From Anaerobaca lacustris (lineage in GTDB: Bacteria; Planctomycetota; Phycisphaerae; Sedimentisphaerales; Anaerobacaceae), in NCBI RefSeq assembly GCF_030012215.1, contig NZ_JASCXX010000034.1:1-44831 (forward strand): a stretch of 44,831 nucleotides of DNA, given 5' to 3'. Position 1 is the stretch's first letter; every line of letters starts with the position of its first letter. Below the pieces are notes generated by a model, which saw only the letters and a program-made list of their open reading frames with translations, was not told the DNA's origin and ran no database searches. Positions 1-44,831 of this stretch are shown piece by piece. A program made the position numbers and the translations under genes.

Positions 1-76
1 GCTCATCGAGCGCTTCCTTGACCTCTGGATCCCGTTTGACGATGGAGGAAAGCCAGTTTCGTGACCACGGCATCAT
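1..76 (-). CDS. Possible 5' end of a gene running off the left edge
   Basis: On the minus strand an ATG-ATG pair at 76-71 opens a frame that stays open to the window edge. It gives 25 residues with a natural-looking composition (MMPWSRNWLSSIVKRDPEVK then EALDE). A GGGAG lies about 13 bases upstream, which is far for a ribosome site. I do not recognise the product, and only this short head is visible. A plus-strand frame ending near 63 is an alternative reading. Confidence 0.3.
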   Translation of the reverse strand, partial: MMPWSRNWLSSIVKRDPEVKEALDE

Positions 77-832
77 TGTCTGCTATGCTCCCAACTCGAC
101 ACAGGCGCCACGCACCAGTTGCGAGAATACGGGCTTTCGCATCATCGCATCCTGATGGCTCCGCCGGCAGGCGGCGTCTCATTGGGTATTATCATCAAAA
201 CTGAAGGCCTAGCCCAAGGAAAAAGCAGAATGCGCGCGTCCGGGCACTGTCGTGGCGCGGCGGAACTTGCGACGGACAGCCCCCCGTTCTCTCGTCGGCA
301 GCGTGCGTTATCCGCCGTCGCGTGTGAGTCTATAGATGCGTCCGAGTTTGGCGGCGGGAGGCGGCGGCAGCTCCCAGTTCTCAGTTTCCGGTTCCCGGCT
401 GGCAGCGGCCTGCGGCCTGACACTTCTACCCGGCTACCCTTCTACTTCCCCGGCGAGATACGAGATCCGCGCGGAGTCCACCGCGAGCGACGCAATACGG
501 TGATTCGGAGGTGGCTTTGCGCTTCGCGGGGAGCGGGATTTGGTCAAAAACGTGCAACACCTTTTTGCGCGCGGGTGGTGACATTGAAGAAATTTTTACT
601 GTAGGCGGGGCAGTGGGTTACGGCGGTTTTGGGGCGGGAGGCGGAGAATTTGTGGTCAAAAACGTGCAACACCGTCCCTTTGTAGAGGCGGATGTTTTTC
701 CGCCCGTTCCGGCCGGCAGCCGGGACGCTTTGAAAAGGGAATAGAGACAGACAGGCTGGAGGCAGTAGGCCGGAGACCGGAGGCGCGAAGCGGATCACGG
801 GTCACGGCATGCGGGTGGACGCTTCTACATCT
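77..832. other. Gene-poor stretch
   Basis: No frame here looks like a real gene. Open frames on both strands have a low-complexity Arg/Pro/Gly composition and no credible ribosome site. The stretch holds a duplicated 20-mer (541-560 and 653-672) and GGAGGC/GTAGGC-rich text (about 750-785) resembling the filler between repeats at 5.1 and 7.0 kb. A partial GAGATAC-type motif lies near 452-466. Confidence 0.6.
541..672 (+). repeat. 20-bp direct repeat, two copies
   Basis: TGGTCAAAAACGTGCAACAC occurs exactly at 541-560 and again at 653-672, 112 bases apart. The sequence between the copies is not repeated. No gene accounts for the conservation, and the function is unknown. Confidence 0.8.
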
Positions 833-1190
833 CTGCCAAGATACGAGATACCAGATACGAGATACGCAGTTCGGGTCACGAGCGACGGCTCTTGGAGGTG
901 CGTCTTCAAATCCGAAAGGCGAATGTCGAAAACCGAAACAAGCACGAAGATTTCAATGCCCTAAATCCCAAACAACGTCTCTGCCGAGATACGAGATACC
1001 AGATACGAGATACGCGTTTCGGGTCACGTGCGACGGCTCCTGCGGGTGCGTCTTCAAATCCGAAACTCGAATATCGAAAACCGACACAAGCACGAAGATT
1101 CCAGTGCCCTAAATCCTAAACAACGTCTCTGCCGAGATACGAGATACCAGATACGAGATACGCAGTTCGGGTCGCGAGCGACCAGCGACG
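833..1190 (+). repeat. 148-bp tandem repeat, about 2.4 copies, with internal heptamers
   Basis: Units begin at 833, 981 and 1129, exactly 148 bases apart; the third is partial. Each starts CTGCC(A/G)A and then carries four heptamers of the form GAGATAC/CAGATAC, followed by TTCGGGTCRCG, a CGTCTTCAAATCCGAAA block and a CCTAAATCC-AAACAACGTCT tail. Copies differ at scattered positions. The same heptamer block, in opposite orientation, is found at 5093, 6776 and 7005. The third copy ends about 30 bases before the HNH-AP2 gene. Confidence 0.9.
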
Positions 1191-1222
1191 AGCGACGACT
1201 GACGATGGAAGGAGGCGTTTTC

Positions 1223-1969
1223 ATGTGCGATCGGATTTGTGCGAATTGTATGTATGCGGTTCGGGCGGTGGGGCGGTGGCATCGGGTGATGCTGTCGCGC
1301 TGGCCGGGGCTGCTGACGTGTATCAACCATCCGCAGGGGCCGGGCGAGCTGCACGAGGTGGTGGCGACGGGGACGTGCCGGAACTTCCGCGCGCGGCCCA
1401 GGCCGGTGGTGCGGGGCGAGCCGCCGGAGCCGCCGGACGATTCGATCCGCTACATCCCGCTGACGCGGGGCAAGTTCGCGATCGTCGATGCGGCCGATTA
1501 CGAGTGGCTCAGCAAGTACAAGTGGCTGGCGACCGGCAACGAGAAGCGCGGGTTCTACGCGGGCCGGCGCGTCGGCCAGGGCATGCTGCTGATGCACCGC
1601 GCGATCATGCAGCCGCCGCCGGGGATGGTGGTCGATCATATCAGCGGCAACGGGCTCGACCAGCGGCGCGCGAACCTGCGCGTGTGCAGCCAGCGGCACA
1701 ACTCGCACAACCGCCGGCCCAGCCGCTGGACCAGCTCGCGGTTCAAGGGCGTGTACTTCTGCAAGGCGACGGGCAAGTGGGTCGCGACGATCGGGTTCGA
1801 GGGCAGGAGCATCCACCTCGGCTCATTCGACGACGAGGTCGAGGCGGCGCGGGCGTACGACCGCAAGGCCCGCGAGCTGTTCGGCGAGTACGCCTACCTG
1901 AACTTCCCGGAGGATGTCGAGACAATGCAGGACCGGGGACTGAGCGGTGGGGTTTCGACGATAAGGTAG
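1223..1969 (+). CDS. HNH endonuclease with AP2 domain and Cys-rich N-terminus
   Basis: A 248-residue protein with three parts. Residues 1-55 hold a C-x2-C pair (CANC) and two later cysteines, suggesting a zinc knuckle. Residues about 125-165 form an HNH nuclease core (LLMHRAIMQ, VVDHISGNGLDQRRANLR, QRHNSHNR). Residues about 170-225 form an AP2-type DNA-binding domain (SRFKGVYFCKATGKWVATI, HLGSFDDEVEAARAYDRKA). HNH-AP2 proteins are typically homing or otherwise mobile endonucleases that nick or cut a specific site; activity here is inferred. The start at 1223 is chosen because GGAAGGAGG lies 8 bases upstream. An ATG at 1205 would overlap that site, and the open frame back to 1028 is translated repeat. 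No intron or intein host is visible. Confidence 0.88.
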   Translation: MCDRICANCMYAVRAVGRWHRVMLSRWPGLLTCINHPQGPGELHEVVATGTCRNFRARPRPVVRGEPPEPPDDSIRYIPLTRGKFAIVDAADYEWLSKYKWLATGNEKRGFYAGRRVGQGMLLMHRAIMQPPPGMVVDHISGNGLDQRRANLRVCSQRHNSHNRRPSRWTSSRFKGVYFCKATGKWVATIGFEGRSIHLGSFDDEVEAARAYDRKARELFGEYAYLNFPEDVETMQDRGLSGGVSTIR

Positions 1970-2001
1970 ACCGTGATTTACAGTGTATGGGACAGCCCCG
2001 A

Positions 2002-2805
2002 TCAGCAGGGGCGGGTTCTCACCTGAACGGTGAAGGCGCCGGGGACGGGGTGTTCGGAGGCGACGAAGAGGTACCCGCCGCCGCAGCCGGAGTACATCGC
2101 GCCGGGGTAGCGCGACTGGTAGAATCTCAGTAGCTCGATCAGGTCGACGCGCAGGGTTCGGTGGCGGACCGTGCCGGGCAGGATGGCCTCCCAGCATTTC
2201 ATGCACTCGTTCATCGAGGCGCCGAGGCGGTCGATGTCACGGGCGACGATGGCGTCGTAGCAGTCGCGGCCGGAGCGGCCGAGCCGGCCGATCCACGCGG
2301 GGTCGAGATTCTTCGTTTCGAGCGGGTTGTAGCCGTCGGGACGCGGGGCGACCGGCAGGATGTGCAGCACGCGCGACAGCCAGGCGGCGACGGCGGGGTC
2401 GTTGCACGACTCGATGTGCGCGGGGAACAGGCCCTCGTGACATCGGAAGTCGTAGTCGAGCCGGCTGACGCCGGGATAGATCAGGCCGATCATGTCCTGC
2501 GAGCCCGACGGCTCGGCCTGGCCATCGTTCTCGGCGCGGTAGAGTTCGCGGACGAGCTGGTCGGGGTCGCGGTCGGGCAGCGCGCCGCCCCAGAGTTCCA
2601 GTGCGATCTGGCGTGTGCTGCCGCAGATGCCGGCGCGGTCCATCCAGCGGAACTGCGGCTCGACCGCGACGACGACCATCGAGCCGGGCGGGTCGGGGTT
2701 GAGCTTCGAGGCGAAGGGCTGGTCGATCCAGCCGCCGGCCAGGGCGAGGCGGTACTGGAGCTTGCCGATGAGGTCGGTGATGTCGGGCGTTTGCGGTGGT
2801 TTCAT
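2002..2805 (-). CDS. GHMP-kinase-like protein
   Basis: A 267-residue soluble protein. Residues 17-50 (ALAGGWIDQPF, then a GSMVVVAVEP strand) resemble the substrate-binding start of GHMP sugar kinases (AGGGTDLP-like). GICGSTRQIAL (about 78-88) sits where the GHMP glycine-rich ATP loop is expected, and SGCGGGYLFVA near the C-terminus resembles the last GHMP motif. It lies 58 bases downstream of the GDP-mannose epimerase-like gene on the same strand, so it probably works in sugar or sugar-nucleotide metabolism, perhaps phosphorylating a sugar. The ATP loop is not canonical (no clear GLGSS), so activity and substrate are unproven. The gene itself is secure. Confidence 0.75.
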   Translation of the reverse strand: MKPPQTPDITDLIGKLQYRLALAGGWIDQPFASKLNPDPPGSMVVVAVEPQFRWMDRAGICGSTRQIALELWGGALPDRDPDQLVRELYRAENDGQAEPSGSQDMIGLIYPGVSRLDYDFRCHEGLFPAHIESCNDPAVAAWLSRVLHILPVAPRPDGYNPLETKNLDPAWIGRLGRSGRDCYDAIVARDIDRLGASMNECMKCWEAILPGTVRHRTLRVDLIELLRFYQSRYPGAMYSGCGGGYLFVASEHPVPGAFTVQVRTRPC

Positions 2806-2863
2806 GCGTCGATTCTACTCTGCACCGTGACGTTGGCAAGGACCATAGCGCGCGGCGGTTGGT

Positions 2864-3907
2864 TCAACTGACGGTATGCTTTCCGGCCTTGCGGGCATTG
2901 TACTGCTGCTCGATCCAGGCGTAGGTTTTTCGCAGACCGTCTTCGAGCGGGGTGCCGGGGGCCCAGCCGAGGACCTGTTGGATGAACGTGTTGTCGCTGT
3001 TGCGGCCGGCGACGCCCTTGGGGGCGGCCAGGTCGTGTTTGTGTTTGAGCTTGACGCCGCCTATTCTTTCGGCCAGACGCATCAGGTCGTTGATCGAGAT
3101 CAGGTGGTCGGAGCCGAGGTTGATCGGCGTGGCGATCAGCGCGTCGCAGTGCATGATCAGGTCGATGCCGAGGACGCAGTCGTCGATGTACATGAAGCTG
3201 CGGGTCTGCGTGCCGTCGCCCCAGATCACCACCTCGTCGAGTCCCTGGTCCTTGCACTCGATCACCTTGCGGCACAGCGCCGCCGGCGCCTTCTCCCGCC
3301 CGCCGTCCCATGTGCCCGGCTCGCCGTAGACGTTGTGGAAGCGGGCGATGTGCGTTTCGAAGCGGCGCTCGGCCCAGTACTCCTGGCAGAACATCTCGCT
3401 CATGAGCTTCTCCCAGCCGTAGCCGCGTTCGGCCATGGCAGGATACGCGTCGGACTCCTTCAGCGCGCGGACGTTGGGGTCCTTCTGGAGGTCGGTGTTG
3501 TAGGCGCAGGCCGACGACGAGAAGAAGTACCGCGTCGCGCCCGCGCGGTATGCCGCCTCGATCATGTGCGTATTGATCAGCACGCTCCGCAGGCACTCGA
3601 TGCGAAACCGCTCGATGAAGCCCATCCCGCCCATATCGGCCGCCAGATTGTACACCTCGACGGCGCCCTCGCAGGCCCGCTCGCAGTTGTCAGCGTTGCT
3701 GAGGTCCAGGCACAGGCACTCGACGCCGGGCGTCCGCTGGTACCACTGTGGCAGCGGCTTCTTGTCGATCGCGCGAATCCGCGTGAACCCCTGCTCGTGA
3801 AAGTACCGCACCAGCGCCCCGGCGATGAACCCGCCGGCACCGCCGACCACGATCAGGTCGTCCTTGCCGAGAACCGACGCCGCTGTAGGGTTGTTCTTGC
3901 CTGCCAT
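2864..3907 (-). CDS. GDP-mannose 3,5-epimerase-like NAD-dependent epimerase
   Basis: A 347-residue extended short-chain dehydrogenase. A Rossmann GGAGGFIAG (22-30) binds NAD and D48 is placed to bind the ribose. NLAADMGGMGFIE (88-100) and SSSACAYN (130-137) match the plant and bacterial GDP-mannose 3,5-epimerase pattern closely. The catalytic YxxxK is Y163/K167 (GYGWEK). RFHNVYGEPGTWDGGREKAPAAL and WGDGTQTRSF are also typical of that group. The expected reaction is GDP-D-mannose to GDP-L-galactose (or L-gulose) in the cytoplasm, feeding polysaccharide synthesis. It is transcribed away from the AraC gene and precedes the GHMP-kinase-like gene. A related nucleotide-sugar epimerase is the main alternative. 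Confidence 0.9.
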   Translation of the reverse strand: MAGKNNPTAASVLGKDDLIVVGGAGGFIAGALVRYFHEQGFTRIRAIDKKPLPQWYQRTPGVECLCLDLSNADNCERACEGAVEVYNLAADMGGMGFIERFRIECLRSVLINTHMIEAAYRAGATRYFFSSSACAYNTDLQKDPNVRALKESDAYPAMAERGYGWEKLMSEMFCQEYWAERRFETHIARFHNVYGEPGTWDGGREKAPAALCRKVIECKDQGLDEVVIWGDGTQTRSFMYIDDCVLGIDLIMHCDALIATPINLGSDHLISINDLMRLAERIGGVKLKHKHDLAAPKGVAGRNSDNTFIQQVLGWAPGTPLEDGLRKTYAWIEQQYNARKAGKHTVS

Positions 3908-3986
3908 CTCACGTCCTTTCCTGTCCGCCGGGCGCGGCCATTGGCCGGGCCTGCACCTTATTGACTTCTCAGTTGAACCACCGGCG

Positions 3987-3994
3987 ATTATAAT
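3987..3994. promoter_or_regulatory. AT-rich palindrome between the epimerase and AraC genes
   Basis: The divergent gap (3908-4058) has one AT-rich spot, ATTATAAT, which reads as a TATAAT -10 box on either strand. A perfect TTGACA lies on the minus strand at 4021-4016, but the spacing to it is 23 bases, too long for a normal promoter. Promoter assignment is therefore tentative. An AraC regulator commonly acts on such a divergent gap. Confidence 0.25.
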
Positions 3995-4058
3995 ACACGG
4001 GCATTCTCACAGAAATGTCAAATGTTGTCCAGTGAATGACGATTATTGACTGGTCGCT

Positions 4059-4937
4059 ATGAGCCACGACATCCGGGATACCGGCAGCGTTCCGACGTTC
4101 TACTCGAACCAGGTGCTCGAGGCCGAGCGGTTCTACCTCGACGCCGTCGGCGGGGCGGGCCAGCCGCTGGCGGTGGTCTGTGGCGGGCGGGAGCGGTGCG
4201 GGCCCGACTACCGGATCGACCGGGCCGATTTTCCCTTCCATTCGATCGAGTTCGTCGCCCGTGGCACGGGCGCGCTGCGCCTCAAAGGCCGAACCGTGGC
4301 TCTCTACCCCGGCCGCATCTTCACCTACGGGCCCGGTGTTGCCCACCTGATCACCACCGACGCCGGCGAGCCGCTTGTGAAATACTTCGTCGACTTCACA
4401 GGGCCTTCTGCTGCCAAAGTCCTGTCTGAAAACGACTTAGCTCCCGGTTCTGCCGTCCGTGTCGCCTCGCCCGATGCGGTCCTGCGGATCTTCGACGACC
4501 TGATCGCCAATGGCTCGTCCGGCACGCGCCACGGCCCGGCTATCTGCGCCAAGCTGGTCGAGCTGCTGGCCCTCAAGATCGCCGAAGCCGGGCTCGTCGA
4601 CGACCCCTATCGCACCGCGGCCTTCTCCACCTACCAAAGCTGCCGGCAGTACATCCGCGACCACTTCGCGACGCTGCGGGCCCTGGCGGAGATCGCCGAG
4701 GCCTGCCGGATCGATGAGGCCTACCTGTGCCGCCTCTTCAAGCGGTTCGACAGCCAGAGCCCCTATCAGTACCTCACCCAGCTCAAGATGGCCCAGGCCG
4801 CCCGAGCCCTCCAGCGAAACGACGCGCTCATCAAGCAGGTCGCCTTCGAACTGGGCTTCGCCGACCCATTCCACTTCTCCCGGGCCTTCAAGAAGGTCTT
4901 CGGCCTCTCGCCCGCCGCCTTCCGCAAGCTCCGCTGA
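4059..4937 (+). CDS. AraC-family transcriptional regulator
   Basis: A 292-residue regulator. The N-terminal half (about 20-150) is a cupin-like sensor fold with FPFHSIEFVARGTGAL and LYPGRIFTYGPGVAHLI, the AraC ligand-binding pattern. The C-terminal 100 residues carry two helix-turn-helix units: LAEIAEACRIDEAYLCRLFKRF, then IKQVAFELGFADPFHFSRAFKK with the terminal GLSPAAFRKLR. It presumably senses a sugar or sugar derivative and controls the divergent epimerase/GHMP genes; this is inferred from position only. No strong ribosome site precedes ATG 4059. A repeat field starts straight after its stop. Confidence 0.93.
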   Translation: MSHDIRDTGSVPTFYSNQVLEAERFYLDAVGGAGQPLAVVCGGRERCGPDYRIDRADFPFHSIEFVARGTGALRLKGRTVALYPGRIFTYGPGVAHLITTDAGEPLVKYFVDFTGPSAAKVLSENDLAPGSAVRVASPDAVLRIFDDLIANGSSGTRHGPAICAKLVELLALKIAEAGLVDDPYRTAAFSTYQSCRQYIRDHFATLRALAEIAEACRIDEAYLCRLFKRFDSQSPYQYLTQLKMAQAARALQRNDALIKQVAFELGFADPFHFSRAFKKVFGLSPAAFRKLR

Positions 4938-4982
4938 CGCCCCCATGCAGCAGGCCGGAGGCTGTAGGCGGCAGGCCGCAGG

Positions 4983-5046
4983 TATGCGTAGGATGGACTT
5001 CAGCCCATGCCGCCTGTTGCGCGGGCGGCGAGAGGAAATACGTATA
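4983..5046 (+). repeat. Hairpin-bearing repeat, copy 1
   Basis: The block from GTAGGATGG through CTTCAGCCCATGCCGCCTG to GCGGGCGGCGAGA recurs at 5480-5543 with a few changes. In the second copy GGGCTTCAGCCC is a perfect short inverted repeat; here one base of the stem is changed (GGACT). A shorter relative (GGATGGGCTTTAGCCCATGC) lies at 7555-7574. Confidence 0.75.
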
Positions 5047-5049
5047 CTT

Positions 5050-5293
5050 ACGTACGTCTAAAGGTATGTCGCGACATCGAAGGGGGGGACCCGTATCTCG
5101 TATCTGGTATCTCGTATCTCGGGGGGGCGAGAGTGAGGACGGAGGGCAGAAGGGTGCGGGCCGGAGACCGTAGGGAGCAGGCTGGAGACTGTGGGCCGTA
5201 GGCTGTAGACAGGGAAGACTCAGAACCAAGCACTCAACACTCACAACTCGTCGCGGCCAAAGGCGACTACGTATAACTACGTACGCCAAAAGG
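5050..5293 (+). repeat. 244-bp repeat, copy A
   Basis: This 244-bp block is repeated at 6733-6976 with no difference I could find by eye. Parts in order: ACGTACGTCTAAAGG, palindrome ATGTCGCGACAT, a G-run, four heptamers GTATCTC/GTATCTG, purine-rich GGAGGGCAGAAGGG and GTAGGGAGCAGGCTGGAG text, CACTCAACACTCACAACTCG, CGCGGCCAAAGGCG, then TACGTATAACTACGTACG. No coding frame explains it. Confidence 0.9.
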
Positions 5294-5479
5294 AATGTCA
5301 CGACATCGAAGGGGGAGGCGCGTCGCTGTGTGGTCGCCGGGGGGCTCGGGATGAGGCGTTGTCCTGGCGAGTATGTGGCACGTTGCGGGATCTCAGAAGG
5401 CGGTAGTTGCGATTGGCAGGTAACGGAGGCAGCAGGATGCTCTTGTAGAAGAGGACTGTAGGCCAGAGACCGAAGGTGG

Positions 5480-5574
5480 TATGCGTAGGATGGGCTTCAG
5501 CCCATGCCGCCTGTTGTGCGGGCGGCGAGAAAGGATACGTATAACTACGTACGCCAAAAGGTATGTCGCGACAT
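5480..5574 (+). repeat. Hairpin repeat copy 2 joined to the 40-bp head
   Basis: This is the second copy of the hairpin block (GGATGGGCTTCAGCCCATGC) followed without a break by TACGTATAACTACGTACGCC and the palindrome ATGTCGCGACAT (5563-5574). The heptamer block is absent downstream, so this is a shortened member of the 244-bp family. Confidence 0.75.
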
Positions 5575-5871
5575 CGCAGGGATGGGGGGTGCGACTGCCA
5601 TCTGAGATTTCGAATTTCAGGTCCGCAGGGGCGGGTGAACCGGCTACGCGGTGGGTTACGCCTTGCGGACACGGGAGGACCGAGGACGGAAGGCAGAAGG
5701 GTGCGGTCGGAGGTTTTAGGCGGCAGGCCGCAGGGAGAATGGACTCAAAACTCAGCACTCAAAAAGTGCCGCGGCCAAAGGCCGTGCCTTCCGCATCATC
5801 CAACGCCTGCTCGACCCGCCTGCCCCTTCGGCCGGATGTCCGCCACGGACCCCTTTAGATTCTCCCACGTA

Positions 5872-5901
5872 TTGAAATCGAGGCCCCTATTGTGGTATTA
5901 T
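5872..5901 (+). promoter_or_regulatory. Candidate promoter for the 5.9-6.7 kb genes
   Basis: TTGAAA (5872-5877) and TATTAT (5896-5901) are separated by 18 bases and resemble sigma-70 elements. Transcription would start near 5908, about 20 bases before the short frame at 5928. Confidence 0.45.
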
Positions 5902-5927
5902 TGCCAGCGTGGCGTATAGGAGTTACG

Positions 5928-5984
5928 ATGATGAAGCGACGTGGGAAATCCTGGCTTGAGGTTGTCCATGCAGAGAGAACATAA
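5928..5984 (+). CDS. Possible 18-residue leader peptide
   Basis: A short frame reads MMKRRGKSWLEVVHAERT then TAA. Its ATG is preceded by TAGGAG at 5-base spacing, a better ribosome site than the gene at 6011 has, and by a plausible promoter at 5872-5901. It ends 26 bases before the next gene and is in a different frame from it. It could be a leader peptide or the remnant of a displaced gene start. No attenuator hairpin is obvious. Confidence 0.35.
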   Translation: MMKRRGKSWLEVVHAERT

Positions 5985-6010
5985 CTTTCACCCTTGATCG
6001 TCCAAAAGCC

Positions 6011-6655
6011 ATGAAAAGAACTCTTATCTGTCTCCTCCTGGTGGTGCCGGCCGTGCTGCTGGGCATCGGTGCCGTGCTTGCGTTGCCAGTGGGGCTTCTT
6101 GCGTTGGCCTTCAGAGTCGACTCGACGCCTGACCGTGCGATGCTCGCGCTACCCGACGGCGTGCACGCCATCGAACATTCGCGCGTCCGACTCCCTGCCA
6201 TCTGTGCCGAGTATAGTCGGGAGGTCACCTATGTCACGAATGGGGTGCGGGGTAAGACAACCCCACTCCAGGTCGACGGCTGCGGCGGTTATCCCATTAA
6301 CTGCTATCTGATCGAAACGCCGCGCGGCCCCTTGCTCCGCCTCGACGACGCGGTATCCCAGCATCTGCTGGACGTGACCACCCAGACGACTTACGCGGTG
6401 TGGCGCGTGTACGGTGATACCTACATTGGGGAACTGCGGGACGAGCGTGCCTCCTTCAACGCGTCCATGGCGAACGATGATCCGTCCACCCGTTCGGTAA
6501 CCATCGGCGGCAGGCAAGCGAAGCCCCTGACCGACCTGACGCAAGATGCCCCCGAGGTGTATGTCGGACGATTCGGCGCCGGGCCCGGCGGTTTTCGCTT
6601 CACACCGGCCAGCGAATCACCCGAGGTCGCCATCCGCCACCACTTCGATCGGTAG
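6011..6655 (+). CDS. Unknown exported or membrane-anchored protein
   Basis: A 214-residue protein. MKRT followed by about 30 hydrophobic residues (6-35) is a signal anchor or uncleaved signal, so the rest is probably outside the cytoplasm. The body contains two nearby Cys (GCGGYPINCYLIETPRG, about 97-111) and a polar, glycine-rich C-terminus. I recognise no family. There is no clear ribosome site at ATG 6011 and it is flanked on both sides by repeat fields. It may depend on the short frame just upstream for translation. Confidence 0.72.
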   Translation: MKRTLICLLLVVPAVLLGIGAVLALPVGLLALAFRVDSTPDRAMLALPDGVHAIEHSRVRLPAICAEYSREVTYVTNGVRGKTTPLQVDGCGGYPINCYLIETPRGPLLRLDDAVSQHLLDVTTQTTYAVWRVYGDTYIGELRDERASFNASMANDDPSTRSVTIGGRQAKPLTDLTQDAPEVYVGRFGAGPGGFRFTPASESPEVAIRHHFDR

Positions 6656-6732
6656 GAGAAGGCGCGCGCAGCAAACGGTGCACCACTTTCTCCAGCGTGT
6701 TACGCGGGCGGCAAGAAGGGATACGCATAACT

Positions 6733-6976
6733 ACGTACGTCTAAAGGTATGTCGCGACATCGAAGGGGGGGACCCGTATCTCGTATCTGGTATCTCGTAT
6801 CTCGGGGGGGCGAGAGTGAGGACGGAGGGCAGAAGGGTGCGGGCCGGAGACCGTAGGGAGCAGGCTGGAGACTGTGGGCCGTAGGCTGTAGACAGGGAAG
6901 ACTCAGAACCAAGCACTCAACACTCACAACTCGTCGCGGCCAAAGGCGACTACGTATAACTACGTACGCCAAAAGG
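6733..6976 (+). repeat. 244-bp repeat, copy B
   Basis: Same length and, by eye, the same sequence as 5050-5293, in the same orientation. Its last 15 bases (ACGTACGCCAAAAGG) are also the start of a third copy, so B and C form a tandem pair. Palindromes ATGTCGCGACAT lie at 6749-6760 and 6978-6989. Confidence 0.9.
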
Positions 6977-7173
6977 TATGTCGCGACATCGAAGGGGCGG
7001 ACCCGTATCTCGTATCTGGTATCTCGTATCTCGGGGGGGGGTCGAGAGTGAGGACGGAGGGGCAGAAGGGTGCGGGCCGGAGACCGTAGGGAGCAGGCTG
7101 GAGACTGTAGGCCGTAGGCTGGAGACAGGGAAGACTCAGAACCAAGCACTCAACACTCACAACTCGCCGGCCG
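6962..7173 (+). repeat. Repeat copy C, diverged
   Basis: It follows copy B directly and matches it through the palindrome, heptamers (7005-7033), purine-rich text and the ACTCAACACTCACAACTCG tail. It has small insertions in the G-runs and substitutions (GTAGGCCGTAGGCTGGAG). It ends before the CGCGGCCAAAGGC tail and lacks a following TACGTATAAC head. Confidence 0.85.
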
Positions 7174-7762
7174 TAGACCGCCCAATAATCAATAATCACT
7201 CATCAATCATCCGTAGTCAATTCCCTCGCTCAACACTCAAAACTCGTCGCGGCCTTTGGCTGCGACCCCCTCGCCATGCAGCGCCTCCTCGACCGTCTAC
7301 CCCGACCGCTGGACGCCTGTCATTGACCCTGACGCCGGAGTCCCGCACCCATTCCGGCCCAGCGGAAAAGGTACCGGACACGAATGGCACTGCCGTGAGT
7401 TTGGTGGCGCAGACGGTCATACGGGACGCAGCGAAGCAGAGGTTCTTTTCGGATTGTTGTTGCCCTCTTGTTCTGCGCCGCTCAATTGGCATCATGTCTT
7501 TGGCCTACCTTGGCCGATAGATTCGATGCCCTCCTTGGCTGGCCGCGCCTTGTAGGATGGGCTTTAGCCCATGCGGGGTCTTTTTATCGGTCTGCGGTTC
7601 ATCCGTGGCCGAAGGTCGGAGACACTCGCAATGACGCCGGTGCAAGAGAAAGAGAATGGGCGGAAAGCACCTGCTGAGATCCGTGCCTACGCCACGGGCG
7701 GACCAGAGTGGAACCAGAAACCGTGGTGCGTCCCCAGTAAGTCCCAGTAGTTCCAGTCGGTA

Positions 7763-7776
7763 CGAGGCATGCCTCG
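7763..7776. repeat. REP-like palindrome
   Basis: CGAGGCATGCCTCG is a perfect 14-base palindrome followed by CCCC. It is a partial member of the GGGGCGA-N-GCATGC-N-TCGCCCC family also seen at 10385, 15170, 23518 and 40815. Confidence 0.7.
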
Positions 7777-7919
7777 CCCCTGCCGCCGAACGGGTCGCCG
7801 CATACGCGAAATGTGCTTGCATCCCGGTGTTCTTCCCAGCATAATACGGATGGTGACGACGGAGGGACGCCTGGAGACAGCCCTCTTGTCCTCGCCTGAT
7901 GCCGATTTCGAGAGGGACA

Positions 7920-8408
7920 ATGCAGGGAGAGACGTTCGCGTATTCTGGCGACCAAGGTGAAACGCACGACACACGTTGTCCGCTGTTCGGCGGAGAAGTG
8001 AAGCGGACGTGCGGCGACGTGTGCATTCTCAACATCGCCACGTTCTTCTTGTTCACGATGTTGACGCCCTTCCTGTTCATGGTGGCCATGTATGTGCGGT
8101 CGACGCCGCTGAGGATGCTGATGCTGCCGTGGGCGGGCATCGCCCAGTCACCCAGCCTGAAAGGCAAGGAATGCCAGACCTACTCAAGGGCCCGGATGAG
8201 ATTGTGCGCTCGCAACTTGGAACAAAGACTCAGCGGGCCACGTGCAGATGGGCACGAATACTACGAACCCTGGATGGACGTCCCCGGCCGGTACAAACGC
8301 GAGATCCAAGGCCCTGGACGTCGGTATGAAGTCGACTGGTATAACGGCAAGTACCAGGGCGAGTTGATCGTCGACCACGTCGTCTACGTCCACGTCAGCC
8401 GCTATTAG
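7920..8408 (+). CDS. Small membrane protein related to the next gene's C-terminus
   Basis: A 162-residue protein with one or two hydrophobic segments (ILNIATFFLFTMLTPFLFMV, about 39-58). Its C-terminus (YKREIQGPGRRYEVDWYNG, then VDHVVYVHVSRY) closely parallels the tail of the next gene (YKQKITGPARRYIVQPERY, then EHVVYIYLIFS), so the two are paralogues in that domain. The function is unknown. ATG 7920 has AGAGGG close upstream; ATG 7899 in the same frame is the alternative. The upstream half is weakly supported and may be the remains of a longer relative. It lies 26 bases before the next gene. Confidence 0.65.
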   Translation: MQGETFAYSGDQGETHDTRCPLFGGEVKRTCGDVCILNIATFFLFTMLTPFLFMVAMYVRSTPLRMLMLPWAGIAQSPSLKGKECQTYSRARMRLCARNLEQRLSGPRADGHEYYEPWMDVPGRYKREIQGPGRRYEVDWYNGKYQGELIVDHVVYVHVSRY

Positions 8409-8434
8409 ATCGAGTCCGCAACGAGGGGCATACC

Positions 8435-9484
8435 ATGGACAATGAGGATGGCGGAGCGCGAGGGCCGGAACGCTCGCCTGAGTTTGTGGCGGTGCCTGGG
8501 GGACTCCAGTGTCCGCAGTGCGGCAGCACGCGCGTTCGGAGCCGGAACCGGGCGCTTTCGCGCAACGTCGTTGCTCTGCTTGCTGTTGGGCCATTGCTGG
8601 TGCTGGCGTTCGCGTTCGAGAGCTGTATCTTCGGGCTGCTCTGGTTCGTTGCCGTGGTACTTCCGGCGTTCACACTGCCCGTGTCGGTGTGCGTTGCCGC
8701 CGTAGGCCGGCATCGGTGCAGAGACTGCGGCTGTCGGTTCTTGCCGGGCCGGGAGGCGGAACGCGTGCCATTCCCTTGGTGTTCATGTGGTCTGAATATT
8801 GCCTTGTTGGTCGTCTTGTGTGCCATCGGCCCCATCGTCATGCGCTGGTGGGACAACTGGGGCAGGGCCTCTCATACGATGGCAGACACAAACGGCATCT
8901 TCACGGCAGGTTTTCTGGTCTGGGCTTCACTTGTCTATCAGATCGCCATCTACAAGGGGCTGGGCAGGCGACTGCGCAGCCGATTCGTCTGGCTGGTGTT
9001 GTTCATCTGGCCGGGAATCGTCCTGGGGAGCTCGGTGTTCAGCATTTCGACGCCTTCGGCTCGGGCCGAGGCGCTGCTTTCGCGCGCCAGACTGGCACCG
9101 TTGCCGGCGTCCGCGACGGGGATCCGTGTCTATGAGTGGTCGTCACCGTTTTCGGGTGAGGAGTTCTTGCGGTTTGCTGCCGAGCCGAACGATGTCGAGA
9201 AGTTCCTTCGCGAGTCGCCTGCGTTGCAGGGCCAGGAGCCAGAGCATTTCTCGGCAGAGAGAATGCGCCTGCCGACGTCCGGCAACCCTGAAAAGGATTG
9301 GGAGTCTCAGGTGGCCGGTCACGAGACATACGTACCCAGGCCGACGATACCCGACTGGTACAAGCAGAAGATCACCGGTCCGGCTCGACGTTACATCGTC
9401 CAGCCCGAACGCTATCAATACCCCGGACACGTCCTTGTCGACGATGAGGAGCACGTCGTCTACATCTACCTGATCTTCAGTTGA
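8435..9484 (+). CDS. Unknown multi-pass membrane protein with split zinc-ribbon motif
   Basis: A 349-residue protein. Near residue 28 there is a CPQCGS knuckle, then two hydrophobic segments (about 47-90), then CRDCGCRF (about 95). The two CxxC pairs could form one zinc site with membrane helices looped between. Further helices lie near 115-135, 150-165 and 178-198. The C-terminal 130 residues (IRVYEWSSPFSGEEFLRFAAE, then YKQKITGPARRY) form a probable extracytoplasmic domain shared at its end with the preceding gene. GAGGGG gives a good ribosome site for ATG 8435. The function is unknown; it is likely co-transcribed with its neighbours. Confidence 0.85.
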   Translation: MDNEDGGARGPERSPEFVAVPGGLQCPQCGSTRVRSRNRALSRNVVALLAVGPLLVLAFAFESCIFGLLWFVAVVLPAFTLPVSVCVAAVGRHRCRDCGCRFLPGREAERVPFPWCSCGLNIALLVVLCAIGPIVMRWWDNWGRASHTMADTNGIFTAGFLVWASLVYQIAIYKGLGRRLRSRFVWLVLFIWPGIVLGSSVFSISTPSARAEALLSRARLAPLPASATGIRVYEWSSPFSGEEFLRFAAEPNDVEKFLRESPALQGQEPEHFSAERMRLPTSGNPEKDWESQVAGHETYVPRPTIPDWYKQKITGPARRYIVQPERYQYPGHVLVDDEEHVVYIYLIFS

Positions 9485-9510
9485 CCCTATGCCGCGATTG
9501 GGAACGAGCC

Positions 9511-10266
9511 ATGAGCAAAGAGGATATGGAACTCACGTCACGAGGTGACATGAAGGCCGCGAAGGGCGGTTTGCCGTGGTATACGTGGGATGTGGTCCTG
9601 CTGGGCGCGCTGTTTTTGTTCGGGACCTTCGGCAACTCGTTTCCTCTATTGTCGTATCTCGGCGGCCTGCGCAACGACAAGAACATCGTGTTCATGGCGC
9701 GTGTGTGGTTCTTCTTGCTCACTCCGATCGCCTGCGTTTGTCTGGCGGCGTTGATCGTCCGCATCGTGTGCTTATGGCCCCTGCGTATCGTCCGCCTCAG
9801 AAGGCTGATCGTGCTCCAGATTGTCGCGAGCCTCGGCACGCTCGCATATGTGGGGCTGCCATTCCTGCGGCTTGGGCCGCCGGAACACAAAATGCATCTG
9901 TGGGGCATGCGAAGGTATGTGCAGACGCAGGTGGATGTCCCCGCGATTCGCGCCTGGCTGACCAGCCTCGATCCAAACGATTGGCACGACGTTCAGATTG
10001 ATTTCCGAAGGAATGGAGAGGGGCAACTCGTGCCGAGGTCGAGCGATCTCGTTCTTCCGGCGTGTATCCTGAACTTGAAGCCTCGATCTGTCAGCCTTTC
10101 GTTTGTCGAAGGCTGTGGTTTCGGAGCCACTCTGAGATGGGGTGACCGTTTGCTCGGCACATGGGGCATGGCCATCGGCCCTGAGACGACCGGCGCGCCG
10201 CCGGACCTGTCGGGCGGGCCTGAGTGGGATGGTGTCCGTATCTGGCACGACCGTGAGTTCGAATAG
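9511..10266 (+). CDS. Unknown membrane protein, paralogue of the gene at 39759-40487
   Basis: A 251-residue protein with three or four hydrophobic segments in residues 20-130, then a soluble domain. That domain contains AIRAWLTSLDPNDW (about 147-160) and LRWGDRLLGTWGMAIGP (about 208-224). The minus-strand protein at 39759-40487 has matching LQAWAMSLDPNDC and LSWDQSKAGTFGLVIGDP, so the two are distant paralogues. ATG 9511 follows GGGAACGAG; the frame is open back to a TTG at 9481, less likely. It starts 26 bases after the previous gene. The function is unknown. Confidence 0.82.
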   Translation: MSKEDMELTSRGDMKAAKGGLPWYTWDVVLLGALFLFGTFGNSFPLLSYLGGLRNDKNIVFMARVWFFLLTPIACVCLAALIVRIVCLWPLRIVRLRRLIVLQIVASLGTLAYVGLPFLRLGPPEHKMHLWGMRRYVQTQVDVPAIRAWLTSLDPNDWHDVQIDFRRNGEGQLVPRSSDLVLPACILNLKPRSVSLSFVEGCGFGATLRWGDRLLGTWGMAIGPETTGAPPDLSGGPEWDGVRIWHDREFE

Positions 10267-10569
10267 GCCAAGCCGACAGCAAGGTGACCCGCCTGCGGCG
10301 GGTTGGCCCTTCCATGCTTGGGTATGCCCCTTCGACGAACTCAGATCGTGCATCTGTGATGGGCTCACTGTAAGCATCGTAGGGAGGGGCGAGGCATGCC
10401 TCGCCCCTACGGACATACGATGGGTGCTGTTCGTAGTAGCGTTTTGTGTTGCGTTGGGGGCGTGAATGCCGCAGAATGGGCGGGCATCGGCGGCGGGATG
10501 CTCTTGTCGGGTCTTCCGCGAGCGGCTTCGTCGATGGCAGCAACGGAACGCCGACACGTGGAGAATACG
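10267..10569. other. 303-bp gap with dispersed repeats
   Basis: No gene is seen. The gap holds CCCTTCGACGAACTCAGATC (10328-10347), related to repeats at 12.7, 25.5 and 40.8 kb, a 24-base palindrome at 10385-10408, and GTTCGTAGTAGCG near 10430, resembling the element at 10892-10918. Confidence 0.6.
10385..10408. repeat. REP-like perfect palindrome
   Basis: This is a 24-base perfect palindrome whose core is GGCGAGGCATGCCTCGCC, the longest member of the GCATGC-centred family in the window. It could fold into a stable stem in RNA or a cruciform in DNA. Confidence 0.85.
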
Positions 10570-10851
10570 ATGGCAACAGCGGCAGCACGGCATATTCTGG
10601 TCGAGACGCAAGAGAAGTGCGAAGACCTCAAGAAGCAGATCGAAGCGGGGGCCGACTTCGCAGACTTGGCCCAGAAGCATTCGAAGTGTCCGTCGGGCCG
10701 GCAGGGCGGCGACCTCGGCACGTTCGGTCCGGGCCAGATGGTGAAAGAGTTCGACGAGGTCGTCTTCAGCGCCGAGGTCGGCAAGGTCCAGGGCCCGGTG
10801 CAGACGCAGTTCGGCTATCACCTGGTCGAAGTGACCAGCCGGACCGCGTAA
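10570..10851 (+). CDS. ppiC: Parvulin-type peptidyl-prolyl isomerase
   Basis: A 93-residue stand-alone rotamase domain, the same length as E. coli PpiC. It shows ARHILVETQEKCEDLKKQI, FADLAQKHSKCPSGRQGGDL, GTFGPGQMVKEFDEVVFS and VQTQFGYHLVEV, the classic parvulin pattern. It catalyses cis-trans isomerisation of X-Pro bonds and, having no signal peptide, should be cytoplasmic. The start at 10570 is chosen because the conserved domain begins there and GTGGAGAATACG gives a ribosome site; the upstream frame from 10396 includes a repeat palindrome. Confidence 0.93.
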   Translation: MATAAARHILVETQEKCEDLKKQIEAGADFADLAQKHSKCPSGRQGGDLGTFGPGQMVKEFDEVVFSAEVGKVQGPVQTQFGYHLVEVTSRTA

Positions 10852-10891
10852 CGAACGCGGCAAGGGCAGGCCGCAGGGTTCGGTGGCATAG

Positions 10892-10918
10892 GTAACGCCT
10901 GACGGCGTCACTACGAAC
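10892..10918 (+). repeat. Short inverted-repeat element next to an ABC gene start
   Basis: The element GTAACGCCTGACGGCGTCAC then TACGAAC contains an ACGCC/GGCGT stem. It ends one base before the ABC transporter ATG. A related element lies in reverse orientation at 40691-40714. It occupies the place where a ribosome site would be expected. Confidence 0.6.
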
Positions 10919-10919
10919 G

Positions 10920-11843
10920 ATGGCAACGCTTGAGGTCGAATCACTGACGAAACGCTACGGCTCGGCTCGCGGGGTCGAGCTCGTGACGTTTGCGATCGAG
11001 CCGGGCGAGATTTTTGGCTATCTCGGCCCCAACGGCTCGGGCAAGACCACCACGATCCGCTGCATCATGGGCCTGCTTCGGCCGACGAGCGGGCAGGTCC
11101 GCGTTCTGGGCCGTCGCGTGGTTGCCGGCCGGGCCACGGAGCACACTCGCCTCGGCTACCTGCCCGGCGAATTTCACATCTGGCCCGGAATCCGCGCCGC
11201 TCGTTCGCTGAACGTCCTCGGTCGTCTCGGCGGCGGCCGCCGGATCGCCGAGCGGCGCCGGCAGTTGGCCGAGCGGTTCGACCTCGACCTGCGCCGTCGC
11301 GTGGGCGATCTGTCCAAGGGCAACCGCCAGAAGGTGGCCCTGATCTACGCATTCCAGCACGAGCCGGACGTGCTCGTCCTCGACGAGCCGACGGCGGGGC
11401 TCGACCCGCTGATGCGACAAACGGCGCTCGAGCTGATCCGCGAGTCGGCCGAACGCGGTGCGACCGTGCTGCTGTCGTCGCACGACCTGGGCGAGGTCTC
11501 CGCCGTCTGCGGCCGCGCCGGCATCCTGCGCGAGGGCCGGCTCATCGAGGTCGCGCCCATCTCGCAGATCGTCCAGAGCAGCGAGCACCGGCTGACGGTG
11601 TGGTTCGCCGACGGACATCTGGCCCCGCGCCTGCCGGGCGAGCTGGCCGGCGTGCGCGTCGTGCGCCAGAAGCCCGGCGTGCTGGAGATCGCGTACCAGG
11701 GGCCGGCCAATCCGGTCCTCAAGTGGCTCGGCCGATTTGCGGTCGAGCGGATCGCCACGCCGCAGATATCACTCGAAGACGCCTTCATCCAGTACTACCG
11801 CCAGCCGTCCAGCGCATCGGCCGCGCGAGGAGGTGACGCATGA
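10920..11843 (+). CDS. ABC transporter ATP-binding protein
   Basis: A 307-residue ATPase of the ABC-2 exporter type. It has Walker A GPNGSGKT (36-43), signature LSKGNRQK (about 125), Walker B VLVLDEPTAGLDPL (about 151-164) and the switch histidine in SSHDLGEVS. About 90 extra C-terminal residues form the accessory domain usual for this class (CcmA/NatA-like). It powers the permease encoded by the next gene, which overlaps it by four bases. The substrate is unknown. No Shine-Dalgarno sequence is visible before ATG 10920 because a repeat element abuts it. Confidence 0.95.
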   Translation: MATLEVESLTKRYGSARGVELVTFAIEPGEIFGYLGPNGSGKTTTIRCIMGLLRPTSGQVRVLGRRVVAGRATEHTRLGYLPGEFHIWPGIRAARSLNVLGRLGGGRRIAERRRQLAERFDLDLRRRVGDLSKGNRQKVALIYAFQHEPDVLVLDEPTAGLDPLMRQTALELIRESAERGATVLLSSHDLGEVSAVCGRAGILREGRLIEVAPISQIVQSSEHRLTVWFADGHLAPRLPGELAGVRVVRQKPGVLEIAYQGPANPVLKWLGRFAVERIATPQISLEDAFIQYYRQPSSASAARGGDA

Positions 11844-12667
11844 GTGCCCCGGCCCGGCTGCGGTTTCCCTTCCGCCTGCTGCGGTTCTGGTTCGTGCGGA
11901 TTGCCCCGGCGTGGCTCGGCATCGCGATCCTGATCTTCTTCATGCAGATCGCCGTGGCCGCCATCGTCCACGACAACCACAACGTCCGCACGTTCCTGGC
12001 CTTTCTCAACCTGCTTCCGTCGATCGTCAAGAGCGCCCTGGGCGGCGACCTGCTCGATTCCGGCAGCATGACGGCCCTGCTGACCATCGGCTACCAGCAC
12101 CCGTTCGTCCTGTTCCTGCACATGCTGTACGCGGTGGGCGTGCCGGCGGGCCTGCTCACGGCCGAGGTGCAGAAGGGTACGATGGAGCTGATCCTCAGCC
12201 GGCCCGTCGCCAAGACGCACGTCTACCTCTGCGCGGCGATCGTGACGCTGTTCGGCCTGTTCGGCCTGGACCTTGTCATGTTCGCCGGGACGGCGGCGTC
12301 GGTGCGGCTGTACCAGTTCAGCGAGCCGATCGATCTGTACCTGTTCTTTCGCATCGCGACCACCGCCGGCCTGCTGGCCGCCACCTTCGGGGCCTTCGCG
12401 CTTCTGTTCGCGGCCACGTTCCGGCGGCTCTACTGCGCCGTCGGCGTCTCCGTCGGCTTCCTGACGATCAACTACTTCATCGCCATCGTGGCCCAGTGGT
12501 GGCCTGCGATGCAATTCCTCCGGCGCGCGACCTTGTTCTATCTGATCTACTACTCCAACCTCTGGCTGGGCTGGCCCGTCCGCAACATGGCGATCCTCGC
12601 CGCCATCGCGCTGGCCGCCGCCGTCCTCGGCGCCCTGATCTGGCGCCGCCGCGACCTGTTCGTCTGA
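11840..12667 (+). CDS. ABC-2 type transporter permease
   Basis: A 275-residue integral membrane protein with about six hydrophobic segments (near 22-45, 95-115, 130-160, 180-200, 205-225 and 245-268). VQKGTMELILSRPVAKTHVYL (about 110-130) is the characteristic cytoplasmic loop of ABC-2 permeases that contacts the ATPase. It overlaps the ATPase gene in an ATGA junction and has GAGGAGGTGACGC as ribosome site, so the two are one exporter made as a pair. The substrate cannot be told from sequence. Confidence 0.92.
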   Translation: MSAPARLRFPFRLLRFWFVRIAPAWLGIAILIFFMQIAVAAIVHDNHNVRTFLAFLNLLPSIVKSALGGDLLDSGSMTALLTIGYQHPFVLFLHMLYAVGVPAGLLTAEVQKGTMELILSRPVAKTHVYLCAAIVTLFGLFGLDLVMFAGTAASVRLYQFSEPIDLYLFFRIATTAGLLAATFGAFALLFAATFRRLYCAVGVSVGFLTINYFIAIVAQWWPAMQFLRRATLFYLIYYSNLWLGWPVRNMAILAAIALAAAVLGALIWRRRDLFV

Positions 12668-12731
12668 CCATCCCCAATCCCGGCCGATTGGGGCGGCGGG
12701 TTCACGTAGGTCGTGCGTCCCATTCGGCGTT

Positions 12732-12809
12732 GCTCAGAGCCCGCCCTGAACACCGTTGAAGGGGCAGGCTCTCGCACGACATTGGGGCAGGCGAACGAGG
12801 ACGTTCGCC
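12732..12809 (+). repeat. Composite dispersed repeat: 38-bp block plus hairpin
   Basis: A 38-bp block (GCTCAGAGCCCGCCCTGAAC then ACCGTTGAAGGGGCAGGC) is an exact reverse complement of 25543-25580. It is followed by a hairpin with 8-bp stem GGCGAACG/CGTTCGCC and 4-base loop AGGA (12790-12809). The copy at 25.5 kb has the same arrangement. Confidence 0.85.
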
Positions 12810-12821
12810 CTACGCCGCACC

Positions 12822-12846
12822 CGTTGGGCGAAGGTCTTGCCCAACG
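12822..12846 (+). other. Hairpin
   Basis: CGTTGGGC (12822-12829) pairs with GCCCAACG (12839-12846) across a 9-base loop. No T-run follows, so it is not a standard terminator. It overlaps the -35 of the promoter candidate. Confidence 0.6.
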
Positions 12847-12865
12847 TGCGGTCCGCCGGTACAAT
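12837..12865 (+). promoter_or_regulatory. Candidate promoter for the membrane-protein genes
   Basis: TTGCCC (12837-12842) and TACAAT (12860-12865) have the ideal 17-base spacing. It would drive the genes from 12973 onward with a leader of about 100 bases. The -35 lies in one arm of a hairpin. Confidence 0.42.
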
Positions 12866-12972
12866 AGACGGAGTCACGGCCACGTGCGACGGCTGTGACG
12901 CGGGACCGTGGTTCTGGAGCGGAGAACAAGAATGCGGACGATTCAACGAGACGGTGACACGTTCGATGGGCG

Positions 12973-13776
12973 GTGGCGACCGTGACAGCGGACATGGAGA
13001 CGGTCGAACGGCGCCTGGCGGCGGTGCTGGAGAAGGAACGCCGCGATGCGATGGGGTATACGGTGCTGACCGTACTGGCGACGCCGCTCTTTGTGGCGAT
13101 GGCCGCTCTGGTTGTCATGATGGCGACGGCGTATATTTTCCACCTGCAAGGCGTGCAGATTCCGAACGCCACAGCCTTTTACACGGCCACCAGTGCTTTT
13201 CTGGCCTATATGATCGTCTTCGTCCTGGTCAACGCCCACCGTTCGCGCGACCAGTTCGAGTTCGAGCCGGTATGGATCGCGGGCGTGGCGCTCTTCCTGG
13301 TCGTGCTGGCGGCGACGTACGCCACGCCTTTGCCACAGGTTTACCCGGTGGGTTTCGCGTTGGCGTATATCGTGACGGGGCTGCTCGTCCTCGGATTGAT
13401 CGGACAGGTCGAGTTGCCGGCCGATGTCGCGCAGATGCCGCAGAAGGGCGAGCATTTCCTTCTCGCGCTGATCCTCGCGGTTTCGGGGTTCATCGTGACG
13501 GCGTACGGCCAGATCGCCCGCAGCTCGTGGCTGTGGGCGCCGGCGAAACCCGACGAGGTCCGGCTGGGCGCCTGGCTGCTCTGCAAGCTCGCCGACGACC
13601 CCGATGGGACGATGTCGGGCGACGCCGTCAAGGGCCGCATCGTGGACATCCTGGTCCGCCTCAAGCTGATCGGCGTCACCGAAGCCGGCGCCGCCCTCAC
13701 CCACAAGGGCCTCGAATTCATGCGGGCCGCAGCCGACCCGGTCGATGGTTGCAGCCGCCGGAAAGGGACATCATGA
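12973..13776 (+). CDS. Unknown multi-pass membrane protein with C-terminal helical domain
   Basis: A 267-residue protein. A short charged N-terminal helix (METVERRLAAVLEKERRD) is followed by about six hydrophobic segments (near 30-55, 65-82, 97-115, 122-140, 156-172). The soluble C-terminus (DEVRLGAWLLCKLADDPDGT, then LVRLKLIGVTEAGAALTHKG) looks like a winged-helix-type fold. I do not recognise the family. GTG 12973 is given as start; ATG 12994 in the same frame is an alternative and neither has a clear ribosome site. Its stop overlaps the next ATG by four bases. Confidence 0.82.
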   Translation: MATVTADMETVERRLAAVLEKERRDAMGYTVLTVLATPLFVAMAALVVMMATAYIFHLQGVQIPNATAFYTATSAFLAYMIVFVLVNAHRSRDQFEFEPVWIAGVALFLVVLAATYATPLPQVYPVGFALAYIVTGLLVLGLIGQVELPADVAQMPQKGEHFLLALILAVSGFIVTAYGQIARSSWLWAPAKPDEVRLGAWLLCKLADDPDGTMSGDAVKGRIVDILVRLKLIGVTEAGAALTHKGLEFMRAAADPVDGCSRRKGTS

Positions 13777-14054
13777 CGCCGATTCGGTTGGGACTGATCG
13801 CATTGCCGTGGTGGACGACGTTTGGTGTGTTCCTGTTCTTGGATTTGTACCTGCGATACCCCGTGGTGGGTACCGTGTTGCGTCTGCTGATGCCGCTGGT
13901 CTTGCTGTGCAATCTCGCGGGCATCGTAATGGGCGTCGGGCGAATCCGCCGTGACAGCCGCAGGGCGGTCGTGGTGGGGCTGGTCCTGAACGCTGTACCG
14001 CCGGCGTTTTTCGCCGCATTCTTCCTGTGGCTCTTTTTCGGCTTGAAGATGTGA
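13773..14054 (+). CDS. Small membrane protein, unknown
   Basis: A 93-residue, very hydrophobic protein with three likely membrane helices (about 5-25, 33-53, 68-90) and a short basic loop GRIRRDSRRA between the second and third. It starts in an ATGA overlap with the preceding gene and has GGAAAGGGA upstream, so it is translated together with it and may be a partner subunit. A longer open frame upstream in this reading frame is a shadow of the previous gene. Confidence 0.75.
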   Translation: MTPIRLGLIALPWWTTFGVFLFLDLYLRYPVVGTVLRLLMPLVLLCNLAGIVMGVGRIRRDSRRAVVVGLVLNAVPPAFFAAFFLWLFFGLKM

Positions 14055-14089
14055 AGGACGGCGTCGCACGTGAAGAAGGATGAATGGAT

Positions 14090-14527
14090 ATGACCGGACG
14101 CGTGGGACATACGATTCCTCGATACTACTATCTGCTGACGCCGGCGTTCATCCTGCTGGACTACGTGGTGGGCATCAACATTCGCGTGGCCGTCTTGGAT
14201 GCGACGCCCGTCTACAAAAATCTGTACTATGGCTTCTGCGTGCTGTGCGGCGTGGTGGTGCTCGTGCTTCCACGGGCTTCAGCGGTGGTGGCGTTTGTCG
14301 AGAGCACGATCCTCATCTTCCTGACCGTGCCGGGGGTGTTCCGGCCGCTGGTCGAGAACGTGGAGCGGTTCGCTGATCTGAACGCCGACTGGCAGATGGC
14401 CGGGGCGCTTCCCTTGGAGGGGATGCTGAACCTGTTGATGGCGGCAGCGATTGCGGTCCTCGCCTTCCATCTGAGCCTCTCCGCCCTCGCCAATCGAGGC
14501 GGTCCCGCCGGTAGATGTGCAGAATAG
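14090..14527 (+). CDS. Membrane protein, unknown
   Basis: A 145-residue protein with four hydrophobic segments (RYYYLLTPAFILLDYVVGIN, FCVLCGVVVLVLPRAS, AFVESTILIFLTVPGVFRPL, MLNLLMAAAIAVLAFHLSLS). No family is recognised. AAGAAGGA lies 9 bases before ATG 14090; ATG 14084, only 3 bases from that site, is less likely. It follows two other membrane-protein genes on the same strand with a 35-base gap. Confidence 0.75.
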   Translation: MTGRVGHTIPRYYYLLTPAFILLDYVVGINIRVAVLDATPVYKNLYYGFCVLCGVVVLVLPRASAVVAFVESTILIFLTVPGVFRPLVENVERFADLNADWQMAGALPLEGMLNLLMAAAIAVLAFHLSLSALANRGGPAGRCAE

Positions 14528-14618
14528 CTCGTAACAATCGGCCCTTGGACGCAATGTAATAGTCGAGGGACGTTCGTGATAGGATGGTGTTGTTCGTTCC
14601 GCTGTCAGGGACTAGGAA

Positions 14619-15155
14619 ATGGGTGGCAACGCCGATGTACGGATCAAATGGATCAGGGCTTTGCTGGGGCTGTTCGTTGTCGGGCTGCTGCTCAGCGGGT
14701 TGACGGCCTTTCCCATCAAAACCGAAGTGGACTTTCTGCAGCGCGTCTTCGGCGAAGGATCGCCGACGCAGACGTGGTGGCCCTGGCTGGCCCGGTGGAT
14801 TTCGCACGTGCATCGCGGCGTGACCGAGGCGAGCGAGAACTATCCGTTTCTCTTCTACGGCACGGACTGGCTGGCCTTCGCCCACATCGTGATTGCCGTC
14901 GCGTTCCTCGGCCCGTTGCGCGATCCGGTGCGGAACGTCTGGGTCGTCGAGTTCGGCATGATCGCATGCGTCCTCGTCATCCCGACGGCCCTGATCTGCG
15001 GCCCGATTCGAGGCATTCCGCTCTTCTGGCGGCTGATTGACTGTTCCTTCGGCGTCGTCGGCATCATCCCGCTATACCTCGCCCGCCGCGCGATCCGCAA
15101 TCTCGGTGTCCGCGCAGGTTCTATCGCAACGACATCTCCCGGTACAGAGAACTGA
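14619..15155 (+). CDS. Membrane protein, conserved-looking, unknown function
   Basis: A 178-residue protein with a first helix at about 11-30, an external-looking loop rich in Trp (TWWPWLARWISHVHRGVTEA), then FYGTDWLAFAHIVIAVAFLG and two or three more helices. The TDWLAFAHIVIA and GPLRDPVRNVWVVEFG text is reminiscent of a small uncharacterised family, but I cannot name it. TAGGAA precedes the start closely. It is probably an unlinked unit, as 91 bases separate it from the previous gene. Confidence 0.78.
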   Translation: MGGNADVRIKWIRALLGLFVVGLLLSGLTAFPIKTEVDFLQRVFGEGSPTQTWWPWLARWISHVHRGVTEASENYPFLFYGTDWLAFAHIVIAVAFLGPLRDPVRNVWVVEFGMIACVLVIPTALICGPIRGIPLFWRLIDCSFGVVGIIPLYLARRAIRNLGVRAGSIATTSPGTEN

Positions 15156-15169
15156 GGATGGCAGCGTAG

Positions 15170-15189
15170 GGGCGACGCATGCGTCGCCC
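15170..15189. repeat. REP-like perfect palindrome
   Basis: GGGCGACGCATGCGTCGCCC is a perfect 20-base palindrome preceded by GTAG. The identical 20-mer recurs at 40815-40834, and a one-position variant at 23518-23537. Confidence 0.85.
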
Positions 15190-15304
15190 TCACCACCTCT
15201 GATGACGAAGTGCATCCGCACTCGCGCAATCGGCGGTTGCCTGAACGGGGGTGGGGCGGTATCGTAGTGCGCGTTTCGAACGGTCACGAGTTTTGGAGAT
15301 GGGC

Positions 15305-16231
15305 ATGGCTGAGGTGGTGGCAGGGCGCGCGGGGACGTGGGCCGTCTGGTTGCGGGCGGTGCGGGCGTTCTCCTTTCCGGCGTCGATCGTGCCGGTCGTC
15401 GTCGGTACGGCGATGGCGGCCCGTTCGGATGGTGCGGTCGCCTGGTGGCTGGTGCCGTTCGTGGCGGTCGCGTCGGTGCTGATGCACGCCGGGACGAACC
15501 TCATCAACGACTTCTTCGACTACCTCAAGGGCGTGGACACCGACTACTCTTACGGCGGCAGCCGGGTCCTCGTCGAAGGGCTGCTGTCGCCTCGGCAGGC
15601 CTTTGTCGGAGCGCTGGCGATGTTCGGCGCGTCGTGCGGCATCGGGCTGCTGTTCATCGCGGTACGCGGCTGGCCCATCTTCGCGCTGGGCGTAATCGGC
15701 CTGCTCGCCGGGTTCTTCTACACGGCCCGGCCCGTCGGGTACAAATACTTCGCGCTGGGCGATGCCCTCGTGTTCATCCTGATGGGCCCGCTGATGGTCA
15801 TCGGCTCCTACTTCGTCCTGACCGGCTCGTACGATCACGCGGTCCTGATCGCCAGTCTGCCCGTCGGCTGTCTCGTCGCCGCCATCCTGGCCGCCAACAA
15901 CATGCGTGACATCCAGCACGACCGCGACGCCCAGGTGCGCACCGTCGCCAGCCTGCTGGGCCACGACCGCGCACGGCTGGAGTACTACGGTCTGGTCGGC
16001 GGGGCCTACGTCGCCGTGCTCGGGATGATCGCCGGTGGGCTCGTCGGCGCGTGGGGTCTGCTGATCCTCGTTACCGTGCCGCTGGCGGTCCGGAACGCTC
16101 GGCGGGTGGCTCGCAGTGAGGCGGAGCGACCCGAAACCATCGCGACGCTCGATGTGCAGACCGCACAGTTGCATCTGGCGTTCGGGCTGCTCTTTGCCCT
16201 GTCGATTCTGCTCGGCGCGGTGTTCCAATGA
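15305..16231 (+). CDS. menA: 1,4-dihydroxy-2-naphthoate prenyltransferase-like (UbiA family)
   Basis: A 308-residue UbiA-superfamily membrane enzyme with about eight helices. The first Asp-rich motif is NDFFDYLKGVDTD (68-80) and the second is NNMRDIQHDRDAQVRTVASL, both typical of MenA, which bind Mg-diphosphate of the polyprenyl donor. MenA attaches the isoprenoid tail to 1,4-dihydroxy-2-naphthoate in menaquinone synthesis at the inner membrane. GGAG 6 bases upstream supports ATG 15305. No other men genes are nearby. Another UbiA-type aromatic prenyltransferase is the alternative. Its stop overlaps the CPBP protease start (ATGA). Confidence 0.9.
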   Translation: MAEVVAGRAGTWAVWLRAVRAFSFPASIVPVVVGTAMAARSDGAVAWWLVPFVAVASVLMHAGTNLINDFFDYLKGVDTDYSYGGSRVLVEGLLSPRQAFVGALAMFGASCGIGLLFIAVRGWPIFALGVIGLLAGFFYTARPVGYKYFALGDALVFILMGPLMVIGSYFVLTGSYDHAVLIASLPVGCLVAAILAANNMRDIQHDRDAQVRTVASLLGHDRARLEYYGLVGGAYVAVLGMIAGGLVGAWGLLILVTVPLAVRNARRVARSEAERPETIATLDVQTAQLHLAFGLLFALSILLGAVFQ

Positions 16232-16845
16232 GGCTGGTCTGGGTTCTCAGTGCGGCCGCCGCCGGGCTGTGGTTCGTGATGTTCTCACCCTGGACACGGG
16301 ATGTGGTGCCGTTTTGGCCGGCGATGGCGTTCTCTTCCGGCGTATTGGCGTTGGCGGGCCTGTGGCTCAGCCGCGACGCGCTGGGCGAGGTCTTTGCCTT
16401 TCGCTGCTGGCACGTCTCGGTGGGTGTGGTCTCGGCGCTGGTGCTCTATCTGATGTTCTTTGTCGGCCACAAGATCGCCGCGGCAATCCTGCCGTTCGCC
16501 TCCGATCAGGTCGCTCTGGTCTATCGCACGCGGAGCCAGGCGGAGCTGTGGCTGATTGCGGTGCTGCTGTTCGCCTGGGTCGGCCCGGCCGAGGAGATTT
16601 TCTGGCGCGGCTACGTCCAGCGGCGATGCGGGCATCGCTTCAGCCCGCTCGCCGGCCTGGTCGTGACCGCCGCGATCTACACGCTCGTGCACATCTGGTC
16701 GTTCAACTTCATGCTGCTGGCGGCGGCGGCCCTGTGCGGCCTGTTCTGGGGTGCGATGTTCGCCCTGTCCCGCTCCGTCTGGCCCGCCCTCATCAGCCAC
16801 GCCCTCTGGGACGTCCTGATCTTCGTCCTCCTGCCGGTCGCCTGA
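16228..16845 (+). CDS. CPBP-family intramembrane metalloprotease
   Basis: A 205-residue membrane protein. GPAEEIFWRGYVQRR (about 115-129) is the EExxxR motif, followed by a LVHIWSFN histidine motif and a third motif SHALWD near the C-terminus. These make up the glutamate-activated protease site of the Abi/CPBP (Rce1-like) family. About six helices. In bacteria such proteins serve in prenyl-protein-like processing, bacteriocin immunity or maturation; the substrate here is unknown. Overlap with the prenyltransferase gene suggests co-expression. Confidence 0.9.
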   Translation: MRLVWVLSAAAAGLWFVMFSPWTRDVVPFWPAMAFSSGVLALAGLWLSRDALGEVFAFRCWHVSVGVVSALVLYLMFFVGHKIAAAILPFASDQVALVYRTRSQAELWLIAVLLFAWVGPAEEIFWRGYVQRRCGHRFSPLAGLVVTAAIYTLVHIWSFNFMLLAAAALCGLFWGAMFALSRSVWPALISHALWDVLIFVLLPVA

Positions 16846-16879
16846 TGAAGGTCAGCCGAGCGACCTTTCGGAAAACCAC

Positions 16880-16915
16880 TTGACGGCGGCATGGGCCAGG
16901 GCTATACTTTGTATA
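16880..16915 (+). promoter_or_regulatory. mazEF promoter with overlapping operator candidate
   Basis: TTGACG (16880-16885) and TATACT (16903-16908) with a 17-base spacer make the best sigma-70-like promoter in the window. The -10 is part of the inverted repeat TATAC-TTT-GTATA (16903-16915), a natural site for MazE or the MazEF complex to repress its own operon. Confidence 0.65.
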
Positions 16916-16933
16916 TCCATTGGAGGATCCATT

Positions 16934-17182
16934 ATGGTCGCCAAAGTGCAGAAATGGGGCAACAGCCAGGGGTTGCGGCTGAGCAGGCAACTGCTGGAGG
17001 ATGCGAAGATCGCTGTGGGCGATCCGGTGGATGTCGCCGTTCACGACGGCGTGATCGTGGTGGCTCCTTTGAAACGCCGGCGCGGCAAGCACAGTCTGCG
17101 CGATCTGGTCGGGCGCATCCCCGAAGGGCACGAGGCCCAGGAACTCGGCTGGGGCGGCCCGGCCGGCAGAGAGGTCTGGTAA
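16934..17182 (+). CDS. mazE: MazE-type antitoxin (AbrB/SpoVT fold)
   Basis: An 82-residue antitoxin. Residues 3-45 (AKVQKWGNSQGLRLSRQLLE, then VGDPVDVAVHDGVIVVAP) form the swapped-hairpin AbrB DNA-binding domain. The acidic and polar C-terminus (RIPEGHEAQELGWGG) is the toxin-binding tail. GGAGGA is placed 6 bases before ATG 16934, and the good promoter ends just upstream. Its stop codon directly abuts the mazF start. Confidence 0.93.
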   Translation: MVAKVQKWGNSQGLRLSRQLLEDAKIAVGDPVDVAVHDGVIVVAPLKRRRGKHSLRDLVGRIPEGHEAQELGWGGPAGREVW

Positions 17183-17518
17183 ATGCCTGCGTACGTTCCG
17201 CGCCGAGGCGATTTCATCGCATTGACCTTCGACCCGCAATCGGGCCACGAGCAGAAGGGCCGCCGGCCTGCGCTGGTCATCAGCCATGATCTCTTCAACA
17301 AGCATACCGGCCTGGCCATCGTATGCCCCATCACCAGCACGGATCGCGGCTTTCCGTTCCACGTGCCCATCGGCCAATGCGGCAAAGTGACCGGTTTCGT
17401 GATGACCGAGCAGATCAAGTCTATCGACTTCCGGGCCCGCAGCGCCAGGCGCATCGCCAAGGCCCCGGCGGCCATCCTCGACGAAGTCCTCTCCATCCTC
17501 GACGCCTGCCTCTATTGA
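17183..17518 (+). CDS. mazF: MazF-type endoribonuclease toxin
   Basis: A 111-residue PemK/MazF toxin. It shows YVPRRGDFIALTFDP, QKGRRPALVISHDLFN and the later VCPITSTDR and VMTEQIKSIDFRAR strands of the family. MazF cuts single-stranded mRNA at short sequences when MazE is lost. Length and motifs look complete, so it is probably active. It follows mazE with no gap. Confidence 0.95.
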   Translation: MPAYVPRRGDFIALTFDPQSGHEQKGRRPALVISHDLFNKHTGLAIVCPITSTDRGFPFHVPIGQCGKVTGFVMTEQIKSIDFRARSARRIAKAPAAILDEVLSILDACLY

Positions 17519-17684
17519 GCAAGGCGCCAAGCCTGGGATCTGACGGCGGGACGCGATAGGCTTGCGGACCCTTTGGTCTGCATTTGCAGCTTGCCTTTGT
17601 GGTCTGCACGTGTCAGAATAGGTTGTTCGACAAGAGTTCAGACGCTGAGCATCTCACTGGATTGGGAAGTGACGGTTATCCAAG

Positions 17685-17921
17685 ATGCCAGACCTACCAG
17701 AGAATGTTCGCGAGTTCATCGTACGAGACCTGATCTACATCATTGGCGGTGGGATGGTCATCGGGAGCTTCCTGTATCGCTTTGATCGATTGCCTGGCCA
17801 AGACACCCCGGTCGCCTTCTATGTCTTTGGCGCTGGTATTGCGTACGTTGTGGGCAACGCCTTGCAGGAGTTCTTCTGCATCATTGGGTTGGTTGATATA
17901 TGGGGTGTGGATGAGCGATAG
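17685..17921 (+). CDS. Small membrane protein, unknown
   Basis: A 78-residue protein with two hydrophobic segments (LIYIIGGGMVIGSFLYRF, VAFYVFGAGIAYVVGNAL) and polar ends. No family is recognised. There is no strong ribosome site at ATG 17685. Its end overlaps the SUI1 gene start by 11 bases, so the two are probably translated in series. Confidence 0.62.
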   Translation: MPDLPENVREFIVRDLIYIIGGGMVIGSFLYRFDRLPGQDTPVAFYVFGAGIAYVVGNALQEFFCIIGLVDIWGVDER

Positions 17922-18270
17922 AGCAGGGATTGTGTATTCGACGGCGCAGGGGCGGATGTGTCCGGCGTGCGGTGAGCCGGTGGCCCGGTGCGTTTGTCGG
18001 CAGCGGCAGGCCGGCGAGGTCCCGGAAGGCGACGGGATCGTGCGCGTCAGCCGCGAGACGAAGGGCCGCAAGGGCAAGGGCGTGACGCTGATTGCCGGCG
18101 TGCCCGTCGATGAGAACAGGCTGCGCAGTCTGGCCAAGGACCTCAAACGCAAATGCGGCGCAGGCGGGACCGTCAAGGACCGCATCATCGAGATCCAGGG
18201 CGACCACCGCGACCTGCTCGTCGAGGAACTGACCAAACAAGGTTACACCGTCAAGCGGGTGGGTGGATGA
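17911..18270 (+). CDS. yciH: SUI1/YciH-family translation initiation factor
   Basis: A 119-residue protein. The C-terminal 80 residues (GIVRVSRETKGRKGKGVTLI, LAKDLKRKCGAGGTVKD, IIEIQGDHRDLLVEEL, GYTVKRVGG) are the eIF1/SUI1 fold, nearly in step with E. coli YciH. The N-terminus adds a CPACGEPVARCVC cluster (about 17-29) able to bind zinc, absent from the E. coli protein. Family members help select initiator tRNA and start codons; the bacterial role is not settled. The start sits inside the end of the upstream gene, and the next gene overlaps by four bases. Confidence 0.93.
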   Translation: MSDRAGIVYSTAQGRMCPACGEPVARCVCRQRQAGEVPEGDGIVRVSRETKGRKGKGVTLIAGVPVDENRLRSLAKDLKRKCGAGGTVKDRIIEIQGDHRDLLVEELTKQGYTVKRVGG

Positions 18271-18950
18271 AGACGCTGAGCGATATCCCATTTGAGTTGG
18301 ACCTGGTCTCCATCGCGAAGACGGTGCATGTCGAGCCCGACTCGCCCGATGGCCGGACGCTGGCCGAGCTGATTGAAACAGCCCGGCGAATGGCTCGGCC
18401 GAAGGCGCTGTATACCGAGGCGTTCATCGACGCCAAGGGCGCCGAGACGGTGACGGTCGATGGGATCACGTTTACCAGCCGGATGCTCCGGGCGAACCTC
18501 GAACCCATCGAGCGGGTCTTCCCCTTCATCGCTACCTGCGGGCACGAGATGGACACGGCCGACCTGCCGGCGGGCGATTTCCTCGTCGAGTTCTGGTGGG
18601 ATGCCATCAAAGCTGTCCTGCTCGGCACCGCGATCCGGCACCTCAACGAGCATCTGAAACATCGCTACGCGTTGGGCAGGACCGCCTCGATGAGCCCCGG
18701 CTCGGGCGACGTCGACGTCTGGCCCATCGAGCAGCAGGCCGAGCTGTTCGCGCTGCTCGGCGACGTGAAAGGGCAGATCGGCGTCGAGCTGACCGAGTCG
18801 TTCCTGATGAAGCCCAACAAGACCGTATCGGGCATCTGCTTTGCGACCGAGGTGGACTTCCACAGTTGTCAGGTCTGCCGCCGCAAGGACTGTCCCTCGC
18901 GTGGCGCCCCCTTCGACCCGCACCTCTGGGACCAGCACCAGCACGGCTGA
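18267..18950 (+). CDS. Methionine synthase activation-domain protein
   Basis: A 227-residue stand-alone protein resembling the reactivation domain of B12-dependent methionine synthase (MetH). Characteristic stretches are SMSPGSGDVDVWPIEQQAEL (S-adenosylmethionine-site region), LTESFLMKPNKTVSGICFA and a terminal CQVCRRKDC cluster. In full MetH this domain binds SAM to remethylate oxidised cobalamin. Free-standing forms are found in anaerobes with split MetH or corrinoid methyltransferase systems. It starts in an ATGA overlap with the SUI1 gene. No other met genes are close. Confidence 0.85.
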   Translation: MKTLSDIPFELDLVSIAKTVHVEPDSPDGRTLAELIETARRMARPKALYTEAFIDAKGAETVTVDGITFTSRMLRANLEPIERVFPFIATCGHEMDTADLPAGDFLVEFWWDAIKAVLLGTAIRHLNEHLKHRYALGRTASMSPGSGDVDVWPIEQQAELFALLGDVKGQIGVELTESFLMKPNKTVSGICFATEVDFHSCQVCRRKDCPSRGAPFDPHLWDQHQHG

Positions 18951-19107
18951 TCTTCCGACCTGCGACTGCTGGAATGACCGATGCCCTGAGCTCGGACAGA
19001 CACACGCATCGCTCGTCTTGCGGAATGGTCTTGCGTTCGTAGTGAATGGGGACCACAATAGAGGTGTTCGGGCCAAGTGATTCAGCTCTTTTGATCGAGG
19101 TAAACGC

Positions 19108-20796
19108 ATGAGAATTCTATACTTCATAGGGCTGGTTCTTCTCGTGGTGACACAACCGTTGACGGCGTATGACCGGGTGACCGGCAAGCCTTTTGCCAGC
19201 CGGTCGCGGGTGATTGCCCAGCATGGAATGGCCGCGACGAGCCAGCCTCTGGCGACGCAGGTCGCGATCGACGTCCTCAAGCAGGGGGGCAGCGCCGTCG
19301 ATGCCGCCATCGCCGCCAATGCCGTGCTGGGGTTGGTCGAGCCGACCGGCTGCGGGATTGGAGGCGATCTGTACGCCATCGTCTGGGACGCAGAAACGCA
19401 GAAGCTCCACGGACTCAACGCCAGTGGGCGCTCGCCGTATTCGCTGACGCTGGCTCATTTCCAGGACCGCGGGCTCGAATACGTCCCGCCGCGAGGGGCG
19501 CTGCCGGTGACGGTGCCCGGTTGCGTCGACGGCTGGTTCGAGCTGCATGGCCGGTTCGGCAGGCTGCCGATGAAGGCGGTCCTCGCGCCGGCGATTGCGT
19601 ATGCCCGCCACGGGTTCCCGGTCTCCGACCTGATCGCGAATGACTGGCAGCGCAGCGTGCCGATCCTCGAAGAATACGAGGGGTTCAAAGAGACCTTCGC
19701 CCCCGCCCCGAAGGCGGGAGAGGTGTTCAAGAACCCCAGGCTCGCCCACACGCTCGAGCAGATCGCCGAGCGGGGCCGGGACGCGTTTTACAGAGGCGAT
19801 ATCGCCCGGACCATCGACGCCTTCATGAAGCGGGTGGGGGGCTTCCTGTCGTATCGGGACCTGGCGGACCATACCTCGGAATGGATCGATCCCGTCTCGA
19901 CGGACTACCGAGGCTACACGGTATGGGAACTGCCTCCCAACGGGCAGGGGATCGCCGCCCTCCAGATGCTGAACATCCTCGAAGGCTATGATATCCAGGG
20001 CATGGGGTTCGGCAGCCGGGAGTACATGCACTGTTTCATCGAGGCCAAGAAGCTCGTCTTCGAGGATCGCGCCAAGTTCTACGCGGACCTGGCGTTCAAC
20101 GACATCCCCGTCGAGCGCCTGATCTCCAAGGCGTACGCCGCGCAGAGGCGAAAGCTCATCGACCCCGACCGGGCCGCCCGTCGCTACGACGCCGGCAATC
20201 CCGCTCTCAACGAGGGCGACACGATCTACCTGACCGTCGCCGACGGCCAGGGCAACCTGGTTTCGCTGATCCAGAGCAACTATCTCGGCATGGGTTCCGG
20301 CCTGGCCCCCGACGGCTTGGGCTTCATCCTTCAGGATCGCGGCGCACTGTTCTCGCTCGAGGAAGGTCAGTTCAACACCTACGCCCCTCACAAGCGGCCG
20401 TTCCACACGATCATCCCCGCCTTCATCACCAAAGACGGCGAGCCCTTTCTGAGCTTCGGCGTGATGGGCGGGGCGGCCCAGCCCCAGATGCACGTCCAGA
20501 TCGTGGTCAACCTCGTCGATTTCGGCATGGACGTGCAGGAAGCGGGCGATGCCCCTCGCATCCTGCACCTTGGGTCCTCGCAGCCGACCGGCCAGACGAT
20601 GATCGACGGTGGCACGGTGCACCTGGAGACCGGGTTCGACTACGAGGTCGTCCGTGCGTTGGCGCGAGCGGGACATCGGATTCAGGTGAACGTCGGAGAT
20701 TTCGGCGGATACCAGGCGATTCGCTACGACCGCCGCAATCAGGTATATTACGGCGCATCCGAATCCCGCAAGGACGGGCATGCGGCCGGCTATTGA
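19108..20796 (+). CDS. ggt: Gamma-glutamyltransferase
   Basis: A 562-residue enzyme with an N-terminal signal peptide (MRILYFIGLVLLVVTQPLTA), so it is exported. It shows MAATSQPLATQVAIDVLKQG, GCGIGGDLYAIVWD, and the autocleavage site NEGDTIYLTVAD, where T372 would become the N-terminal nucleophile of the small subunit. PFHTIIPAFI and SFGVMGGAAQPQMHVQI follow, as in the family. It splits glutathione and other gamma-glutamyl amides or transfers the glutamyl group. Length fits. GAGGTAAACGC precedes the start. The HTH-EIIA gene begins 38 bases downstream. Confidence 0.95.
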   Translation: MRILYFIGLVLLVVTQPLTAYDRVTGKPFASRSRVIAQHGMAATSQPLATQVAIDVLKQGGSAVDAAIAANAVLGLVEPTGCGIGGDLYAIVWDAETQKLHGLNASGRSPYSLTLAHFQDRGLEYVPPRGALPVTVPGCVDGWFELHGRFGRLPMKAVLAPAIAYARHGFPVSDLIANDWQRSVPILEEYEGFKETFAPAPKAGEVFKNPRLAHTLEQIAERGRDAFYRGDIARTIDAFMKRVGGFLSYRDLADHTSEWIDPVSTDYRGYTVWELPPNGQGIAALQMLNILEGYDIQGMGFGSREYMHCFIEAKKLVFEDRAKFYADLAFNDIPVERLISKAYAAQRRKLIDPDRAARRYDAGNPALNEGDTIYLTVADGQGNLVSLIQSNYLGMGSGLAPDGLGFILQDRGALFSLEEGQFNTYAPHKRPFHTIIPAFITKDGEPFLSFGVMGGAAQPQMHVQIVVNLVDFGMDVQEAGDAPRILHLGSSQPTGQTMIDGGTVHLETGFDYEVVRALARAGHRIQVNVGDFGGYQAIRYDRRNQVYYGASESRKDGHAAGY

Positions 20797-20834
20797 GGCC
20801 CGGCCGCCCGTGGGTGTAAAATGAGAAGGGACCT

Positions 20835-21554
20835 ATGCCCTATCGCAGCATGACGGTCAAGGAGCTGGCGCGGATGCTGGGCGCCGACGCCCGCCGGCTC
20901 GAACGCATGGCCCAGCGCGGAGAGATTCCCTGCCAGAAGGTCGGCGGCGAGCTGCGTTTCAACCGGGCCGAGATCACCGAATGGCTCCAGCAGAACATGG
21001 GCTCGATGACGGGCAACCACCTGGCGGAAGTCGACGCGGGCATGACGGCCGAGCGGCAGAAGCCGCAGAGCGAGGCACTCGTGCGCCCGCTGTTGCGGCC
21101 GGAGGCGGTGACGGCCCAACTGAACTCGCGCGGCAAGAACAGCCTGCTGCGCGAGCTGGTGGCCCTGGCCGGCCGGACCGGTCTGGTCTACGACGACCAG
21201 GCCCTGCTCGAAGCGCTGATGGCCCGCGAGGAGATGTGCAGCACGGCCATCGACGGCGGCATCGCGATCCCGCACCCGCGCCGGCCGCTGCCGTATGAGA
21301 TCGCCGATTCGGTGCTCGTGGTGGCCAAGGCCGGCGGGGGCGTCGTCTTCGGGGCGCCCGACGGCAAGCTGACCGACCTGTTTTTCCTGACAGCCTCGCA
21401 GGACGACGTGCACCACCTGCATATCCTCGCCCGGCTCTGTCGCATGTTCCACGACGACGGCTGGGTCGAGCGCCTGCGCGCGTGCCAGATGAGCGACGAG
21501 ATGATCGACCTGTTGATCGAGCGCGAGGCAGAAGTGATCGCACAGTCGGCGTGA
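20835..21554 (+). CDS. Excisionase-type HTH fused to PTS EIIA (PtsN-like)
   Basis: A 239-residue fusion. Residues 5-52 (MTVKELARMLGADARRLERM, QRGEIPCQKVGGELRFNRAE, EWLQ) are a MerR/excisionase-like DNA-binding domain. Residues about 85-235 are a PTS EIIA type-2 domain with the phosphate-accepting histidine H147 in GIAIPHPRRP and GVVFGAPDGKLTDLFFL downstream. PtsN-type domains report nitrogen or carbon state by phosphorylation. Joined to a DNA-binding domain, it may be a phospho-controlled regulator. No EI, HPr or EIIBC gene is in the window. AGAAGGGA gives the ribosome site. Confidence 0.9.
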   Translation: MPYRSMTVKELARMLGADARRLERMAQRGEIPCQKVGGELRFNRAEITEWLQQNMGSMTGNHLAEVDAGMTAERQKPQSEALVRPLLRPEAVTAQLNSRGKNSLLRELVALAGRTGLVYDDQALLEALMAREEMCSTAIDGGIAIPHPRRPLPYEIADSVLVVAKAGGGVVFGAPDGKLTDLFFLTASQDDVHHLHILARLCRMFHDDGWVERLRACQMSDEMIDLLIEREAEVIAQSA

Positions 21555-21771
21555 CTTCGTCCGAGAAAAACGCCAGCGAGGCCCGCTGGGCAGCGGAGCA
21601 GGGCGATGCGGGCCCGTGTGTTGCGCGGGCGGACGCCGAACGGCAGAGCAAGGTTGACAGCGGGATTGCAAACTTGGCGGCCGGGCCATAGAATCAACGG
21701 CGCGGAAACCGGATCGATCGGGGCCCGTTGGACGGAATTTCGGTTGTTGTGTTCGTTTGTTGGGGATGACC

Positions 21772-22152
21772 ATGAGGAACCGTCGCACACGTCACTATCT
21801 CGCTGCTGCCTTGGGCGTTTCGATTCTGCTCGGCATGGTGGCCGGGTGCATGATCGATTTGACCAAAGGACGGGACTTCGGCGAGCCTCCGGTCTGTCAG
21901 GTGCACGCCCGCGTGATGCGCAAGGAGAAGGTCCCGTTGATCTCCGGCTACGATCTCTACGGCGGCGACTGGGCCCAGGCCGAGCGGGAGCAGTTCCCTC
22001 ATTCCGACAGTCCGCGTCGTTGGGATGGTGACCTGGCGGTCCACGGCGAACACGGCCTGGCGTACGTCTGTCCCGGCTGCAACGAGGCGCGCAATCGCTG
22101 GCTCATCCAGAACCGCCCCGGCGTCGCCCGCGCCAAGGGCCTGATCGACTGA
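21772..22152 (+). CDS. Predicted lipoprotein with CxxC motif
   Basis: A 126-residue protein. MRNRRTRHYLAAALGVSILL then GMVAGC is a lipoprotein signal with Cys at about 26, so it is probably lipid-anchored. The mature part has VCQVHARVM and AYVCPGCNEARNRWL, which may form a metal or disulfide site. ATG 21772 has GGGG 6 bases upstream; ATG 21766 or TTG 21757 are alternatives. The family is not recognised. Confidence 0.78.
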   Translation: MRNRRTRHYLAAALGVSILLGMVAGCMIDLTKGRDFGEPPVCQVHARVMRKEKVPLISGYDLYGGDWAQAEREQFPHSDSPRRWDGDLAVHGEHGLAYVCPGCNEARNRWLIQNRPGVARAKGLID

Positions 22153-22181
22153 GCTGCGCCACGCCGCCGGGGCGATGCGAT

Positions 22182-23432
22182 TCAATCGGGCAGGACAATG
22201 CCGGTTGGAGGATTGGCCGCGGCGGGGCGGGTGAACGATTCGCCGTAGGCGGTGAAGCCGGGCACGAAGCCGCCGTGCGAGAGGAAGAACCAGCCGTCTT
22301 CGAGTCCCATGAATCGGTCGTGCCGGTCGGCCTTGCCCGTCGGATCGTGACTGAACCGCGCGGTCGTCAGTTCGATCCACCGGCCCTCAGCCGTGCGAAT
22401 CCACTGGTTGCCGTAGCGGGCCTTGCGCAGCAGGTGGCCATTGGCGCCGCCGAAGTTCTCGCTGAAGCTGTAGAGCCCGCGCATGTAGCCGCCTTCCTTC
22501 GGCGCTCGCCAACTGGAGATCAGCATCCAGCGCTTGTTGTCCGGATGGAACCAGTAGCCCGAATAGACTGTGTGCGTCTCGTCGGTCGGCTCGGCAGTGA
22601 CGAGGAACCGCTGCCTCTCGCCCGTCTTCCACATGTACTTCAGATGGCTGTGTCCGCCGGTGCCCTCGTTGCCGAAGTCGCCCGCGTAGACGCCCTCGCC
22701 CTTGCCCATCAGCGTGACGCGGTTCTCGTCGGCGACCTTGTCGCGGTCGATGGCCTCGTCGCCGCTGTCCCAGACGCTGAAGATGATCCGCCGCTCGGTC
22801 GGGCTGTTGACCTGCATGCCAAAGTACCCACGATGCCAGCCGCAGGCCATGTAGTACGTCCAGATTGGCTCGGCCACACCGATCATCTCGCAGTAGAACG
22901 CCGCTACCTTCACGTCCTTCTCGACCGGATAGACCAGGTGCACCGAGGCGGCGTTGCGCCGGCTCTTGAGATTGAAGTGCGCCTCGTGCGCCGCCGGCCC
23001 GTCGAGGACCAACGCCTCGATGTCGCCGGCCGGCTCGCCCGGCGCGTTCAGCGATTCGAGCGTGAAACGCTGATAGCCCGCCTCGGCGACCTCGAACGAG
23101 CCGAATGGAACGGTGACAGGTTCTTCTCCGCCGCCCGTTGCCGTCACCTCGCGCGACCGACCCGCGACGGTCAGACGTAGCTTCGACGTTGCGCCCTGCC
23201 CCAGGCGCATCGTCACGGCGCCGTCGAGCGTGCCCGGCGTCTTGATCTGCCCGAACCACAGAACCTTCACCGCCGGATCGGTCCATCGCGTGACGCCGGA
23301 ACGTTCCGAGACGCGCGCCCCGCGCATGTCCGGCTCGAGATAGGCCGTGTACCCCGGGACCCGCATCGCGCCGACCGCCGGCCCGGCCAGCACCGCCAGC
23401 ACTATAACGAGCAAATAACTCTTCTTTCTCAT
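22182..23432 (-). CDS. Secreted DUF3472-type protein (with DUF5077-like N-terminus)
   Basis: A 416-residue exported protein; MRKKSYLLVIVLAVLAGPAVGA is a clear signal peptide. Residues about 30-150 are a beta-rich carbohydrate-binding-like domain (TRWTDPAVKVLWFGQIKTPG). The rest carries AASVHLVYPVEKDVKVAAFY, YYMACGWHRGYFGMQVN, IIFSVWDSGD and DPTGKADRHDRFMGLEDGWF, matching my recollection of the DUF5077-DUF3472 architecture common in planctomycetes and Bacteroidetes. The biochemical role is unknown and probably polysaccharide-related. The start at 23432 is supported by GTGAGGTGTGCG. Confidence 0.85.
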   Translation of the reverse strand: MRKKSYLLVIVLAVLAGPAVGAMRVPGYTAYLEPDMRGARVSERSGVTRWTDPAVKVLWFGQIKTPGTLDGAVTMRLGQGATSKLRLTVAGRSREVTATGGGEEPVTVPFGSFEVAEAGYQRFTLESLNAPGEPAGDIEALVLDGPAAHEAHFNLKSRRNAASVHLVYPVEKDVKVAAFYCEMIGVAEPIWTYYMACGWHRGYFGMQVNSPTERRIIFSVWDSGDEAIDRDKVADENRVTLMGKGEGVYAGDFGNEGTGGHSHLKYMWKTGERQRFLVTAEPTDETHTVYSGYWFHPDNKRWMLISSWRAPKEGGYMRGLYSFSENFGGANGHLLRKARYGNQWIRTAEGRWIELTTARFSHDPTGKADRHDRFMGLEDGWFFLSHGGFVPGFTAYGESFTRPAAANPPTGIVLPD

Positions 23433-23517
23433 CGCACACCTCACAAAATCGTGCCTCCGCCACCGCGCCACCCCATTCTACCGCCGGCCCATCCATCCTT
23501 CAACCCGCCACCCGTAG

Positions 23518-23537
23518 GGGCGATGCATGCATCGCCC
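23518..23537. repeat. REP-like perfect palindrome
   Basis: GGGCGATGCATGCATCGCCC, a 20-base palindrome preceded by GTAG, lies in the divergent gap between the DUF3472 gene and the gene at 23637. It is one symmetric change from the copies at 15170 and 40815. Confidence 0.85.
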
Positions 23538-23636
23538 TTGCCCGCGAATGTGGATTGTCTTGACGCGATGGGCGTGCTGCGGTATCAGGGGGACGGACTC
23601 AATGGTTTGAATCGACGCTGTGAAAGGGGCAAGGCG

Positions 23637-24086
23637 ATGGCGCGCGTACTGGCTGTTGCGATTGTGGTGTTGCCGCTGCTGCTCGGCGGCGGCTCGCCGT
23701 CTGCCGAGGGGAACCTGCCGGCGATCGAGGACTGTCCCTTCGCGTTCGATCCGAGTTTGGTCGTCGGGCAGTTCCTCGGCTGGGTTCGCATCGAGGTCGG
23801 GCAGACGCTCGACCATACACGAACCTGGTCCGACCCGGACGGCGATCCGGCCCGCGCCGAGCTGCTCGACGGGCCCGACGGGATGCGCCTCTACAGCAGG
23901 CCCAAGCTCAACTCCTATACGCTGCTCTGGACGCCGAGGCGGCCCCAGGTCGTCGCGGCCGTCGTGCGCGTCACCGACGAGCCGCGTTCGGGCGAGCCGC
24001 TCAGCAGCACCGGGACGATCCTGATCCAGGTCGTCCCGCCGGCCCGACGCGCCGCGCCGGGGGCGTGCGGCGGCCGGCCGCAATAG
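23637..24086 (+). CDS. Secreted protein with putative Ig-like domain
   Basis: A 149-residue protein with a signal peptide (MARVLAVAIVVLPLLLGGGS, cut near AEG). The remainder has WSDPDGDPARAELLDGPDGM and a LLWTPRRPQVVAAVVRVTDE stretch, the pattern of He_PIG/cadherin-like Ig repeats found in large surface proteins (D-GD-P, then WTP). Only one such unit is present. It ends in a basic, low-complexity tail. GAAAGGGG precedes ATG 23637. Function unknown. Confidence 0.75.
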   Translation: MARVLAVAIVVLPLLLGGGSPSAEGNLPAIEDCPFAFDPSLVVGQFLGWVRIEVGQTLDHTRTWSDPDGDPARAELLDGPDGMRLYSRPKLNSYTLLWTPRRPQVVAAVVRVTDEPRSGEPLSSTGTILIQVVPPARRAAPGACGGRPQ

Positions 24087-24119
24087 TCGTTACGCCGTAC
24101 CGTGTGCCCAACGGTCGGT

Positions 24120-25427
24120 TCATTGTGGCGGCGGCGGTTGCAGGCCGAACGCCTCGATCAGCTCGTCGATGATCTTCCGGCTCATCGCGACGTGGCCGCC
24201 GATGGGCTGGGCGTCGAGCACCGCCTCGGCCGAATACTCCAGCACTTCGAGCTTGTCGAACGCCGCCAGGACGCTGTCGCCGACGACCATGACGCCGTTG
24301 TTGGCCAGCACCGCCGCCGGGCTCTGCAACGTCAGCGTCCGCGCCAGCCGGGCGAAGTCGTTGTACACCGTCTCGAACGGCAGCAGGCCCACCTCGCGCA
24401 CAAAGACGTAGCTTTCGGGGATCGTGTACGTGTCGATCGTTTGGCGACAGACGCTGAAGGCCATCGCGTTGAGCGGGCCGGCGTTGACGATCGCCGTCAC
24501 GTCGGGCTGGGCGTCGTAGATCGCCTTGTGCGACAAAACGGCCCGGCTGGGGTGCTTGCCGAACTCCTTCTTGCCCTTGCGGATCATCACGATCTCCTCG
24601 GGCAGCACGGCGTGTCGGTCGAGCGGGTATGGCGTGATCAGGAACTTCTCCGCGTCGATCCGCGCCGAGAACGTCCCCGTCTTCATCGTCAGCAGCCGCT
24701 GGCGATAGCCCCGCTCGACGAACCGGCAGATCTGGTTGCGCAGCTCCTTCTCGTGGATCGTCATCATGCTCGGATCGTACTCGAACGCCTCCAGCGGCAC
24801 GTCGCTCTTGCCCTGAAGCTGCAATTGCTGATCGGTCAGGTACGTCGGCTCGCCGAGTGTGTGGGCCTTGATCAGCACCTTGCAGCACATCTCGAGCGTC
24901 TCGAACTTGCCGAAGGACTCCTGGAGGTTCTGCCCGCCGCAGCAGACGCCGTGGTTTTCGAGGATCACGCTGTCGAAGCCCTCGGCGTATTTCTGCGCGA
25001 TCTTGCGTCCGAGGTCTTCGCTGCCCGGCACCCCGTACGGCGCGAACGCCACCGTCCCATTCGACCGCCACGCCTGGTGGAACAGCCGCGTGTCGGGCAC
25101 CTTGTGCGCGATGCTGAACGCCACCAGCGCCATCGGGTGCGCGTGGACGATGGCCTTGAGGTCCGGCCGGACCGCGTAGATCGCCTTGTGGAACGGGTAC
25201 TCCGAACTGGGCCGGTGCAGCCCCTCGATCCGGCCGTCCGCACGCACGCACACGATGTCGTTGGCCGTCAGCGTGCCCTTGTCCACGCCCGTCGGCGTGA
25301 TCCACATGTCGCCGTTCTCATCGAGGATCGACAGGTTGCCGCCCGAGGTTGTCGTCATCTTGTACCGGTAGATCCGCTGCATCGTCAGCACCAGCTCGTC
25401 GCGCGGATGAAGGTATTCATACTTCAT
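24120..25427 (-). CDS. Double-domain class II aldolase/adducin protein
   Basis: A 435-residue protein made of two class II aldolase-like halves. The first (1-210) has SGGNLS, GVDKG, SSEYPFH with acid E76, the zinc pair H95/H97 in HAHP and a later ENHG, so the metal site is complete. The second (about 215-430) keeps the fold (KHPSRAVLSHKAIYDAQPDV, LANNGVMVVGDS) but has NAG where HxH should be, so it has probably lost the metal. The family includes fuculose- and rhamnulose-1-phosphate aldolases and ribulose-5-phosphate epimerase. Cytoplasmic; substrate not determinable. Start 25427 follows CAGGGGACC. Confidence 0.88.
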   Translation of the reverse strand: MKYEYLHPRDELVLTMQRIYRYKMTTTSGGNLSILDENGDMWITPTGVDKGTLTANDIVCVRADGRIEGLHRPSSEYPFHKAIYAVRPDLKAIVHAHPMALVAFSIAHKVPDTRLFHQAWRSNGTVAFAPYGVPGSEDLGRKIAQKYAEGFDSVILENHGVCCGGQNLQESFGKFETLEMCCKVLIKAHTLGEPTYLTDQQLQLQGKSDVPLEAFEYDPSMMTIHEKELRNQICRFVERGYRQRLLTMKTGTFSARIDAEKFLITPYPLDRHAVLPEEIVMIRKGKKEFGKHPSRAVLSHKAIYDAQPDVTAIVNAGPLNAMAFSVCRQTIDTYTIPESYVFVREVGLLPFETVYNDFARLARTLTLQSPAAVLANNGVMVVGDSVLAAFDKLEVLEYSAEAVLDAQPIGGHVAMSRKIIDELIEAFGLQPPPPQ

Positions 25428-25867
25428 AATCGGTCCCCTGCATTGCGTTTTCGGAATCTGCCCATTCTCTATACCGCCGAACGCTCCGCGCCGCAATGCC
25501 CCACAACTCCCGTCCTATCCGTAGAGCGTGCGTCCCCGCACGGCCTGCCCCTTCAACGGTGTTCAGGGCGGGCTCTGAGCGAAGTCGAACGGGACAAGGC
25601 GAGCGGGGACGCTCGCCCTACACATCGCCCCTGCCATACATGATGGGCCCGTGTGTGTGAAGGTGTCCAGTCCTGGGAACGGTTTGAGCTGCCACCCCAT
25701 GCCAGGAGACCTCCACGCGTTCCTCGTCGGGCGAATGCGGCAAGTGAAACCTGCCCGTCGGCGCTTGATTCCAACCGGCGACGAAGGCATACTGTGGTGG
25801 TTCCGGCACCCCGAGACAGATCGGGGACCGGGGGACGCAAGAACGTGACTCTGAGGAGCGACCTGTC
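25428..25867. other. 440-bp divergent gap
   Basis: No gene is supported. The left part holds the composite repeat at 25543-25617. The right part has a short stem CCCCGA/TCGGGG near 25810-25827 followed by a G-rich stretch, in the likely leader of the ADP-ribosylglycohydrolase gene. I found no convincing riboswitch. Confidence 0.5.
25543..25617 (-). repeat. Composite dispersed repeat, inverted copy
   Basis: Positions 25543-25580 are the exact reverse complement of the 38-bp block at 12732-12769. The hairpin GGCGAGCG-GGGA-CGCTCGCC (25598-25617) has the same 8-bp stem and 4-base loop plan as the one at 12790, with different bases in the stem, showing compensated changes. Confidence 0.85.
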
Positions 25868-27112
25868 ATGCGATACGCCGGCTTTTGCACTTTGGTACTC
25901 GTTGTGGCCTCTCTGTTTTCTTCCGCTGGGGTCCGGGCGGACGGTCGAACCATCGAGCGAACCGTCCTGATCGAGAAGATCTCGGGGTTCTGGATCGGCC
26001 AGCTCGTGGGCAACTATCTGGGCTTTCCCTTTGAGAACGTCTACGCCGATGAGCCGATCCCGGTCCTGGTGGATCGGTACTACACTCCGTTCAACGCCGG
26101 GGAGCTGCGGATCAATCGGAACGATCATCGGGCTTACGTGCCGTTCATGTTCACAGCCTTCGACGGCGCCTATTCCGACGACGACACCGACATCGAGTTT
26201 GTGACGCTGCACGCCGTCGAGCAGCACGGACTCGATCTCGACTACGGGCAGATCGCCGAGGCCTGGAAGCGGCACATCAACCGCAGGATCTGGGTGGCCA
26301 ACCGTACGGCGCGCGACCTGATGGCGCAGGGAATGCTCCCGCCGGAGACCGGCAAGAAGGAGAACAACCCGAACTGGTTCCAGATCGACCCCCAGTTGGT
26401 CAACGAGATCTGGAGTGCGTTCTATCCCGGCATGCCCGCCAAGGCCGCCGAGCGCGCCGAATGGGGGGCGCGGATCACCAACGACGACTGGGGCGTGCAT
26501 CCGACGATCGCCTACGCGGTGATGATCAGCGAGGCGTTTTTCGAGACGGACCGGATGAAGCTGGTGAAGACGGCTCTGTCGCACATCCCGACCGACAGCC
26601 CGTTCCACGAGGGGATGCTGGACGTCATCGGCTGGTACGAAGCATCGCCGGACGACTGGCGGGTGACCCGGCGGAAGATTCATGAGAAGTACTATCGCTA
26701 CAGGAAGGGCGACTACGCGGCCCCGGTGTCGGTTGTCTCGTCGCTGGTGAACGGCCTGTGCGGCGTCCTGGCGATTCTCTACGGCGAGGGCGACTTCATG
26801 AAGACCGTCGGTATCGCCGTCAGCGCCGGGTACGACTGCGACAACCAGGCGGCGACCTGCGGCGGGCTGATGGGCGTCATGCTGGGGGCCAAGGCGATCC
26901 CCCAATCGCTCACACACGATTGCCTGCCGGGCGGCCGGTGGTCCAAGCCGTTCAACGACACCTACATCAACTACAGCCGGGACGAACTGCCGATCCATAA
27001 CCGAATCTCCGACATCGTCGAGCGGATCGCCCGGATCGCCGAGACGGCCATTCTGCGCGAGGGCGGCAGGAGGATTGAGAAGGACGGGCAGACCGTCTAC
27101 GTGATCCCATAA
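25868..27112 (+). CDS. Exported ADP-ribosylglycohydrolase-like protein
   Basis: A 414-residue protein with a signal peptide (MRYAGFCTLVLVVASLFSSA, cut near RADG). The mature part fits the ADP-ribosylglycohydrolase (DraG/ARH) fold. IEKISGFWIGQLVGNYLGFP opens the helix bundle, SDDDTDIEF (103-111) supplies the first metal-binding acids, and VSAGYDCDNQAATCGGLMG supplies the second set in place of the usual GGDTDT. The known cytoplasmic family removes ADP-ribose from proteins with two Mg ions. An exported member suggests another glycosidic substrate. It converges with the MlaD gene. Confidence 0.85.
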   Translation: MRYAGFCTLVLVVASLFSSAGVRADGRTIERTVLIEKISGFWIGQLVGNYLGFPFENVYADEPIPVLVDRYYTPFNAGELRINRNDHRAYVPFMFTAFDGAYSDDDTDIEFVTLHAVEQHGLDLDYGQIAEAWKRHINRRIWVANRTARDLMAQGMLPPETGKKENNPNWFQIDPQLVNEIWSAFYPGMPAKAAERAEWGARITNDDWGVHPTIAYAVMISEAFFETDRMKLVKTALSHIPTDSPFHEGMLDVIGWYEASPDDWRVTRRKIHEKYYRYRKGDYAAPVSVVSSLVNGLCGVLAILYGEGDFMKTVGIAVSAGYDCDNQAATCGGLMGVMLGAKAIPQSLTHDCLPGGRWSKPFNDTYINYSRDELPIHNRISDIVERIARIAETAILREGGRRIEKDGQTVYVIP

Positions 27113-27137
27113 CGTCGTCGTCCGTGGATCGCAGGTC

Positions 27138-28139
27138 TCAGTAGATCGAGCGGAGGCCCTTCTCGCTGACCTTGTCGACCAGCTCCTTGAAGTTTTTCAG
27201 CAGGACGTTCAACTGCTCGGTGCTTTCGAGGAGCTTTTCGTAGAGGCGTCCATCGGTGACGAGTCGTCCGGCGGTGCCCTGGCCGGCGTTGACCTTTTCC
27301 ATTGCCAGCCGCAGTTGCGAGACGGCCTTGCTGACGTCGGCGCTGGTATTGACCAGGGCGCCGACGAGTCGCTCGGCCTTGACGTCGACGCTGGCGAGCG
27401 TCTCGGTGCCGGCCTGTGCGAGGCTCTTGTACTCGGCCAGCGTTGCCTCCGCGCTGTCCATCAGCTCCGTGGCCCGCGTCATGGCGGCGGAGATGTTCGC
27501 GGTCGCCGTCGACATGTTGGCCAGCGTGGCCTTGATGTTTCCTTTGTTGTCCGGGTCGCCGATGATGTCGTTGGCGTTGCCGATAAAGGCGCCGATGCTG
27601 TCGACGAGGTTGTTGAGCTTCTTCTGGCTTTCCTCCGGGAAGAACTCGCTGGTCAACCCGGTGGAGCCCTGGAGCGTCAGTCCCTCCATCAGAAAGGCCG
27701 TCTCCGGTCGATCCGGGTCGAGCGGGGGGGCCGGCAGTTTCTGCGGATCGACCTTCAGTTCGATGTAGCTGCTGCCGAGTCCTCGCGTCATGAGTTTGGC
27801 TTCGACGTTCGAGGGGATGTCGGCGTAGTTCCTGTCGACGCTCAGGACGACGAGGGCCTGGTGGTATTCCTGGCCCGTATGGAAGTCCTGGAGGATTCTC
27901 GGCGCCATCACGGCGGTGACTCGACCGATCTGGTAGCCGCAGAACCGCACGGGTGTGTCTTTCCGCACGCCGGGCGCGCTGGGGAACTTCACATAGACCT
28001 GGAAGGATCGGATGCGGCTGATGGCCGTGGGCAGCTCCCCGAACTTGAAGATCATCCACCCGAAGGCGGCCAGGCCCATGATGACGAAGATGCCGACAAT
28101 GACGTCGCGCCGCCTCTGGGCGGATTCGTAATCACTCAC
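27138..28139 (-). CDS. mlaD: MlaD/Mce-domain lipid-transport protein
   Basis: A 333-residue protein with an N-terminal membrane anchor (VIVGIFVIMGLAAFGWMIF, about 13-31). A Mce/MlaD domain follows (VYVKFPSAPGVRKDTPVRFC, GYQIGRV, LMTRGLGSSYIEL), then a long helical, Ala/Thr-rich tail (about 170-330) likely to form a coiled-coil needle. MlaD proteins form hexameric rings that pass lipids between membranes. No mlaE/mlaF partner is adjacent. The start is a GTG at 28139 with GGAAAGGAAGC upstream, overlapping the MerR gene stop by 8 bases. Confidence 0.9.
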   Translation of the reverse strand: MSDYESAQRRRDVIVGIFVIMGLAAFGWMIFKFGELPTAISRIRSFQVYVKFPSAPGVRKDTPVRFCGYQIGRVTAVMAPRILQDFHTGQEYHQALVVLSVDRNYADIPSNVEAKLMTRGLGSSYIELKVDPQKLPAPPLDPDRPETAFLMEGLTLQGSTGLTSEFFPEESQKKLNNLVDSIGAFIGNANDIIGDPDNKGNIKATLANMSTATANISAAMTRATELMDSAEATLAEYKSLAQAGTETLASVDVKAERLVGALVNTSADVSKAVSQLRLAMEKVNAGQGTAGRLVTDGRLYEKLLESTEQLNVLLKNFKELVDKVSEKGLRSIY

Positions 28140-28395
28140 CGCTGCTTCCTTTCCAATCCGTTCGGCCTTCCATGAACAGCTCGCGAATCGCCCGGAGGGG
28201 ATAGCCGCTGTCGTTGAGCTGCTTGATCAGGCGGATGCGCTCGACGGCCTTGCCATCGAACAGCCGCCTGCCGGTCGGCGTGGTTTCCGTAGGCTCCAGC
28301 AAACCGACCATCAAATAGTATTGCAGAGACTGACGCGAAATGCCAGCCTTTTCTGCGGCCCGCCCGATCGGCATGAGCTTCGTTTCCTCGGTCAC
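28132..28395 (-). CDS. MerR-family regulator, short
   Basis: An 87-residue protein consisting almost only of the MerR winged helix-turn-helix: LMPIGRAAEKAGISRQSLQY, YLMVGLLEPTETTPTGRRLF, DGKAVERIRLIKQLNDSGYP, LRAIRELF. It lacks an effector domain, so it may act like short MerR-type or HTH-only regulators. The start is GTG 28395 with GGGGAG upstream, inside a GTGA overlap with rnpA. Being between rnpA and mlaD, it may tune this operon; that is inference. Confidence 0.9.
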   Translation of the reverse strand: MTEETKLMPIGRAAEKAGISRQSLQYYLMVGLLEPTETTPTGRRLFDGKAVERIRLIKQLNDSGYPLRAIRELFMEGRTDWKGSSGE

Positions 28396-28844
28396 GTTGT
28401 TCTCCCCGTCGTTGCATGGCTGTGCTTGTCCCCACGGCTCTGTGGGTCGGCCGGCCCCGTCTCGAAGACAGCCTTTACGAGCGAGATGAACGAGGTCTGA
28501 ACCTGCGCGAGCGTCATGGACCGCACGGCTTGAGGACCGTGTGTTGGGTGTTTCAGCCTCCGCGCCATGTTCGCCGAGATCATCAGCACGCAATCGTGGC
28601 CGGAGGGGACCTGTTCCTGGCTGAGGCGGAAGGCCTCGCGGAGCAGTCGCTTGAGGCGATTGCGAACGACGGCGTTGCCGCACGACTTGCCCACGGAAAC
28701 GCCCAGGCGGGCATGGCCGCACCGGTTCTCGGCGACCCACAGAGTTAGCAAGGCGTCACCGGCGCGCCGGCGACGGTCCAGGACGGCCTTGAACTGGCGG
28801 TTGCTCACCAGCCTGCGGTTCTTTGGAAGCTTCAAACGTTTCAA
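28392..28844 (-). CDS. rnpA: Ribonuclease P protein component
   Basis: A 150-residue protein. The first 115 residues are RnpA: LPKNRRLVSNRQFKAVLDRR, LGVSVGKSCGNAVVRNRLKR, then LLREAFRLSQ, with the RNR signature at 61-73 that contacts RNase P RNA. About 30 extra residues at the C-terminus are polar and low in complexity. It helps mature the 5' ends of tRNAs. In most bacteria it follows rpmH; here the sialate esterase gene lies 18 bases upstream and no rpmH is present. Confidence 0.95.
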   Translation of the reverse strand: MKRLKLPKNRRLVSNRQFKAVLDRRRRAGDALLTLWVAENRCGHARLGVSVGKSCGNAVVRNRLKRLLREAFRLSQEQVPSGHDCVLMISANMARRLKHPTHGPQAVRSMTLAQVQTSFISLVKAVFETGPADPQSRGDKHSHATTGRTT

Positions 28845-28862
28845 GAGTCCACTGTCGGGCGG

Positions 28863-30434
28863 CTACTTGTTGTCCGCGGTGACGCCGGGCCAGCCGTCCG
28901 TGCGGAAGGGCGAGGCCGGCAGTCCCGCCTGGTTGTAGAGGTTGCACACGGGGTTGTCCGCCCAGGCGTACCGTACGGCCACCGGCTCGGCGACCTTCTC
29001 GCTGCGGACCACGACCGTCTCCCCTTCGATTCGCGCCTCGGCCCAGACGAACTTGCGGTCCGCGCCGGCGACGGCAAAGCCTTTCAACGGCCCGCCGCCT
29101 TGGGCGACAAGCCCGCCGCCGACGTGCTGGAAATGCAGCACGATCTCATCGCCCCGGATGTTCATGAAGCTGTACAGAGGCCCGGAGTAGACCATGTCTT
29201 TGAAATACGTCCTGGCCAGGGCCCACAGCGCCAGACGTTTTCCGACGTCCTGTTTGTTCCTTGGGTGGATGTCATCGGCGTCGCCAATGTCGATGGTCAC
29301 GGCCATGCCGGTGTTGGGCAGCTCGAGGGTCATCAGTTGGGCCTCACGCAGCTCGGCCCAGGCGCTCTCGCCCGGTTCGTCCTTGACCGCCAGGTAGTTG
29401 GCCAGTTGGACAAAGAGGAAGGGGAAATTGTTGCGGCCCCAGCTCTGCCACCAGTCCCGGATCATGGTGGGGAACAGCTCGCGGTATTGATATGCCCGGC
29501 CGGCATTGGATTCGCCCTGGTACCAGATCGCGCCCTGGATCGCGTAGGGGGTCAGCGGGGCGATCATGGCGTTGTACAGGCCCGACGGCGTGTGGTGATG
29601 TCCGGGGCCGAGCGGGGCGTTTGGTCGTCGCGGCGCCGGCTTGCCCTCGGCCTTGGCCTTCTCGGCGTCCTCCTCCCACTTCTTGACGTTCTCGCGGTAT
29701 TGGACCAGGGCCTTGGGGTAGTTGGCGACGGCGTCCTCGTATCGCTTGATGATCGGCTCGAACTCCGGGTGGCTCCTGAGCATGGGGCCGCTGGTCCACG
29801 CTTCCGCGGGCGTTCCTCCCCATGAGGTGTGGATCAGGCCGATGGGCAGCTCCAGGTCCTTGCGGAGTCGCCGGCCGAAGAAATACGCCACGGCCGAGAA
29901 CCCTGGGATGGTCTCGGGGCTGCACTCGACCCAACGGCCCTTGCAGTCGGTCTGCGGCGTGTCGGCGACCTGGCGATCGACGCTGAACAGGCGGATCTTC
30001 GGATAGCGGGCGGCGGCGATCTCCTGCTCGGCGTCGGCAGAGTTCTGGACCGTCCATTGCATATTCGATTGGCCCGAGCAGACCCAGACCTCCCCGACGA
30101 GGATGTTCTTGACGGTGATGGTGTTGGCGGCCTTGAACGTGACCTCGTACGGTCCGCCGAAGGGGGGGGCCGCCATGCGGAACGTCCAGGCGCCGTCGTC
30201 ATCGGCCTGAATCTGCGGGACGGCGTTGCTCCAGCTCATGCGGATCTCGATCTCTTCCTTGGGGTCGGCCCAGCCCCAGAGGCTGACCGTATCGCCTCCC
30301 TGCAAGACCATGTTGTCCGAGAGGATGGCCGGCAAGCGGACGTCGGCTTCGGCCGGACCCCAGGAAACCAGGCCGAGAAGGCAAAGCAAAATCAAGGAGA
30401 CAGTGCGGTTCCGGGCGGCGATGGTACGGTTCAT
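28863..30434 (-). CDS. Sialate O-acetylesterase-like exported esterase
   Basis: A 523-residue exported enzyme; residues 1-30 are a signal peptide (VSLILLCLLGLVSWGPAEA). LPAILSDNMVLQGGDTVSLW is the usual opening of this family. SGQSNM (120-125) holds the serine nucleophile S123, IWYQGESNAGRAYQYRELFP is the second block, and DDIHPRNKQDVGKRLALWAL carries the catalytic His. It removes O-acetyl groups from sialic acids or plant polysaccharides such as acetylxylan; the latter is likelier here, next to the CE15 gene's theme. Start 30434 has AGGAG. It leads the rnpA-containing operon. Confidence 0.93.
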   Translation of the reverse strand: MNRTIAARNRTVSLILLCLLGLVSWGPAEADVRLPAILSDNMVLQGGDTVSLWGWADPKEEIEIRMSWSNAVPQIQADDDGAWTFRMAAPPFGGPYEVTFKAANTITVKNILVGEVWVCSGQSNMQWTVQNSADAEQEIAAARYPKIRLFSVDRQVADTPQTDCKGRWVECSPETIPGFSAVAYFFGRRLRKDLELPIGLIHTSWGGTPAEAWTSGPMLRSHPEFEPIIKRYEDAVANYPKALVQYRENVKKWEEDAEKAKAEGKPAPRRPNAPLGPGHHHTPSGLYNAMIAPLTPYAIQGAIWYQGESNAGRAYQYRELFPTMIRDWWQSWGRNNFPFLFVQLANYLAVKDEPGESAWAELREAQLMTLELPNTGMAVTIDIGDADDIHPRNKQDVGKRLALWALARTYFKDMVYSGPLYSFMNIRGDEIVLHFQHVGGGLVAQGGGPLKGFAVAGADRKFVWAEARIEGETVVVRSEKVAEPVAVRYAWADNPVCNLYNQAGLPASPFRTDGWPGVTADNK

Positions 30435-30529
30435 CTCAACTCCTTCACTTGCCTGTTTTACGTTGTCCCAAATGCCGATCCGGGCCCAATGAGCCGTTCG
30501 GCGTCGCATCGAATGATCCCGTCGATACC

Positions 30530-30558
30530 ACTATAAATGCGAATCGCCCCGGAGTAAA
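30530..30558 (-). promoter_or_regulatory. Candidate promoter for the esterase-rnpA operon
   Basis: On the minus strand TTTACT (30558-30553) and TATAGT (30535-30530) are spaced by 17 bases, about 95 bases before the esterase start. The hexamers are almost the same as those of the divergent promoter at 30631-30659. Confidence 0.45.
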
Positions 30559-30630
30559 CAGCAAACGACACGTTGGACGGGTTTGGCGTCGATCTCGGCG
30601 TCGAGGCGTCGAAAAATTGTCAGTTAGACC

Positions 30631-30659
30631 TTTACCTGCATCCCGCCGTCAGCTATAGT
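30631..30659 (+). promoter_or_regulatory. Candidate promoter for the TlpA-like lipoprotein
   Basis: TTTACC (30631-30636) and TATAGT (30654-30659) are spaced by 17 bases. Transcription would begin about 30 bases before the start codon, leaving room for the GGGAGGA ribosome site at 30684-30690. Confidence 0.48.
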
Positions 30660-30697
30660 GTCCTGGTATATGGAAATTACCCAGGGAGGATATTCCT

Positions 30698-31378
30698 ATG
30701 GTGACCAGGAGTGGAATTCGATTGTTGTCACTGGTGGCGTGCGCTGCCGTGGTGCTGTTTGCATTGGCGGGGCTGACCGGTTGTAAGGAGAAGAGTCCGC
30801 CTCCTGCGGAGCCGAACGCGGCGACGGAGACCCCCTCGCCCGGCGCCGGCCGGGAGCAGGCGCTCCTGGACCCGCTTGATGCGGCGGCAAGCCTTTTTCG
30901 CGGGCCCTCTGTGAGCCTTCAGAACGTGCTCAAGGGCGACAAACCCTGGAGTCCGGCGGCCGAGTCGTGGTGGGGCAAGATCGTACGCGATTTCACGCTG
31001 ACCGATATCGACGGCAAGGTCCACACGCTCAGCGATTACCGAGGCAGGAACGTGGTCGTGGTCGTCTGGACGACGTGGGTCGCCACGTGCCGGTTGCAGG
31101 TGCCGCAACTGAAGGAGCTGCGGACCGCCTATGCCGACAGGGACTTGGCGATCCTGAGCATCTCGAACGAGCCGCCGGCGTTGCTCAAGGAGTTCGCCGA
31201 GAAAGAGGGGATCAACTTCGCGGTCCTTTCCGGCGGGGGCAGTGCGTTGCCGGCGCCCTTCGGGGAGGTCCAGTTCGTTCCGAGCAGCTTTTTCATCGAT
31301 CCGCAGGGCCGGATGAAGCTGGCGGCCACCGGCTTCGTGCCGGTCGAGGACGCCAAGGCGATCATCCAGGCACAGTAA
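30698..31378 (+). CDS. TlpA-like thioredoxin-fold lipoprotein with altered active site
   Basis: A 226-residue protein with a lipoprotein signal ending LAGLTGC (Cys about 29), a Pro/Ala-rich linker and a thioredoxin fold from about 95. [20 protein letters not shown] and VVVVVWTTW lead into VATC (128-131) in place of the usual C-x-x-C: the first, attacking cysteine is valine (V128) and only C131 remains. The cis-Pro region ([13 protein letters not shown]) is intact. It should sit in the periplasm or at the cell surface. Classical thiol-disulfide exchange is unlikely; a binding or peroxiredoxin-like role is possible. The GGGAGGA ribosome site is strong. Confidence 0.9.
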
Positions 31379-31491
31379 GCTCGGTGATTTTTTCGAAAAT
31401 TTGCCTGGACAGGGGGCGGCAGTGCAGGTATTCTACACCGTTTGTATGATTTTGCATGGATTCAAGGCAGAGAATTCCGAGGTCATAGGTC

Positions 31492-31725
31492 ATGGCACAT
31501 AAAAAGGGACAAGGGTCATCGAGGAACGGGCGCGACAGCAACCCGCAATATCGCGGCGTGAAGCTCTACGGCGGCCAGGCGGCCAGGGCCGGGGCGATCC
31601 TCGTGCGGCAGTGCGGCACCAAGTTCTTCGCCGGCTCCAACGTCGGTATGGGCAAGGACTACACGCTGTTTGCCACGGCGGACGGCACCGTCCAGTTCCA
31701 GGGGCGCAAGATCCACGTGCTCTGA
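31492..31725 (+). CDS. rpmA: 50S ribosomal protein L27
   Basis: A 77-residue L27. [48 protein letters not shown] and [14 protein letters not shown] are the standard family sequence. The mature N-terminus starts right after Met (AHKKG), with no leader to be cleaved. L27 reaches the peptidyl-transferase centre and tRNA ends. It precedes obgE, the common bacterial order (rplU would usually be upstream but is absent here). A terminator follows. Confidence 0.98.
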
Positions 31726-31750
31726 CCGCTTCGCAGTTCCTTTCGCGTGA

Positions 31751-32803
<1,053 letters not shown>

Positions 32804-32838
32804 GCCCCGGTCGCCTCTGCGACCGTCGGGCAATCGCC

Positions 32839-32867
32839 TTGAAGAGAGGAGCGTAAAGCGATACAAT
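32839..32867 (+). promoter_or_regulatory. Candidate hicBA promoter
   Basis: TTGAAG (32839-32844) and TACAAT (32862-32867) with a 17-base spacer lie 35 bases before hicB, with GGGAGG (ribosome site) in between. Confidence 0.55.
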
Positions 32868-32901
32868 CAGGTGGACTTCTCTTTTCGGGAGGATTACTGG
32901 T

Positions 32902-33126
32902 ATGCAGGTGCAGTTAACGGCGGTATTCAAGGAAGTGGCGGAAGGCTATATCGGGTTCGTTGAGGAACTGCCGGGCGCCAATACCCAAGGCGCCACATTG
33001 GAGGAGGCTCGGGCAAATCTGGCAGAGGCCATTCAATTGGTTCTGGAGGCCAATCGCGCGTTGGCTCAGGAGTCCCTCGAGGGCCAGGATGTGATCCGCG
33101 AGTCCGTCACCATTACGGCAGCATGA
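32902..33126 (+). CDS. hicB: HicB-type antitoxin, short form
   Basis: A 74-residue protein with the partial RNase H fold of HicB: VQLTAVFKEVAEGYIGFVEE, LPGANTQGATLEEARANLAE, AIQLVLEANR. It has no C-terminal helix-turn-helix or ribbon DNA-binding domain, so any autoregulation must use the toxin complex or another protein. CGGGAGG is the ribosome site. It overlaps hicA in an ATGA junction; antitoxin-first order is one of the two arrangements known for this family. Confidence 0.9.
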   Translation: MQVQLTAVFKEVAEGYIGFVEELPGANTQGATLEEARANLAEAIQLVLEANRALAQESLEGQDVIRESVTITAA

Positions 33127-33308
33127 AACGGCGAGACTTGATCCAACACATCATGCGGCAGGGTGGCCAGCTTCTTCGCGAGGGGGGCAGTCATACCATC
33201 TTTGTCCATCGCGGCACCCGAAAGGCAGCAACAGTTCCGCGACACCGTGAAATCAGCGATTTCCTCGCCCGCAAGATCTGTCGCGATCTTCAGATTCCGG
33301 AACCATAA
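33123..33308 (+). CDS. hicA: HicA-type mRNA interferase toxin
   Basis: A 61-residue toxin with a double-stranded-RNA-binding-like fold: MKRRDLIQHIMRQGGQLLRE, then GGSHTIFVH with the conserved catalytic His, then VPRHREISDFLARKICRDLQ. HicA inactivates mRNA when not held by HicB. Length and motifs look intact. It overlaps hicB by four bases. Confidence 0.92.
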   Translation: MKRRDLIQHIMRQGGQLLREGGSHTIFVHRGTRKAATVPRHREISDFLARKICRDLQIPEP

Positions 33309-33386
33309 TCGCGCGGTCCGGCATCTGTATCTTGAAGCCGGTGCCGAGCCTGTGGGACGTCCCGTTCCCAAGGGAGCGGGGAGAGA

Positions 33387-33415
33387 TTGACAGCGGCAGG
33401 GGAATCGGCTAAAAG
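33387..33415 (+). promoter_or_regulatory. Candidate coaX-mnmE promoter
   Basis: A perfect TTGACA (33387-33392) and TAAAAG (33410-33415) are spaced by 17 bases, about 60 bases before coaX. Confidence 0.48.
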
Positions 33416-33477
33416 CGCTGTTTATGGCGTCGAGAAGAGGCGCCGATTCGCAGATCTGAAGATCCCGAGTGTGGTGT

Positions 33478-34272
33478 ATGAATATCGTAGCGGTGGATAT
33501 TGGCAATACGAACGTGTCGGTCGGCCTTTTCCTGGACGGCAAGGAGGAGTCCATTCAGTCGCTGCCGGGGGCGGGCGAGGCTGACCTGCGGGATTGCCTG
33601 GTCTCCGCCTGGCAGAAGATTCCCGTTCTGGAGTCTTCGACGCAGGGCAAGCGGGACGGCGTGATCGTCGTCGGCAGTGTCAAGCCGGTGTGGACCGAAC
33701 TGGTCCGCAGAATGGCCGGTGAATCCCTCGGCGAGGAGATTCGTGTCGTCGGCGAAGACATCCCGCTGCCGATGTCGGCCTGGGTCGATGAGCCGGAGAA
33801 GGTGGGCGCCGACCGGATCGTCTCGGCGGCGGCCGCCTATGCCGTGGTGGAAGACGCGGTCGTCGTCGCCGATTTCGGCACAGCGGTGACGATCGATCTG
33901 GTCGATGCCAAGGGTGTCTTCCAGGGGGGCGTCATCTGTCCCGGCTTCGAGATCAGCGCGCAGGCCCTGAAGGACAACACCGCGAAACTGCCCAAAGTGG
34001 TCGTGCACCGGCCGACGACACCCTACGGCAAGAACACGGCCGACGCGATCAACTGCGGCCTGTACTATTCGATCATCGGGGCGCTGGAGGAGATCGTGCG
34101 ACGCTACGCCGAGGAGATCGGGCACTGGCCGCAGACCGTCATCACCGGCTCGGCCGCTGCGATGATCAAGGACGATTGCCCCTTCGTCGACAACTACGTC
34201 CCCCACCTCGTCGTCAAGGGCATCGTCCTGGCCTACGTCAAGCACCTCGAAAGCCAAAGCGAGATGGACTGA
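33478..34272 (+). CDS. coaX: Type III pantothenate kinase
   Basis: A 264-residue kinase of the ASKHA fold. MNIVAVDIGNTNVSVGLFLD holds the DxGNTN phosphate loop, DEPEKVGADRIVSAAAAYAV and ADFGTAVTIDLVDAKGVFQG are the family motifs, and GGVICPGFEISAQAL is the substrate region. It phosphorylates pantothenate in the first step of coenzyme A synthesis, in the cytoplasm, and usually needs a monovalent cation. The start at 33478 is chosen by alignment to the family N-terminus. The mnmE-like gene follows 4 bases after its stop. Confidence 0.95.
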   Translation: MNIVAVDIGNTNVSVGLFLDGKEESIQSLPGAGEADLRDCLVSAWQKIPVLESSTQGKRDGVIVVGSVKPVWTELVRRMAGESLGEEIRVVGEDIPLPMSAWVDEPEKVGADRIVSAAAAYAVVEDAVVVADFGTAVTIDLVDAKGVFQGGVICPGFEISAQALKDNTAKLPKVVVHRPTTPYGKNTADAINCGLYYSIIGALEEIVRRYAEEIGHWPQTVITGSAAAMIKDDCPFVDNYVPHLVVKGIVLAYVKHLESQSEMD

Positions 34273-34276
34273 GATC

Positions 34277-35461
34277 ATGGGTCTTTTCGCGGCCGTCATG
34301 ACCGGACCGGGGGCGGGGGCGATTGCCACGATCCTGCTCGTCGGCGAGTCGGCTCACGGCGTTCTGTCGGACATCTTCCAGCCGTCCGGGAACAGACCTC
34401 CAATCTTCCAGGCCGGCCGCATTCTGCTCGGCCACATCGTCGACGGCGACGACACGGTCGATCAGGTCACCATCGGCTGCGAGGGACCGGGCACGTTTGC
34501 CATCCACTGCCACGGTAATCCGCTCATCGTCGAACGGATCATGAAGCTGCTGCAAGGCCGCGGCGTCGAGTTGCTTGCCGCCGAACGCCTGTTGGCCCGG
34601 ACCTTTGCCGCCGAGCAGCCGAACGATTCGATTGCCGTCGAGGCAAAGTTGGCGCTTGCGAAGGTCAAGACCCTGGAGGGCGTCCGAATCATCGCCTCCC
34701 AGATGGAAGGGGGGCTGTCGCAGAAGGTCCGCCAGTGGTCGCTCGAAATCGATTCGGTGGCGGCGGACGAGATCGCACGCCAGGCCCGGCAGATCTTGCG
34801 TGACAGCGAGGTCGCTCGACCGATTGTCTCCGGCTGCACGCTTGCGCTGATCGGGCCGCCCAATACGGGCAAGAGCACGCTGCTGAACGCCCTGGCCGGA
34901 TGCGAGAAGGCCATTGTCACGGACATCGAAGGCACCACGCGTGACTGGGTCTCTTGCGAGATTCTCATGGGCCCTCTGGCGGCCACCGTCATCGACACGG
35001 CGGGCCTCGACGCCGATGCGGTCGCGGCCGGCCGCGATGAGATCGACCCAGCCGCCCAGGCCCGGAGCATCGAGATTCTTCATCGCGCCGACCTGGTTCT
35101 GCTGGTCCTGGACCTCAGCCGTCCGGAGGTCCGCATCGACCCCAAGCTGCTCGAAACACTGGCCGGCAAGCGCGTCGTGACCGTCCTGAACAAGTCCGAT
35201 CTGCCGCCCCGTCTCGACCCCGCCGCACTACCCGCCCGTCTGGGCGCGCCGGTCCGCATCAGCGCCAGGCACGCCACCGACCTCGACAACCTGATCGGCG
35301 CGATCGGTCGCACTCTCGGCGTCGCCGACTTCGACCCACACACCCCCATCGCCTTCACCCCCCGTCAGAAAGCCCTGCTCGAACGCCTGGCATCCGCCGC
35401 CGCACCCTCCAATCCCGCCGCCACCATCGCCACCCTCCGGCACGGCCCAGTCGAAGGTTGA
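34277..35461 (+). CDS. mnmE: MnmE/TrmE-like GTPase lacking the C-terminal Cys motif
   Basis: A 394-residue protein. The N-terminal part (AAVMTGPGAGAIATILLVGE, FAIHCHGNPLIVERIMKLL) matches the tetrahydrofolate-binding domain of MnmE, and helices flank a G domain with GPPNTGKST (193-201), DIEGTTRDW, DTAGLD and NKSD. Typical MnmE is about 450 residues and ends in a CIGK motif whose Cys is needed for tRNA U34 modification. Here the protein stops after FTPRQKALLERLASA with a short Pro/Ala tail, so that end is missing. It may be a GTPase with a changed role, or a lineage-specific form. Confidence 0.88.
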   Translation: MGLFAAVMTGPGAGAIATILLVGESAHGVLSDIFQPSGNRPPIFQAGRILLGHIVDGDDTVDQVTIGCEGPGTFAIHCHGNPLIVERIMKLLQGRGVELLAAERLLARTFAAEQPNDSIAVEAKLALAKVKTLEGVRIIASQMEGGLSQKVRQWSLEIDSVAADEIARQARQILRDSEVARPIVSGCTLALIGPPNTGKSTLLNALAGCEKAIVTDIEGTTRDWVSCEILMGPLAATVIDTAGLDADAVAAGRDEIDPAAQARSIEILHRADLVLLVLDLSRPEVRIDPKLLETLAGKRVVTVLNKSDLPPRLDPAALPARLGAPVRISARHATDLDNLIGAIGRTLGVADFDPHTPIAFTPRQKALLERLASAAAPSNPAATIATLRHGPVEG

Positions 35462-35471
35462 TCGTCGGTTG

Positions 35472-35501
35472 TTGGCCACAGGGCGCTTGGTATGGTATAA
35501 T
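35472..35501 (+). promoter_or_regulatory. Candidate leaderless promoter of the MNT gene
   Basis: TTGGCC (35472-35477) and a perfect TATAAT (35496-35501) are 18 bases apart. The start codon follows the -10 after only 6 bases (GCGGTC), so transcription would begin at or next to the ATG. Confidence 0.6.
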
Positions 35502-35507
35502 GCGGTC

Positions 35508-35777
35508 ATGATTTCTCCGACTGACCGAGAGCAGATTGAGGCGATTTGCCGCAAGTACGGCGCCAGGAGGGCTCTCTTGTTTGGCTCCAGCCTTGATGCG
35601 AGCCGCGAAGCGCGCGACATCGATCTGGCCGTGGAAGGTGTCTGTCCCCGCGATTTCTTCCGTTTCTATGGGGAGTTGATGTTTGCCCTGTCCAAGCCAG
35701 TCGATGTGATTGACCTCTCCGGCCAGTCGAAGTTCCTTGACCTCGTGCGGCGCGAGGGAGTACTCCTGTATGGCTGA
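35508..35777 (+). CDS. mntA: MNT-type nucleotidyltransferase (antitoxin)
   Basis: An 89-residue minimal nucleotidyltransferase. [20 protein letters not shown] has the GS signature and the DxD metal pair (DID), and [20 protein letters not shown] closes the domain. In MNT-HEPN toxin-antitoxin pairs this protein blocks the HEPN RNase by adding AMP to its Tyr. It overlaps the HEPN gene by 8 bases. ATG 35508 fits the -10 position and the family start. Confidence 0.9.
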
Positions 35778-36198
35778 TTTGAGGGAGCGAGTAGAATCTG
35801 AATATGAAGCCATTCGAAAGACTCTGGCCGCAATGCCGACGCATCGTCGGCTGGAGAGCCTGTCCGTCCTGGAACTGGCGGGCGTTGCCGCACTCCTGCA
35901 CAACTTCTACAACGGCATTGAGAACGTCATCAGACAGGTCTTCGCAGCAGAGGGCCTGAACCTTCCCGACGGTCCGGCCTGGCATCGTGATCTCCTCTTG
36001 GCTGCCGTCCGGCACAGTATCCTTGCTGAAACGACGGCGGAGCAGTTGAGCCGGTTCCTTGCGTTCCGACACTTCTTCAGTCATGGCTATGCCCTTGATC
36101 TCGATCCCGAACGGATGGCGTCGTTGGTTGCCGATGCCCGGATTGTCTTTGAGGTTGTGCAGCAAGAGATCGAGCGACGCTTGCGCACTGGCGACTGA
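35770..36198 (+). CDS. hepT: HEPN-domain toxin (HepT-like)
   Basis: A 142-residue all-helical HEPN protein. The RNase motif R-x4-H-x-Y is RHFFSHGY (R100, H105, Y107); the Tyr is the residue AMPylated in studied MNT-HEPN systems. [20 protein letters not shown] is the usual helical packing region. It is translated from inside the end of the MNT gene. Both catalytic residues are present, so it should be active when unmodified. Confidence 0.9.
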
Positions 36199-36229
36199 GA
36201 CCCGGGTGGGTATCTTCGCAGTCTCAGAG

Positions 36230-36257
36230 TTGTTGGAGGGGCCGGTTTCGGTATAAT
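36230..36257 (+). promoter_or_regulatory. Candidate leaderless promoter of mutS
   Basis: A perfect TATAAT (36252-36257) is followed after 6 bases (CGCGGC) by the mutS ATG. A weak TTGTTG (36230-36235) is 16 bases upstream. GGAGGGG at 36236-36242 is too far from the ATG to be its ribosome site. Confidence 0.55.
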
Positions 36258-36263
36258 CGCGGC

Positions 36264-38912
36264 ATGACGGAATCGAAGGACAATTTGACGCCGGCGATGC
36301 GGCAGTTTCATCACTTCAAGGCCAAGCACCCGGACTGCATTTTGTTCTTCCGGATGGGCGATTTCTACGAGACGTTCTTCGACGACGCCAAGACCTGCTC
36401 GAAGGTGCTGGGCCTGACGCTGACCAGCCGGGGCAAGAACGGCCCCGACCCCGTCCCGCTGGCGGGCGTGCCGTACCACGCGGTGGATGGGTATCTCAAG
36501 AAGATGCTCCAGGCGGGTTATCGCGTCGCCGTCTGCGAGCAGGTCGAAGACCCCAAGACCGCCAAGGGCGTGGTCAAGCGGGACGTGGTCCGCATCGTCA
36601 CGCCGGGCACGCTGACCGACGAGATGCTGCTGGAGGACAAGAAGGATAACTTCCTCTGCGCGATCCATCTCGACGCCAAGGGCTTCGCCGTGGTCAGTTG
36701 GGTCGATCTCTCGACGGGACACTTCTTCGTGCAGCGCGTCCCCGAGCGCGATCTGCTCGACGAGTTGCAGCGTCTGGCGCCCGCCGAGTGCCTGCTGGCC
36801 GACCGGCGGGGCGAGCTGTTCGACGCCGAGACGCGCCGGCTTTCGTCCGACATCGGGCGGCTGACCCATGCCATCGTCACGGAGCGGCCCGGCTGGTACT
36901 TCGATCCGTACCAGGCCCGCCAGCGCCTGCTCAAGCACTTCGGCGCCGCCACCCTCGAAGGCTTCGGCATCGGCGACAGCGACCAGGACCTGATCCCGCC
37001 GGCCGGCGCCGTGATCGAATACCTCAACGAGACGCAGAAGACCGCGCTCGGCCACATCCAGAGCCTGCGCAAGATCAGCCGGAGGAACTTCCTCCAGGTC
37101 GATCCGACCTCGCTGCGGTCGCTCGAAATCCTTCAGACGATTCGCGGCGAGACGCGCAAAGGCTCGCTGCTGAGCTGCCTCGACGAGACGCTCACCGGCA
37201 TGGGCGGGCGGATGTTTCGCAACTGGCTGTGCATGCCGCTCTGCGACGTCGAGGCGATCGAGGCCCGGCAGGACGCCGTCGAGGAACTTACGGGCGCCGT
37301 CGACAAGCTGACCGAGCTGCGCGGGCGACTGGGCAATATCGCCGACACCGAGCGGATCGCCGCACGCATCAGCACGTTCCGCGCCGGCCCGCGCGACATG
37401 CTGGCTCTGGCCGGCACGCTGGGCCAGATTCCGGCGCTGCGCGAGCTGCTGGACGGGTCCGAAGCGGGACTGCTGCGGAACCTGGCCGAACGCTGCGACA
37501 GCATGGATGAGCTGGCGCATCTGCTGGAGGCGGCTATCGATCCGGACTGTCCCGTCCACCTTCGCGACGGCGGGTTCATCCGTCCCGGCTTCTCAGCCGA
37601 GCTGGACCGTCTGCGTTCGATCTCGAAGGACGGCCAGAGCTGGCTGCGCGACTACCAGAAGCAGCAGGTCGAGCGGACGGGCATCGCGAACCTGAAGGTC
37701 GGATACAACAAGGTCTTCGGCTACTACATCGAGATCTCGCACGCTTCGTCCGGAAAGGTCCCGCCCGACTACGTCCGCAAGCAGACGATCAAGAACGCCG
37801 AGCGCTACATCACCGAGCCGCTCAAGGAATACGAGAACGAGGTCCTCACCGCGCAGGACCGCGCTTTGGAACTGGAGCAGCGATTGTTCGAGGACGTTCG
37901 GCAGGAGGCGGCAACCTATGTGCTGCGATTGCAGCAACTCGCCGAGACCGTCGCCCAGTGCGATTGCCTCGCCTCGCTGGCCCACCTCGCCGCCCGGCGC
38001 AAATACGTTCGGCCCAGGATCACGACCGACACGCGGATCGTCATCCGCGACGGCAAGCACCCCGTCCTGGCCGAGACGCTCGGCGCCGAGTTCGTGCCCA
38101 ACGACGTCGAGCTGGGCGCCGGGTCCGGTGACATCGCGGTGATCACCGGCCCGAACATGTCCGGCAAGAGCACCTACATCCGCCAGACCGCGCTGCTGGT
38201 GCTGATGGCCCAGACGGGTTCGTTCATCCCGGCCAAGGAGGCCGAGATCGGCCTGGTCGATCGCATCTTCACGCGGGTCGGCGCTTCCGACGAGCTGACA
38301 CGTGGCCAATCGACCTTCATGGTCGAGATGACCGAGACGGCCAACATCATCAACAACGCCACCGCTTGCTCGCTGGTGATCCTCGACGAAGTGGGGCGCG
38401 GCACCAGCACATATGACGGGTTGGCCCTGGCCTGGGCGATCACCGAGCACCTGGCGACCAAGGTGGCGTGCCGAACGCTGTTCGCGACGCACTACCACGA
38501 GCTGACCGAGCTGGCGGAGCTGTTCGCCAACGTCCGCAACCTGAACGTCGCGGTCCGCGAGTGGATGGACGAGGTGGTCTTCCTGCACCGCATCCTGCCG
38601 GGCGGCACCGACAAGAGCTACGGCGTGCACGTCGCCAAGCTCGCCGGCATTCCCAAGTCGATCCTCCGCCGCTCGCAGGAGATCCTCGAAGAGCTCGAAT
38701 CGACGTTTGCCAAAGAGGCCACCGGCGACCGTCTCGCCCGACACAAGACCAAAGAGCCCGAAGGCGACGCCCTGTTCGTCCAGAAACACAAGTCCGTCCT
38801 CGACCGCCTCGCCACCATCGACCTCGACAACCTCACCCCCCTCGAAGCGATCAACCTGCTCAATCAGATCAAGACCGAAATCGCCGGCGACCACGATTCG
38901 AGCAGTGGATAG
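36264..38912 (+). CDS. mutS: DNA mismatch repair protein MutS
   Basis: An 882-residue MutS1. The mismatch-reading motif is in FFRMGDFYE near the N-terminus (F-x-E at the FYE end). The ATPase domain has Walker A GPNMSGKST (629-637), FTRVGASDELTRGQSTFMVE, DEVGRGTSTYDGLALAWAI and ATHYHEL. The C-terminal helices (ILRRSQEILEELE) mediate dimerisation. It recognises mispairs and starts repair with MutL, which is not in the window. Full length. It lies between two MNT-HEPN modules that face it from both sides. Confidence 0.98.
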   Translation: MTESKDNLTPAMRQFHHFKAKHPDCILFFRMGDFYETFFDDAKTCSKVLGLTLTSRGKNGPDPVPLAGVPYHAVDGYLKKMLQAGYRVAVCEQVEDPKTAKGVVKRDVVRIVTPGTLTDEMLLEDKKDNFLCAIHLDAKGFAVVSWVDLSTGHFFVQRVPERDLLDELQRLAPAECLLADRRGELFDAETRRLSSDIGRLTHAIVTERPGWYFDPYQARQRLLKHFGAATLEGFGIGDSDQDLIPPAGAVIEYLNETQKTALGHIQSLRKISRRNFLQVDPTSLRSLEILQTIRGETRKGSLLSCLDETLTGMGGRMFRNWLCMPLCDVEAIEARQDAVEELTGAVDKLTELRGRLGNIADTERIAARISTFRAGPRDMLALAGTLGQIPALRELLDGSEAGLLRNLAERCDSMDELAHLLEAAIDPDCPVHLRDGGFIRPGFSAELDRLRSISKDGQSWLRDYQKQQVERTGIANLKVGYNKVFGYYIEISHASSGKVPPDYVRKQTIKNAERYITEPLKEYENEVLTAQDRALELEQRLFEDVRQEAATYVLRLQQLAETVAQCDCLASLAHLAARRKYVRPRITTDTRIVIRDGKHPVLAETLGAEFVPNDVELGAGSGDIAVITGPNMSGKSTYIRQTALLVLMAQTGSFIPAKEAEIGLVDRIFTRVGASDELTRGQSTFMVEMTETANIINNATACSLVILDEVGRGTSTYDGLALAWAITEHLATKVACRTLFATHYHELTELAELFANVRNLNVAVREWMDEVVFLHRILPGGTDKSYGVHVAKLAGIPKSILRRSQEILEELESTFAKEATGDRLARHKTKEPEGDALFVQKHKSVLDRLATIDLDNLTPLEAINLLNQIKTEIAGDHDSSSG

Positions 38913-38935
38913 GACTGACCGGGAACGGACGTGCC

Positions 38936-39271
38936 TCAGATACGCATGATTTCTTCGAGTCGAACGACGAGTCCGGGCAGATCCTCCGTGACCGTTCGCC
39001 ATACGATGTCGAGGTTCACATCGAAGTATCCATGGATGAGCCGGTCGCGCATTCTGGCGGTCTTCTTCCACGGCAGATCGGGGTGCTCCTGGCGAAAGGT
39101 GGGTGAGATGCCCTTGGCGGCCTCGCCGATGACCTCAAGCAGGTGGACCAACGACAGACATAGCTTGCGGTCGGTATCCAAGCTCGATCTCTGCTGACCG
39201 CGTGCCATCTCCATCGCTTCACGGGCCGCATCGCGCATGTGGCCAAGTCGGGTCTTGTCATCCACGTGCAT
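38936..39271 (-). CDS. hepT: HepT-like HEPN toxin (DUF86 type)
   Basis: A 111-residue DUF86/HepT protein. HLLEVIGEAAKGISPTFRQE, HPDLPWKKTARMRDRLIHGY and then FDVNLDIVW are the classic family text, with R-x4-H-x-Y at R75, H80 and Y82. It cleaves RNA unless AMPylated by the MNT partner. Its start lies inside the end of the MNT gene (14-base overlap), and it converges on mutS with a 23-base gap. It belongs to a different subgroup from the HEPN protein at 35770. Confidence 0.93.
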   Translation of the reverse strand: MHVDDKTRLGHMRDAAREAMEMARGQQRSSLDTDRKLCLSLVHLLEVIGEAAKGISPTFRQEHPDLPWKKTARMRDRLIHGYFDVNLDIVWRTVTEDLPGLVVRLEEIMRI

Positions 39272-39563
39272 ACTGCACCTCCGCCTGGGCGATGACTCTG
39301 TCGCGGAAGTAGCGGCTCAGGTCCTCCGGGGTCCGCAGGTCTACCTTGCGTCCGGCGAAGAGGGCCGACAACTCGTCTTCCATGTCGGACAGCCGGAAGA
39401 AACTCGGCACCTGGCCCGGCTCGAAGTCCACGAGGACATCGACATCGCTGTCCGGGCCGAAATCGTCCCGCAGGGCGGAGCCGAAAAGCGCCAGCCGCAC
39501 GATGTGATGCCGCCGACAGAAATCGGCGATTTGGTCTCTATCGATATCGAGTTTTCCGTTCAT
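39258..39563 (-). CDS. mntA: MNT-type nucleotidyltransferase (antitoxin)
   Basis: A 101-residue minimal nucleotidyltransferase: IVRLALFGSALRDDFGPDSD holds the GS motif and the start of the DVDV metal pair, then VLVDFEPGQVPSFFRLSDME. The catalytic acids are present. It is the first gene of the minus-strand MNT-HEPN pair. Start 39563 has GAGG about 9 bases upstream; 39578 in frame is the alternative. Confidence 0.92.
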   Translation of the reverse strand: MNGKLDIDRDQIADFCRRHHIVRLALFGSALRDDFGPDSDVDVLVDFEPGQVPSFFRLSDMEDELSALFAGRKVDLRTPEDLSRYFRDRVIAQAEVQYARG

Positions 39564-39758
39564 ATGCAGATGCCTCAAAGGCGATCTTATACTTCACAGC
39601 CAACAGCGTCAACACCCGTGCGATCAACCGTGTCCATCCAGAGTTCAAGGCAAGGCCACTTCGGACACAGCGGGCCGAGGCTGCCACCCCGATGCTCGGA
39701 ATATCTTCACGCACACCGGATAAGCGCTTTCTCGCCTACGATTCGGCATCGGGCGATC

Positions 39759-40487
39759 TCAGCTTTCTCTGTACCAGAAGTAGACGCCGGGACGTAACTC
39801 CCTGCGCTGTTCATCGTACATCCCTGGCCCGGACACGGGTGTTTCCATCTTCGGATCGCCGATCACCAGGCCGAATGTCCCGGCTTTGCTTTGGTCCCAA
39901 CTCAGACGTACGCAAGGCCTGCCCTTGGCGTCGAGTTCCAGTCGAACGTTGTCAGTCAGGTACCTCAAGACCTTTGGCTGCTCCTCCTTGCTGAGATATC
40001 GGCCGGGGCGAGGTGTGTCGTGGTTTCGATCCTCCATACAGTCGTTCGGATCCAGCGACATCGCCCACGCCTGGAGGGCGTCGATATCGGTCCACAACTC
40101 CAATTGTGTGATGAAACCTCGGGCGAACAACCCGTGGCCATACGGCGTCTTGCCGGTCCAGAACAAAACATGCGCGATGACAATCCCGACGACTACGGCC
40201 AGCCATAGGCCCGCCGCAGTCTTTCGCCTGGCGCGCAGGCTCCGTACGAATCGCACGCAAGCCGCCATGAGCAACACCGCCCACGCAACGAAAGCGACAC
40301 AGGATAACAACAAGGCGAGCGCAGCCGACATGAGAAAACCGGCTATCCAGTAAACCAGTCCCAACGGCCCCAGAATGACGCCGGACAACACCGCCAATCC
40401 CAGCAGCCACGCCTTGCCGTGGTGCCTATCGATCCAGCGTCCCCCAGAGATTCGGGGTCCTCGCTCTGTATCCACAGTCATCCGCAT
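39759..40487 (-). CDS. Unknown membrane protein, paralogue of the gene at 9511
   Basis: A 242-residue protein with four or more hydrophobic segments (about 22-40, 42-62, 65-85, 100-120), then a soluble domain with LQAWAMSLDPNDC and VRLSWDQSKAGTFGLVIGDP. Matching stretches in the protein at 9511-10266 show shared ancestry. The insert DTPRPGRYLSKEEQPKVLRY is not in the relative. GAGG lies 5 bases before ATG 40487; ATG 40481 is also possible. Function unknown. Confidence 0.8.
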   Translation of the reverse strand: MRMTVDTERGPRISGGRWIDRHHGKAWLLGLAVLSGVILGPLGLVYWIAGFLMSAALALLLSCVAFVAWAVLLMAACVRFVRSLRARRKTAAGLWLAVVVGIVIAHVLFWTGKTPYGHGLFARGFITQLELWTDIDALQAWAMSLDPNDCMEDRNHDTPRPGRYLSKEEQPKVLRYLTDNVRLELDAKGRPCVRLSWDQSKAGTFGLVIGDPKMETPVSGPGMYDEQRRELRPGVYFWYRES

Positions 40488-40690
40488 TTGTCCTCGTCCA
40501 GACGTGGCACGCCGGCGTGAACGAGCATCTTCCCCGGCTACCAGCCTCGTATTCGCCGGCTGGTTCCGCACGATGCGATCGTCTCAATCGCGGTGCGACC
40601 ATCGTAGTCAGAAGGCTGTCGAAGAGCAAGGAAAACGCACGATGGAAAATACCATGCGGGATCCGGGGAAGCATTTTGGGATGGTCGTTT

Positions 40691-40714
40691 GTAGTGGCGT
40701 CGTCAGACGCTGTC
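40691..40714 (-). repeat. Inverted relative of the 10892 element
   Basis: GTAGTGGCGTCGTCAGACGC then TGTC matches, in reverse complement with a few changes, the element next to the ABC transporter start at 10892-10918. Confidence 0.5.
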
Positions 40715-40781
40715 TTCGTGCGTTTGTGGTGAAGTCGTGAGGTGTTACTCCCTTGCCATAGGAGGTGTGCCCTTTCGGCAA

Positions 40782-40834
40782 GCTCAGGGCCCGCCCTGAA
40801 CACCGTTGAAGTAGGGGCGACGCATGCGTCGCCC
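40782..40834 (+). repeat. Composite repeat: 29-bp block fused to REP-like palindrome
   Basis: GCTCAGGGCCCGCCCTGAAC then ACCGTTGAA (40782-40810) is the start of the 38-bp block seen at 12732 and, inverted, at 25543. Here it is followed by GTAG and the palindrome GGGCGACGCATGCGTCGCCC (40815-40834) instead of the GGCGAACG-type hairpin. Confidence 0.85.
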
Positions 40835-40936
40835 TCACCAGGATGGGCACACTACGAACGGCCTGCCATCCCCAAGCCCTGCGGGCTTGAGGCTGCCACC
40901 CACCGCGCCCGTTCCGGCGTGAGGCAGCTCCGGCGG

Positions 40937-41221
40937 TCAGTTGGGGATCCAGATTTTGCGAGCGTTGATCAACTCGATCCGCGGGCTCAGCATCAGCGGC
41001 GTCCGGGTCTTCGTGTGGAAGATCAGGCCCTTGTAAGCGGTCAGATACTGGTACTTTGTCGAGAAGATGCCGCCCTGGGCGCAGACCACCAACGGGTCGT
41101 CGGCCTTCCTGAGAAGCGTCTCGAAGTCGTTCGGCTCGACGGTGATGATGGCCCCGGAGGCCTTGATCGCATTGGCGATGGCCGCCGCGGCGGCTGCACC
41201 GGCTACAGCACCGTTCGTCAT
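40937..41221 (-). CDS. Small conserved-looking protein, unknown function
   Basis: A 94-residue protein. An Ala-rich N-terminal helix (VAGAAAAAAIANAIKASGAI) is followed by a compact domain with ITVEPNDFETLLRKADDPLV, VCAQGGIFSTKYQYLTAYKG and LIFHTKTRTPLML. It looks like a real small conserved protein, but I cannot name its family. There is no signal peptide by strict criteria; the Ala run may be a weak membrane segment. The PNPOx-like gene lies 41 bases upstream on the same strand. Confidence 0.78.
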   Translation of the reverse strand: MTNGAVAGAAAAAAIANAIKASGAIITVEPNDFETLLRKADDPLVVCAQGGIFSTKYQYLTAYKGLIFHTKTRTPLMLSPRIELINARKIWIPN

Positions 41222-41262
41222 GTTCAGCGCCTCCCTCGAATCGTCAGCGGTGAGACAAGTCC

Positions 41263-41688
41263 CTATCCGGCCGTCCAGACCTGGGGCTCGGGCGCGGCGA
41301 CGTCGCAGTACTCGATCCGGTAGGGCGTGATTTCGAGGACTCCGTACTTCGGGTCGTCCGGGCCGTCGAAGATCTTCGCGAGCATCGAGGTCCAGAAGCC
41401 GTGACGGGCCTCGCGGCTCGTGTCGAGCCGGGCCCGGCCCTGGATTTGAAGGTAGGGCACCATCTCGTGCGGGTCGGTGACGCCGCAGGTCAGATGGACC
41501 TCGGGGTTCTTCTCGATCTGCCTGACCTTGCGGGCCTCGACGAAGGTCGCGCAGCGGATGACCATGTCCCGGGAGGCCACGGTCATGACGTAGCGGACCC
41601 AGGGCTTGCCGTCCTCGGTGATCGTGGCCAGTCCGGCCAGTTGCGGCTGTCTGAGTATGGCGGCGATGCGTCGGGTCAAATCGTCCAC
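41263..41688 (-). CDS. Pyridoxamine 5'-phosphate oxidase-like flavin protein
   Basis: A 141-residue split-barrel protein. LAGLATITEDGKPWVRYVMT and RCATFVEARKVRQIEKNPEV are the FMN-binding PNPOx-like pattern, and HLTCGVTDPHEMVPYLQIQG continues the barrel. Proteins of this size (general stress protein 26 group) bind FMN, F420 or heme and reduce small molecules; true PNPOx activity is unlikely. Cytoplasmic. It may be co-transcribed with the AGE gene, whose stop lies 13 bases upstream. Confidence 0.88.
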   Translation of the reverse strand: MDDLTRRIAAILRQPQLAGLATITEDGKPWVRYVMTVASRDMVIRCATFVEARKVRQIEKNPEVHLTCGVTDPHEMVPYLQIQGRARLDTSREARHGFWTSMLAKIFDGPDDPKYGVLEITPYRIEYCDVAAPEPQVWTAG

Positions 41689-41701
41689 GTGCGGACTCCT
41701 T

Positions 41702-43018
41702 TCACGGCTTGGGCCGGTCGCGGAGGGCCTCGATGCACTCGATCATGGCCCGTCCGTTGTGGTAGCCGGCCTTCCAGGGATTGGCCTTGTCGCCTCGCGC
41801 CCGTCCGTCGGGCGTGACGCTGCTGTGCCATTCCCCATGCTCCCAATCGACCATCTCGTTCTCGATGAACGCGAACGTCTTCTCGAAGACGGCGAGATAT
41901 TTGGCGTCGTTCGTGGCGCGGTACATGCGCAGCGCGCTGACGATCGCTTCGGCCTGGACCCACCAGGACTTCTCGCGGTCGTCGGCGGGGCGGTTGAAGT
42001 CGCCCGTGTAGTAGAACCCGCCGTTGGTTTCGTCGTAGCCGTATTTCAGCGAGTAGGCCCACAGCGTTTCGTACAGGTCCATGAACGGTCCGTTGGACAG
42101 GCCCACCGCATCGCACGCCTCCATCAGCAGCCAGACGTTCTCGATGTCGTGCCCGTACGAGACGCGGGCGAAGTTGCCATCCAGTCGGGCCGTCCAGTCG
42201 CGATCGTATTTGTCCGTGCAGGCGCCGAGCGTCTTGCGGACCACGGCGTTGCTCTCGATGTTGATCAGCTCGATCAGCCGCTCGCGCGCGACGCGGAGCA
42301 GACTGGCCTGATAGAACGTGGTCATCGCCTCCATCAGGTGCAGGTGCGTGTTCATCAGCTTCAGGCCGGCGGGGGCACCCATGTACGAGTTCTCCTCGGC
42401 CGGCGTGGGCGTCCAGTCGGGCTCGAACGATTCGAGATAGCCGCCGTGCACCTTGTCGTGCGCCTTCTCTTCGAGCAGATGGAAGAACTTCGTCGCGAAG
42501 TTCAGCACGTCCATCCTGCCGCTGGCGAGATAATACTCCGACATTGCATAGAGGGCGAAAGCCTGCCCGTAGAGGTGCTTTCGCGGCTTGAGCTGTCGTT
42601 CGCCCGCAGCGTCCACCTCCCAATAGAATCCGCCGTGCTCGGCGTCCCACATCTTCTCGATCAGGAACTTGTAGCCGTGTGCGGCCGCCTCCAGGTTCTC
42701 GGTCCGCCCATAGCCGGCGCGGGCCAGACGCGCGAACAGCCAGACGGTGCGGGCCTGGCTGACGATCATCTTCGTGCCGGGACCCTTGGACTGACCCTGC
42801 GGACCGAAGTTGATGATGTACCCGCCATGCTTGCGGTCCAGGCTCTTGTCGAACCAGAACGGCGCGATGTTTTCCATCAAGATCTTCTCCAGCCGCGGCA
42901 GGTACTTGTCTGCCAATGCCGCACCATCGTCCGCCGCGCGCAGTGGACCGGCCGGCGACAGCACGGCCAGGACGAGCAGCGGCAGGACAACCTTCTGCGC
43001 GTACGCTTTCGTTCTCAC
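41702..43018 (-). CDS. Exported AGE-family epimerase (N-acylglucosamine 2-epimerase-like)
   Basis: A 438-residue protein with a signal peptide (MRTKAYAQKVVLPLLVLAVL, cut near LRAAD) and an (alpha/alpha)6 barrel. Family motifs are KMIVSQARTVWLFARLARAG, KHLYGQAFALYAMSEYYLAS, NTHLHLMEAMTTFYQ, SYGHDIENVWLLMEACD and KSWWVQAEAIVSALRMY, with the catalytic His residues of the AGE/cellobiose 2-epimerase group. It would interconvert C2 epimers at reducing-end sugars, probably cellobiose- or mannobiose-like. Export is not usual for this family. The GTG start at 43018 has AAGGAGGAA 6 bases upstream; ATG 43042 is less likely. Confidence 0.9.
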   Translation of the reverse strand: MRTKAYAQKVVLPLLVLAVLSPAGPLRAADDGAALADKYLPRLEKILMENIAPFWFDKSLDRKHGGYIINFGPQGQSKGPGTKMIVSQARTVWLFARLARAGYGRTENLEAAAHGYKFLIEKMWDAEHGGFYWEVDAAGERQLKPRKHLYGQAFALYAMSEYYLASGRMDVLNFATKFFHLLEEKAHDKVHGGYLESFEPDWTPTPAEENSYMGAPAGLKLMNTHLHLMEAMTTFYQASLLRVARERLIELINIESNAVVRKTLGACTDKYDRDWTARLDGNFARVSYGHDIENVWLLMEACDAVGLSNGPFMDLYETLWAYSLKYGYDETNGGFYYTGDFNRPADDREKSWWVQAEAIVSALRMYRATNDAKYLAVFEKTFAFIENEMVDWEHGEWHSSVTPDGRARGDKANPWKAGYHNGRAMIECIEALRDRPKP

Positions 43019-43062
43019 GACGAGTTCCTCCTTGTCTTGCATGGAATTGCCGGTACGGTCCT

Positions 43063-43368
43063 TTAGTTTCGGGCGCGTTTGAAGACGGCGAGGCGGTCGG
43101 CGAAGCTGACCAGTTCCCAGCCCTCGGCGCCCAGCCGGTCGAACTCGGTGTCGATGTTGCGGGCGGCGGTGATGCCGACCTGCCGGGCCGCGTCGATCTG
43201 GCCGTCGGTCAGTTGCGGGTGGACGATCATGTCCCTCGTGTCGAGCACGCGGTACTCCCACCGGCTGCTGCCGCCCGAGCCCGACTGCGCTTGCAGCGTC
43301 AGGGCGAAGGCCAGAAACCCCGCCACGGCTAACGTCGGGACCAACATGGATGATTTCCGTTCGGACAT
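43063..43368 (-). CDS. Small exported DUF4177-like protein
   Basis: A 101-residue protein with a signal peptide (LVPTLAVAGFLAFALTLQAQ). The short mature part begins RWEYRVLDT and ends DRLGAEGWELVSFADRLAVF then KR, the pattern of DUF4177-type small proteins (WEY, later GxEGWELV). No enzymatic residues are apparent. It lies between the CE15 and AGE genes on the same strand and is probably co-transcribed. Function unknown. Confidence 0.82.
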   Translation of the reverse strand: MSERKSSMLVPTLAVAGFLAFALTLQAQSGSGGSSRWEYRVLDTRDMIVHPQLTDGQIDAARQVGITAARNIDTEFDRLGAEGWELVSFADRLAVFKRARN

Positions 43369-43408
43369 TGATGCGCCGCTCCTTCCTGATTGTCTCCTGC
43401 ACGCGATT

Positions 43409-44692
43409 CTACTTCGTGCCTCTGTAGTGCTTGTCGGCGAAGTCCATATACTGCTGCCAGTCGTAGTCGGTGACGTTGTGCCCGCCGGAGCGGATGTGAT
43501 AGCCGATCGTCCCGACCGCCGGACGATTGACCTCGGGCATCGTGTCGGCCGGCAGGCCGTCCGTGCCGAGCAGCTTGTACACCGGGTCGGCGCCTTTGGC
43601 GGAGAGGAACTCGCCGCGCGGGTCGGCCCAGCGGTCCTCCTCGGCGCTGGCGACGTAGACCGGGCGCGGCGCCATCAGGGCGATCAGCATGTGCTGATCG
43701 ACCGGGCAGGCGGCCACGTTGTCGTTGTACTTCGTGAAGTGGTCGCAGAACCAGTGAGGAAAGACGGTGTTGATCCGCTTGACGGTCTCGCCGAACTCCC
43801 GCCGCGACAGCGCCGCGCCGCCGCAGCCGGAGTTGTTGGAGATCACGATGGCGAACCGCTCGTCGGCGGCGCCGGCCCAGAGACTGGTCTTGCCGAGCCG
43901 CGAATGGCCCATCACCGCGACGCGCGTCTGGTCGATGTCCGGGTCGGTCTCGAAGTAGTCCATCGCCCGGCTCAGGCCCCAGGCCCAGGCGGCGATGGAG
44001 CCCCATTCATCGGGTCCCGGCCGGGTCTGGCCCGGCTTGTAGAACAGCGGGTGCACGCCGTTCTGGAACCCGTCGTCGAAGTCCGGGTCGATGTCGCCGT
44101 AGTAGATTGTCGCCAGGCCGTAGCCTCGCCCGACGATCTGCTCGATGGGCCAGCGGCCGGCGGCCCGGCCCCGCCCGGCTTCCGTGGCCCTGTTGCCGGC
44201 TTGGTTGTCCCGCGTCCAGCTCTTCGTGATGCTGATGGCTGGGTCCGTGTGGATCGTATGATTGCCCTGGAAGTTCAGCCCGACGAACAGCGGGATCGGC
44301 CCGGTTCGCTCGTTCGGCAGATAGATCAGGATCGTCATGTTGGGGTCCTGCTGGCGGCCGTTGAAGTAGACGGTGACTTCCTTGCGCGTGGCCTTGCCCG
44401 CCAGGGCGCTGCGGCTGATCGACGTGGTCATGTACGTCATCTGCTCGGGCCGGCCGGGCGAGCGGCCGTAGACGTGCTCCTCGAACAGCCGGAAGATCTC
44501 CGGCCGACGCTTCTGCGACCAGGTCGCCGCGTCCGTGACCTTCGTGCCGTCCAGGCACACCAGCGGGTCCGGCAGCGTGTACTTCGGCACCTTGGCCTCG
44601 TCGTAGTTGGCCTCCTGCGCGCCGGCGCAGCAGGCGAGCGTCAGCAGGGCGGTGAAAACGGTCGCGCGGATCAGATGTTGGCGAGCGAACAT
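43409..44692 (-). CDS. Glucuronoyl esterase (CE15 family), exported
   Basis: A 427-residue alpha/beta hydrolase with a signal peptide (residues 1-25). The nucleophile is S264 in [16 protein letters not shown], followed by [18 protein letters not shown] and [13 protein letters not shown]. Acid residues lie in [11 protein letters not shown] (349-359), and catalytic H405 is in [12 protein letters not shown]. This is the CE15 pattern: it cuts the ester between lignin alcohols and 4-O-methyl-glucuronic acid of xylan, or related uronate esters. AAGGAGG gives a strong ribosome site. It heads a minus-strand group with the DUF4177-like and AGE genes. Confidence 0.93.
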
Positions 44693-44831
44693 ATGCGTGC
44701 CTCCTTAACAGTCGAAGTCGGCAGGAGCGAATCACCATTCGCCCCCGCAGGTCGTTTCGACCAGCATGCCCGCCGCACGCCCCTTTTTCAAGCGAAAAGT
44801 CCAAGCCCTTGACCGGGCCCCTGCCGGAGGG
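44693..44831. other. Upstream region of the CE15 gene
   Basis: 139 bases to the window edge. It carries the ribosome site of the CE15 gene (AAGGAGG, minus strand) and otherwise no feature I can support. No clear promoter hexamers were found. Confidence 0.5.

What the first reader, a model, noticed from the sequence alone, without database searches (positions are those of the whole stretch)
5050..7173. 244-bp block duplicated without visible divergence around one small gene
5050-5293 and 6733-6976 have equal length and no difference I could see, in a region where other repeat copies have drifted. A third, diverged copy (6962-7173) follows in tandem. The identity implies recent duplication, gene conversion or active spread. 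The gene at 6011 lies between two direct copies, so recombination could delete it.
Basis: seen in the sequence. Interest (0 to 1): 0.6.

Follow-up and report, generated by a model that had tools for sequence, protein, structure and literature searches.

The report
Recently homogenised repeat flanking a gene
Two identical 245-letter stretches of non-coding DNA on either side of a small gene in what is most likely a planctomycete bacterium are parts of an older patchwork of repeats, probably made identical recently by one copy overwriting the other; close relatives with one repeat block and no gene show how the gene could be lost, which is an ordinary kind of bacterial genome change.

Summary
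5049-5293 and 6732-6976 are identical over 245/245 bases, inside a 300-bp direct repeat at 96%. A third copy (6951-7172) follows in tandem, 212/218 identical to the second plus 6 gap positions. The block is non-coding: a mosaic of a palindromic ~45-nt motif and 7-base-period tracts, one of which recurs at 22 other places in the genome. In two congeners one array sits at the orthologous place beside an AraC-type gene, without the small gene. The outer 'tails' of the two window arrays are only 69% alike (gaps left out), no closer to each other than to the sister species, whereas the inner block is identical. That fits old arrays with a recently homogenised core (gene conversion or template switching) better than fresh duplication. 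'Active spread' is not supported: the whole unit was found nowhere else in the held genome. Loss of the gene between direct repeats is plausible but unproven. Collapse of copies in a draft assembly remains a real rival. New member of a known kind, of modest interest.

The parts
5049..5293 (+). copy A of the exact 245-bp block
6732..6976 (+). copy B of the exact 245-bp block
6951..7172 (+). copy C, tandem to B, 212/218 identical to B plus 6 gap positions
5012..5048 (+). left flank of A, homologous to 6695-6731 but 9/37 different: left edge of the identical tract
6695..6731 (+). left flank of B, diverged homologue of 5012-5048
5039..5084 (+). m motif 1 (consensus TACGTATAACTACGTACGCC.AAAGGTATGTCGCGACATCGAAGGGG, holding the 12-bp palindrome ATGTCGCGACAT)
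5268..5313 (+). m motif 2
5536..5581 (+). m motif 3, in a further module that was not homogenised
6722..6767 (+). m motif 4
6951..6996 (+). m motif 5, junction of tandem copies B and C
5092..5121 (+). 30-nt heptad tract CGTATCT CGTATCT GGTATCT CGTATCT CG (copies at 6775-6804 and 7004-7033)
5151..5210 (+). 21-nt-period (3 x 7) tract (copies at 6834-6893 and 7067-7126)
4988..5010 (+). GTAG-tagged palindromic repeat (GTAG-REP-like); others start at 5485 and 7552
   Evidence: class described in PMC3733652 (passages)
5751..5873 (+). tail 1, end of the left array; 83/120 identical to tail 2
7229..7353 (+). tail 2, end of the right array
7365..7383 (+). degenerate copy of the AAAAAGTACCGGACACC word that also follows the array in G005 and G002
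7327..7806 (.). interval that holds a synteny break: 2016-5318 (and the tail) matches G005 contig C22, 7807 onward matches G005 contig C134
6011..6655 (+). small gene between the direct copies: 214 aa, hydrophobic N-terminus (by eye), no family match, not found in the five congeners searched
4059..4937 (+). AraC-family regulator just upstream of the left array; anchors the orthologous locus in relatives
2864..3907 (-). NAD-dependent epimerase/dehydratase, syntenic neighbour

Best explanation
The block is the core of a locus-specific intergenic repeat module downstream of an AraC-family gene, built of a palindromic ~45-nt motif (m) at each end and degenerate 7-base-period tracts between. Shown: the window genome has two direct arrays of this module around gene 6011; the inner block is identical in two copies; outer parts of the same arrays are diverged. 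Inferred: the arrays are old, and a recent non-reciprocal exchange between the direct copies (RecA-type gene conversion, or template switching between the m motifs) overwrote one core with the other; the tandem B/C pair arose by local duplication. Inferred and not shown: a crossover between the same copies would remove 1,683 bp including gene 6011 and leave one module, which is the configuration seen in two sister species.
For: Exact 245/245 identity with abrupt edges: 9/37 differences to the left, 2/18 to the right. The tails of the two arrays differ at 37/120 sites against 0/245 in the core (Fisher p = 1.8e-20). Tail 1 and tail 2 differ from each other more than tail 1 differs from G005 (37/120 vs 31/162, p = 0.025) and not significantly more than tail 2 does (37/120 vs 45/200, p = 0.11); against G002 the tails are 119/149 and 72/91 identical. 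So the array duplication looks about as old as the species split, or older. With gaps left out, A, B and C are 97-100% alike and 87-91% like the orthologous module of G005, the pattern of concerted evolution. A-B is also closer than B-C (0/245 vs 6/218, p = 0.011). Four-fold sites of three neighbouring genes differ by 0.235-0.25 (JC) from G005 and A differs from G005 at 39/298, so an upper 95% limit of about 1.2% for 0/245 (own arithmetic) means at most roughly a tenth of the time since that split. G005 and G002 carry one array at the orthologous place and no gene 6011. In 721 kb of this genome the other repeat pairs of 80 bp or more are at most 92.9% identical.
Against: The tails are short (120 aligned sites), hold small palindromes, may evolve faster than the core, and the tail alignments compared span different stretches (5751-5873 against tail 2, 5676-5845 against G005). 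Only one of the two tail comparisons with G005 is below 0.05, and none is corrected for multiple tests. No reads were available, so exact identity could be an assembly product. In G003 and G004 the DNA downstream of the AraC gene also differs although no array is there, so the array is not needed for change at this place.
Confidence: 0.6

Rival explanations
1. Assembly artefact: near-identical copies were collapsed to one consensus in a draft assembly, or a join was made through the repeat, so that identity is overstated or the arrangement is wrong.
For: G000 is held as 117 contigs, and the window is the whole of contig C34. The exact stretch is longer than common short reads (general knowledge; the sequencing method is not known here). 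A synteny break lies within 0.5 kb of the array.
Against: Copy C keeps its differences from B, and A and B keep 2 differences in the 18 bases just right of the exact tract, so copies were not blindly merged. G005 carries the module at the same place.
Confidence: 0.17
2. Plain recent duplication: the block was copied once, recently, from one side of the gene to the other, or gene 6011 was inserted into a fresh tandem pair, without conversion of older copies.
For: 0/245 differences; B and C are tandem, so duplication does happen here.
Against: Homology continues beyond the identical tract on both sides at lower identity (9/37 and 2/18 different), and both arrays carry diverged tails (69%). That asks for older copies underneath.
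Confidence: 0.13
3. Transposition: the block is, or belongs to, a small mobile element moved by a RAYT-type Y1 transposase or another enzyme.
For: GTAG-tagged palindromes start at 4988, 5485 and 7552. Y1_Tnp (PF01797) matches: 3 in the own genome and 7 in G005, where one gene lies about 0.7 kb beyond the orthologous array. The m core occurs at 5 places in G003, with up to 2 mismatches.
Against: The full unit is only at this locus in G000, and the G005 and G002 copies are at the orthologous place. The GTAG palindromes lie outside the identical block. Target duplications were not tested.
Confidence: 0.06
4. Composite cassette: the two direct arrays plus gene 6011 form a unit that excises and inserts by recombination between the arrays.
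For: The gene sits between direct copies and was not found in the five congeners searched.
Against: No second copy of the unit in the own genome; outside G000 the gene has only a 27-31% homologue in G049 and a marginal match in G174.
Confidence: 0.04

Closest known systems
Heptanucleotide simple-sequence repeats of bacteria (TAACTGA repeats of Beggiatoaceae and cyanobacteria; GGGAATC repeats of Xanthomonas; four-heptad elements of Geobacter metallireducens)
   Same: Dispersed 7-nt units in short arrays; the Geobacter element and most Xanthomonas arrays have four units; heptamers are reported as over-represented among such repeats in many bacteria (PMC4679880, PMC4692102, PMC2700814; passages read)
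   Different: Other unit sequence (CGTATCT/GGTATCT and relatives); here the tract is only one component of a module with a 229-bp period. The Geobacter elements also lie inside genes
GTAG-tagged REPs and RAYT transposases (PMC3733652; passages read)
   Same: GTAG followed by a palindrome, several copies per genome; Y1 transposase genes in the genus; Planctomycetes named in that paper as hosts
   Different: The identical block does not contain the GTAG palindrome and was not seen at other sites in this genome
Gene conversion and deletion between direct repeats in bacterial genomes (general knowledge; PMC12046097 seen only as a search listing with the start of its abstract)
   Same: Identical tract with abrupt edges inside more diverged duplicated DNA; a gene between direct repeats
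   Different: Inferred from one assembly and relatives, not observed in a population
Bacterial satellites/minisatellites (PMC6749651; passages read)
   Same: Tandem B/C copies with a 229-bp period; the arrangement of module copies differs between species
   Different: Very few copies, and interrupted by a gene

Membership tests
Gene conversion tract between direct repeats | stretch of (near) identity inside duplicated DNA that is more diverged on both sides | tested here: met
   0/245 inside, 9/37 and 2/18 just outside; tails 37/120
Gene conversion tract between direct repeats | non-reciprocal exchange seen in lineages or reads | not testable with these tools
   no reads and no close strains were available
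Heptanucleotide simple-sequence repeat | tandem 7-nt units | tested here: met
   period 7, 4.3 copies; own-genome excess at lag 7 among periods that are not multiples of 3, at the 20-of-28 setting
Heptanucleotide simple-sequence repeat | dispersed at many sites | tested here: met
   23 of 31 reported own-genome matches are to this tract alone (two overlap, so 22 places; three of them in the window); 40 of 52 candidates scored. That each site is non-coding was not checked
GTAG REP / RAYT system | GTAG next to a palindrome, several copies | tested here: met
   up to 3 mismatches: 3 in the window, 6 in 480 kb of other own DNA, 0 in 40 kb of G003, 0 in 160 kb of four genomes of other families of the order. 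The family definitions of PMC3733652 were not applied
GTAG REP / RAYT system | the 245-bp block itself is or contains such a REP | tested here: not met
   the GTAG palindromes start at 4988, 5485 and 7552, outside both exact copies
Insertion sequence / transposon | copies of the unit at unrelated sites | tested here: not met
   full unit only at this locus in the own genome; G005 and G002 copies at the orthologous site. The m core alone is at 5 places in G003
Insertion sequence / transposon | target-site duplication | not tested
   no clean empty site to compare
Structured RNA element | folds better than shuffled sequence, or matches an Rfam family | tested here: not met
   z = 0.17 for 4981-5319, + strand; the only Rfam match up to E = 1 in 1-12000 is below its gathering score and elsewhere (mir-128, 8518-8569, E 0.33)

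The most novel reading that the evidence does not exclude
The 30-nt four-heptad word (CGTATCT CGTATCT GGTATCT CGTATCT CG) would be a dispersed element copied as a whole by an unknown templated process: it keeps its odd third unit in several planctomycete records and in one labelled Omnitrophota, which slippage in place would not explain.
Probability: 0.1. Interest if true: 0.6.

Novelty: new member of a known kind. Interest (0 to 1): 0.27.

Why it matters
It is a clear small example, in a little-studied lineage, of intergenic repeats kept alike by exchange while their surroundings drift, and of a gene placed where the same exchange could delete it. The wider family of 7-base-period words in these genomes could be mapped to ask how such words spread.

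Tried and rejected
Structured RNA: the module folds no better than shuffles, and Rfam gave nothing above threshold. Phage or plasmid origin: no match of 4981-7400 in the phage or plasmid records and no exact 28-mer of the heptad tract in the viral contigs. Families for gene 6011: none in Pfam, PHROGs or NCBIfam. Consensus scans of 4900-7900: 2 terminator-like sites (1.7 expected) and 4 promoter-like sites (1.1 expected), one of them at 5872-5901 upstream of gene 6011; not used.

Array as the cause of the synteny break: considered, not claimed. All five congeners searched have some match to the AraC protein, but only G002, G003, G004 and G005 have a close one (71-93% identity, in G003 over residues 129-292 only). 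In all four the DNA after it differs from the window, including G003 and G004, which have no array there.

Heptads as the main finding: the first counts (47 regions at lag 7 in 320,958 bases at the 20-of-28 setting) used stretches ten of which had been chosen because they held matches to repeat queries, so they were set aside. The count used is: 480,000 bases in 24 stretches not chosen by matches (20, 4 of the 14 own stretches). At 20 of 28 it gives 10 regions at lag 7 against 0 to 2 at lags 4, 5, 6, 8, 10, 11, 13, 14, 16, 17, 19 and 20, but 11, 11, 7 and 9 at lags 9, 12, 15 and 21, multiples of the codon. At 19 of 28, lag 6 (18) exceeds lag 7 (12). In 160 kb of three other genomes of the family and G003 lag 7 gives 7 and lag 6 gives 5; in 160 kb of four genomes of other families lag 7 gives 1. 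The excess is real but modest.

A query that was wrong: the fourth protein (window 1225-1968) was read in another frame than the HNH-AP2 gene (1028-1969); its empty result means nothing and is not used.

Full report
OBSERVATION. The two copies are identical over 245 bases (5049-5293 = 6732-6976) and lie in a 300-bp direct repeat that is 96% identical. The edges are abrupt: 9 of 37 bases differ on the left and 2 of 18 on the right. The third copy starts at 6951, 229 bp after copy B's matching start at 6722, and is 212/218 identical to B with 6 gap positions. When 720,958 bases of the same genome (window plus 34 stretches) were compared with themselves by megablast, the three pairs of this array scored 93.3-96.4%; the 15 other pairs of 80 bp or more scored at most 92.9%.

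ANATOMY. The block is non-coding as far as homology shows and is composite. Each end carries a ~45-nt motif (m) with the 12-bp palindrome ATGTCGCGACAT; five copies of its 18-nt core lie in the window and none elsewhere in the 5.73-Mb assembly, up to 2 mismatches. Between them lie a 30-nt tract of four 7-base units and a 21-nt-period tract. The four-heptad tract is dispersed: 23 of the 31 reported own-genome matches are to it alone; two overlap, so 22 places, three of them at 836-1162 of the window (40 of 52 candidates scored). Among 61 genomes (the own one and 60 relatives) 21 match some part of the 300-bp unit, often this tract only: 5 of 6 in the genus, 15 of 31 in the rest of the family, 1 of 24 in the rest of the order; at most 12 candidates a genome were scored. 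In G003 the matches are to the m motif and other parts instead. An exact 28-mer of the tract was found in 7 stretches of genome records from five assemblies, four labelled as planctomycetes and one as Omnitrophota (records near the window's genome may be left out; misbinning of the Omnitrophota contig was not checked). GTAG-tagged palindromes lie beside the block but not in it.

RELATIVES. G005 and G002 carry the AraC gene, the epimerase and the next gene in the same order. G005 has the module at the orthologous place at 84% over 293 bases, followed by a second, diverged body and a tail; G002 has a shorter one. Beyond the array both differ from the window: G005 continues with a beta-lactamase-like fragment (by eye) and a Y1-transposase gene, G002 with an 866-aa protein. 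Gene 6011 has no match in G001-G005; a weak homologue (27-31% identity) is in G049, and of 298 genomes drawn from the class 3 match: the own one, G049, and G174 at E = 6.7e-4 with two stops. From 7807 on the window matches another G005 contig, so a synteny break lies just beyond the array. G003 and G004, without an array, also differ downstream of the AraC gene.

AGE. The tails of the two arrays differ at 37 of 120 sites; tail 1 differs from G005 at 31 of 162 and tail 2 at 45 of 200; against G002 they differ at 30 of 149 and 19 of 91 (gaps left out, spans not the same). The core differs at 0 of 245. Fisher tests (not corrected): core against tails 1.8e-20; tails against each other compared with tail 1 against G005 0.025, and with tail 2 against G005 0.11. 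So the arrays are probably about as old as the species split or older, and the core was homogenised since. Neighbouring genes differ from G005 by 0.235-0.25 at four-fold sites.

MECHANISM. Best reading: non-reciprocal exchange between direct copies 1,683 bp apart. The crossover version of the same event would delete gene 6011 and leave one module. G005 and G002 look like that product, but may equally show the state before the gene arrived. Assembly collapse cannot be excluded without reads.

LITERATURE. Heptamer repeats are known in bacteria and reported as over-represented in many genomes (PMC4679880, PMC4692102, PMC2700814; passages read). GTAG REPs and RAYTs are known, with Planctomycetes among their hosts (PMC3733652; passages read). 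Satellites were surveyed in PMC6749651 (passages read). I saw no description of this word family in the listings; the search for planctomycetes with heptamer, intergenic and tandem repeats returned PMC6749651 alone. Subscription journals are mostly not held.

VERDICT.

Noticed in passing
window 827-1182: A second small tandem array (148-bp period, 2.4 copies) with the same CGAGATA heptads, next to and partly overlapping an HNH-AP2 ORF (1028-1969, true start uncertain); G005 has the same region on contig C14 with the units arranged differently.
   Followed up: partly
L074 16146-19847 (G000:C3): Island of many degenerate 7-base-period tracts whose unit word changes along the tract.
   Followed up: partly
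L067, L068, L069, L107 (G003): The m core occurs at 5 separate places in G003, two of them 2.1 kb apart.
   Followed up: partly
window 7899-9484: Two neighbouring proteins (169 and 349 aa) share a C-terminal region (39% identity); about 0.5 kb between the matching parts is missing in G005.
   Followed up: partly
window 12717-12769 and 25543-25595: Inverted pair of a 53-nt repeat, 92% complementary.
   Followed up: no
L062: A contig labelled Omnitrophota holds the heptad word once exactly and twice with 4 or 5 mismatches; misbinning not excluded.
   Followed up: no
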